Of a stretch of 36,963 nt of DNA, positions 1 through 36,963 are shown piece after piece. The notes below the pieces were generated by a model. That model did no database searches and was not told the origin of the DNA. It worked only from the letters and a program-made list of their open reading frames with translations. A program made the translations under genes and the position numbers. The DNA comes from Planctomycetota bacterium (lineage in GTDB: Bacteria > Planctomycetota > PUPC01 > DSUN01). The stretch lies in contig VGYV01000004.1 in assembly GCA_016872855.1 (NCBI GenBank), forward strand, positions 1 through 36,963, given 5' to 3'. Each line of letters begins with the position of its first letter. The first letter of the stretch is position 1.

Positions 1-17
1 CGGTACTTCTTGTTCAT
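1..17 (-). CDS. 5' end of an unidentified gene (partial)
   Basis: An ATG at 17-15 on the minus strand begins MNKKYR and runs off the window. A strong Shine-Dalgarno stretch (AGGAGGAG) lies about 6 nt upstream, and a near-consensus sigma70 promoter lies about 40 nt further up. The start is therefore well supported, but six residues do not allow identification. Its neighbour on the same strand is a truncated yedE. Confidence 0.5.
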
Positions 18-53
18 TCGCTCCTCCTGCGGAAGATGGCTCCCCACAGGAGG

Positions 54-82
54 AATATACTCCACGTAACCTATCATGTCAA
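54..82 (-). promoter_or_regulatory. strong sigma70-type promoter
   Basis: On the minus strand TTGACA (82-77) is followed after 17 bp by TATATT (59-54). The predicted start of transcription is near 47, giving a leader of about 30 nt before the AGGAGGAG/ATG of the gene starting at 17. The -35 overlaps the stop codon of the truncated yedE reading frame. Confidence 0.65.
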
Positions 83-411
83 GATTGACACAGTACTAGC
101 ATGAAGCGCGCGATTGGCGCCGAGCCGCCCCGCGGCTTGAACTCGCGGAAGAGCAAGGCCGAGAGGAACGCGCCGAGGACGAAGCCGATGATCTCCGGCC
201 GCATGTACTGCACGGGGGCCGCGCGGTGCAGGCCGACGGCGCCTGCCATGTCGCGCTCGAAGCAGGCCGTGCAGATGCCCATGTTCGGTGGGTTGCCCTG
301 CTGCTGAAGCAGCGAGGCAGCCACGCCGATGATCAGACCCACGACGATGATGCCCGCGCGCGACGCCAGGAATCGGCTGATGCCGCGCCGCAGGCCGCCG
401 TCCGTTGCCAT
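79..411 (-). pseudogene. yedE: truncated YedE-type (selenium-associated) membrane protein
   Basis: The 110-residue frame carries the hallmark start of the YedE putative selenium transporter family: a first transmembrane helix (about residues 19-36), the GNPPNMGICTACFERDMAG segment (39-57) with its CxxC, then RPEIIG and a second helix ending FREFKPRGGSAP. Family members are normally about three times longer, with many helices; here the frame ends after ARFMLVLCQS. The remainder is absent, and a promoter for another gene starts at the break, so a 3' deletion or insertion near 97 is inferred. The ATG at 411 is chosen because GAGGAGAG lies 5-6 nt upstream; a GTG at 426 is the alternative. It sits downstream of the alginate-export gene on the same strand. 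Confidence 0.7.
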
Positions 412-430
412 TCGGTCTCTCCTCACAGGG

Positions 431-463
431 AACCTCCCGCAGGTTGGGAACCTGCGGGAGGTT
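431..463. repeat. palindromic repeat, family D
   Basis: A hairpin with AACCTCCCGCAGGTT on the left arm and AACCTGCGGGAGGTT on the right, loop of three bases. It lies 5 bp past the stop codon of the alginate-export gene. Near-identical copies are at 2278-2309 and 18064-18096, both touching stop codons. It may terminate transcription, but no T-tract follows. Confidence 0.8.
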
Positions 464-468
464 TGGGG

Positions 469-1908
469 TCAGAAGGTGAGCTGCCAGATGAGGTACGAGA
501 AATCAATGTCCTCGTGCGCGCCCGACTGCTTGATGAAGGAGCCAGGGAAGAAGTGGCTGTAGCCGCCGATGATCGTCTGGTGGCGGTCAATCTGGTAGCG
601 GAGCCGCAGGTCAATCTCGCCGCCGATGTTGTGCGAGGTGCCCAGGCCCCCCGCCCTGGCGACGGCCCCGCCCGCGTTGTAGACCGCGTCGCGGTTGCTC
701 GCGCGCCAGAAGTAGTGGCCGTCCAGCTTCACGAAGAGCTTCTTGGTCGGCTTCAGCTCCAGCCCCGCGCTGGCGTCCACGATGTTCTGCCGGCCGATGT
801 AGTCAATGTAGCCGAAGTAGAGGTGGCCGAGGGGGTAGAGCTGGTTGAAGGTCTCGACGTCGCCGCCTGGCCGGCGGTCGCCGCTGGCATAGTCGAAGCC
901 GAGGAAGAAGCGAGGCGAGGCGGGCGCCTTAGCGAGCGTGTAGCCGACCTGGGAGGCGAACATCCAGGCCCGGATGTCCCGCTCGGCGATGGTGCCGAAC
1001 TGGCCGGCGCCCTCGACGTCGAAGTCGAAGCCCGTGCCCGCAATCTTGCCGCTCAGGCGCGTGCCGAGCGTCCAGCGCCGCTCCGCGCCGCGCGTGCCGT
1101 TGAACGCCGCGGCCTGGTTCCTGAACCCCAGGCCGTAGAGGTCCCACGCCACGTCCTTGCTCACCTTGTGGGTCGCGTAGAGGCCGTAGACCTCGGTGTT
1201 GTGATCGTGGCGGTTGGTGCGGAAGCGGTTCACGAGCACCACGCGCCCCCAGAAGGTCGTGAGGGTCCACGTGGGGAGGGTGAGGGTGGCGGAGAGGGCG
1301 TCGAAGGTGCGGCGGGTGTTGGCCCAGTCGAGCGGGCTGACGAGGCGCTGGTTGCCGAGGCTCAGTTCCTGGCGCCCCGCGCGGAACGTGACCTTCGCCG
1401 TCTCGGACGGGAAAACGTTCCACTCGGCGAAGGCGTTCTGGATGTCCGCCTGATCGCAATCGAGCGTCCGCTTGCCGCCCGGCAGCTCGCGGTCGCTGGT
1501 GTGCGCGCTTCGCAGCTCGAAGAAGAAGCGGAAGGCCGGGGTGAAGTGGAAGTCGCCGTGGAGGCGGACGCGCGACTGGACGTAGTCGTCGGTGCCGCCG
1601 TTCTTGAGGAAGCCGAAGTCGCTCCAGCGTTCGTAGCGCTCGCGCACCTGTCCGCCGAAGCTGGCCCAGGCCGAGCCGTCGCGGTTCAGCGGCACGTATT
1701 TGAGCGGGTCGGCCCAGTCGCGCGGCGCGCCCTCGGGCCGCCGGCCCAGGGCCGACCAGTCCTCACGGTAGCGGATGTCCTGGAAGGCCGGCCACTGGAA
1801 GCCTGGGCCGGCCCCTGCGCCTTCTCCCCCCAGGCCACTGCTGGACAAGCCAGCAGTGCCACAGACCGCTGCCCATGCAGCATGCAGCACGATGGTTCTG
1901 CCAGACAT
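469..1908 (-). CDS. alginate-export-type outer-membrane beta-barrel protein
   Basis: A 479-residue secreted protein: signal peptide MSGRTIVLHAAWAAVCG, then a long array of amphipathic beta strands with alternating aromatic residues, ending in a terminal aromatic residue (IWQLTF), as in Gram-negative barrels. The order and motifs (GQVRERYE, DFHFTPAFRFFFELR, FRAGRQELSLGNQRL, GGYSHFFPGSFIK) fit the alginate export family (PF13372, AlgE-like). It probably forms a pore for uptake or export of anionic oligosaccharides; the substrate is inferred from the family name only. The ATG at 1908 is preferred over longer frames because it begins a signal peptide and has GAGGGG 6 nt upstream. A promoter at 2231-2203 serves it through a long leader. 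Confidence 0.8.
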   Translation of the reverse strand: MSGRTIVLHAAWAAVCGTAGLSSSGLGGEGAGAGPGFQWPAFQDIRYREDWSALGRRPEGAPRDWADPLKYVPLNRDGSAWASFGGQVRERYERWSDFGFLKNGGTDDYVQSRVRLHGDFHFTPAFRFFFELRSAHTSDRELPGGKRTLDCDQADIQNAFAEWNVFPSETAKVTFRAGRQELSLGNQRLVSPLDWANTRRTFDALSATLTLPTWTLTTFWGRVVLVNRFRTNRHDHNTEVYGLYATHKVSKDVAWDLYGLGFRNQAAAFNGTRGAERRWTLGTRLSGKIAGTGFDFDVEGAGQFGTIAERDIRAWMFASQVGYTLAKAPASPRFFLGFDYASGDRRPGGDVETFNQLYPLGHLYFGYIDYIGRQNIVDASAGLELKPTKKLFVKLDGHYFWRASNRDAVYNAGGAVARAGGLGTSHNIGGEIDLRLRYQIDRHQTIIGGYSHFFPGSFIKQSGAHEDIDFSYLIWQLTF

Positions 1909-2202
1909 GAAAGTCCCCTCGCAGTGACTCCAAGCGTGCGCCGAGTCCAGGAGGGGAAGGCGGGGGTCACGGCCGCGGGACATGGGGTCGAGGGGCCGTG
2001 GCGGAGCAGTCGCGCCGTCGGGCCTCGCTGGCATCGGCAAGTGATGGTGGACGCAACACGTGCGTCCGCGTCGCCGCCATTCAGCGGCTGGCCCGTCACG
2101 TCGCGACCAAGGCGAACGGCAAGGCTGTCGCGTAGTCAGCCACGGCTCTCACCCCCTTTCCGCGTCGCAAGGGAGGGCGGGACCATCGAAGAACGGTCCT
2201 CC
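1909..2202 (-). promoter_or_regulatory. long 5' leader of the outer-membrane barrel gene
   Basis: About 290 nt separate the promoter from the ATG at 1908. It contains small hairpins (GGACC/GGTCC at 2197-2178, and GGACGCA/TGCGTCC near 2070-2052) and two possible short reading frames. One is ATG at 2186 behind GGAGG, encoding MVPPSLATRKGGESRG. The other starts GTG behind a GGGGGTGAG stretch. I could not match it to a known riboswitch class. Possible attenuation or translational control is inference. Confidence 0.35.
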
Positions 2203-2231
2203 ATGATACCACATCCGCCGGAAGGCGTCAA
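2203..2231 (-). promoter_or_regulatory. sigma70-type promoter for the barrel gene
   Basis: TTGACG (2231-2226), 17-bp spacer, TATCAT (2208-2203) on the minus strand. It lies just past the 3' end of the phosphatase gene and reads toward the barrel gene. Confidence 0.6.
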
Positions 2232-2275
2232 GCGCGGAATGGGGCTCTAGCCGCAGTTGGGGGCCGCGCTTGCGC

Positions 2276-3985
2276 CTAACCTCCCGAAGGTGTTGGAACC
2301 TTCGGGAGGGGGTGGTAGGGTAGGAAGACCTGGGCGTAGAGGTCGCGGGGGTCCGTGAGGGCGAGGCGTGCGAAGCGTGGGTCGTTGGGGACGAGGAGGA
2401 AGGGCCAGAACTGGGGTCCGCCCAGGGCGCCGTGGCTGGCCACCTGGTCGTCGAAGCAGACGAAGCCGCGCTCGTCGTAGGCGCCGAAGAGGATGAGGTC
2501 GCCGGCGTTTTGGAAGCCGCCCATGCGTTCGAGGGCGCGGCGGCCGACGGGGCCGGCGTCGTCGTAGGGGGCCAGGGGGTTGTCGCCCTCAATGGCTGTG
2601 ACTTCGCCGTCAATGAGGCGACCGATGCCGCGGCGCGAGCGGAGGACCAGGCCGCCCTCGGGGGCCTTCGTGGCGACGAGGCCCACGCCTGGGTGCTTGA
2701 CGAGGAAGGCCAACACGTCGGGGAACTCGCGGCGGACCGCCGCGTCGTCCAGCCGCTCGGGCCAGCGGGAGAAGTAGACGTGGGCGAGCGTGCCTGAGTA
2801 GGTAACGACGAAGTCGTTGTCCGCGTCCACGTAGTACTTTTCGACAAGGTAGCTCTCGGGGTTGGTGATCTTGCGGAGGAGTCGCGCGACGCCGCGCAGG
2901 AGGCCGCGGGTGAGGAAGAAGCGGCCTTCGGCCCGGCGGGCCAGGTGGGCGGCGTAGAGGCCGCGGGTGTGGGTGGAGGGCAGCTCGTGGGCGTCGGACT
3001 CGACGCGGACGCTTCGGCCTTCAAAGTGGCGATGGAGGACCTGTCCGAGCGTGGCGCCGAAGAGGCGGAGGAAGGGGCCGCCCGCGGTCTGGCCGTGGTC
3101 GGAGAGGACGATGAGGTCGTAGTGGCGGCCTGGGAGCCGGCGGACGATCTTCTCGATTTCGAGGATGCGGCCGACGATGCCGCGGAGGTTCTTCAGGGCA
3201 GGGCGCGAGCGCGGGCCGTAGTGGTGGGCCAGCTCGTCGTAGCTGGTGTAGGTAGTGAAGATGTAGGGGACGCCGGCGTAGACGTCGGCCATGACGGCGA
3301 TGGTCTGGACCTCGCGGAGGATGACGTTTGAGAGGACGCGCATGACGGGGAACCAGCCCTCGACGACCGAGCTGTGGCGGCCTGGGCCGGTGTGGCGGTC
3401 GTAGAGCTCGAAGAAGAGCTCGCGGACCGAGGCGAGGAGGGTCATGAGCATTCGGAGTGGGTGGAGCAGCGCGAGGAGGAAGAGGCGCAGGCCGCCGAGC
3501 TGTTCGAAGAAGGAGCGCGGGACCGACGAGTTGGCGGTGAGCACGGCGCGGTCGGCGTCGCCGTCCACGAGATTCACGTAGCTTGCGCCGCCGCGGAGGA
3601 TGCCCACGCGGGCGCCGAGGCGTGGGCGGATGTACTCGGCGCTGTGGGGGCGGTTGCAGTTGACCACGCGGCGGTCGGCGCGCTCGTACCAGCGGAAGGC
3701 CGGGATGTCGGCGTTCTCGCCGTAGAACATCCCCACCTGGGCATAGGAGGTGGCGCTGGGCAGGCCGGCGGGGAAGCGATGGAGCTTGTACTCGCGGTTG
3801 CGCAGGCGGCGGCGGAGGCGCGAGAGGTAGCCGCGCTCGAGCGCGTGGGCCAGGTCGGCGTGGGCCAGCCCGTCTATCTGGATGCCCACGAAGCCGCGGT
3901 GCTCCATCGGCCCGCGGCAGCGCCACAGGCGCAGGGGCAGGTACTTGATGAAGTAGTAGAGCGCGAACAGCCGCCGCCAGACCAT
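2276..3985 (-). CDS. alkaline-phosphatase-superfamily protein (phosphodiesterase/nucleotide pyrophosphatase-like)
   Basis: A 569-residue protein with the metal-site signatures of the alkaline phosphatase superfamily: IQIDGLAHADL (D38) near the start, PSATSYAQVGMFYG (nucleophile Thr/Ser region about 77-89), TSYDELAHHYGP (D250, H254) and VLSDHGQT (D296, H297). This order is that of type I phosphodiesterases/nucleotide pyrophosphatases, so hydrolysis of a phosphodiester or phosphomonoester is expected; the substrate is unknown. The N-terminus has a short hydrophobic stretch (LFALYYFIKYLPLRL) that could tether it to the membrane, and helices around 165-190 are hydrophobic. The ATG at 3985 has GGAGGGCGAG upstream. 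The last residues (KVPTPSGG) and the stop codon are encoded by a dispersed palindrome, so the C-terminus was probably rewritten by repeat insertion. Confidence 0.8.
   Translation of the reverse strand: MVWRRLFALYYFIKYLPLRLWRCRGPMEHRGFVGIQIDGLAHADLAHALERGYLSRLRRRLRNREYKLHRFPAGLPSATSYAQVGMFYGENADIPAFRWYERADRRVVNCNRPHSAEYIRPRLGARVGILRGGASYVNLVDGDADRAVLTANSSVPRSFFEQLGGLRLFLLALLHPLRMLMTLLASVRELFFELYDRHTGPGRHSSVVEGWFPVMRVLSNVILREVQTIAVMADVYAGVPYIFTTYTSYDELAHHYGPRSRPALKNLRGIVGRILEIEKIVRRLPGRHYDLIVLSDHGQTAGGPFLRLFGATLGQVLHRHFEGRSVRVESDAHELPSTHTRGLYAAHLARRAEGRFFLTRGLLRGVARLLRKITNPESYLVEKYYVDADNDFVVTYSGTLAHVYFSRWPERLDDAAVRREFPDVLAFLVKHPGVGLVATKAPEGGLVLRSRRGIGRLIDGEVTAIEGDNPLAPYDDAGPVGRRALERMGGFQNAGDLILFGAYDERGFVCFDDQVASHGALGGPQFWPFLLVPNDPRFARLALTDPRDLYAQVFLPYHPLPKVPTPSGG
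2278..2309. repeat. palindromic repeat, family D
   Basis: The hairpin AACCTCCCGAAGGT / ACCTTCGGGAGG (loop GTTGGA) is a variant of the copies at 431 and 18064. It encodes the end of the phosphatase and includes its stop codon. Confidence 0.75.
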
Positions 3986-4017
3986 CGCTCGCCCTCCGCA
4001 CCGAGGTGTTGGCCTGC

Positions 4018-4047
4018 ATCATAGCCCTCAACGCGGGGGATTGTCAA
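4018..4047 (-). promoter_or_regulatory. sigma70-type promoter for the phosphatase gene
   Basis: TTGACA (4047-4042), 18-bp spacer, TATGAT (4023-4018) on the minus strand, about 33 bp before the ATG at 3985. Confidence 0.65.
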
Positions 4048-4103
4048 CCGCACCGGTTGATCCGGGTATGGCCCCAATCCTGGCAACCAGCCTGGGTTGC
4101 CCT

Positions 4104-4201
4104 ATCGTGCTCGTCCTCGTCCTTCGTCCTCGTCCTCGACCCTCTTGGCTTGCGCGCAGCGGAATCGAGGACGAGGACGACGGACGAGGGACGAGGACGA
4201 T
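4104..4201. repeat. long inverted repeat of GTCCTC/GAGGAC units
   Basis: The left arm 4104-4139 (built from CGTCCT/CGTCCTC units) and the right arm 4165-4201 (GGACGA units) are complementary over about 36 bp with two mismatches and one indel, with a 25-bp loop. It lies between two divergent genes, so it is not an obvious terminator. The rest of the 3986-4298 gap holds only the two promoters. Confidence 0.7.
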
Positions 4202-4242
4202 CCAGGAACACGTCGAGCGCAGGGATCAGGGGCCGTACTCGG

Positions 4243-4271
4243 TTGATCCCACGGCGTTTCCGGGCTACAAT
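4243..4271 (+). promoter_or_regulatory. sigma70-type promoter
   Basis: TTGATC (4243-4248), 17-bp spacer, TACAAT (4266-4271), 27 bp before the ATG at 4299. Confidence 0.6.
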
Positions 4272-4298
4272 TGGGTTGAGGGAGATGGGAGTCTGGGG

Positions 4299-4631
4299 AT
4301 GCGTGAGACGATTGAGCGGTTCCGCGACCTGCTGGTCGCGCGGATGGGCGTGCTGGAGGAGGAAATCCGCCTCGCCGAGGCGCTCTACAAGGAACGGCAC
4401 GGCGATTACAGCCAGGTGACGCTTGAGAATGTGGCGATCTTCGAGCGACAGGCGAGGGACGTGCACCACGTGAGGTCGCTCTTCCACTCCCTCGACCTCG
4501 AGCAGTTCGAGTCGATCGAGCAGTTCCGCGAGTTCGCCCTCGCCACGCTTCAGAAGCTCTACGACGCGCGGGTGATGTTCCGCTCCGGGCTGCGGATGCT
4601 GATGGAGTGCGTGCGCGACCTGCACTGTTGA
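4299..4631 (+). CDS. small helical protein of unknown function
   Basis: A 110-residue protein starting MRETIERFRDLL. It is almost entirely charged amphipathic helix (VLEEEIRLAEALYKER, LENVAIFERQARDVHH, EQFREFALATLQKLYD), with no signal peptide or membrane segment, so a cytoplasmic helical bundle or coiled coil is likely. I do not recognise the family. The ATG at 4299 is chosen because it follows the promoter at 4243-4271 at a normal distance; in-frame ATGs further upstream would lie in the GTCCTC repeat. The promoter of the following gene overlaps its stop codon. Confidence 0.6.
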   Translation: MRETIERFRDLLVARMGVLEEEIRLAEALYKERHGDYSQVTLENVAIFERQARDVHHVRSLFHSLDLEQFESIEQFREFALATLQKLYDARVMFRSGLRMLMECVRDLHC

Positions 4632-4657
4632 TTTGCCGCCTCGCGGCAGCCTATAAT
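4628..4657 (+). promoter_or_regulatory. sigma70-type promoter for the TPR/HEAT gene
   Basis: TTGATT (4628-4633), 18-bp spacer, TATAAT (4652-4657). The -35 overlaps the stop codon of the preceding gene. Confidence 0.65.
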
Positions 4658-4675
4658 GCTGGTGGGGGCGGTGGC

Positions 4676-4739
4676 GTAGCGACAAGCGTCCCGCTTGTCG
4701 AGGGGCAGAAGAAGCCGCAAGCGGGACGCTCGCGGCTAC
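4676..4739. repeat. REPIN-like element, family B (GTAG-headed)
   Basis: Two facing REP-like units: GTAGC followed by the CAAGCGTCCCGCTTG hairpin, a short spacer, then the inverted unit ending GCTAC. A second copy is at 32178-32250. The GTAG head plus hairpin in opposed pairs is the architecture of REP doublets mobilised by RAYT proteins. It lies in the leader of the TPR/HEAT gene. Confidence 0.75.
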
Positions 4740-4771
4740 GGGTCGTTGGGGGCTGCGAGGAGCATGATCGC

Positions 4772-6079
4772 ATGAGATGGCAGCCACTGATTCTGGCGGG
4801 CCTGATGGCCCTCGCGGTGGGCAAGGCCCGGGGCGACGTGGTGCACCTGCGCTCGGGCGGCAAGGTCGAGGGCGCCATCGTGTCGCGCACGGCGTCCGAG
4901 GTCGTCGTGCAGACGGCGGCGGGCAAGGTGACGCTGAAGGCGGCCGAGGTGGCGCGGATCGAGGTGAAGGCGAGCCCGCTGGACGTTTACCGCCAGATGG
5001 CGGCGAAGGTGAAGGAGGACGACGCGGACGGCCGCTACCAGCTCGGCCTCTGGTGCCAGGACCAGAAGCTGTTCCGCGAGGCGCGCGGGGAGTTCGAGAG
5101 GGCCATCGCCCTGGACCCGAACCACAAGGGCGCGCGCGCCAAGCTGGGCTACGTGCAGCGCGACGGCCAGTGGCTCACCGCGGCCGACGCGAAGAAGGCC
5201 GACGGCTTAGTGCGCGTGGGCGACAAGTGGATGACCGAGCAGGAGCGCGTGCGGCTGGAGCAGCGCGAGGTGGTGGCCGACTGGGCCCGCCGCGTGCGCC
5301 AGCTCATCGCCCGGCGGCCCGCCACCGAGCAGGCCATCGCCGCGCGCCTGGCCGAGGCCGTGGGCGAGCGGCCCCGCGCACTGCCAAACGCCGCCTTCTG
5401 CATCGTCCTCGAAGAGCTGATGAAGGAGGCCATCGAGGCCCCCCGCGACCGCACGGACGAGGCGCGCCTCGCCCTCGTGGGCCTGCTGGCCGACCAGCGG
5501 GGCGACAACGTGGCGGAGGCCCTCCGCTACACCGCCGTGCGCGACATAGACGCGCGGGTCCGCGCCGCCGCCATCAAGGCCCTGGCCGCCCAGAAGGACG
5601 CGGAGAACACGGCCTACTTCGTCGGCCTCCTCCACCGCTTCACCAGCTCCAAGGTCCGCCTCCAGAGCGACAAGGCCGGCCGCGCCACGGCCCGCCGCGT
5701 CCTGCGCCGCGCCTCCGAGGCCCTGGCCGGCCTGGGCGACCCGCGAGCCGTGCCAGCCCTCGTCAACGCCCTCGCCGTCCGGTTCCAGCTCAAGGAGAAG
5801 GCCGACGAGTTGCCCCCGCTGAACATCAACCTCAGCACCAACTCGCTCGCGGACATGGCGATCGTGACCGATCCGCTGGGCAACCAGATCATGGTGCCGA
5901 TCACCGAGAGCTCGAACTGGGGCCTCGACCCGAACCTCGACCGGGAGACCGAGGACCCGTTCTTCTTCAACGACGCGGCCTACAACGCCCTCCGCAGCCT
6001 GACCGGGCAGAACTTCAGCCACGACAAGCGCGCCTGGCTCGCCTGGTGGTACCGCAATCGGCACAATCTGGTGGATTGA
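4772..6079 (+). CDS. secreted TPR/HEAT-repeat protein
   Basis: A 435-residue protein. The signal peptide is MRWQPLILAGLMALAVGKARG. A small beta domain follows (DVVHLRSGGKVEGAIV, about 22-60), of the type often seen before TPRs in planctomycete secreted proteins. A TPR region covers about 70-115 (YQLGLWCQDQKLFREARGEF, ALDPNHKGARAKLGY). The repeated WLTAADAKKADG / WMTEQERVRLEQ segment leads to HEAT-like helices (about 255-345, DIDARVRAAAIKALAAQ, GDPRAVPALVNALA). The C-terminus has FFFNDAAYNALRSLTGQNF and a Trp-rich end. It probably acts as an exported scaffold; no enzymatic motif is seen. The ATG at 4772 has GAGGAG 10 nt upstream and starts the signal peptide. Confidence 0.7.
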   Translation: MRWQPLILAGLMALAVGKARGDVVHLRSGGKVEGAIVSRTASEVVVQTAAGKVTLKAAEVARIEVKASPLDVYRQMAAKVKEDDADGRYQLGLWCQDQKLFREARGEFERAIALDPNHKGARAKLGYVQRDGQWLTAADAKKADGLVRVGDKWMTEQERVRLEQREVVADWARRVRQLIARRPATEQAIAARLAEAVGERPRALPNAAFCIVLEELMKEAIEAPRDRTDEARLALVGLLADQRGDNVAEALRYTAVRDIDARVRAAAIKALAAQKDAENTAYFVGLLHRFTSSKVRLQSDKAGRATARRVLRRASEALAGLGDPRAVPALVNALAVRFQLKEKADELPPLNINLSTNSLADMAIVTDPLGNQIMVPITESSNWGLDPNLDRETEDPFFFNDAAYNALRSLTGQNFSHDKRAWLAWWYRNRHNLVD

Positions 6080-6086
6080 GGGGCGC

Positions 6087-6130
6087 GGTCGGCCCGATCG
6101 GCCCGATCGGACTGATCCGACCGATCCGAC
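6087..6130. repeat. GATCGG repeat hairpin between convergent genes
   Basis: Tandem CCCGATCGG units followed by GATCCGACC units form an imperfect hairpin between the 3' ends of the TPR/HEAT gene and the membrane redox operon. It could serve as a bidirectional terminator, but it has no T-tract. Confidence 0.4.
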
Positions 6131-6148
6131 AGCTCCCCCCGATGCGGC

Positions 6149-7642
6149 TCACCCCTGGTCCGGCGGCTTGGGCTCCTCGGGCTTCTCCTCGGGCGGATGG
6201 AACTTGGCTCGCATGCGCTCGGTCTCGCGCTGGCGGCGGGCCTCGGCGGCCTTGCGGTCGCGCGTCCGGCTCAGCACGATGGCTGCTCCCAGCACCAGCG
6301 CCGTCACCCCCACGACCGCGACGAGCGTGAACGCGAGGCCCCGTCCCGGCGTTGCATCCCCGTACTCAATGATCCGCATGCGCTGCGCCACGAAGATGGG
6401 GCTGGTGACCTGGTAGCGGCCCTCGCTGGCGTACTCCCACCTCTTGAAGAAGTAGCCGTAGAGGACGATCGGGTCCCCGTGCCGTATCCCCACGGGCACG
6501 TGGATGCAGTAGAAGGTGTTCATCCGCCGCTCCTCGCCGGCGAACTGGCCGTAGAAGACGTCGGGCATGTCGAGGAGGTTCTCGGGCAGGCAGTGGCGGA
6601 TGAGGCGGCGCAGCTCGCCCCGCACGATCACGGGCCAGGCCCGGTAGCGCTCGGGCCAGAGCGTGAAGTCGTTGAACCCCAGCTCGGCGCCGGTCTGCTC
6701 CTTCAGCTCGGCGGCCCTGGCCTCGGCCTGGGCCTTCAGGTCCTCGAACGAGGTGTCGCGCGCGCGCTTCAGCAGCCAGTAGAGCGGGCGAGCCTCGGCG
6801 CGGTTGCCGTCCACAATCGGCCCCGGGATGGCCGCCTGGTCGAGGTAGTCGGGCCGCTCGAAGGCGCGGGCGACGACGACGGCGACCTGGAAGTCCGGGT
6901 CGTCCAGCTTCTGCGCCTCGCTGACCCTGGCCTTGAAGAAGCGGCCGTAGACGGAGAGCCGGTCGTAGCGGCGGGCGCCCTTGAGCTTCTCCATCGCGAA
7001 CACGTCGTAGAGGTAGCCCTTCGAGCCAGGGGGCGGGTTGTCGGCCCGGAGGCGGTAGGCGTGGAGCTTGGCAAGGCCGGTGGGGTTCCCGGGGAGCGTC
7101 ATCTCCCACATCTGCACCAGCTCGCCGCTCACGCGGAGGGCCTTGCCGCGCCACGCCTCCGCGCTGTCCCACAGCGTGGGCCACACCACCTTTGTGTCCG
7201 CTTCGGCCCGAAGCTTCTCCGGCGTGTCCTGCGACACGCGCCAGAGCATGTGCAGGAAGGGGCCGCCCTCCAGCTCTCCGTTTTGGTCCAACACCTGCTC
7301 CAGCACCTTCGGGTCAGTGATGCCCGGGAACTTCTTCTCGGGGTCCTCCTTGGGCGCGGGCAGCGGCTCGGCCTCCTTGGCCGGCGCCAGGGGCGCCACG
7401 TCCGGCGCCTCGCCCTCGGGCAGCGACGCCTTCGTCTCCGTGTCCACGGTCGGCAGGGGCTCCACCGGCTCCTTGTGCCCCGGGGACGCCTTCTCCTGTC
7501 CTGCCCCCCGCCGCTCGCAGCTCCTCAGCTCCCACATGACCACGAGAAGGGCCACGAGCAGGATGAGCATGGCGACGAGCTTGATGCGATTCGTCCGCAT
7601 CGCCTGCTCGTGCCGCTCCCGCAGCTTTCCCGAGAGGTCCAT
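6149..7642 (-). CDS. membrane-anchored protein of unknown function, last gene of the redox operon
   Basis: A 497-residue protein with one N-terminal membrane helix (LVAMLILLVALLVVMWEL, about 23-40), a Pro/Glu/Lys-rich linker (about 50-105) and a large soluble part of about 340 residues. That part contains two similar-looking beta segments (KALRVSGELVQMWEM; RLSVYGRFFKARVSEA) suggestive of OB-like folds. A second helix lies near the C-terminus (FTLVAVVGVTALVLGAAIVL), followed by a charged tail. The soluble part is therefore probably extracytoplasmic. I do not recognise the family. The ATG at 7642 has AGGAGG 8 nt upstream; the Shine-Dalgarno lies just past the stop of the ferredoxin gene (17-bp gap), so co-transcription is likely. 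Confidence 0.65.
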   Translation of the reverse strand: MDLSGKLRERHEQAMRTNRIKLVAMLILLVALLVVMWELRSCERRGAGQEKASPGHKEPVEPLPTVDTETKASLPEGEAPDVAPLAPAKEAEPLPAPKEDPEKKFPGITDPKVLEQVLDQNGELEGGPFLHMLWRVSQDTPEKLRAEADTKVVWPTLWDSAEAWRGKALRVSGELVQMWEMTLPGNPTGLAKLHAYRLRADNPPPGSKGYLYDVFAMEKLKGARRYDRLSVYGRFFKARVSEAQKLDDPDFQVAVVVARAFERPDYLDQAAIPGPIVDGNRAEARPLYWLLKRARDTSFEDLKAQAEARAAELKEQTGAELGFNDFTLWPERYRAWPVIVRGELRRLIRHCLPENLLDMPDVFYGQFAGEERRMNTFYCIHVPVGIRHGDPIVLYGYFFKRWEYASEGRYQVTSPIFVAQRMRIIEYGDATPGRGLAFTLVAVVGVTALVLGAAIVLSRTRDRKAAEARRQRETERMRAKFHPPEEKPEEPKPPDQG

Positions 7643-7659
7643 TCCGGCCGCCTCCTTCC

Positions 7660-8475
7660 TTACAGGCCAAAGCCCACGGCCTGCTTCGGGCAGGCCTTCT
7701 GGCAACTCAGGCAGCGAACGCAGGCCGACGAATCGGCGTCCTCGTAGACCCGCAGGCCCACGGGACACGTCTTCCCGCATAAGTCGCACTTCACGCACTT
7801 CGCCGTGTCCACCCGCAGGCGGAGCAGGCTGGCGCGGTTGAACATCCCGTAGATGGCCCCCAGTGGGCAGGCCACGCGGCAGAAGGGCCGCTTGCTCACC
7901 ACCATCCAGCCGAGGAACGCGACGAGGATCGCGCTCTTCAGAATCAGGTAGTAGGGCCGCGCGGGAATCCGCTCCGCCCCTACCCCCAGCAGCGGCACCG
8001 CCCCCTCCAGCGTGCCCGCGGGACACACCACCTTGCAGAACCACGGCCCCGTGCTCTGCCCTGTCCGGTCCACCCACAGCAGCGGCAGGGCGATCACCAG
8101 CACCACGAGCGTCGCGTACTTCCCCCACTCGAACACCCGCGGGATGCGCAGCTTGGGCGACGGAATCTTGTGCAGCCCGTCCTGAAGGTAGCCCAAGGGG
8201 CAGAGCCACCCGCAGGCGAAGCGCCCGCTCACCGCCCCGATCGCCCCCAGCAGCCCCACCACGTGGAGCGTGATCCAGTTGAACGGCCTCGCGCCGACGG
8301 CTGCCTGGAGCCCGCCGATGGGGCACGCCCCCGTAGCCGCCGGGCACGAATGGCAGTTCAGCACCGGCACGCACGCATTCTTCAACGGCCCCTTGTACAG
8401 CTTCCCCGTGAGGAAGTTCGGCAGCCACGGGTTGAAGACCAGCGCAGAGAGACTCTGGACGATTCGGCGGACCAT
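7660..8475 (-). CDS. membrane-bound 4Fe-4S protein, NapH/NosR C-terminal-like
   Basis: A 271-residue polytopic protein. Cysteine motifs in order: C41xxC44x6C51P, CGWLCPLG (C88, C92), CKVVCPAG (C147, C151), CRVACPLG (C199, C203), then two classical ferredoxin motifs C227xxCxxCxxxCP and C252xxCxxCxxxCP. Hydrophobic helices lie between them (about 68-86, 121-136, 178-193). This is the layout of NapH/MauN/YccM-type electron-transfer membrane proteins, which pass electrons between the quinone pool and a periplasmic acceptor. The partner is not identified. It starts 3 bp after the stop of the 44-aa CxxC protein, which suggests translational coupling, and is followed by the 497-aa membrane protein. 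Confidence 0.85.
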   Translation of the reverse strand: MVRRIVQSLSALVFNPWLPNFLTGKLYKGPLKNACVPVLNCHSCPAATGACPIGGLQAAVGARPFNWITLHVVGLLGAIGAVSGRFACGWLCPLGYLQDGLHKIPSPKLRIPRVFEWGKYATLVVLVIALPLLWVDRTGQSTGPWFCKVVCPAGTLEGAVPLLGVGAERIPARPYYLILKSAILVAFLGWMVVSKRPFCRVACPLGAIYGMFNRASLLRLRVDTAKCVKCDLCGKTCPVGLRVYEDADSSACVRCLSCQKACPKQAVGFGL

Positions 8476-8478
8476 GCG

Positions 8479-8613
8479 TCATCCGATCCCGATGCACTCG
8501 CGGCAGATGAGGACCGCCTTGCGGAAGATGGGCGTAAGCGACCCGAAAGCCAGCCCGAGCACGGCCAGGGTCACGAACCCCGCGAGCAGCAGCCACGGCA
8601 GAATCCGTCTCAT
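8479..8613 (-). CDS. 44-aa membrane CxxC protein (CD1871A-like)
   Basis: A small gene reading MRRILPWLLLAGFVTLAV..., with one membrane helix (about 5-25) and a C-terminal CRECIGIG. This size, single helix and terminal CxxC followed by IGIG match the CD1871A-type CxxC small protein family as I remember it; these often sit beside membrane ferredoxins. GCAGGAG lies 6-7 nt before the ATG. The TGA is followed at once by the ATG of the ferredoxin gene, so the two are coupled. The cysteine pair may be a redox partner for the iron-sulfur protein (inference). Confidence 0.7.
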   Translation of the reverse strand: MRRILPWLLLAGFVTLAVLGLAFGSLTPIFRKAVLICRECIGIG

Positions 8614-8645
8614 CACGCGCTCCTGCGGCCTCCCTGCCTCACCCC

Positions 8646-8674
8646 ATTCTACCACCCCGCGCCGCGCACGGCAA
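8646..8674 (-). promoter_or_regulatory. sigma70-type promoter of the redox operon
   Basis: TTGCCG (8674-8669), 17-bp spacer, TAGAAT (8651-8646) on the minus strand, 33 bp before the ATG at 8613 and immediately after the stop of the Gfo/Idh gene. Confidence 0.5.
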
Positions 8675-8676
8675 CG

Positions 8677-9726
8677 CTATCGGGCAGGCAACCGCACGAC
8701 TCGGCCGGTGCGGGCGGAACGGTAGGCCGCCTCGACCACGCGGAGGTTCCACAAACCGTCCTCGACGGGAACGGCGGGCGGGACGCCCGCGACGATGGCG
8801 CGGGTGAAGTCCTCGATTTCGGCGCGGTAGGTGTTGACCTTTCGGAAGGGAATCAGCCGCTCCCTGGCGGCGGCGCGCTGCTGCCGGGCGTCGTAGCCCC
8901 CGGTCTTCACGCTCACGAGGCGCACGCTGCCCCCAGGCGTCTGGCCAATCGTGCCCTCGCAGCGGATGCCGCCGGCCGAGCCGTAGAGCTCCAGCACGTT
9001 CCGCGACGCTTCGTCGGGCACGTTGAAAAGGTTGTCCACGATCCCGACCGCGCCCGACTCGAAACGGAAGGTGACGACCGCGGTGTCCTCGCTCCTATAG
9101 TTGTGGACGACGTTGCCCACGAAGGCGTGGACTTCCGTGGTGGGGCCGAGGAACATCTCCAAGAGGTCGAAGCAGTGGTTGCCCATGTCGGCGAACGAGC
9201 CGCCGCCACCGAGGGCGGGGTCCTGTCGCCAGGCGCCGGCGATGGGCGGATACCAGCAGCTAAGTTGGGCGCGGCCCATCACGGGCGTGCCGATGACGCC
9301 GGCCTCGATGAGCTGCTTGATCTTCACGTGGGCGCCGTGGTGGCGCATCATGAAGCCGGTGCCGACGATGACACCCTTGCGCTTCGCCACGGCCGCGACG
9401 CGGCGGCCCTCGGCCACGGTCATCGCCAGCGGCTTCTCGACGAGCACGTGCTTGCCCGCCGCGATGGCCGCAAGGGCCTGCGGCGCGTGGGCAACCGTCG
9501 GCGTGGCGATGTACACCGCCTCCACGTCGTCCCGCGCCAGCAGCGGTCCGATATCGGTGAACCACGGCACTTCCCCGAATCGCTCGGAGGCGGCCTTGGC
9601 GCGGGCGGCATCAATGTCCATCACCGCGGCCAGCTTCGTCCCGCGAGCGGGCAGAATCCCCTCAGGAATCGTCCGCCGCGACGCAATGCCGCCCGCCCCA
9701 ATCACGCCCCAGCCGATTGTCGACAT
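8677..9726 (-). CDS. Gfo/Idh/MocA-family oxidoreductase
   Basis: A 349-residue NAD(P)-dependent dehydrogenase. The N-terminal Rossmann fold shows GVIGAGGIASR (7-17) and an acidic MDIDAARAKA strand end. The family signature EKPLA is at 97-101, with the catalytic-site Lys98. The C-terminal alpha/beta domain includes GGSFADMGNHCFDLL, whose D and H are typical of the second motif. Substrates of the family are sugars, inositols and their amino or keto derivatives; the specific one is unknown. The ATG at 9726 has AGGAGG upstream; an earlier in-frame ATG would extend into the REP array. The next upstream gene is the RAYT, so no functional operon partner is adjacent. Confidence 0.85.
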   Translation of the reverse strand: MSTIGWGVIGAGGIASRRTIPEGILPARGTKLAAVMDIDAARAKAASERFGEVPWFTDIGPLLARDDVEAVYIATPTVAHAPQALAAIAAGKHVLVEKPLAMTVAEGRRVAAVAKRKGVIVGTGFMMRHHGAHVKIKQLIEAGVIGTPVMGRAQLSCWYPPIAGAWRQDPALGGGGSFADMGNHCFDLLEMFLGPTTEVHAFVGNVVHNYRSEDTAVVTFRFESGAVGIVDNLFNVPDEASRNVLELYGSAGGIRCEGTIGQTPGGSVRLVSVKTGGYDARQQRAAARERLIPFRKVNTYRAEIEDFTRAIVAGVPPAVPVEDGLWNLRVVEAAYRSARTGRVVRLPAR

Positions 9727-9750
9727 GCAATTGCCTCCTGACAAGTCTCT

Positions 9751-10148
9751 GCCGCCCCCTGCGGGGGCTGGGCCTTCCTCCGCTCCACATCCCACGGGCT
9801 CACGCCCGTGGCTATCCCCTGCCGCCTCCTGCGGAGGCTGGGGCTGTCGCCGCCCTTCCCCACGGGCTCACGCCCGTGGCTATCTGCTTCCGCCCCCTGC
9901 GGGGGCTGAGCTCTCCCTTCGCGCCCCCTGCGAGGGTCGGGCCGGTGCCTCCCGCTCTCGCCCCTGCGGTTGGCACTGCGCCCTCGCGCAAGCCCGTCAG
10001 GGCGACAGATGATAGCCACGGGCGTGAGCCCGTGGATGGCGGAGTCTCCCACACCCGAACCCCCGCAGGAGGCGGCAGGGGATAGCCACGGGCGTGAGCC
10101 CGTGGACCGCCGGGACGACGCAACCCCAGCCCCCGCAGGGGGCGGCAG
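9751..10148. repeat. REP hairpin array downstream of the RAYT gene, family C
   Basis: Four copies of the H1 hairpin (CCACGGGCTCACGCCCGTGG or its complement) lie at 9792-9811, 9860-9879, 10016-10035 and 10086-10105. They alternate with H2 hairpins (GCCGCCyCCTGCGGrGGCTG) at 9751-9770, 9821-9840, 9891-9908, 10061-10077 and 10127-10148. The two left H1 units face one way and the two right units the other. Each H1 is preceded, on its reading strand, by GATAG. The unit 9792-9840 has a near-perfect inverted copy around 10061-10105. No gene is seen in 9727-10157. Confidence 0.85.
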
Positions 10149-10157
10149 AGACCTCCA

Positions 10158-10610
10158 TCAATCGAGATAGTGCGCGCGGTCGAACTCGATCCCGTGTTTC
10201 TCGAGCAGCCGCGCCAACTCTCCCTCGAAAGGCGTGCGCCGGTGATGCGCTTCCTGCCGCTCAATGTACTCCACAACCCTCCCTCGATTCGATGCGCTCA
10301 CCGTGAACGAGGCATACCCCTGCTGCCACTCGAACAGCCCCATGCCCCGAACCGTCTCCGCCGCCCATTTCGAGGAGTTGGCCTTCACCTCGCGCACGAA
10401 GTCGGCCACCGCGACCGATGGCTTGACCGTGGCGAGAAGATGCACATGGTTCTTCGTCCCGCCAATGGTGAGGACCGCTCCGCCCACGTTTCGGGCGACG
10501 CCGCACATGTACTGGTGGAGCCTTCCCTTCACGTCGGACGTGATGGCTTCCCGGCGCTCCTTCGTGCTGAACACCACGTGATAGAGGTGGTTCGTGAACG
10601 TGTGGCCCAT
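10158..10610 (-). CDS. REP-associated tyrosine transposase (RAYT, Transposase_17/IS200-like)
   Basis: A 150-residue Y1 HUH endonuclease. The metal-binding HUH motif is HVH at 55-57 (GGTKNHVHLL). The catalytic tyrosine is Y115 in VVEYIERQ, with the metal-assisting Gln four residues on (Q119). The intervening FEWQQGYASFTVSAS (93-107) and QEAHHRRTPFEGEL (119-132) are characteristic of the RAYT branch of the IS200/IS605 superfamily. All catalytic residues are present, so the enzyme could be active. Such proteins cut and rejoin single-stranded DNA at REP hairpins. The ATG at 10610 has AGGAGG 8 nt upstream; the longer in-frame extension reads through a REP. No promoter could be recognised. Confidence 0.9.
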   Translation of the reverse strand: MGHTFTNHLYHVVFSTKERREAITSDVKGRLHQYMCGVARNVGGAVLTIGGTKNHVHLLATVKPSVAVADFVREVKANSSKWAAETVRGMGLFEWQQGYASFTVSASNRGRVVEYIERQEAHHRRTPFEGELARLLEKHGIEFDRAHYLD

Positions 10611-10638
10611 GCCCGTTCCTCCTGTCCCATGAGCTTCT

Positions 10639-10728
10639 GCCGCCCCCTGCGGGGGCTGGGCCTTCTGGCATTCCGTGATCCACGGGCTCACGCCCGTGGC
10701 TATCCCCTGCCGCCTCCTGCGGAGGCTG
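10639..10728. repeat. REP hairpins upstream of the RAYT gene, family C
   Basis: H2 at 10639-10658, H1 (CCACGGGCTCACGCCCGTGG) at 10680-10699 and H2 at 10709-10728, in the same orientation as the left half of the downstream array. Confidence 0.85.
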
Positions 10729-10785
10729 AGGAACCAGGCTTCGCTCTGGCATTCATCCAGTCATCCATTCCTCCATCCATCCCGC

Positions 10786-12063
10786 TCATGTCCGGAACGC
10801 GGCCAGGCATTTCGCCACCGCCTTCACCACGAGCCGCTGGTGCCGCATCGAGTAGATGGGGTGGAGGACGAAGAGGACGAGCGTGCGCTCTTCGAGCCAC
10901 GCGGCGTTGGGGCAGTGGACGCGTGAGTAGTCCGTGCTCGCGGGGTTGGCGCTGGGGTCGCCGAAGGGGTAGTTGAGGCGTCCGAAGCCGCGGCGCTCCT
11001 GGAACGCCTTCTCCTTGTAGCTCTGTGGCCAGAAGACGGGGCCGCAGGGCACCCCCTCGGCGCCCAGTGCCGCGACGAAGTCGCGGATGGTGCAACGCAG
11101 CCTCTCGATGTCCAGGACGAGCGGATAGACCCAGAAGCCGTTCTCGCGCACGCCGTCGCCGTGGGGCGGGACGGAGATGACCTCGGGGAGCTTCGTGAAC
11201 TCGCGGTTGAGGCAGGAGCCGAACTGGCGGCGGCGCTTGAGGTTCCAGCGGTCGAGCCGCCGCAGGGCGTGGATGCCGAGGATGCTCTGGACCTCGGTCA
11301 TGCGGTAGTTGTAGCCGACGCGGTTGTGGATGTAGGGGAGCTTGGCTTCGAGTTCGAGGAGGCGGAGGCGCTGCTGCACGTCGTAGCCGTGGTCGCGGAA
11401 GGAGCGGCACTCCCAGGCCACGGCCTCGTCGTCGGTCGTCACGGCGCCGCCCTCGCCGCCTGTCGTGAAGGTCTTGCTCTGGCAGAAGCTGAAGGCGTTG
11501 GCGTGGCCGATGGTGCCCACCTTGCGACCGCGCCAGGTGGCGCCGTGGGCCTGCGCGCAGTCCTCGACCACCACGAGCTTGTGGCGGCGGGCCACGCGCA
11601 GGATGCCGTCCATGTCGCACACGTTGCCGTAGAGGTGGACGGGGACGATGGCGCGCGTGCGCTTCGTGACGGCCGCCTCGATGGCCTTGGGGTCCATCGT
11701 GTGGTCGTCCCGCTTCACATCAACGAAGACCGGCACGGCCCCTGCCTGGCAGACGCAGAAGGACGAGGCGATGAAGGAGTAGGGCGTGCAGATCACCTCG
11801 TCGCCCGGCCCGATGCCAAGACCCGCGAGGGCCACGTGCAGAGCGCTCGTGCCGCTCGAGGTCGAGATGGCGAACTTCGCGCCGCACCAGGCGGCGAACT
11901 TGGCCTCGAACTCCATTCCCCGCGTGCCCGTCCAGTAGTTCACCTTGCCCGAGCGGAGAGCGTTGGCCGCGTCCTGGATGGCCGCTTCGGTGAAGCAGGG
12001 CCAGGCGGGCCACTTGAGGGTGCAGACCGGTTTTCCCCCCTCGGTTGCCAGCTTCTCGGCCAT
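10786..12063 (-). CDS. DegT/DnrJ/EryC1/StrS-family PLP aminotransferase
   Basis: A 425-residue fold-type I PLP enzyme. Motifs: STSSGTSALHVAL (68-80, phosphate-binding loop), VEDCAQAHGA (166-175, with Asp168 facing the pyridine nitrogen) and FSFCQSKTFTTGGEGG (191-206, with Lys197 as the Schiff-base lysine). The family makes amino sugars from keto sugars, often for cell-surface glycans, or in some members acts as a dehydratase. The GTRGMEFEAKFAAW and HNRVGYNYRMTEVQ segments are typical. The ATG at 12063 follows AGGAGG, with a promoter 45 bp upstream. No other amino-sugar pathway gene is adjacent, so the product is not predictable. Confidence 0.88.
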   Translation of the reverse strand: MAEKLATEGGKPVCTLKWPAWPCFTEAAIQDAANALRSGKVNYWTGTRGMEFEAKFAAWCGAKFAISTSSGTSALHVALAGLGIGPGDEVICTPYSFIASSFCVCQAGAVPVFVDVKRDDHTMDPKAIEAAVTKRTRAIVPVHLYGNVCDMDGILRVARRHKLVVVEDCAQAHGATWRGRKVGTIGHANAFSFCQSKTFTTGGEGGAVTTDDEAVAWECRSFRDHGYDVQQRLRLLELEAKLPYIHNRVGYNYRMTEVQSILGIHALRRLDRWNLKRRRQFGSCLNREFTKLPEVISVPPHGDGVRENGFWVYPLVLDIERLRCTIRDFVAALGAEGVPCGPVFWPQSYKEKAFQERRGFGRLNYPFGDPSANPASTDYSRVHCPNAAWLEERTLVLFVLHPIYSMRHQRLVVKAVAKCLAAFRT

Positions 12064-12107
12064 TGCGGTCCTCCTTTGCCCCAGGGTGGGGAACCTTGCC
12101 TATCGGG

Positions 12108-12136
12108 AGCTTAGCGCGTCGGGGGCGGGGCGTCAA
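12108..12136 (-). promoter_or_regulatory. sigma70-type promoter of the aminotransferase gene
   Basis: TTGACG (12136-12131), 17-bp spacer, TAAGCT (12113-12108) on the minus strand. Confidence 0.5.
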
Positions 12137-12165
12137 GGACGGGGGCCGCGATGGCGTGGGCTCTG

Positions 12166-12268
12166 ACCCCTCTCCCTTCCAGGGAGAGGGCAGGGTGAGG
12201 GTAGGACCCCGGGATTAGGGCAGGCGCCCAACCCTCCCCTTCCCCCTCCCTGAGAGGGAGGGGGGTTG
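12166..12268. repeat. composite palindromic element, family E
   Basis: The left half contains the CCTCTCCCTTCCAGGGAGAGG hairpin and GGGTGAGGGTAGG. The right half contains CAACCCTCCCC and a CCCCTCCCTGAGAGGGAGGGG-type hairpin. The same composite recurs at 33898-34014 and, inverted, at 19276-19382 inside bax1. Shorter relatives are at 18492-18585 and 34688-34765. It fills most of the gap between the divergent promoters here. Confidence 0.8.
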
Positions 12269-12287
12269 AGGGCCGGCCTGGCGCCTC

Positions 12288-12316
12288 TTGCTCTCCGCCG
12301 CCGGTTCTCCTATGAT
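12288..12316 (+). promoter_or_regulatory. sigma70-type promoter
   Basis: TTGCTC (12288-12293), 17-bp spacer, TATGAT (12311-12316), 33 bp before the GTG at 12349. Confidence 0.55.
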
Positions 12317-12348
12317 GCTGGCCACCCTTGGCGCGTCAGGAGGCAATC

Positions 12349-12719
12349 GTGGACGTCGAGGGGCACAATCACGAGCAGCTCGAGGCGCTGAATCAGCGGG
12401 GCGGGCGGACTCTGAGCATCGTGGACCTGATTCGGGCAAGGACGCTGAGCGTGGAGATGGCGGCCTGCGCGATGCGGGCGATGGCCGAGGGGGCGTCGCC
12501 GCGTTCCACGAGGCCGATGGCGCGGGCGGCCACCGCCTGGTGTTCCGGTGGGAGGAGCGTCACGACACGTTCGAGCAGGTGGCCCCGCTGCGCGACGAGG
12601 CGGGGCTGGCGCGCTACGCCGCGTTCATCCAGCAGTTGGTGGGGGAAGGCGAAGCCGACGCTGGAGCCATCCGCCGCCGGGCACTGGCTTTCTACAACAG
12701 CGGCGCGAGGACTGCCTGA
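12349..12719 (+). pseudogene. decayed small gene, frame broken near 12500
   Basis: GTG at 12349 behind AGGAGG opens a frame (VDVEGHNHEQLEALNQRG, LSIVDLIRARTLSVEMAA) that loses protein-like character after residue 50 (AMAEGAS). A second frame, shifted by one base, then looks protein-like to the TGA at 12719 (GGVAAFHEAD, HRLVFRWEERHDTFEQVAPL, ARYAAFIQQLVGEGEAD). One extra G in the GAGGGGG run near 12490-12500 would join them into about 124 residues. The N-terminal part resembles the start of a P-loop ATPase family from memory (LNQRGGR, SIVDL), and the break is where the P-loop would begin, so an internal deletion is also possible. That identification is weak. The stop codon lies inside a palindrome. 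Confidence 0.45.
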
Positions 12720-12773
12720 AGGCAGGACTCCCAACGGGTTTGCCCTTGTTCGGAGTCCTGCCTTCAGGCAGTC
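12710..12773. terminator. 22-bp perfect inverted repeat between convergent genes
   Basis: The left arm 12710-12731 (GACTGCCTGAAGGCAGGACT...) and the right arm 12752-12773 are perfectly complementary, with a 20-nt loop. It includes the stop codon of the decayed gene and ends 20 bp before the stop of the PEP-CTERM gene, so it fits a bidirectional terminator. A related GGAGTGCGGCCTTCAGGC motif occurs in the MITE-like element at 34816-34965. Confidence 0.6.
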
Positions 12774-12793
12774 TTGGCTTCCCGGGACGGAGA

Positions 12794-15198
12794 CTACTTC
12801 GCGGCGCGGCGGCGCCGGCGCAGGAGGGCAAGGGCGCCGAGGCCGAGGAGGCTCAGCGTCCCGGGCTCGGGGATGAGCACCAGGCTCACGTTGGCGTACG
12901 CGATGCCGTAGAAGTTGACGCTCGCGTCGAAGAGCGCGCCGAGCGACACGGCGTCGCCCGCCTCCACGGGCGACGGCAACTGGAAGATGGAGAACGGCTG
13001 GGTGCCGTCCAGAAGCACGTCGAGGCTGGTGTCGAGGAATGTCAGGTCGAGCATCCAGCCGGGCATGCCGTGCGCGGCGAGGTAGCGATCGTCGAGGAAG
13101 AGGTAGAGGAAGCCCGTCTGGCCAGCGAGGATCGAGTAGTCCACGAAGCCGTAGCCGCGGTCGTCGTTCTCTGTGCGAACGTAGTCGGCCCCGACGAGTT
13201 CGGGCGGGATATTCGTCCAGACGCCTGGGGCGTCCGCATAGGCGCGCGCGCCCTCGACGAGGCCGCGCGTGACGCCAAGAGGGTGGATGAGGTCGGGGTC
13301 CCCGCCCAGCTTCGACCAGCCGGCCGCCAGGGGTACGCCGGTCGAGAAGCCCGACTCGGCCGGGCCGGGGTTGGTCGGCGCCGCCAGGCTGTTGAGCTGG
13401 AAGATGAGGGCATCCACGTTCGCGCCGTCCTCGCGCTGGCTCACCCGCAGCGTGTAGGTGCCGGGGGTGGACACGGTCCAGACAATGGGGTTCTCAGCCG
13501 GGTCCGCCACGTTCTGCTCGGCTCCGCCGAGCCCATCCCAGGGTCCGTGGCGAAGTTCCCATCAATCCCGTGGTCAAGCTCGTACCAGTCGGCGTGGGTG
13601 CCTCCCATGCCGTCCTTGAACTGCGCCACGTCCACGAAGATCGAGTCGCTCTGGCCTGTGTTCAGTGTGTTGCCGTCCCAGCGCAGGTAGAGGCGGTACT
13701 GGCCTGGCGTGCTGATCACCACGTCGTAGGAGATTGACGGGGGCACAGCGGGGCCGCCGGCGCTCAGGTCGTCGGGGAGGGATTGAACGTACTTGCCGCC
13801 GCGGGCATTGGTGACGAGAGGGCCGGCCGGGCCACGCTCGTCGGGCACGATGAACCAGCCGTCGGCGCCGCCGGCGACCAGGGCGCGGCTACAGTAGTTC
13901 TCGGCCTCGACGACCACTTGGCCGCTCTGCTCGAGGAAGGTCTTCCCCGTGCCGAAGGGGGTGTAGGCGTGGGCGCTGGGCAGGGCGAGTTGCTCGACGG
14001 CGGCGACGCCGTAGAGGGCGTTCGCGCCCGGCGTGTTCTGCGCGAAGAGGTCCACGCTGCCCGCGGGGAAGTTGCCGCGGAAGACGTCGAACCGGGTGTT
14101 GGCCGAGCCGTCGCCGCTCTCGTCGAGCCAGATGCTCTGGCCCGTGCCCTTGAAGCCGTAGGCCGACATCCACTGGTTCATGTTGGCGAGGACCGTGCCT
14201 GTGAGGCGGCTGTCGCGGAAGAGGTAGAGGGTGGAGGGGCGAGCGAGGCCCACGTTGAGGCGCAGGTTGGCGGCGTCGCGGTCGTCGTTGGCGATCTGGA
14301 TGTAGTCGCTGCCAACCAGCTCCGGGTGGGCGGCGGGGAAAACGTTCCACTCGTGGGTGCGGTCGGCGTAGGCGAGGGCGTTCTCGGCGAGCGCGGAGTT
14401 CCTGATGACCGGCGCAACTGGGTCTGTGCCGCCTGTGCGGGTCACGCTGGTGATGAGGGGCGCTGGGGTGGCGGGGAGGGCGGCGGGCGAGCCGCCCTGG
14501 GCGAGGGCGATGATCTGGTAAGGCGTGAGCAAGTGGTCATAGATCGCCACGTCGTCCAGGCGCCCCGGGAAGTACCTCCCGCTGTCGTCCGAGCCGATGC
14601 GCAGGGGGAGGCCGTCGTCGTCAATCAGAGCGTCGGGCACGGTCAGGGTGTTCTTCAGCCCGCCGTTGAGGTAGATGCTCATCTGCTTCGCCGCGCCGTC
14701 GAACTGCGCCGCGAGGTGGTACCACGTGTTGGCCGCGAGGTTCTCCTTGAGGCCCACGACGCGGTTGGTGTTGTTCTGCTTGATGAGGAAGTTCATGCCG
14801 CCCGTGGCCAGATCTTCGAGGAAGAAGTAGGCGTCGCCCTTCTCCAGCGCGCGCCGCGTGCCGCCGCCGAGGGCGACGGTAGGGTTGAGCCACATCGAGA
14901 GGGTGAGCGCGCTGCGCACATTCGCGCCGATAGAGGCGTGATGGGGCACCTCCACATAGTCGTTGGTGCCATCGAAGGAGTAGGCTGTCCCGATGCGGCC
15001 CGCCTGGTTGACCAGCGGGTCGTTGGCATCGGGGCCGGTCGTGCTGCCGAGGCGACCGTGGTTCACCCCGGTCCAGTCGTTGGCCACCTGGCCGCTCGCC
15101 TCATCGAGGGGCCAGTACGCCATCAGTCCGCCCTTCGCGGGGCGACAGGCCACCAGCACCGCGACTGCCAGCATCACTGGGCCTAGCCGGTGTCTCAT
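12794..15198 (-). CDS. secreted LamG-domain PEP-CTERM protein, frameshifted
   Basis: From the ATG at 15198 (GAGGGA 8 nt upstream) the protein has a signal peptide (MRHRLGPVMLAVAVLVACRP) and a LamG/concanavalin-like domain (about 25-220; YWPLDEASGQVANDWTG, FDGTNDYVEVP, GRLDDVAIYDHLLTP). A module containing HPELVGSDYIQIANDDR is followed by a carbohydrate-binding-like region (VVVEAENYCSRAL, YRLYLRWDGNTL). Near 13535-13545 the frame must change by one base: GNFATDP continues as WDGLGGAEQNV in the other frame. One missing base in a C run explains it. The second part repeats the module (PPELVGADYVRTENDDR) and ends with a PEP-CTERM sorting tail: PEPGTLSLLGLGALALL plus an Arg cluster. It is probably exosortase-anchored. 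A sequencing error or a true pseudogene cannot be distinguished here. Confidence 0.75.
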
Positions 15199-15525
15199 GG
15201 CACTTCCCTCACTGTTTGTCAGGACTACAACACTCAACCACGGAAGCGGAGAGCAAATTCCATGCCCCCATGGCCCATCAACCACGAATCCAGAGCTGCA
15301 GCCACATGTGATGTTCTGGCAATCGGTCACGGCGGCAGACGTCTGGCGCGGCCTGCCAAGCGCGCAGCTCCGCTGTCTTGGATTCCAGACAACTACGGTC
15401 GCTCCTGCCCCGTAGCGTGTGTGTAAGAGGCCATCGTTTCTACGCTTAGGGCACCTTCGCCCTCGCTACGCTGGCTGTCAACGGATGCCGACGCCCCGTC
15501 GGCCTACCCGGCTGCGGCGACGCGA
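15199..15525. other. intergenic region without recognisable gene
   Basis: About 330 bp between two same-strand genes. It holds a short hairpin (GCCGACGCCCCGTCGGC, 15486-15502), which may end the upstream unit, and a TTGACA on the minus strand near 15477 without a matching -10. I see no coding region and no convincing promoter for the PEP-CTERM gene. Confidence 0.4.
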
Positions 15526-16425
15526 TCAACCGAAGTACCTGGCACGCATGGACTTGAGGAAGCGGATGGAGTTGCGCATGGACTCCATTGTGTCGCCATC
15601 TTCGACGGTGATCCAGCCTTGGTAGCGGATGTCCCGCAGGATGGTGAAGATGGCGGGGTAGTCGTTAAGGCCCTTGCCTATCTCGCCGTGGCGCAGCTTC
15701 GGCGAGTAGCCGAGCGTGCCGTCGGCCTGCCGCAGGGCGTCCAGCGATGCCCCCGGCTCCAGGAAGCGGTCGCTCGCGTGCATCGAGACCAGACGCCCCT
15801 TCACCGCGTGCAGCAACGCAATCGGGTCGTCCCCCGCCAGGATGGCGTTGGACGGGTCGAACTGCACTCCGAAGTGGGGCGAGCGGACCCGCTCGACGAT
15901 TCGGAGGAAGACATCGGCCTTCTGGGCGAACTCGGGGTAGGTCCAGAAGGCGTCCTTGTAGTGGTTCTCGATGACCAGCTTCACACCGCACTCCGCGGCG
16001 ACGGGGAGCGATGCCTCGATGCACTCGGCGACCCAGCCGACCGCTTCGTCCGTGTCGAGCCCCTCGCGGCGCTGGCCGGAGAGGGTGCGGCAAAGGGTGG
16101 CGCCCAGGCGGGCGGCGAGGCGAATCGCCTCCTGCTGCCCCTGCACCTCGCGGCGCCGGGCCGCGGGGTCGGGCTGGGTGAAGTCGGGCGCGTAGCACAG
16201 CGAAGCCACGGGGGTCCCCAGCGACTCCGCGTGGCAGCGCACGCGGTCCGCGTAGGCGGCGTCCTTCCCCTGGAAGAAGGCGGCGTGGAGCTCGTGGCCC
16301 TCGGGCTCGAGGCAGGCCGCGTCGTCGAGCCAGGCGAACAGGTCCATCCGCCCCTCCGCGATGTCGGTCAGGTAGCACCGGGGCATCAGGCCAATCTTGG
16401 GCGCCATCCCAGTCTGCTGCCTCAT
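15526..16425 (-). CDS. sugar-phosphate isomerase/epimerase-like TIM-barrel protein
   Basis: A 299-residue protein of the xylose isomerase-like TIM-barrel family (PF01261). The four expected metal ligands are visible in order: E153 (LVIENHYKD), D190 (VQFDPSNAI), H216 (VSMHASD) and E275 (ITVEDGD). The family interconverts keto and aldo sugars or their 3-epimers; such genes are abundant in planctomycetes and often handle uncommon sugars. The ATG at 16425 is preferred, with AGGA 5 nt upstream; ATG 16407 and 16446 are alternatives. It is transcribed alone from a consensus-like promoter and is divergent from the XPB helicase gene. Confidence 0.85.
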   Translation of the reverse strand: MRQQTGMAPKIGLMPRCYLTDIAEGRMDLFAWLDDAACLEPEGHELHAAFFQGKDAAYADRVRCHAESLGTPVASLCYAPDFTQPDPAARRREVQGQQEAIRLAARLGATLCRTLSGQRREGLDTDEAVGWVAECIEASLPVAAECGVKLVIENHYKDAFWTYPEFAQKADVFLRIVERVRSPHFGVQFDPSNAILAGDDPIALLHAVKGRLVSMHASDRFLEPGASLDALRQADGTLGYSPKLRHGEIGKGLNDYPAIFTILRDIRYQGWITVEDGDTMESMRNSIRFLKSMRARYFG

Positions 16426-16462
16426 CGTATTCCTGCGCCCCACCATGCAGTGTCGGCCTCAG

Positions 16463-16491
16463 AGCATATCGCGGAGCGGGCGGGCTGTCAA
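16463..16491 (-). promoter_or_regulatory. sigma70-type promoter of the isomerase gene
   Basis: TTGACA (16491-16486), 17-bp spacer, TATGCT (16468-16463) on the minus strand. Confidence 0.6.
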
Positions 16492-16534
16492 GCGCGCCGG
16501 CGGCGTGTGTGTCCGGCGCGGCCGGTGGGCGAGT

Positions 16535-16560
16535 GTTCCGTAGTTGTTCAACTACGGAAC
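16535..16560. repeat. perfect 26-nt palindrome
   Basis: GTTCCGTAGTTG followed by TT and its exact complement. The AGTTGTTCAACT-type core is shared with the palindromes at 22385-22418 and 34511-34544. It lies between two divergent promoters, so it cannot be a simple terminator here. Confidence 0.75.
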
Positions 16561-16585
16561 CCTGTTCCCCACTGCCACGGTCGGC

Positions 16586-16614
16586 TTGCAGAGGCCCGAG
16601 CCCGCGGGTATAGT
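16586..16614 (+). promoter_or_regulatory. sigma70-type promoter of the XPB gene
   Basis: TTGCAG (16586-16591), 17-bp spacer, TATAGT (16609-16614), 33 bp before the ATG at 16647. Confidence 0.55.
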
Positions 16615-16646
16615 TGGGGCGGGAGGCAGGCCAGGACGGTGCCACA

Positions 16647-18065
16647 ATGGAACCCCGCCCGCGGCACACAGGCGTCCGCCTCGCGTTCGACAAGGGGACT
16701 CTGCGCCTGGAGGGCGCGACCGAGCGCGAGGCGGCGGGTCTACGCGAGACCGGGCCCTGGGTGTGGGACGCGCGCGTCTCCGCCTGGCGCTGCGATGCCA
16801 TCCACTACCCCACCGTGCGGGAGCGCCTGGCGGCACGGTTCGGCCCGCGGCTGGCCGACGACGTGGCGAAGCCGCCGCGCGTGTCGTGGCGCCAGGTGAG
16901 CCTGCCGCCGCTCCGCCGCGAACAGCAGGAGGCCCTCGACGCCTGGCTCGCCGCCGGCGGCCGCGGCCAGGTCATCATGCCCACGGGCACCGGCAAGACC
17001 GAGATCGCCCTCGCCGCCATGCGCCACACCAGCATCGCCACCCTCGTCGTCGCACCCGTCCGCGACCTGATGTACCAGTGGCACCGCCGCATCCTCCGCG
17101 GCCTCGGCTACGACGCCGGCATCCTCGGCGACAACCGCTGCAACGTCCAGCCCGTCACCGTCACCACCTACGACAGTGCCTACGCCCACATGCCCGACCT
17201 CGGTGCCTGCTTCGGCCTCATCGTCTTCGACGAGGAGCACCACCTGCCCGGCCGCTGCCGCCGCGAGGCCGCGCTCTTCGCCGCCGCGCCCCTCCGCCTC
17301 GGCCTCTCCGCCACGCCCGAGCGCTCGGACGGCCTTCACTCTGACCTCGACTTCCTCATCGGCCCCGTCGTCTATCGCCAGGAAATCCCCCACGCCAAAG
17401 GCCGCACCCTCGCCGACTACGACGTCGTCCGCATCCCAGTCGCCCTCGCCGACGACGAGCAGGCCCGCTACGAGGACTGCGGCCGTATCCTCCGCGACTT
17501 CATCGCCGCCCGCCGCAAGGACAAGCCGGACTACGACTGGCAGGACCTCTGCGCCGACACGGGCACGGACCCCGACGCCCGCCGCGCCCAGAAAGCCTTC
17601 TACGCCCGCAAGGCCATCGAGGACCGCGCGAGGGAGAAGCTCCGAGTCCTCGAAGACCTCTTCCGCCTCCACGCAGGCGAGCGCACCCTCGTCTTCGCAG
17701 GCTCCAACGCCATGGCCCTCGACGTCTCCCGCCGCTTCCTCGTCCCCACCCTCCTCGCCCACTCGCGCAAGCGCGAGCGACTCGCCGTCCTCGAAGGCTT
17801 CGCCGCCGGCCGCTTCCCCGTCCTCGTCGCCAACCAGGTCCTCGACGAGGGGGTGGACGTCCCCGAGGCCAAGGTCGCCGTCGTCATTGGCGGCATGGCG
17901 TCGAGCCGCCAGGCCAAGCAGCGATTGGGCCGCATCCTCCGCCGCACTGGCGACGCCCGAGCCACCCTCTACGAAGTCGTGTGCCAGGACACTGGCGAGG
18001 AGACCCGCTCCCGCCGCCGCCGCTCCAGCGACGCCTACGACCACACCACCCGCCGCCGCCTGTAA
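16647..18065 (+). CDS. xpb: XPB/ERCC3-type superfamily 2 DNA helicase
   Basis: A 472-residue SF2 helicase. A short N-terminal domain (about 1-80, GVRLAFDKGTLRLEG, WVWDARVSAWRCDAI) corresponds to the damage-recognition domain of archaeal XPB. Helicase motifs: I MPTGTGKTE (about 111-119), II DEEHH (195-199), III SATPER (221-226) and VI QAKQRLGRILRR near the C-terminus. The protein unwinds DNA using ATP and in archaea works with the nuclease Bax1, which is encoded 550 bp downstream on the same strand. That pairing supports the assignment and a role in repair of damaged DNA. The Shine-Dalgarno is weak (AGGACGG, 9 nt from the ATG). The stop codon is part of a family D palindrome. Confidence 0.85.
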   Translation: MEPRPRHTGVRLAFDKGTLRLEGATEREAAGLRETGPWVWDARVSAWRCDAIHYPTVRERLAARFGPRLADDVAKPPRVSWRQVSLPPLRREQQEALDAWLAAGGRGQVIMPTGTGKTEIALAAMRHTSIATLVVAPVRDLMYQWHRRILRGLGYDAGILGDNRCNVQPVTVTTYDSAYAHMPDLGACFGLIVFDEEHHLPGRCRREAALFAAAPLRLGLSATPERSDGLHSDLDFLIGPVVYRQEIPHAKGRTLADYDVVRIPVALADDEQARYEDCGRILRDFIAARRKDKPDYDWQDLCADTGTDPDARRAQKAFYARKAIEDRAREKLRVLEDLFRLHAGERTLVFAGSNAMALDVSRRFLVPTLLAHSRKRERLAVLEGFAAGRFPVLVANQVLDEGVDVPEAKVAVVIGGMASSRQAKQRLGRILRRTGDARATLYEVVCQDTGEETRSRRRRSSDAYDHTTRRRL

Positions 18066-18096
18066 CCTCCCGCAGGTTCCAAACCTGCGGGGGGTT
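18064..18096. repeat. palindromic repeat, family D
   Basis: AACCTCCCGCAGGTT / AACCTGCGGGGGGTT with a 3-nt loop. The helicase stop codon TAA is formed at its left edge. Confidence 0.8.
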
Positions 18097-18147
18097 ACCC
18101 GCCAGCGCCTGTCAACTGGTTTCACGCACCTAGGTCGAGTCCGCGCC

Positions 18148-18176
18148 TTGACATCCCGGCGCGGGCGGGTTACACT
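18148..18176 (+). promoter_or_regulatory. sigma70-type promoter of the RHH gene
   Basis: TTGACA (18148-18153), 17-bp spacer, TACACT (18171-18176), 20 bp before the ATG at 18197. Confidence 0.65.
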
Positions 18177-18196
18177 GATGGTCGAAGGATCAACGA

Positions 18197-18466
18197 ATGG
18201 CCGAGGAAGGCAAGATGCAGAGCCGTGTGACAGTGAAACTCGATGGCGACCTGTTGAGGCGCGCCAGGGCGCGAGCGGAGGAACGAGGGGTGTCCCTGTC
18301 GGCCTTCGTAGAGGCGAGCGTGCGCGCGGCGGTTGGTGATGAGACCAGTGCCACATTCCGTGTGGAGGATCTGCCGCCGATCACAAGGTCGCTCTGCGGG
18401 TGCCTGAAGGGCGCACGGTTCGACGAGCGCAACTACGCGGATTACCTGGAACGGAAGTACCGCTGA
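18197..18466 (+). CDS. ribbon-helix-helix antitoxin-like protein
   Basis: An 89-residue protein. RVTVKLDGDLLRRARARAEE (10-29) is the beta strand and first helix of a ribbon-helix-helix DNA-binding domain, and VSLSAFVEASVRAAV the second helix. The C-terminal tail (CLKGARFDERNYADYLERKY) resembles the toxin-binding tails of small RHH antitoxins that pair with PIN-type toxins. No toxin gene follows: downstream is a palindrome and bax1. It is therefore an orphan antitoxin or a small regulator. ATG 18197 (GAAGGA upstream) and ATG 18215 (AGGAAGG upstream) are both plausible. It has its own promoter although it sits between the two repair genes. Confidence 0.65.
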   Translation: MAEEGKMQSRVTVKLDGDLLRRARARAEERGVSLSAFVEASVRAAVGDETSATFRVEDLPPITRSLCGCLKGARFDERNYADYLERKYR

Positions 18467-18491
18467 CAATCCCGGGCGCGCAGCTCCTCCC

Positions 18492-18585
18492 CCCTCTCCC
18501 TTGGGGAGAGGGCTGGGGTGAGGGTGCTTGGGCACTTCCCGATCCTGAGGCACCCTCACCCTGACCCTCTCCCCGAGGGAGAGGG
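18492..18585. repeat. large hairpin, family E relative
   Basis: The left arm 18492-18537 contains CCCTCTCCC, GGGAGAGGG-like and GGTGAGGGTGC segments. The right arm 18550-18585 mirrors it with GCACCCTCACC and CCCTCTCCCC. It is a nested palindrome in the gap before bax1. Confidence 0.7.
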
Positions 18586-18615
18586 AACAGAGGGCGTTGC
18601 GGCGCACTCGGGGCG

Positions 18616-20073
18616 ATGGTGTTAGGGCCAGACTCGGTGCTCACCAGCGAGCAATCCATCATCGTCTATGACGGCGGGCGGGCGTGGCCTGACCGGTTGA
18701 CGCAGCGCGCGCACGCGCACTACCTGGACTACGCGCGGCGGATGCTGGCGGTCTACCAGCATGGGGTCGGCCAGACCCGCCGCGAACTCCACCGCTCGGT
18801 CGAGGGCATCCTCGCGAATGAGCCCGACTGCGATACGCGGCGGATTCAGGCTTTCTGCAAGCTGCTCGATGAGGCGGGGGAGTTCGATACCGACCGCCGC
18901 GGCAACGCCGCGAAGCTGCGCCTGGCAGTCTTCGACCTCGCCGCGCCGCTCCACCCCCTGGTGGAGAGCCGCGACCAGCTTTTCGAGAACACCGAGTCGG
19001 AGGCCAAGGCCCACATCGCCCAACGCCTCGGCCGCCCCTGGCCGGAAATCGAGGGGGAACTCTACGCCGACGTGATGGACTTCCATCGCCTCACGGCCTT
19101 CGAGGGCTACTCGAATGCGGCGGCGCTGCTGCGCCGCTACAACGTCGCACAGCTCCAGGCCGCGCTCTACCGCGCCGAGCGACTCGTCATCGCCGCCTCG
19201 GAGGACTTCAAGACAATCCTCCGCTACGCCAAGCTGGCGCAACTCCTCCACGACATCCGCCGGCTCCCCCCACTCCAACCCCCCTCCCTCTCAGGGAGGG
19301 GGAACGGGGAGGGTGGGGCGCCGGTCCTCGCGGCGAAGTCCCACCCTCACCCTACCCTCGCCCTGGAAGGGAGAGGGGTCAAGGCACCCTTCGCCCCTCT
19401 GCCTGGCGGGGAGAGGGAGGGCACGAACGTCCCGCTTGCCGACCGCAGCGCCCATTGCCAGCAATGGGCTCCCGACGGTTGCGGCTACGTTATCGAGCTT
19501 TCGGGGCCGGCCTCGGTGCTGCGCGAGACGCGACGCTACGGGATCAACTTCGCTCGATTCCTGCCCGCCCTCCTCGCGTGCGACGGCTGGGCGATGCAGG
19601 CGACGCTCCGCACCCCCTGGGGCGGGAAGGCGCTCCTGGCCCTCAGCAGCCGGGATGGGCTTCAGAGCACCATGCCGCCACCGGAGGAGTTCGATTCGTC
19701 GGTTGAGGAGGGCTTCGCCGCGAAGTTTGGGGCCGAGCGCGACGGCTGGCGCCTCGGCCGCGAGGGCGAGGTGCTCGTCGAGGGCCAAAGCGTCTTCGTT
19801 CCCGACTTCGCCTTCCGCCACGGCGATGGCACCGAGGTGCTTCTGGAGATCGTGGGCTTCTGGACGCCCGAGTATCTGGAGAAGAAGCGGGCGACGCTTC
19901 GGCGCTTCCGCGGCCGCCGCGTCTACCTGGCCGTCGCCGAGCGATGCCTGCCCGAGGGCGCGACCGTGTCCGAGGACGTGGTGGTCTACAAGACCGCGCT
20001 CAAAGTGGAGCCCGTCCTCGCCCTCCTCGAGCGCGCCCGAAGGCGGGAAGCACCAATGACCAATGACCAATGA
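18616..20073 (+). CDS. bax1: Bax1-type nuclease (DUF790), partner of XPB, with a repeat-derived internal insert
   Basis: A 485-residue protein of the DUF790/Bax1 family, the endonuclease that binds archaeal XPB. The C-terminal PD-(D/E)xK core is visible: VPDFAFRHGDGTEVLLEIVG with D397 and E411, then FWTPEYLEKK (K423/424). The central ELSGPASVLRETRRYG...FARFLPALLACDGW is the other family landmark. Between HDIRRLP (about 212-218) and YVIELSG (from 291) lie about 70 Gly/Pro/Arg-rich residues with no family character. They are encoded by palindromic repeats at 19276-19488 and remain in frame. The protein is thus longer than expected by about that amount. The Shine-Dalgarno is weak; ATG 18616 is the best start seen. 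It lies downstream of xpb but is separated by an RHH gene with its own promoter. Confidence 0.85.
   Translation: MVLGPDSVLTSEQSIIVYDGGRAWPDRLTQRAHAHYLDYARRMLAVYQHGVGQTRRELHRSVEGILANEPDCDTRRIQAFCKLLDEAGEFDTDRRGNAAKLRLAVFDLAAPLHPLVESRDQLFENTESEAKAHIAQRLGRPWPEIEGELYADVMDFHRLTAFEGYSNAAALLRRYNVAQLQAALYRAERLVIAASEDFKTILRYAKLAQLLHDIRRLPPLQPPSLSGRGNGEGGAPVLAAKSHPHPTLALEGRGVKAPFAPLPGGEREGTNVPLADRSAHCQQWAPDGCGYVIELSGPASVLRETRRYGINFARFLPALLACDGWAMQATLRTPWGGKALLALSSRDGLQSTMPPPEEFDSSVEEGFAAKFGAERDGWRLGREGEVLVEGQSVFVPDFAFRHGDGTEVLLEIVGFWTPEYLEKKRATLRRFRGRRVYLAVAERCLPEGATVSEDVVVYKTALKVEPVLALLERARRREAPMTNDQ
19276..19488. repeat. in-frame palindromic insert in bax1 (family E plus family B-like)
   Basis: 19276-19382 is an inverted copy of the composite at 12166-12268, sharing CCACCCTCACC and CTGGAAGGGAGAGGGGTCA blocks and the CCCTCCCTCTCAGGGAGGG hairpin. 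19425-19488 continues with CGTCCCGCTTGCCG, a GCCCATTGC/GCAATGGGC hairpin and GCGGCTAC, resembling a degenerate family B unit. Together they are read as about 70 residues without a stop. Confidence 0.75.
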
Positions 20074-20156
20074 GACGAGCCCTCATCACGGTCATTCCGA
20101 GCGGAGCCTGCCATCGCTTGTGCGCAGGCCAGCGGTCATTGCGCCATTGGTCATTG
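20054..20156. repeat. CAATGAC direct repeats with inverted copy
   Basis: CAATGACCAATG occurs twice, overlapping (20054-20065, 20061-20072), at the end of bax1 and forms its stop codon region. Its exact complement CATTGGTCATTG is at 20145-20156 inside the next promoter spacer. A long-loop hairpin is possible. Confidence 0.5.
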
Positions 20157-20167
20157 CGGCGTACAAT
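20139..20167 (+). promoter_or_regulatory. sigma70-type promoter
   Basis: TTGCGC (20139-20144), 17-bp spacer, TACAAT (20162-20167), 26 bp before the TTG start at 20194. Confidence 0.5.
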
Positions 20168-20193
20168 GGGGGCTGGCATCGAGGAGACGCGCC

Positions 20194-20352
20194 TTGAGCC
20201 CCATTCTCAAGCTCGACCACGACGACCCCGAGAAGGAGCTGGCCTTCGAGCTGGACTACCAGCTTTCCCTCACCACCCGCCAGCGCTTCCAGATGATGAT
20301 CGAGCGAGGGTTCGTGAAGCCTGTCGAGATCATAAAGAGGCGCTGCGAATGA
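20194..20352 (+). CDS. 52-aa protein, TTG start
   Basis: The frame begins TTG with GAGGAG 7 nt upstream and reads SPILKLDHDDPEKELAFEL, then YQLSLTTRQRFQMMIERG and KPVEIIKRR. This charged, helical layout (DDPEKEL..., LTT..RF.MM, KP.EI.KR) matches small proteins I have seen beside nucleotidyltransferase-type genes, but no such gene is present here and I cannot name the family. Its stop overlaps the ATG of the CBM9-like gene (ATGA), so the two are translationally coupled and share the promoter at 20139. Confidence 0.6.
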   Translation: MSPILKLDHDDPEKELAFELDYQLSLTTRQRFQMMIERGFVKPVEIIKRRCE

Positions 20353-21002
20353 CCACGGCGATGGCGTGGGTGAGGCGGACGGAGGATTTCGAGGTGGCGG
20401 GCGACGGGTCCGGGGCGGGGTGGGCGCGGGCCGAGTGGCTGCCGCTGACGCCCGTGGGCGGAACCGCCGCCTATCCCTCGCGGGCGAAGGTGCTTTATTC
20501 CTACACGGGGATGTACTTCCTGTTCGACTGCGAGGACCGCCGCCTGACCTGCACGATGACACGGGATGGCGACGACATTTTCCGTGAGGACGTGGTGGAG
20601 GTGTTCCTGTGGCCCGACCCGCGGCAGGTGCTGTACTTCGAGTACGAGATTTCCCCGCTCGGGGTCGAGCTGCCGCTGCTCATCCCGAACCAGGGCGGTA
20701 TCTTCATGGGCTGGCAGCCCTGGCACTACGAGGGCGGACGGAGGATTCGGCGGGCCACGGTGGTCCGCGGCGGCGAGAAGGCTTCGATGGCTGCCGTCGC
20801 GGGCTGGAGCGCCGAGTTCTTCATCCCCTTCGCCCTGCTGCGGGGCCTGGGCGGCGTGCCGCCGGCGCGCGGTGTCCTCTGGCACGGAAACCTCTATCGG
20901 ATTGACTACGACGAATCGCCCGCCACGCACTGGGCCTGGTCGCCCGCCTCCGGCCCCAACTTCCACAACTATCGTGGTTTCGGCACCTTACGCTTCGAGT
21001 GA
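20349..21002 (+). CDS. CBM9-like carbohydrate-binding domain protein
   Basis: A 217-residue single-domain protein with the beta-sandwich motifs of carbohydrate-binding family 9-like proteins: YTGMYFLFDCEDRRL, IFREDVVEVFLWPDPRQVLYFEYEISPLG, WSAEFFIPFALL, WHGNLYRIDY, WSPASGPNFHNYRGFGTLRF. There is no signal peptide, which is unusual for a binding domain acting outside the cell; it may act in the cytoplasm on imported oligosaccharide or be an accessory of unknown role. The start at 20349 overlaps the stop of the 52-aa gene. Confidence 0.8.
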   Translation: MTTAMAWVRRTEDFEVAGDGSGAGWARAEWLPLTPVGGTAAYPSRAKVLYSYTGMYFLFDCEDRRLTCTMTRDGDDIFREDVVEVFLWPDPRQVLYFEYEISPLGVELPLLIPNQGGIFMGWQPWHYEGGRRIRRATVVRGGEKASMAAVAGWSAEFFIPFALLRGLGGVPPARGVLWHGNLYRIDYDESPATHWAWSPASGPNFHNYRGFGTLRFE

Positions 21003-21047
21003 GCCCTTTCGGGCCACCTTCCCGACTACCTCGTGCCGAGATCGAGC

Positions 21048-21076
21048 TTGACAAATAGCAGCGTATAGTTTATATT
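21048..21076 (+). promoter_or_regulatory. strong sigma70-type promoter of the ATPase gene
   Basis: TTGACA (21048-21053), 17-bp spacer, TATATT (21071-21076). Transcription would begin near 21083, favouring the ATG at 21104 as start. Confidence 0.65.
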
Positions 21077-21103
21077 TGCGCCGTGAATGAAAGGGGCCAT
21101 CTC

Positions 21104-22354
21104 ATGTATGACAGGTGGCTGGCGCAGGAGATCGAAGGGAACCGGGCCAACCCGTATGCCCTAGTTTTGTTCGGCGCTCGGCAGACCGGCAAGTCCACGC
21201 TCCTGCGGCAGCTCTTCCCGAAGCCGGCGCTATTCGTCAATCTGGTGGACCCCTTGGACCACGCCCGGTACGCGCTGCGCGCGGAGACGTTCGTGGCCGA
21301 GTGCAATGCACTGCCCCGCGGGGGCGCGCCGGCCGAGGTCGTGGTAGACGAGATCCAGCGCGCCCCAACGCTGCTCAACGCCGTGCAATCGCTGTATGAC
21401 CGGGAGCCGGGCCGGTGGAAGTTCGTGCTCTCGGGCAGTTCGGCCCGCAGGCTGCGAATGGCCGGGGCCAACCTGCTGCCTGGGCGCGCGCTCCTGATGC
21501 GTCTGTACGGCCTGAGCCTGTGTGAGTGCCCGCCCAGCGGAGTCGAGGGGGACGTGGCCGCGGCGCCCTCGCCACTGGCGTTCGGCTGGCAGGGGGAGAG
21601 CGGCCAGCGGCGACTCTTCCCGGGGATGGACCTGGTATCCCGGCTGTTGTATGGACAGCTTCCGGGCATTGTGGCGGCCCCCGAGGGCAGCCGCGGCGGC
21701 CTGCTCCGCGCCTACGCGGCCATCTATCTCGAGGAGGAGGTGCGGCGCGAGGCGGCCGTGCGCGACCTCGCGGCCTTCGCCCGCTTCCTGCGCCTGGCCG
21801 CGCTCGAGTGCGGCCAGGCCATCAACTGCCGCAAGCTCTCGCAGGAGATCGGCCTCGCGGCACCCACGATCAAGTCCTACTACCAGATCCTGGAAGACAT
21901 GTTCGTCGGCTTCCGCGTCGAGGCCTTCAGCGGACGCGCCCGGAGCCGGCTCGTCTCCAGCCCGCGGTTCTACTTCTTCGACACCGGGGTGCGCCACGCG
22001 GCGGCGGACCTGCCGCTCGACGCCGGCACCGTGCTGGGCAACCCGGGCGCCGTCCTTGAACAGTGGGTGGCCGTAGAGCTTTGGAAGCGGCTCCAGTACC
22101 TGCATGGGGGTCAGCTCTACTACTGGCGCACGCGCGGGGGGGCGGAGGTGGACTTCGTGCTCGAGAGGGCGGGACGCTACACGCCTGTGCAGGTGAAGTG
22201 GACCGAGCGCCCGAGCGGCTCCGATGCCCGGCACATCCTCACCTTCCTGGCGGAGCACTCTGAGCGGGCCGAGCGCGGCTACATCATCTGCCGCTGCCCG
22301 CGCCCGATGCAGCTCCACGAGCGCGTCGTGGCGCTGCCCTGGTGGGCGCTCTGA
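21104..22354 (+). CDS. AAA ATPase with C-terminal DUF4143
   Basis: A 416-residue protein. The N-terminal P-loop ATPase domain shows Walker A GARQTGKST (24-32), Walker B VVVDEIQRA (79-87) and a sensor-like VLSGSSARRLR (108-118). A middle helical region and a C-terminal DUF4143 domain follow, with FYFFDTGVRHA, PGAVLEQWVAVELWKR and the nuclease-like YYWRTRGGAEVDFVLE...VQVKW. This domain pair is very common and scattered across prokaryotes; its role is not established, and the C-terminus looks like a restriction-endonuclease fold. ATG 21104 has AAAGGGG upstream; GTG 21083 would be nearly leaderless. Confidence 0.85.
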   Translation: MYDRWLAQEIEGNRANPYALVLFGARQTGKSTLLRQLFPKPALFVNLVDPLDHARYALRAETFVAECNALPRGGAPAEVVVDEIQRAPTLLNAVQSLYDREPGRWKFVLSGSSARRLRMAGANLLPGRALLMRLYGLSLCECPPSGVEGDVAAAPSPLAFGWQGESGQRRLFPGMDLVSRLLYGQLPGIVAAPEGSRGGLLRAYAAIYLEEEVRREAAVRDLAAFARFLRLAALECGQAINCRKLSQEIGLAAPTIKSYYQILEDMFVGFRVEAFSGRARSRLVSSPRFYFFDTGVRHAAADLPLDAGTVLGNPGAVLEQWVAVELWKRLQYLHGGQLYYWRTRGGAEVDFVLERAGRYTPVQVKWTERPSGSDARHILTFLAEHSERAERGYIICRCPRPMQLHERVVALPWWAL

Positions 22355-22384
22355 GCCTTGCCGCCGCCTTTGCGCTGGGCGCAG

Positions 22385-22418
22385 GAACATTGCAGAGTTG
22401 TTCAACTCCGCAATGTTC
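22385..22418. repeat. 34-nt palindrome, family F
   Basis: The arms GAACATTGC.GAGTTG and CAACTC.GCAATGTTC are separated by TT, with one mismatch. It lies between convergent genes (ATPase and DUF5107), so termination is plausible. An identical 34-nt copy is at 34511-34544. Confidence 0.8.
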
Positions 22419-22471
22419 TTGCACGGACCCGCACGCCAGCCGAGGGTCGGGGCGGGCACCGCGTCCGGGGC

Positions 22472-25400
22472 TCAGCCAAGGCTCTTGAGCAGGTCGGCGG
22501 CGCGGGACTTGAGGTCGGCGGCGGCCGTGGAGGCGGGCGGGCGGCCCGGGGGCTGGCGGAATCCGGGCTCGCCCGGCTGGTTCTCGGTCGCGGCGGCAGT
22601 GAGGAGGCGGCGGGCCGCATCCTCGTCGCCCGCATCGAGGGCGCACCAGCCGGCCCAGTAGAGCGCGTCGGCGTCGTCGGTGAGGGTGGGCTTGCCGACG
22701 GCGAGGTGGTGCGGGTAGTCGGCGGCAGACTCGAAGTGCTGACGGGCCGTCGCCAGTTCGCCGGCGTCCTTCGCGCGGTGGCCGAGGGCCATGTGGGCGT
22801 CCTTCCAGAGCGCGCGCGGGCGGGCCTCGCCTTCCCAGGGCTTGAAACGGCAGGTCGAGAGGAGCTGCACGGTGCGCTCGGGCGCGCCGGTGCGCAGGCA
22901 GGCGTCCGCCCAGCGGGCAAGGACCTGCCACTTGGCCTTCACAGCGTCGGGCGCACCGTCGAGGGCAGCCACGCGCTCGGCGTGGCGGCCGGAGGCCGAG
23001 AGGATGTGGTCGCGCTCGAGCCAGAGCCGCCACGAGGCGGTTTCGAGTTTCGAGTTCCGCGTTTCGAGTGAGGAGAGGGCGTTGGTGTAGGCATCGAGGG
23101 CTTCGGGGGCGTTGTGCTGCTTGCGCCAGCGATGGAGGCCGAGGTTGCGCCAGGCGAGGACGGCGACCTCGCCGCAGCCAGAGAGAGCGGTGGCGCGGGT
23201 CCAGTGGTCGGCCGCCTCGTCCCAGCGGGCGAGCGAGGCGAGGCAGTTACCGAGGAGGAGGTGGGCGAGGGGGTCATCGGGGCAGAGCAGGAGGGCGGCG
23301 CGAAGGGCCTCGGCGTCCTCGACGCGGTGGGGGTTGACGAAGAGGGGCGATTGCTGGGCGGCCTCGCGGGCGGCGGCGAGGGCCTCGGTCGCCTGGCCTT
23401 GCCGCCAGTGGCAGAGGGCCAGGTGGTAGAGGAGCATCGCCTTGCGGGCCGGGTCGGCCCGGCGGCAGGCAACGTCCCGCAGCCAGGCGGCGGCATCGTC
23501 CCAGGCGCCCAAGCGTTCGTAGTCGCAGGCCACTTCCAGGTACGCCTGCGGGTCGCAGCCGAAGACCTCGCGAACAGCGGCGTCAACTGCTCTGGGCGGC
23601 GTGTCCCCTGTGGGCGGCGTGTCCCCACGTCGCGATGCGTGGGGCAGGGTGACATTCGCGCTTTCGCGCGAAAGCGCGAATGACCCCGGCCCCAAGGCGC
23701 GGGGCGGAGACGCCCCGCCCACAGCAGACAGGAAGTGGCGCTCGGTCCACAGGAGGGGTTCGAGCGGGGACTCCTTCTCGCATTCGTCGAGGAGGGTGCG
23801 GGCGCTGTCGAGTGCGCCGGCCTTGCGCGCGGCGAAGGCGGCGAGGGCCACAATGCGGCTCTCGTGGGGGCTGCGCTCGGAGGCCAAGCCGAAGAGGTCG
23901 AGAGCGGAGAGCGCATCGCCCCCGCGCAAGGCCATCTCGCCAAGGAGCGCGGCGGCCGACGCCCTGTAGCGGGGGCTGCGAAGCAGGGCGTGGAGCTGGG
24001 CAATCGGCTCGCCCCCCTCCTGGGCCATCGCCACGCTGAGCAACCAGAGGGCGTCCTCGCTCTGCGGGTCGGCGGCAAGGGCCTTGCCCGCCCACTCCTT
24101 CGCGGCCTCAGTCTGGCCCCGCTTGAGGTGAATCTGGGCCAGGCCGTTCATCGCCGCGAGGCAGGCGGGGTCGAGGTCCAGCGCCTTGCGGTAGCATTCG
24201 GCGGCGGCGGAGAGGTCGTTGTACTGCTCGTGGCCCCTGGCCTTGAGGAGCCAGCCCTGGAGCGTCGTCGGCGTGTCCTCGAGCGATGCATCGGGCAGGC
24301 CAATGTGGGGCGGCGCGCCGTCGAGCGCCGGTTGAACGGCGTCGCCCTCAAGACGGAGCAACACCTTCTCCTCGTTGAGCTCGACCGTGACCGGCCCGTC
24401 GCCATGGAGCGGGACGCGGAGGGAGCGCTTCTGGCCGGGAGCGAAGGCGGCGCGCGTGGACTTCAGAATCCGTTCGCCCTGCCGCACGATGATGGCCGTC
24501 TCCTCGATGCGTGCGAGGGCAAGGAGGCGCAGGACGAGTTCGCGCCTGTGGGCGGGGCCTCCGCGCCCCGCGCGGGGCAGAGACGCCCCGCCCACAACGC
24601 GCCCCGCGCGGGGCAGAGACGCCCCGCCCACAACGGCATTCAGGACGAGGCCGCCCGCGGCGTGGACGGCGCCGCCGAGGCCCCAGATGGGCGCCCAACT
24701 CTCGTCCCACTCCTCGACCGCGCCCGGCGCCAGGAGGCGGTGGACGCCCTGGTGGACGAAGCGGCCGCTCTGAAGCTCCACATAGGGCTCGCCCCGGGCG
24801 TTGAGGAGCTCCGCCCACATCTTGCCATGGCCGCCAGGCCCCCAGGAGAACATCTTGCGGCCCGGCACCTCGAAGCGCGATGCCTGGTGCACCACTCCGC
24901 AGTCGAGGTCCTCGTAGTAGCCGCCGAACCAGTCGGCCCGCAGGTCCTTCGCAAAGATGTCGCCGCCGCGGGTGAGGTTGGCGAAGCGGCTGAGGTCCCG
25001 GCCCTCGCTCATCGGGAAGCTTGCGTCGCGGTCGGCCCCGTACCACCAGGAGAAGACCTTGGTGGCGGGCAGGAGGAGGCGAAGGTCGTGGCGGGCCGGC
25101 ACGGCGCTGTTCGACCAGAAGTAGATGCGGTGGTGGAAGGGCGTGCGGTTGTGGAGGCGGATGCGGACGTGGAGCCGCCAGTCGTCGGGCCACAGCGTGA
25201 GGGCCACCTGCCAGGCCATGCGCGTGAGGTGCTCGATGCCGCCGACGAGAATGGTTGCAGCGCCGTCCTTCTCCTCGCTGGTGTGCCACGACACGCGGTC
25301 GCTCGTCGTGACCATGTGGCCGACGTGTGGGAAGTTCCACTCGATCCCCCCCGCCCACCAGGCGCCGCGCATGGCCACGAGGCCGAGCTTGAGCGGCACA

Positions 25401-25672
25401 TTGTGGTAGAAGACCTCGCGCTCGTGCACCAGGTCGCGCAGCGACAGCACGTGGCCGCCCAGCTCGGGCAGCACGGTGAGCCGCAGGAGGCCGTTGTCGA
25501 GCACCACCGCCTGGAACTCCCGCTCCTCCATCTCATCCGTCAGGTCGTCCTGCATCGGATAGGGATAAACGGGCCGCCAGTTGCCCCGCGGCAGGGGCGG
25601 GAAGGGGTCCTCGTGGAAGCGGGAGACAGAGAGGGTCATGGGCACGACCCGAGCGGACACACGCTGCGGCAC
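22472..25672 (-). CDS. DUF5107 and TPR-repeat protein with repeat-derived inserts
   Basis: A 1066-residue protein. The N-terminal half (about 40-430) is the DUF5107 beta-rich domain (VLPELGGHVLSLRDLV, GGIEWNFPHVGHM, RIRLHNRTPFHHRIYFWSN). The rest is TPR arrays (AAECYRKALDLDPACLAAMN, AKEWAGKALAADPQSEDAL, ATEALAAAREAAQQSP). DUF5107 proteins are thought to bind or process carbohydrate by fold similarity to galactose mutarotase-like sandwiches; this is inference. The GTG at 25672 is preferred because AGGAG lies 7 nt upstream, while the ATG at 25639 has no Shine-Dalgarno. Three segments encoded by repeats break the domains: about 347-370 (VVGGASLPRAGR twice), 650-691 (Gly/Pro-rich) and 867-877 (ETRNSKLET). 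No signal peptide is seen. Confidence 0.8.
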   Translation of the reverse strand: MPQRVSARVVPMTLSVSRFHEDPFPPLPRGNWRPVYPYPMQDDLTDEMEEREFQAVVLDNGLLRLTVLPELGGHVLSLRDLVHEREVFYHNVPLKLGLVAMRGAWWAGGIEWNFPHVGHMVTTSDRVSWHTSEEKDGAATILVGGIEHLTRMAWQVALTLWPDDWRLHVRIRLHNRTPFHHRIYFWSNSAVPARHDLRLLLPATKVFSWWYGADRDASFPMSEGRDLSRFANLTRGGDIFAKDLRADWFGGYYEDLDCGVVHQASRFEVPGRKMFSWGPGGHGKMWAELLNARGEPYVELQSGRFVHQGVHRLLAPGAVEEWDESWAPIWGLGGAVHAAGGLVLNAVVGGASLPRAGRVVGGASLPRAGRGGPAHRRELVLRLLALARIEETAIIVRQGERILKSTRAAFAPGQKRSLRVPLHGDGPVTVELNEEKVLLRLEGDAVQPALDGAPPHIGLPDASLEDTPTTLQGWLLKARGHEQYNDLSAAAECYRKALDLDPACLAAMNGLAQIHLKRGQTEAAKEWAGKALAADPQSEDALWLLSVAMAQEGGEPIAQLHALLRSPRYRASAAALLGEMALRGGDALSALDLFGLASERSPHESRIVALAAFAARKAGALDSARTLLDECEKESPLEPLLWTERHFLSAVGGASPPRALGPGSFALSRESANVTLPHASRRGDTPPTGDTPPRAVDAAVREVFGCDPQAYLEVACDYERLGAWDDAAAWLRDVACRRADPARKAMLLYHLALCHWRQGQATEALAAAREAAQQSPLFVNPHRVEDAEALRAALLLCPDDPLAHLLLGNCLASLARWDEAADHWTRATALSGCGEVAVLAWRNLGLHRWRKQHNAPEALDAYTNALSSLETRNSKLETASWRLWLERDHILSASGRHAERVAALDGAPDAVKAKWQVLARWADACLRTGAPERTVQLLSTCRFKPWEGEARPRALWKDAHMALGHRAKDAGELATARQHFESAADYPHHLAVGKPTLTDDADALYWAGWCALDAGDEDAARRLLTAAATENQPGEPGFRQPPGRPPASTAAADLKSRAADLLKSLG
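23041..23073. repeat. TTTCGAG repeats within the DUF5107-TPR gene
   Basis: GTTTCGAG/GTTCCGCG units occur in near-tandem order, read as LETRNSKLET between two TPR helices. Confidence 0.5.
23600..23725. repeat. composite palindromic insert in the DUF5107-TPR gene
   Basis: It contains two GGGCGGCGTGTCCCC direct repeats, a perfect loopless 28-nt palindrome at 23654-23681 (ATTCGCGCTTTCGC and its complement), and a GGGGCGGAGACGCCCC hairpin related to family G at 24563-24634. It is read in frame as about 42 residues (VGGASPPRALG, RRGDTPPTGDTPPRA). Confidence 0.75.
24563..24634. repeat. 36-bp perfect tandem repeat in the DUF5107-TPR gene, family G
   Basis: Units 24563-24598 and 24599-24634 are identical, each with a GCCCCGCGCGGGGC palindrome and GACGCCCCGCCCAC. 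Being 36 bp, each adds exactly 12 residues (VVGGASLPRAGR). Confidence 0.85.
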
Positions 25673-25732
25673 GAACAAGCTCCTGGAAAGAGTTGCGGTT
25701 GTCTCTTCCACGCGACGAACAAGTCCCGAAGG

Positions 25733-25903
25733 GACGATAGGGTTTTGCCGGCGGCGTAAGCCGCCGGATCGCGGAGCGGCCAGAACCAAGCCCCGGAGGG
25801 GCGAAAGGACCCGGCGTTCCTTTCGCCCCGTCGGGGCTGCGCCTCTGGCATCACCCTTCCGGCGGCTCACGCCGCCGGCAAAACCCTATCGCTCCTTCGG
25901 AGC
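25733..25903. repeat. nested palindromic element, family H
   Basis: The outer arms GTCCCGAAGGGACGATAGGG...CCGGCGGC (25733-25767) and its inverted counterpart (25859-25903) enclose a second palindrome, AGCCCC.GAGGGGCGAAAGGA / CCTTTCGCCCC.CGGGGCT (25789-25838). The right arm encodes the last residues (SPAPKER) and stop codon of the PQQ-propeller gene. The left arm lies about 60 bp upstream of the DUF5107 start. Confidence 0.8.
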
Positions 25904-28900
25904 TGGGCTGGGGATGTTCCCCGCCCAGGCGGCCACTTCGGGCTGATGAACCATTGCGAACGAGCAGCGAATGGGGTAGTTGCACACGCAGCCCACCGTG
26001 TAATTGGGCACGCTCACGATGCCGTCGGCCGCGACCAGGCTGTTGCTGCACCCCGAGCGGATATTCCGCAGGTAGTAGCGCGCGCGGGACTGCGCGTCTA
26101 CGTAGCAGGCCGTCGTGTCGCGCATGAGGAAGAGGTGCTGGCTGCCGACGGCGTAGTTGCAGCCGCTCGTCTTGCGGAAGAGGGGCGTCTTGTCGAGGGG
26201 CTTGCCGGTCGCGGTGTCGAAGGGGATGCCACCCTGGTGGACGAACGTGTCCCCGCGGAGGATCAGCGGCTGGGCGCCGAGGGCCTGCTCCCAGACGAGT
26301 TCGCCGGTCGCCGCCTTGTAGGCCCGCCCACGGCTGTACTTGCCCGTGATAAGGATGTCTTGAGCCTCCGAATACGCGAGCCAGTCGTCGTGGGCCATCT
26401 GCGCGGTCCAGCCGCCGATGGCGTAGACGCGATAGGCATTCTCGACGTTTGCGCTCCAGCGGACGGCGCCCGTGCGGGCGTCGAGGGCGAGGATTTCGCA
26501 GGGCATGGTCTTCGGCACCGCCTTGGGGTCCTCCAGCGCCTTGGTCTGGACGGCGGAGGGCGAATCAATGGCGAACACAGTGCCCCGACCGATGGCGAGG
26601 GCGTTGTTGTTGAAGCGCTGCTTCGCCTGCCGCGTCCAGAGGGTCGCGCCCGTCTTGCGGTCGAGGGCGACGAGGAGCGTGCTGTCCCAGAGCCCCTTCT
26701 CGATGATCCGTACCTTCTCGAAGGCCACGGCGACGACGATCACGTCGTCGCCCACGCGGATGTCAGAGACGAGGGGCTTGCGCTGGGCAGGTGGTGGCAC
26801 AGGCATCTTGCCTGTGTCCCCCACAGGCGGGACGCCTGTGCCACCCTGCTCTGCCGCCTGGTAGGTGAACTTCGCCTTCTCGGCGCCCGTGGCGGGGTCG
26901 AGGATGGTGCAGGCATCGTTCGCGGCCACATATATGCCGTCGGGTTGCGCGGCGAAGCGGGTGAATGCCTCGGTCTTGGCCCGCCACAGGTGGCGGCCGG
27001 TATAGGCATCGTAGGCGAAGAGCGCCCGCATCGGCAGTGAGTAGGCAAAGACGCGGCCCCCCACCACCTGCGGCTTCACGCCGATGCCATAGTCGTTGTT
27101 CGTCCAGAACTCGTTCTCCCCCTCCTGCCCGTACCAGAGGATGCCCAGCGGCGCCTTGACCAGTTGGTCCTTCGAGAAGAACGAGCGCGCGGCGTCGCCG
27201 CACTCGTGGGTCCACGAGGCCGAGCCGGCCAGCGGCCCCTTCAGCTTCACCATCGTGGTCTTGTCTCCCTCGACCGAGCAGATCGCGCCGCCGTAGGGGT
27301 GGAGGACGTCGCGGAGCTTCTCCATCGCCTCCCGGCTCGGGAAGCCTGTCTCCGAGACGATCAGGCTGGCGAGGTAGGACGGGAAGTGGGACGCGAAGGG
27401 GTCGCCCACGAACAGCTCGGCCTTCGTGCCGTAGACGCCGGCGGCTACCAGCTTCTCGTGGAATGCCCGCACCTTCGCCGCATCCGCATCCACGCCAATC
27501 ACCCGCAGGTTCGGCTGCGCAACCAGATGGTACAGGAACCGTCCATCGTTGAGGCCGAGGACCAGGGCATAGCCTTCCGACCGTTCGATGGGAACCTGGG
27601 GGAGCTTGGGCAGCGGAACGGTGGCAAGAGGCCATGTCTGCGCCTCCGCCTTGTCGCCGCTGAAGCAGAAGAGGCCGCCCTCTTTCGTGGCGACGAAGAG
27701 CTTGCCGTCGGCGGCGGCCATCGAGGAGGGCGTGCCGTCGAGGGCGTGGTGCCAGACGACACGCGGTTGGCGGCCCTCCGCCGGAAGCTCGACGGCGAGG
27801 AGGGTCTTCCCCGCGTGGCCGTAGAGGCGGTTGCCCGCCTTGATCAGCGCGTCGCTGGCGGGCTTGGACTTCGCGTGCTCGGTCTCGAGCTTCCACAGTT
27901 CGGGCAGGTCCCACCGCCAGGGGCGGGCATCGTGCGTGCCGTGCAGCTTCGTCTCGTATTCCGACACGGCGGGGCGCGCGAGGTCGTAGGCGTAGAAGAC
28001 ACCTTGCTGCGAGCCATAGGCGACGCCACGTTCGAGCGCGGACCAGGCGGAGAGGCCAGGCTGCATCTTGTAGGGGAAGATAGGCGCCTCGAACAGGTGC
28101 ACCTTCTTGACGTCGAAGCGCTTCGGCGCGGCGTCGCCCGCCTCGGCCCAGCGGCTGCCCACCTCGCGGCCCGTCGTGATGTCCACCGCCCCGGCCCGCC
28201 CGACGAAGGCGAGGTTGCCCATCGCCGCCAGGCGGCACTCGCCGTGGCGATAGCCCTGCACGTAGCGGAGCACCTTGCCCGACTTGCGGTCGAGCACGGC
28301 CGGCATCGAGCGGCCGTTGGGCACGAGCAACATGTCGCCCGCGACGGCCAGGTGGCCCTGGGGCGAGAGGCCCGTGTCGAACAGCTCGTTGTGGTCAATC
28401 CGTACCTTCTCGATCAGGTTCGCCTCGCCGTTGCGCCACAGCACGCGGCCCGTCTCGGCCTCGACCGCGGCCACGAACACCCCAAGCGTCGGCCACACGC
28501 CCGCGCCGAAGTAGAGCACGCCATCGGCGAGCACCGGGCCGCCGCGGACCGGCCAGTAGGAGATGAGCCGCGCGTTGCCCAGGTGGTAGCGTTGGGGCCG
28601 GTCGTCGGGCGCGCCCCGCACCTTCCAACGCAGCGTGCCCCTCGCCGCGTCGAGGCAGTAGAGCCAGCCGTCGTCCGAGCCGAAGCATACGCGGTCCTTC
28701 CACGCCACGGGCGCCAGCCGCACCGGGCCGTTGGCGAGGAACCACCAGAGCCGCTCCCCCGTCTCCGTGCTGTAGGCCGTCAACGTGCCGTCGTTCGCCG
28801 AGGCGAGGAACACCCTCTTGCCAAGCACTACCGGCTCATGCGATGCGTCGAAGTGGAGCCGCGGCTCGTTCGGCCAGGCGGGCCGGGGCGGGGGCAACTT

Positions 28901-29047
28901 GCGCATCCAGCGGACGTATAGCTCGGCCGGCAGCGCCTCCGCCGTCGCGCCCGTGCGGCTGGCGTCGCCGCGCCACATCGGCCAGTCGGCGCCCACGGCG
29001 CACGCCCCAAGCATCCCCAACGCGACTCCCATTGCCAGGCGTCTCAT
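25886..29047 (-). CDS. PQQ-like beta-propeller protein with embedded methyltransferase-like domain
   Basis: A 1053-residue secreted protein. Signal peptide MRRLAMGVALGMLGACAVGA. Repeated propeller blades follow (DWPMWRGDASRTG, TGERLWWFLANGPV, GTLRWKVRGAPDD, TGRVLWRNGEANL, TGRHLWRAKTEAF, TGATLWTRQAKQRF, TGAVRWSANVENAY, TGELVWEQALGAQ). Around residues 480-570 the propeller is interrupted by a Rossmann-like segment (GYALVLGLNDGRFLYHLV, LRVIGVDADAAKVRAF, AELFVGDPF) resembling class I SAM-dependent methyltransferases; several catalytic features cannot be confirmed. Near 735-752 a repeat-encoded GGTGVPPVGDTGKMPVPP is inserted. The ATG at 29047 has GGAG 8 nt upstream. It is divergent from the heparinase gene. 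Its C-terminus (SPAPKER) is encoded by a dispersed palindrome. Confidence 0.82.
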   Translation of the reverse strand: MRRLAMGVALGMLGACAVGADWPMWRGDASRTGATAEALPAELYVRWMRKLPPPRPAWPNEPRLHFDASHEPVVLGKRVFLASANDGTLTAYSTETGERLWWFLANGPVRLAPVAWKDRVCFGSDDGWLYCLDAARGTLRWKVRGAPDDRPQRYHLGNARLISYWPVRGGPVLADGVLYFGAGVWPTLGVFVAAVEAETGRVLWRNGEANLIEKVRIDHNELFDTGLSPQGHLAVAGDMLLVPNGRSMPAVLDRKSGKVLRYVQGYRHGECRLAAMGNLAFVGRAGAVDITTGREVGSRWAEAGDAAPKRFDVKKVHLFEAPIFPYKMQPGLSAWSALERGVAYGSQQGVFYAYDLARPAVSEYETKLHGTHDARPWRWDLPELWKLETEHAKSKPASDALIKAGNRLYGHAGKTLLAVELPAEGRQPRVVWHHALDGTPSSMAAADGKLFVATKEGGLFCFSGDKAEAQTWPLATVPLPKLPQVPIERSEGYALVLGLNDGRFLYHLVAQPNLRVIGVDADAAKVRAFHEKLVAAGVYGTKAELFVGDPFASHFPSYLASLIVSETGFPSREAMEKLRDVLHPYGGAICSVEGDKTTMVKLKGPLAGSASWTHECGDAARSFFSKDQLVKAPLGILWYGQEGENEFWTNNDYGIGVKPQVVGGRVFAYSLPMRALFAYDAYTGRHLWRAKTEAFTRFAAQPDGIYVAANDACTILDPATGAEKAKFTYQAAEQGGTGVPPVGDTGKMPVPPPAQRKPLVSDIRVGDDVIVVAVAFEKVRIIEKGLWDSTLLVALDRKTGATLWTRQAKQRFNNNALAIGRGTVFAIDSPSAVQTKALEDPKAVPKTMPCEILALDARTGAVRWSANVENAYRVYAIGGWTAQMAHDDWLAYSEAQDILITGKYSRGRAYKAATGELVWEQALGAQPLILRGDTFVHQGGIPFDTATGKPLDKTPLFRKTSGCNYAVGSQHLFLMRDTTACYVDAQSRARYYLRNIRSGCSNSLVAADGIVSVPNYTVGCVCNYPIRCSFAMVHQPEVAAWAGNIPSPAPKER
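26793..26845. repeat. in-frame REP doublet in the PQQ-propeller gene, family A
   Basis: The outer arms GGTGGCACAGGC / GCCTGTGCCACC are perfect. Each half forms its own CACAGGC...GCCTGTG hairpin. A single GTAG-headed half of this family occurs at 33841-33865. Confidence 0.8.
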
Positions 29048-29093
29048 CGGCTGCTCCACAGACTCCCCGGCCGCCCCTCCGCCGCGACCGTTC

Positions 29094-29121
29094 ATCCTAC
29101 CAAGTCTCCGCTCCCGTGCAA
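29094..29121 (-). promoter_or_regulatory. sigma70-type promoter of the PQQ-propeller gene
   Basis: TTGCAC (29121-29116), 16-bp spacer, TAGGAT (29099-29094) on the minus strand. Confidence 0.5.
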
Positions 29122-29146
29122 GTGGGAGCGAGCGATGGCACTTGCA
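29117..29146. promoter_or_regulatory. inverted repeat between divergent promoters, possible operator
   Basis: TGCAAGTG (29117-29124), 14 bp, CACTTGCA (29139-29146). Each arm overlaps the -35 of one of the two divergent promoters, so a single bound dimer could control both the propeller and heparinase genes. No regulator gene is adjacent; this is inference. Confidence 0.4.
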
Positions 29147-29170
29147 ATGCGCGGCCCGCCGGAGTAGCCT
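29142..29170 (+). promoter_or_regulatory. sigma70-type promoter of the heparinase gene
   Basis: TTGCAA (29142-29147), 17-bp spacer, TAGCCT (29165-29170). Confidence 0.45.
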
Positions 29171-29195
29171 CAGTGCGAAGGAGGCCACCACCGCC

Positions 29196-32024
29196 ATGAG
29201 AACGATCCGCCCCGCCGCGTCCCTCGCGATCTTCGCAATCGTCAGCATGTCGCCCTTCGCCCTCGCTGCGGAACGCGTCGCGCCGCTCGACCTCACGCGG
29301 CACGACCCCGCCGACAAGGTGGAGCTGGCGAAGACCGAGGAGGGGGTGTTCGAGTGGAGCCTGCCGACGGGCGACGCGCAGACGCTGCGCCTCGACTTGG
29401 CGAAGCTGGGGATCGAGCCACAGGACTTCGATGAGTTGCGCTTCGACATCCAGCCCCTCGGCTCGCAGGTCGGGCTTCAGACCACCATCGCGGGCCTGCC
29501 CACGGCGGACGAGGGGAGCCGCTGGTATCTCAAGTTCAAGGCCCTCGCGGGGCAGTGGGCCTCGGGGCGCTACGACCTGCGGGTGGACGACGATGGCTTC
29601 ACTGGCCGTCCGAAGGCTGCGCCCGGCACGCTCGAGCTGCGGCTCTACCGCCGCATCGTGGGCTTCCCAGGTGAGCCGAAGTGGCGCAAGGCGCAGATTC
29701 GCCGCCCACGCTTCGTCCGACGGGTCGTGTCGGTGGACTTCGATCTGTTGGAGACTGAGCTCGTCGCCGACGCGGGCGAGGTGGCCGCGGTCTACCGCCT
29801 ACGGGTAGAGAACCGGACGGACGCGCCGCAGAAGGCGAAGCTGGAGGCGGATTCGGCCCGCACGCTCAAGTGGTTCCGGGCCGAGGCGCCGGCCGAGGTG
29901 GCTCTCGCGCCCCGCGAGAAGAAGGTCGTGCCCATCCGCATCGCCATCCCGCGCGCAATCGCAATGAGGCTGCCGCCCCTCTACGCCGAGCCCGCGGTCC
30001 CGCGGGTGAGCATCGAGGGCGTGGCGGACTCCGACTCCGTGCCGCTGATGGGCTATCGCCCCTGGCCGATGTGGGGCGTGGTGCCGGTGTTCAATCCCGT
30101 GCGGTGGACGCCCGCGACGTTTCAGGCGTTCCTGGACGCCCGCGGGAAGGCGCTCCCCGGTGTCGCCGAGTGGCGGGCACGCGTACTCCGCGAGGCGGAA
30201 GCTGCGGCCAAGCTCGACTGGCCCGTCCCGCCGCTCGAATTGCTGCCCGCGGGCTTCGACCAGTCGTACCGCTGCAACGACTGCCGCGTGTGGCTCCAGC
30301 CCGCCGCACACGCGAGCTTCCGCAAGCACGTCTGCCCCAAGTGCAAGAAGGCCGTCGAGGGGAAGGAGGGGATTGACAAGGCATTCGTCTCCCGCTACAT
30401 CGGCCAGGCGTTCCACGCCGTGCGGACGCTCGCCCTCGGCTGGCCGCTCTCTGGGGACGAGGCGTATGCCAAGAAGGCGGCGGGCGTGATGCTCGCCTTC
30501 GCCGAGGCGATGCCGAAGGTGACGCCTGCCGGCCCGCGCTCGACCGCGGGCGGCGCGCGGCTGGCCTACAGCACGCTCCACACGAGCTACAAGCTCCCCG
30601 ACTTGGCCGAGGCCTGGGCGCTTCTTGCCGAGGCGTCGTGCATCGGCGAGGCGGAGCGCGCGAAGATCGAGCGGTTCCTCAACGACGAGGCGTTCCGTGT
30701 CGCACGCCACAGCGTCGAATACTCCAACCAATCGGCCGAGCACTTCCGCGCCTACGGCTCGGTCGGCCTCGCCACGGGCTTCTGGCCCCTCGCCGCCGAG
30801 GCCGTCTGGGGCGAGTTCGGCTACCACGAGCTCGTCGAGTTCGCCTTCACCGAGGAAGGCATCGGCCACGAGGCGGGCGCCTACCACCGTGCGGTCTTCG
30901 GCGCGATGGCCGAGTTCGCCGAGTTCGCCCACGACCAGGGCGTGAACCTGCTGACGGCCCGCTTCAAGCGGGTTTTCGACGGCTCGCTTCTCACCCTCGG
31001 CGGCGCGGAGGTCTCATACGAGCTGGCCTATCGCGTCTACCGCGACCCCGCCTACCTCCAGGCGCTCGAGCGCGCCCGCCAGCACCCCGGCGAGAGCGCG
31101 GCCCTGCGAGGCGTCCTCGGCATCCCGCGCGCGAGCGAGATGCCCGTCCGCTCCGTCCTCTTTCCCGGCACGGGCTACGTCTTCCTCCGCACGGGCAACG
31201 TCGCCGATTCCCGCGAGATTCGCCTCAACTACATCAAGACCTTCGACCGCCACGAGCGGGACAAGTTCACCACCTTCTTCTTCCGCGGCGGCCAGCAGGT
31301 GGACGCGACGGTCGGGCGCATCACCTACAGCTCGCCCCATTGCGCCTGGATGGAATCCACGGCGGCGCACAACGCCATTGTCGTGGACGGCGAGGACGAA
31401 CGGGAGCAGGACGGCGTGCTGGTGGCGAGCGACCTGGCGGGCCAGTGCCCCATCGCCGCGGTGGCAAGCGACCCGAAGGCGCCGCTCTACGACGGCGTCG
31501 CCCAACTCCGCGGCATCGCCCTCATCGAGGGGGCCTACATCGTCTTCGACCGCGTGACGTGCGAGAAGGCCCGCACCTTCGACCGCTACCAGTATGGCCA
31601 GGGCAAGGCGACGCTGCGGTTCGACGCGAAGAAGCTCGCCGACCTTCCCCGCCTGCCGAAGCGTGGAGCCTTCACCGAAATCGAGGGCGGGCCGTGCGGC
31701 AAGGAACTGCGCGTGGACTTTGCGAACGGCCTCAAGATGCGCCTCGTCTCTGACCGCGAGCTTGCGGCCTACAAGGCCCTCACCGTCGGCGGCTACCAGG
31801 CCGGACCGATGGAGGCCACCTTCGCCCGCCTTGCCGACGCGACCGAGGCCACCTTCCTCGCCGCCTTCACCCTCGGCAAGGACGCCGAGCCCCCTGCCCT
31901 CCGCATCCGCCAAAGCACAGCGGATGCCATCGTCTTCGAGGTCGGCACGCCGGTGGCCAGGCACACCATCGCCGTCCACCCGCGGGCCGGGAAGGCCGAG
32001 GTGAGGGCGGCCACAGGGCAGTGA
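29196..32024 (+). CDS. secreted heparinase II/III-family protein
   Basis: A 942-residue protein. Signal peptide MRTIRPAASLAIFAIVSMSPFALAA, then beta-rich N-terminal domains (about 30-270). The alpha-toroid region (about 340-600) contains a cysteine quartet C360xxC363...C380PKC383 suggesting a bound metal, and YSNQSAEHFRAYGSVG / EEGIGHEAGAYHRAVFG, where heparinase-type lyases have catalytic His and Tyr residues. The C-terminal beta-sandwich part (heparinase II/III-like; IKTFDRHERDKFTTFFF, VVDGEDEREQDG) includes the family's HxxxD-like segments. It probably cleaves uronic-acid-containing polysaccharide by elimination; the substrate is unknown. AGGAGG lies 11 nt before the ATG. It is divergent from the PQQ-propeller gene with a shared possible operator. 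Confidence 0.85.
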   Translation: MRTIRPAASLAIFAIVSMSPFALAAERVAPLDLTRHDPADKVELAKTEEGVFEWSLPTGDAQTLRLDLAKLGIEPQDFDELRFDIQPLGSQVGLQTTIAGLPTADEGSRWYLKFKALAGQWASGRYDLRVDDDGFTGRPKAAPGTLELRLYRRIVGFPGEPKWRKAQIRRPRFVRRVVSVDFDLLETELVADAGEVAAVYRLRVENRTDAPQKAKLEADSARTLKWFRAEAPAEVALAPREKKVVPIRIAIPRAIAMRLPPLYAEPAVPRVSIEGVADSDSVPLMGYRPWPMWGVVPVFNPVRWTPATFQAFLDARGKALPGVAEWRARVLREAEAAAKLDWPVPPLELLPAGFDQSYRCNDCRVWLQPAAHASFRKHVCPKCKKAVEGKEGIDKAFVSRYIGQAFHAVRTLALGWPLSGDEAYAKKAAGVMLAFAEAMPKVTPAGPRSTAGGARLAYSTLHTSYKLPDLAEAWALLAEASCIGEAERAKIERFLNDEAFRVARHSVEYSNQSAEHFRAYGSVGLATGFWPLAAEAVWGEFGYHELVEFAFTEEGIGHEAGAYHRAVFGAMAEFAEFAHDQGVNLLTARFKRVFDGSLLTLGGAEVSYELAYRVYRDPAYLQALERARQHPGESAALRGVLGIPRASEMPVRSVLFPGTGYVFLRTGNVADSREIRLNYIKTFDRHERDKFTTFFFRGGQQVDATVGRITYSSPHCAWMESTAAHNAIVVDGEDEREQDGVLVASDLAGQCPIAAVASDPKAPLYDGVAQLRGIALIEGAYIVFDRVTCEKARTFDRYQYGQGKATLRFDAKKLADLPRLPKRGAFTEIEGGPCGKELRVDFANGLKMRLVSDRELAAYKALTVGGYQAGPMEATFARLADATEATFLAAFTLGKDAEPPALRIRQSTADAIVFEVGTPVARHTIAVHPRAGKAEVRAATGQ

Positions 32025-32132
32025 GCGCCGAGCCACCGTTCCCCGAGTCCCTTTCCTCTCCCCATTCGTGCCCATGCCTCCGTCCGCCCAGCGCCGTCAA
32101 CGCTCGAGCTCCGCGGCCCTCTATACAACTCG

Positions 32133-32268
32133 CCACGATTCTCGTTTGGTCATGCGCGCGCCAGCGCCTCGCCAGTCGTAGCGGCAAGCGTCCCGCTTGC
32201 CGATCAGGGGCTGCGCGCCCCGTTTCCACAAGCGGGACGCTTGTGGCTACACCGAGCGAGAATCGTGG
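32133..32268. repeat. nested inverted repeat with a family B REPIN core
   Basis: The outer arms CCACGATTCTCG (32133-32144) and CGAGAATCGTGG (32257-32268) enclose the REPIN 32178-32250, two facing GTAGC...CAAGCGTCCCGCTTG units as at 4676-4739. It lies in the 420-bp gap between convergent genes (32025-32444). Apart from this and the palindrome at 32304, the gap shows nothing recognisable. Confidence 0.75.
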
Positions 32269-32303
32269 TGAGTGATACAGCCGGCGTGCCATGTGCGCTT
32301 GGC

Positions 32304-32339
32304 CGTTATTCAATCATTCTATAGAATGATTGAATAACG
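32304..32339. repeat. perfect 36-nt AT-rich palindrome
   Basis: CGTTATTCAATCATTCTA is followed directly by its exact complement. It is strikingly AT-rich against the GC-rich surroundings and lies between convergent gene ends, so a terminator-like role is possible; there is no T-run. Confidence 0.8.
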
Positions 32340-32444
32340 CCCCTGGAGTCACCGGCACCAGGTCGGTGGGGGGGGCGGGCACTTCATCAGGCTGAGGTGT
32401 TACGCGCCCATCTTTCGGTCCGAGGCCGGCGGATGGCGGGCAGT

Positions 32445-34442
32445 TCACTCCAGGCCCGAGGGAACGCTGACCGTCTGCCCGATGGCTGGTGGAGTGAAGG
32501 GCACGAAGGCGCCGCGGCGGCAGGCGAACCAGCGAAGGGAAGGGTCTTCGAGCAGGACGCGGAAGCGGAAGGCGGCCTCGGCGGGCCGGCCGTCGGGCGT
32601 GAGGGCCGTTATCTCCACGGTCGCCGCCGTCAACTCCACCTTCTCGCCCAGGCGCATCGGGTGGTCGGGGCCGCGGAAGAGGATGTCGAAGAAGCGGACC
32701 ATGTGGGCGAAGGAGAACGCGGCGGGCGGCCGGCCAGGGTCGGGCGAGCCGCCCAGGGGCAACAGGTAGCCGGCCGCCGGCCGCACGACGAGCGTGCGCT
32801 CGTCCGACCGCGTGATGGCGACGGGTGCCGAGGACGGCCCGAGGCTGAGGCAGCGCTCGGGCACGGGCCGGCCGTCCCTCATCCGCGTGAGCATCCAGAG
32901 CATGTGGCTGCACGCGGCGGGGTTGACGAAGACGAACGTCTGCCCCGGCGCCTCAGGGCCGGGGTCCAGCGCGGCATAGTGGGTCTCCACCAGCTTGCCC
33001 ACGAACCAGATGCCCGCCGTCCGCACGGGAAAGAGCAGCGGGGCAAGGACAAGGTGGAGGGCGACGAAGAGCGCGGCGAGCGCGCGGGCGAGGCCCCGCC
33101 ACGCCCTGGCCTTTGGCAGCCACTCGGCCTTGGCCCGCACGCCGCCGAGCCACATGGCGAGGAGGCCCATCGCCCCCAGGCCAGGGAACATCAGGAGGCG
33201 ATTCATCGGGAACGCCGCGCACACGGGCGCCACCGAGAGCGCCATCCCCAGCGCCCAGAAGCGGGCCACGCGGCCGCGGCGGACGAGTGGCGCCAGCAGG
33301 ACTCCCAGGAGAATCAGGAAGGCGACCGCCCAGACCCACAGCCCGCGGAAGGCAGCCGCCGAGAGCATCGAGCTGATGTCGGCCTCGGGAAAGCCCCACT
33401 GAGCCGCCAGCAGCACAGGCGCGTTTCGGACGACTCGCCCGGCGAAGGCAAGCGGGGCGTGGCCGGGGTCAACGTACATCGCCGAGCCCACGACGCCTAG
33501 GCCGAGGGCCTTGTAGGCGGCGCACCAGGCGATGCCCACGAGAGCACAGGGCGCGAGCGCCGCCAGGCGCCGGCGCCACGGCGCGGGGTCGAGGAAGGCG
33601 GCGTAGGCGAGGAGATAGGCCCCGACGCCCACGGCCTCCTCCTTGGCCAGGAGCGCCGCGGCGAGGGCGAGCGGAGCCAGGAGCGCGCCGGGGCGCCAGC
33701 CGTCGCGCCGCCAGCGATCATGGGCGAGGATAGCCAGGAAGCCAAACACACCGGCGATCAGCGCATTGCGGTTCGACAGCCAGCCCGCGGGCCACGCGTG
33801 GCCGTTGTCGAGTGTGAATAGCAGCGCCGCCAGCACGGCCGGCACAGGCGGGATGCCTGTGCTACCCTCGACCCCTGCGAGGGAGCGGGGTGCCTTGACC
33901 CCTCTCCCTTCCAGGGAGAGGCCGCCTCGGCCGCGAGGCGGGTGAGGGTTGGGCCCTGGGGCGGCACAGGCCCCAACCCTCCCCCTTCCCCCTCCCTGAG
34001 AGGGAGGGGGGTTGTGGCCCATGAGCCGCCGATAGAGCGTCGCCGCCGTCCAGAGCAGCGCGGCGAACCAGAGCAGGCTATGGACGTGCATGAGGGCGGG
34101 GCAGTCGTCGAGCACGCGGAAGTCGAGCAGGTGCGTCAACGCGGCCAATGGGCGGAAGAAGGCGGCCCGGGCCCGCGGATACATCCACCAGGGCACGTAG
34201 CCCTTATCCATCAGCGCGTGGTTCTGCGCGGGGTCGCCGTTGAAGAAGGTGAACGGCTCCCACGGCCCGCGGCGGACCCCCTCGGCGGGGGAGAGGCGGA
34301 GCGCTGCCCCGCGAATCATCAGGTCATCGGTCTGGAGGCCGATGAAGAGCGAGGGCGAGGCGAGCAGCAGCCCGAGCGCGACCAGGAGCCCCCGGTAGCG
34401 CCGGCCCGCCATCCATTCGCACAATCGCGCGAGCCTGCTCAT
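32445..34442 (-). CDS. multipass membrane protein, GT-C-like, with repeat-derived insert
   Basis: A 665-residue protein with about ten hydrophobic helices (for example GLLVALGLLLASPSLFIG, LLWFAALLWTAATLY, ALLAPLALAAALLA, GLWVWAVAFLILLGVLLAPL). An acidic TDDLMIRG follows the first helix, as in GT-C glycosyltransferases, and the C-terminal soluble domain is about 180 residues (from about 485). Glycosyl transfer from a lipid carrier is therefore possible but unproven. Residues about 142-201 are encoded by dispersed repeats (PPPSQGGGRGRVG, LEGRGVKAP, GSTGIPPVP) and fall between membrane helices, so the topology could be kept. The ATG at 34442 has only a weak Shine-Dalgarno (GAAGTGA), and no promoter is evident. 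Confidence 0.65.
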   Translation of the reverse strand: MSRLARLCEWMAGRRYRGLLVALGLLLASPSLFIGLQTDDLMIRGAALRLSPAEGVRRGPWEPFTFFNGDPAQNHALMDKGYVPWWMYPRARAAFFRPLAALTHLLDFRVLDDCPALMHVHSLLWFAALLWTAATLYRRLMGHNPPPSQGGGRGRVGACAAPGPNPHPPRGRGGLSLEGRGVKAPRSLAGVEGSTGIPPVPAVLAALLFTLDNGHAWPAGWLSNRNALIAGVFGFLAILAHDRWRRDGWRPGALLAPLALAAALLAKEEAVGVGAYLLAYAAFLDPAPWRRRLAALAPCALVGIAWCAAYKALGLGVVGSAMYVDPGHAPLAFAGRVVRNAPVLLAAQWGFPEADISSMLSAAAFRGLWVWAVAFLILLGVLLAPLVRRGRVARFWALGMALSVAPVCAAFPMNRLLMFPGLGAMGLLAMWLGGVRAKAEWLPKARAWRGLARALAALFVALHLVLAPLLFPVRTAGIWFVGKLVETHYAALDPGPEAPGQTFVFVNPAACSHMLWMLTRMRDGRPVPERCLSLGPSSAPVAITRSDERTLVVRPAAGYLLPLGGSPDPGRPPAAFSFAHMVRFFDILFRGPDHPMRLGEKVELTAATVEITALTPDGRPAEAAFRFRVLLEDPSLRWFACRRGAFVPFTPPAIGQTVSVPSGLE
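33841..34014. repeat. in-frame composite insert in the membrane protein gene (families A and E)
   Basis: 33841-33865 is a single family A unit: read on the minus strand it is GTAG plus the CACAGGCATCCCGCCTGTG hairpin. 33898-34014 is a full family E composite, matching 12166-12268 and, inverted, the bax1 insert. No stop codon interrupts the reading frame across it. Confidence 0.8.
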
Positions 34443-34510
34443 TTCACTTCGGCCTAGTCCATTTCGGACGCTCCCGCTGGGCACCCGGACGTGTGCGCCA
34501 GTGGCAGGAG

Positions 34511-34544
34511 GAACATTGCAGAGTTGTTCAACTCCGCAATGTTC
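34511..34544. repeat. 34-nt palindrome, family F
   Basis: Identical to 22385-22418. It lies upstream of the membrane protein gene rather than between convergent genes, so a terminator role does not fit here. The 34443-35013 gap also holds the family E relative and the MITE-like element described separately. Confidence 0.8.
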
Positions 34545-34687
34545 GTTCCGCCCCTACCGGTGCCCGCCAGACAGCCATTTCTCACGCAGCACACTGCGGC
34601 AGCGCGCGGTTCTCCGACACAGGGGCGGCCTGCGCCAAGAGTATGGCCCCCGATTCTGGTGAGCTTGCTGGAAGCTCCTGAGCCCGA

Positions 34688-34765
34688 CCCTCTCCCTACC
34701 CTCTCCCTACAAGGGAGAGGGGTCCTAACCCCCTCCCTACCAGGGAGGGGGTAGGGGGAGGGTTG
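34688..34765. repeat. family E relative
   Basis: Direct ACCCTCTCCCT units followed by AAGGGAGAGGGGTC, then CCCCCTCCCTACCAGGGAGGGGG and GGGGGAGGGTTGGAG. This is the same block order as the composite elements. Confidence 0.7.
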
Positions 34766-34815
34766 GAGCTTGCCAATACCCCAGAGCGCCAGGAATGGGG
34801 GCCACACTCCTGCGC

Positions 34816-34965
34816 TACTACTCTGGCCACAAATCATGTAGCACCTCAGGCACGGTGCCCGAAGGGAGAGTCCTGTTTGGAGTGCGGCCTTCAGGCCGTA
34901 TCTGGGCGTACAGGCTGAAGCCCGCACTCCGAACGCGCGCTACGTGATTTGTGGCCAGAGTAGTA
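34816..34965. mobile_element. 150-bp MITE-like element with 27-bp terminal inverted repeats
   Basis: The ends TACTACTCTGGCCACAAATC... (34816-34842) and its complement (34939-34965) match at 26 of 27 positions. TA at both outer ends would fit a TA target duplication, as for IS630/Tc1-type elements, but this is not proven. Inside, a second inverted repeat (GTTTGGAGTGCGG...CTTCAGG with CCTGAAG-like partner, about 34874-34933) is related to 12710-12773. No gene fits inside, so it would be mobilised in trans. Confidence 0.65.
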
Positions 34966-35013
34966 AGTGCCACGTTAGCCGAGCTTGTGTCCGAGGCGGA
35001 CCACATGCCCATT

Positions 35014-36495
35014 TCACTTGAGGTCGAAGGCGAAAAGCCGGGCGTTGCGCAGGGCGAACGCCAGGCGAATGGTCCTCCCCCGGACTGTGCTGAGGGACAG
35101 CTTCCAGGCCACCGGGGCGGCCAGGGAGTCGTCGGCGATGGGCGAGCAGTCCTGCGTCGCGAAGCCGGGGATCGCCTTGCCCGCTTCGTCGAGGATCTCG
35201 ACCCTCGCCTCGCCGCCCTCGACCGCGACGTTGAGGGTGATTGCCTCGGCGTCCAGGATGAGGGGCGGGGTGACGAGGCGCCCGGGCTTGTCTCCCGCCT
35301 CGCGGGCGACGTAGCGGTCGCGGCGCATCCTCACGAGGCCGATCTGCCGCTCCTCGAAGCGGTTGACCTTGTGGCCACGCTTGTAGCCGCCGTAGTAGAG
35401 GTAGACCTGGTCGCCGACGGGGAGCTGCTCGTCAACCCAGGCGTGGGCGTGGTCCCAGGCGCCCTTGCGCGGGTCGCGGTCGAAGAAAGGCGTGCGGTCG
35501 CGCACCCAGGTCTCGCCGTCGCGTGTCCAGGCGAGGGTGGTGTAGCCGATGCCGTATTGGTCGGGCGGGTCGGGCGGCGTGTCGGCCTTCAGGTCGTCGC
35601 GGAGCACCTTGACCATGCCAATGAGCAGGCTGCCGCGCGCCAGATAGCCGTCCATCGCGTAGAACTGCGTCTCCCCCTCGTCAAGCTTCGGGTCGGGCAC
35701 CAGGATGTGGTGCGGCGTGGTCCAGGTGAGGAGGTCCTGGCTCGTGCTCTGCATTGTCACGCGACGGCGGCCCTTCCAGGGGCCTCCGATGTAGACGGAG
35801 GCCGTGGCGAAGTAGCGGTTGCGGATGGGGTCGCGGGCGATGCCCGTGATGTCGTGGTTGTGGGGGAGGACCACGCCTGGGGCAAGCGGCGTCCACGCCA
35901 GGCCATCGGGCGAGGCGGCCGCGCAGAGGCCCCCGCCGTGCCACCAGCCGAGCTTGAAGCGCTTAGGGAGGTCGGCGTAGCCCGGCCCCTCGTCAATCAC
36001 GCTCGCCCCGAACTGGATTGGGGCGGGGTCGCGCAGCACGCGGTGGGGACGGAGCCAGCGTATGCCGTCGGGCGATTCCAGGTAGCCGACGTGGGATGCC
36101 CCCATGTTCCGGTCCTCGCGTCGGCAGCCGTACCAGATGCGGAAGCGGCCCGTCGCTGCGTCACGCAGCACCGTCATATAGGGCTGGAAGCAGCCGTCCT
36201 CCTTCCCCGTCACGAGCGGGCTGGGGATCGCGGGGTCGCGCTCCGGCACGTTGACCTTGCGCGTGACACCTTCGCTGGATTCGATGAGGTAGTCGTCGAG
36301 GAACAGGTGCGGCCCGCTGGCCAGGCGAATCGGCGCCTTCGGGGCGCCTTGCTTCTGCACGCCATAGATGGCCGCGTGCTCTGTTGACAAGGCGACTTGT
36401 TCGGCAGGCAGTGGCGGGCGGCGCTCTGCCGCGCCCGCCGCCAGGCACACGACGCCGAACAACATCGCGAATGCCGCTAGATCGTGCGCAATCAT
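35014..36495 (-). CDS. secreted five-bladed propeller, GH43/32-like protein
   Basis: A 493-residue protein with a signal peptide (MIAHDLAAFAMLFGVVCLAAGA). Recurrent blade motifs follow: GPHLFLDDYLIE (with the acidic residues at blade 1 where glycosidases of this fold place the nucleophile), FQPYMTVLRDAATGRFRIWYG, HVGYLESPDGIRWLRP, AAASPDGLAWTPL, IRNRYFATASVYIG, WTRDGETWVRDRTPF. The C-terminal beta-sandwich (about 410-493) ends LAFALRNARLFAFDLK. This is the layout of family 32/43-like hydrolases, though catalytic residues cannot be assigned and the protein may be a non-hydrolytic lectin. GGTGAGAG precedes the ATG at 36495. A weak TACACT -10 lies upstream without a clear -35. Confidence 0.7.
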   Translation of the reverse strand: MIAHDLAAFAMLFGVVCLAAGAAERRPPLPAEQVALSTEHAAIYGVQKQGAPKAPIRLASGPHLFLDDYLIESSEGVTRKVNVPERDPAIPSPLVTGKEDGCFQPYMTVLRDAATGRFRIWYGCRREDRNMGASHVGYLESPDGIRWLRPHRVLRDPAPIQFGASVIDEGPGYADLPKRFKLGWWHGGGLCAAASPDGLAWTPLAPGVVLPHNHDITGIARDPIRNRYFATASVYIGGPWKGRRRVTMQSTSQDLLTWTTPHHILVPDPKLDEGETQFYAMDGYLARGSLLIGMVKVLRDDLKADTPPDPPDQYGIGYTTLAWTRDGETWVRDRTPFFDRDPRKGAWDHAHAWVDEQLPVGDQVYLYYGGYKRGHKVNRFEERQIGLVRMRRDRYVAREAGDKPGRLVTPPLILDAEAITLNVAVEGGEARVEILDEAGKAIPGFATQDCSPIADDSLAAPVAWKLSLSTVRGRTIRLAFALRNARLFAFDLK

Positions 36496-36564
36496 CTCTC
36501 ACCCCGGTTGCTCGATGTGGTCCGCATAGTGTAGCAGCGGCGAGCCCTCTTCGCCAGCGCCGCC

Positions 36565-36593
36565 TTGACTTCCCGGCGGGATGCGGGCATACT
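36565..36593 (+). promoter_or_regulatory. sigma70-type promoter
   Basis: TTGACT (36565-36570), 17-bp spacer, CATACT (36588-36593), 31 bp before the ATG at 36625. Confidence 0.5.
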
Positions 36594-36624
36594 CGTCCCG
36601 TGTCCGCGCCTCCAGGAGCCTCGC

Positions 36625-36963
36625 ATGCATTCCTGTGGCGCCCGGCTCGTGATGGACTTCGGGCCGGCTCTGGTTTCCCTTCTCATCACCCCAGTGTTCT
36701 CGGGAGAGAAGCGCATGGACGACGACGTTGCGTTGGCCCCCTCGCCGCTGAACACCACGCCCGGCGCGGAGTACGCCGCCGGCGTGCGGATGTTCCAGGG
36801 CATCCCGACCCTCGAGCGCTCGCCCAAGGGCCGGCTCTGGGCCGCCTGGTACGGCGGCGGAGTGACCGAGGACCGCCACAACTACGTAATGCTCGCCACC
36901 AGCGGCGACGACGGGCGGACCTGGTCGCCGCTGAAGCTGGTGATTGACCCCGACCGCGACGGG
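36625..36963 (+). CDS. sialidase-like (BNR) protein, 5' part
   Basis: An open frame of 113 codons reaching the window end without a stop. AGGAG lies 8 nt before the ATG. The start MHSCGARLVMDFGPALVSLL looks like a signal region. The first blade follows: GIPTLERSPKGRLWAAWYGG, then HNYVMLATSGDDGRTWSPL, with SGDDGRTW being a BNR/Asp-box motif. It is therefore probably an exo-alpha-sialidase family propeller; the catalytic domain is not in the window. Confidence 0.7.
   Translation, partial: MHSCGARLVMDFGPALVSLLITPVFSGEKRMDDDVALAPSPLNTTPGAEYAAGVRMFQGIPTLERSPKGRLWAAWYGGGVTEDRHNYVMLATSGDDGRTWSPLKLVIDPDRDG

Follow-up and report, generated by a model that had tools for sequence, protein, structure and literature searches.

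We analyzed a 36,963-nt stretch of DNA from a member of the Planctomycetota (contig VGYV01000004.1 of assembly GCA_016872855.1, positions 1–36,963), referred to below as the window. Near its end it contains a gene for a multipass membrane protein, into which a composite of repeat elements is inserted. The gene and the parts of the insert are:

32445–34484, minus strand: host gene, an ORF for a multipass membrane protein of 679 aa, interrupted in-frame at residues ~157–211
33898–34012, minus strand: BoxC/PIT inverted pair in a 115-bp variant (ACCCCCC...GGGGT), matching the 101-position family profile over its full length
33977–34010, minus strand: left triplex-type unit, CCCCCTCCC-TCTCA-GGGAGGGGG-AA-GGGGGAGGG, by sequence the three-strand covariant C-G.G form
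33899–33948, minus strand: right unit, inverted, consisting of CCCTCACCC, an 18-nt extra hairpin GCCTCGCGGCCGAGGCGG and then CCTCTCCCTggaAGGGAGAGG (sequence and DNA fold)
~33866–33897, minus strand: degenerate partial unit or linker (TCAAGGCACCCCGCTCCCTCGCAGGGGTCGAGG), which looks like the beginning of a second copy in tandem
33843–33865, minus strand: GTAG-headed, REP-like hairpin GTAGCACAGGCATCCCGCCTGTG, read as TGIPPV, with 23 relatives

Read along the minus strand, the BoxC pair is followed by the degenerate partial unit and then by the GTAG hairpin. The 18-nt extra hairpin of the right unit was also found in other copies of the repeat. Folded as single-stranded DNA, the copy at 33898–34012 reached a z-score of -6.4 relative to shuffled sequences.

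The 679-aa protein gave no match in a Pfam search. Its orthologs, taken from five genomes within the phylum (G018, G023 with two, G005, G002 and G025; all distant relatives), aligned on both sides of residues 157–214 and lacked the insert. In the best of them (G018), query residues 18–156 and 215–674 were matched by two pieces separated by just 9 nt. By the alignment, the gene has gained a net 55 codons (165 nt), none of them a stop. The insert occupies a short loop with a hydrophobic segment on each side (RLMG | AVLAALLF). A near-identical empty site was not seen among the compared orthologs, because these are distant, and the sole genome of the same family yielded no ortholog of either the membrane gene or the DUF790 gene described below. 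Stops are rare at high GC, and one might take the gene for a pseudogene whose 55-codon insert is read through by accident. The full-length ortholog alignment on both sides without stops, a net length that is a multiple of three and the coding potential of both flanks make this very unlikely; the gene is no obvious pseudogene.

The window contains a second gene with an in-frame copy, as well as further copies outside genes:

18616–20073, plus strand: bax1-type gene (DUF790, PF05626; Pfam E = 8.9e-84)
19278–19379, plus strand: BoxC inverted pair in its 102-bp form, in-frame in the DUF790 gene; full-length profile match, read through
18489–18585, plus strand: BoxC pair adjoining the bax1 start; profile match, exact core motif on both strands
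12166–12266, minus strand: full-length intergenic BoxC pair; profile match, and a match to E. coli BoxC of 90–93% over ~41 nt
34672–34779, plus strand: rearranged, outward-facing pair of BoxC units, intergenic; profile match

Eight aligned DUF790 orthologs lack all or nearly all of the ~66-residue insert. Since the orthologs are without it in both cases, the extra sequence was inserted and does not belong to the conserved portion of the membrane protein or the DUF790 protein. The junction TCAAGGCACCC of the linker at 33866–33897 is common to the bax1 copy. The right half of the membrane-gene copy is read in phase 0 (LEGRGV-KAP) and its left half in phase 2; in the bax1 copy both halves are in phase 0. 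Several statements of an initial annotation of this DNA are borne out by these data, namely that the composite of the bax1 insert recurs beside a GTAG-headed hairpin in the membrane gene, that the LEGRGVKAP half has one frame and orientation in both genes while the other half differs in frame (phase 2 versus 0), and that the two are independent in-frame hits in unrelated proteins.

To describe the repeat we built a family profile of 101 positions from copies in the source genome. The ends of the pair are sharp, in the form ACCCCCCTCCCTCTCAGGGAGGGGG(C)AGGGGGAGGGTTGGG - ~30 nt - CCCACCCTCACCC(TA)CCCTCTCCCTGGAAGGGAGAGGGGT. Most copies are 100–102 bp long, and in a variant of 109–115 bp an extra hairpin replaces the TA. 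The repeat occurs well beyond chance expectation: 70 copies were counted in 2.31 Mb of sampled sequence (~30 copies/Mb), blastn gave 58 matches in the genome, and a scan for the exact core motif 136 sites in the genome (none for the reversed pattern). No target-site duplication was found, as matching flanks of 2–9 nt were not in excess at 31 copies. An Rfam search of the window returned no family for the BoxC element; its only hits were to Acido-Lenti-1, elsewhere in the window. Full-length copies of 87–94 bp were nearly restricted to genes, other copies being mostly 100–102 bp; the spacer of these in-gene copies may have been shortened after insertion, or they may form a separate subfamily. 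At locus L107 a gene with LysW-like zinc ribbons (12461–15361, minus strand) carries BoxC at 13886, 14225 and 14564, spaced by exactly 339 nt, as if tandem duplication had acted on a block of 113 codons that includes the repeat.

Triplex-type repeats of the BoxC/PIT kind were first described in the 1990s. BoxC, PIT and the G/C-rich intrastrand triplex motif TM_ECO are the same element (Hoyne 2000; Holder 2015, PMC4666352). In E. coli, motif 12 reads CCCTCTCCCTTCCAGGGAGAGGGTCGGGGTGAGGGT and forms an inverted pair with motif 13 that is 100 bp long by coordinates; the inverted pairs there measure 85–129 bp according to the coordinates in Table 1 of the same paper, and triplex formation has been shown in vitro for the E. 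coli motif (PMC4666352). Motif 12 is nearly identical to the repeat unit of our source genome. A blastn search with a window copy matched E. coli chromosomes (4227/5426 genomes), the best matches having 90–93% identity over ~41 nt. The units follow the plan CCCTCTCCC - loop - GGGAGAGGG - loop of 2–4 nt - GGGTGAGGG (or its covariant form), with loops of 3–7 nt and 2–4 nt in 114 units of the sampled genome. The left unit of the membrane-gene copy fits this plan, and in the right unit the second loop is the 18-nt hairpin. Inverted '+-' pairs, for which ~85–130 bp would be expected, numbered 21 and mostly measured 94–102 bp. By its sequence, the element is an inverted pair of BoxC/PIT intrastrand-triplex motifs.

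The third strand mirrors the purine arm of the hairpin and is triplex-capable by sequence, 208 of 228 triads being allowed. At one stem position in the source genome, C-G pairs were accompanied by a third-strand G in 20/22 cases, which partly stem from one left-half lineage. Units at DUF559 loci (see below) also showed covariation of the third strand, with counts of 57:0 versus 0:5 and 52:1 versus 0:4, and here it arose in several genomes. This covariation of hairpin and third strand supports a constraint acting on each of the three strands. BoxC units at the DUF559 loci L364, L366, L354, L381 and L389, which come from several genomes, contain C-G.G triads at one or the other variable position.

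In E. coli K-12, BoxC is reported to be always intergenic and unconnected to mobile elements (PMC4666352). This description, made for that strain, does not extend to the source genome, where 15 copies in 14 genes were read through without stops and had same-frame coding potential on both sides. Coding frames of the flanks were assigned by a codon model trained on the genome, not from expression, and the frame statistics are based on the 2.31 Mb together with hit-centred loci. The host genes are unrelated. They include a histidine kinase (with the copy after HisKA positions 3–35), DUF2400, an RNase HII-like gene, a GH42M-containing gene, the linker of a B12-binding/radical-SAM protein, a hydrazine-synthase-alpha-like gene and others.

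The initial annotation had concluded from the agreement between the two window genes that one coding orientation is selected or tolerated, and had proposed a genome-wide count of orientation and frame in genes. This count showed no preferred coding direction among the 14 genes. The element was in sense orientation in eight and antisense in six, in at least four frames: five sense genes used the LEGRGV frame, three the PGRERG frame and none the third, and the antisense genes were distributed 5, 0 and 1. Among 35 non-genic copies, the frames were stop-free in 34, 34 and 18 cases (sense) and 22, 10 and 12 cases (antisense), and in a simulated multinomial test the in-gene counts agreed with this availability (p = 0.30). 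The chance that two in-frame copies agree in both orientation and frame is 0.20. For these reasons the agreement between the membrane gene and bax1 is unremarkable and selection for one orientation is unsupported. The sample of 14 genes is small, and a mild bias in orientation or frame is compatible with it. That the LEGRGVKAP reading is a useful peptide with a selected coding orientation would account for the shared frame of the right half in both window genes; six of the 14 genes being antisense, three more using the other sense frame, the fit to availability and the lack of relationship among the host proteins render it extremely unlikely.

Copies were depleted in genes. Only 10 of 56 unbiased loci (18%) lay in a gene, compared with 65% of random 101-nt stretches judged by the same gene criteria (p = 7e-13). 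We read this depletion as selection against in-gene copies (or a preference for intergenic sites), the survivors being tolerated in-frame.

The hairpin adjoining the BoxC pair is of a different type. With up to three mismatches, 23 copies of the hairpin at 33843–33865 were present in 2.31 Mb (reversed control 0), most of the others starting with GTGG. Its GTAG head, a hairpin in the range of 20–40 nt and its many copies place it among the GTAG REPs; the main element (33898–34012) ends in ACCCC...GGGGT and does not belong there. Two GTGG/GTAG-type REP hairpins form an in-frame dimer (GTGVPPVGDTGKMPV) at 26794–26844 within the ORF 25886–29449 (minus strand), where a second, putative REP family likewise decorates coding sequence. 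The matches to the Rfam 'sRNA' Acido-Lenti-1 (9860–9907, 9991–10035, 25722–25767 and 25859–25904) are inverted dispersed hairpins, and two of them lie near an IS200-like Y1_Tnp ORF (10158–10691); what Rfam lists as an sRNA family may in fact be a RAYT-associated REP.

Y1_Tnp had 19 matches in the genome, one of them inside the window. Together with the GTAG hairpin next to the element, this could suggest that a RAYT (Y1 HuH) transposase spread the BoxC copies as it does GTAG REPs. We examined RAYT as the BoxC mobilizer and rejected it, as none of the 19 Y1_Tnp loci holds a BoxC copy. BoxC also has no GTAG head, and the hairpins flanking the window's Y1_Tnp ORF belong to another family; spread by RAYT is unlikely.

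An exact pattern scan found the BoxC core in Proteobacteria, Cyanobacteria, Chloroflexi, Planctomycetes, Verrucomicrobia, Armatimonadota, Nitrospirota, Omnitrophota, Atribacteria and more. At these loci, too, the inverted pairs mostly measured 88–118 bp. In other genomes, 33 of 127 flanked BoxC groups, some in each orientation, are located within long dominant ORFs. Several of these ORFs were confirmed as genuine genes by Pfam, among them those for PriA, calcineurin-like phosphoesterases from two Omnitrophota, a VgrG-like protein and a MiaB-like protein. In a PriA helicase gene of Candidatus Gastranaerophilales (locus L240, 1774–4404), DUF559 and two BoxC motifs lie in-frame between the protein's own domains.

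Because this PriA example holds a DUF559 domain between two BoxC motifs, we tested DUF559, a Vsr-like PD-(D/E)XK domain (PMC12907096), for an association with BoxC. Across 294 genomes of the phylum, strong matches (E < 1e-25) occurred in 20/37 BoxC-positive and 22/257 BoxC-negative genomes (Fisher p = 4e-10). Around 30 DUF559 loci of the phylum, picked regardless of BoxC, a BoxC unit lay within 130 bp at 17 and on both sides at 10; 31 of 51 BoxC units were adjacent, compared with 9% expected. A further set crossed phyla and drew on genomes chosen for the presence of BoxC, not for BoxC near DUF559; its 30 loci include the PriA locus from which the idea arose. DUF559 was present in 40/49 named BoxC-positive genomes from many phyla. 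BoxC lay within 150 bp of 22 of the 30 loci and on both sides of 15, and 41/46 units were adjacent versus 10% expected (p = 3e-35). Two-sided loci span 409–553 bp, and 14/15 have the '+ -' polarity of the short pair. Unflanked DUF559 proteins clustered on the tree.

The BoxC-DUF559-BoxC arrangement, a candidate autonomous relative with the same ends, exists in other genomes; the source genome (assembly 89.5% complete) had no match to DUF559 or MTES_1575. Given this absence, its copies may be relics, or the nuclease may be unassembled. E. coli, a BoxC carrier, is not among the control genomes reported as DUF559-positive. Since DUF559 genes from different phyla are enclosed by two BoxC units oriented exactly as in the short pair, we lean towards a spread of BoxC pairs by the DUF559 nuclease acting on the hairpin/triplex ends. 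BoxC may well represent the ends of a minimal element, with a ~450-bp BoxC-DUF559-BoxC form being autonomous and the 100-bp pair its non-autonomous form; to this we assign slightly better than even chances. Judged by titles and abstracts, none of the 14 papers found to mention DUF559 is about BoxC/PIT. The putative link between the two is new, and gene position and co-occurrence support it.

Homing enzymes with a Vsr fold exist, for example I-Bth0305I. DUF559 could likewise be a homing-type nuclease gene that invades existing BoxC pairs as its target site, BoxC itself spreading otherwise. Such an invasion would agree with the Vsr-like PD-(D/E)XK domain (PMC12907096), with DUF559 taking the spacer position of a BoxC pair at unchanged polarity and with BoxC occurring without DUF559 in genome G000. 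The presence of DUF559 in most BoxC-positive genomes tested across phyla exceeds what a passenger would need, and we regard the homing scenario as possible though doubtful.

Based on these results we propose the following history of the insert. BoxC pairs would have been spread by a DUF559 nuclease acting on their hairpin/triplex ends. The insertion in the membrane protein, made up of a BoxC pair, a partial second unit and a GTAG hairpin, lies in a short loop. Selection presumably removed frame-breaking copies, and the survivors would be those tolerated in loops and linkers, so that the peptide would have no selected function. We consider it probable, and hold with good confidence, that the insert is a dispersed, selfish-looking MITE-like repeat (inverted BoxC/PIT pair, ~101–115 bp), accompanied by a partial unit and a REP hairpin of the GTAG type and tolerated in-frame. 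An unexplained in-frame insert is thereby placed in a well-known repeat class. BoxC/PIT, by report strictly intergenic in E. coli, is found as an in-frame passenger of real proteins in several phyla, and therefore recurrent database peptides such as PSPxPxGEG are likely derived from repeats and are not domains. DUF559 becomes a testable candidate for the spread of a pan-bacterial triplex-type repeat.

The closest known system is BoxC/PIT of E. coli, which has the same nine-base blocks (CCCTCTCCC, GGGAGAGGG, GGGTGAGGG), the same loop TTCC(A) and inverted pairs of ~100 bp, and which likewise shows no strand bias and has no known function (PMC4666352). Unlike in E. coli, 14 genes here have in-frame copies, the left unit is of the covariant C-G.G form, and an association with DUF559 is seen in other genomes. 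GTAG REPs are high-copy palindromes that form dimers, occur in-frame in unrelated proteins and reach into the PVC superphylum (Opitutus terrae) (Di Nocera 2013, PMC3733652). BoxC resembles them in its high-copy palindromes, dimers and in-frame copies, and the hairpin at 33843–33865 is of their type; in contrast to them, BoxC has no GTAG/CGTC head, possesses a third, G-rich strand and was not seen in association with RAYT. The in-frame BoxC copies extend the E. coli picture, in-frame REPs being already known (PMC3733652; RPE).

With classical MITEs (Correia, ERIC, Nezha) BoxC shares a non-coding element of ~100 bp and a longer, nuclease-bearing candidate counterpart in other genomes. It differs in showing no target-site duplication and in a counterpart that encodes a Vsr-like nuclease and not a DDE transposase. 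Rickettsia palindromic elements (RPE) are palindromic repeats found in-frame in many unrelated ORFs; insertion of this kind was also observed here, in a different host, the likeness being one of description. Vsr-fold homing endonucleases such as I-Bth0305I are comparable in that a small Vsr/PD-(D/E)XK-type nuclease serves as a selfish gene; DUF559 differs from them in being framed by two inverted triplex motifs, and homing by it is putative.
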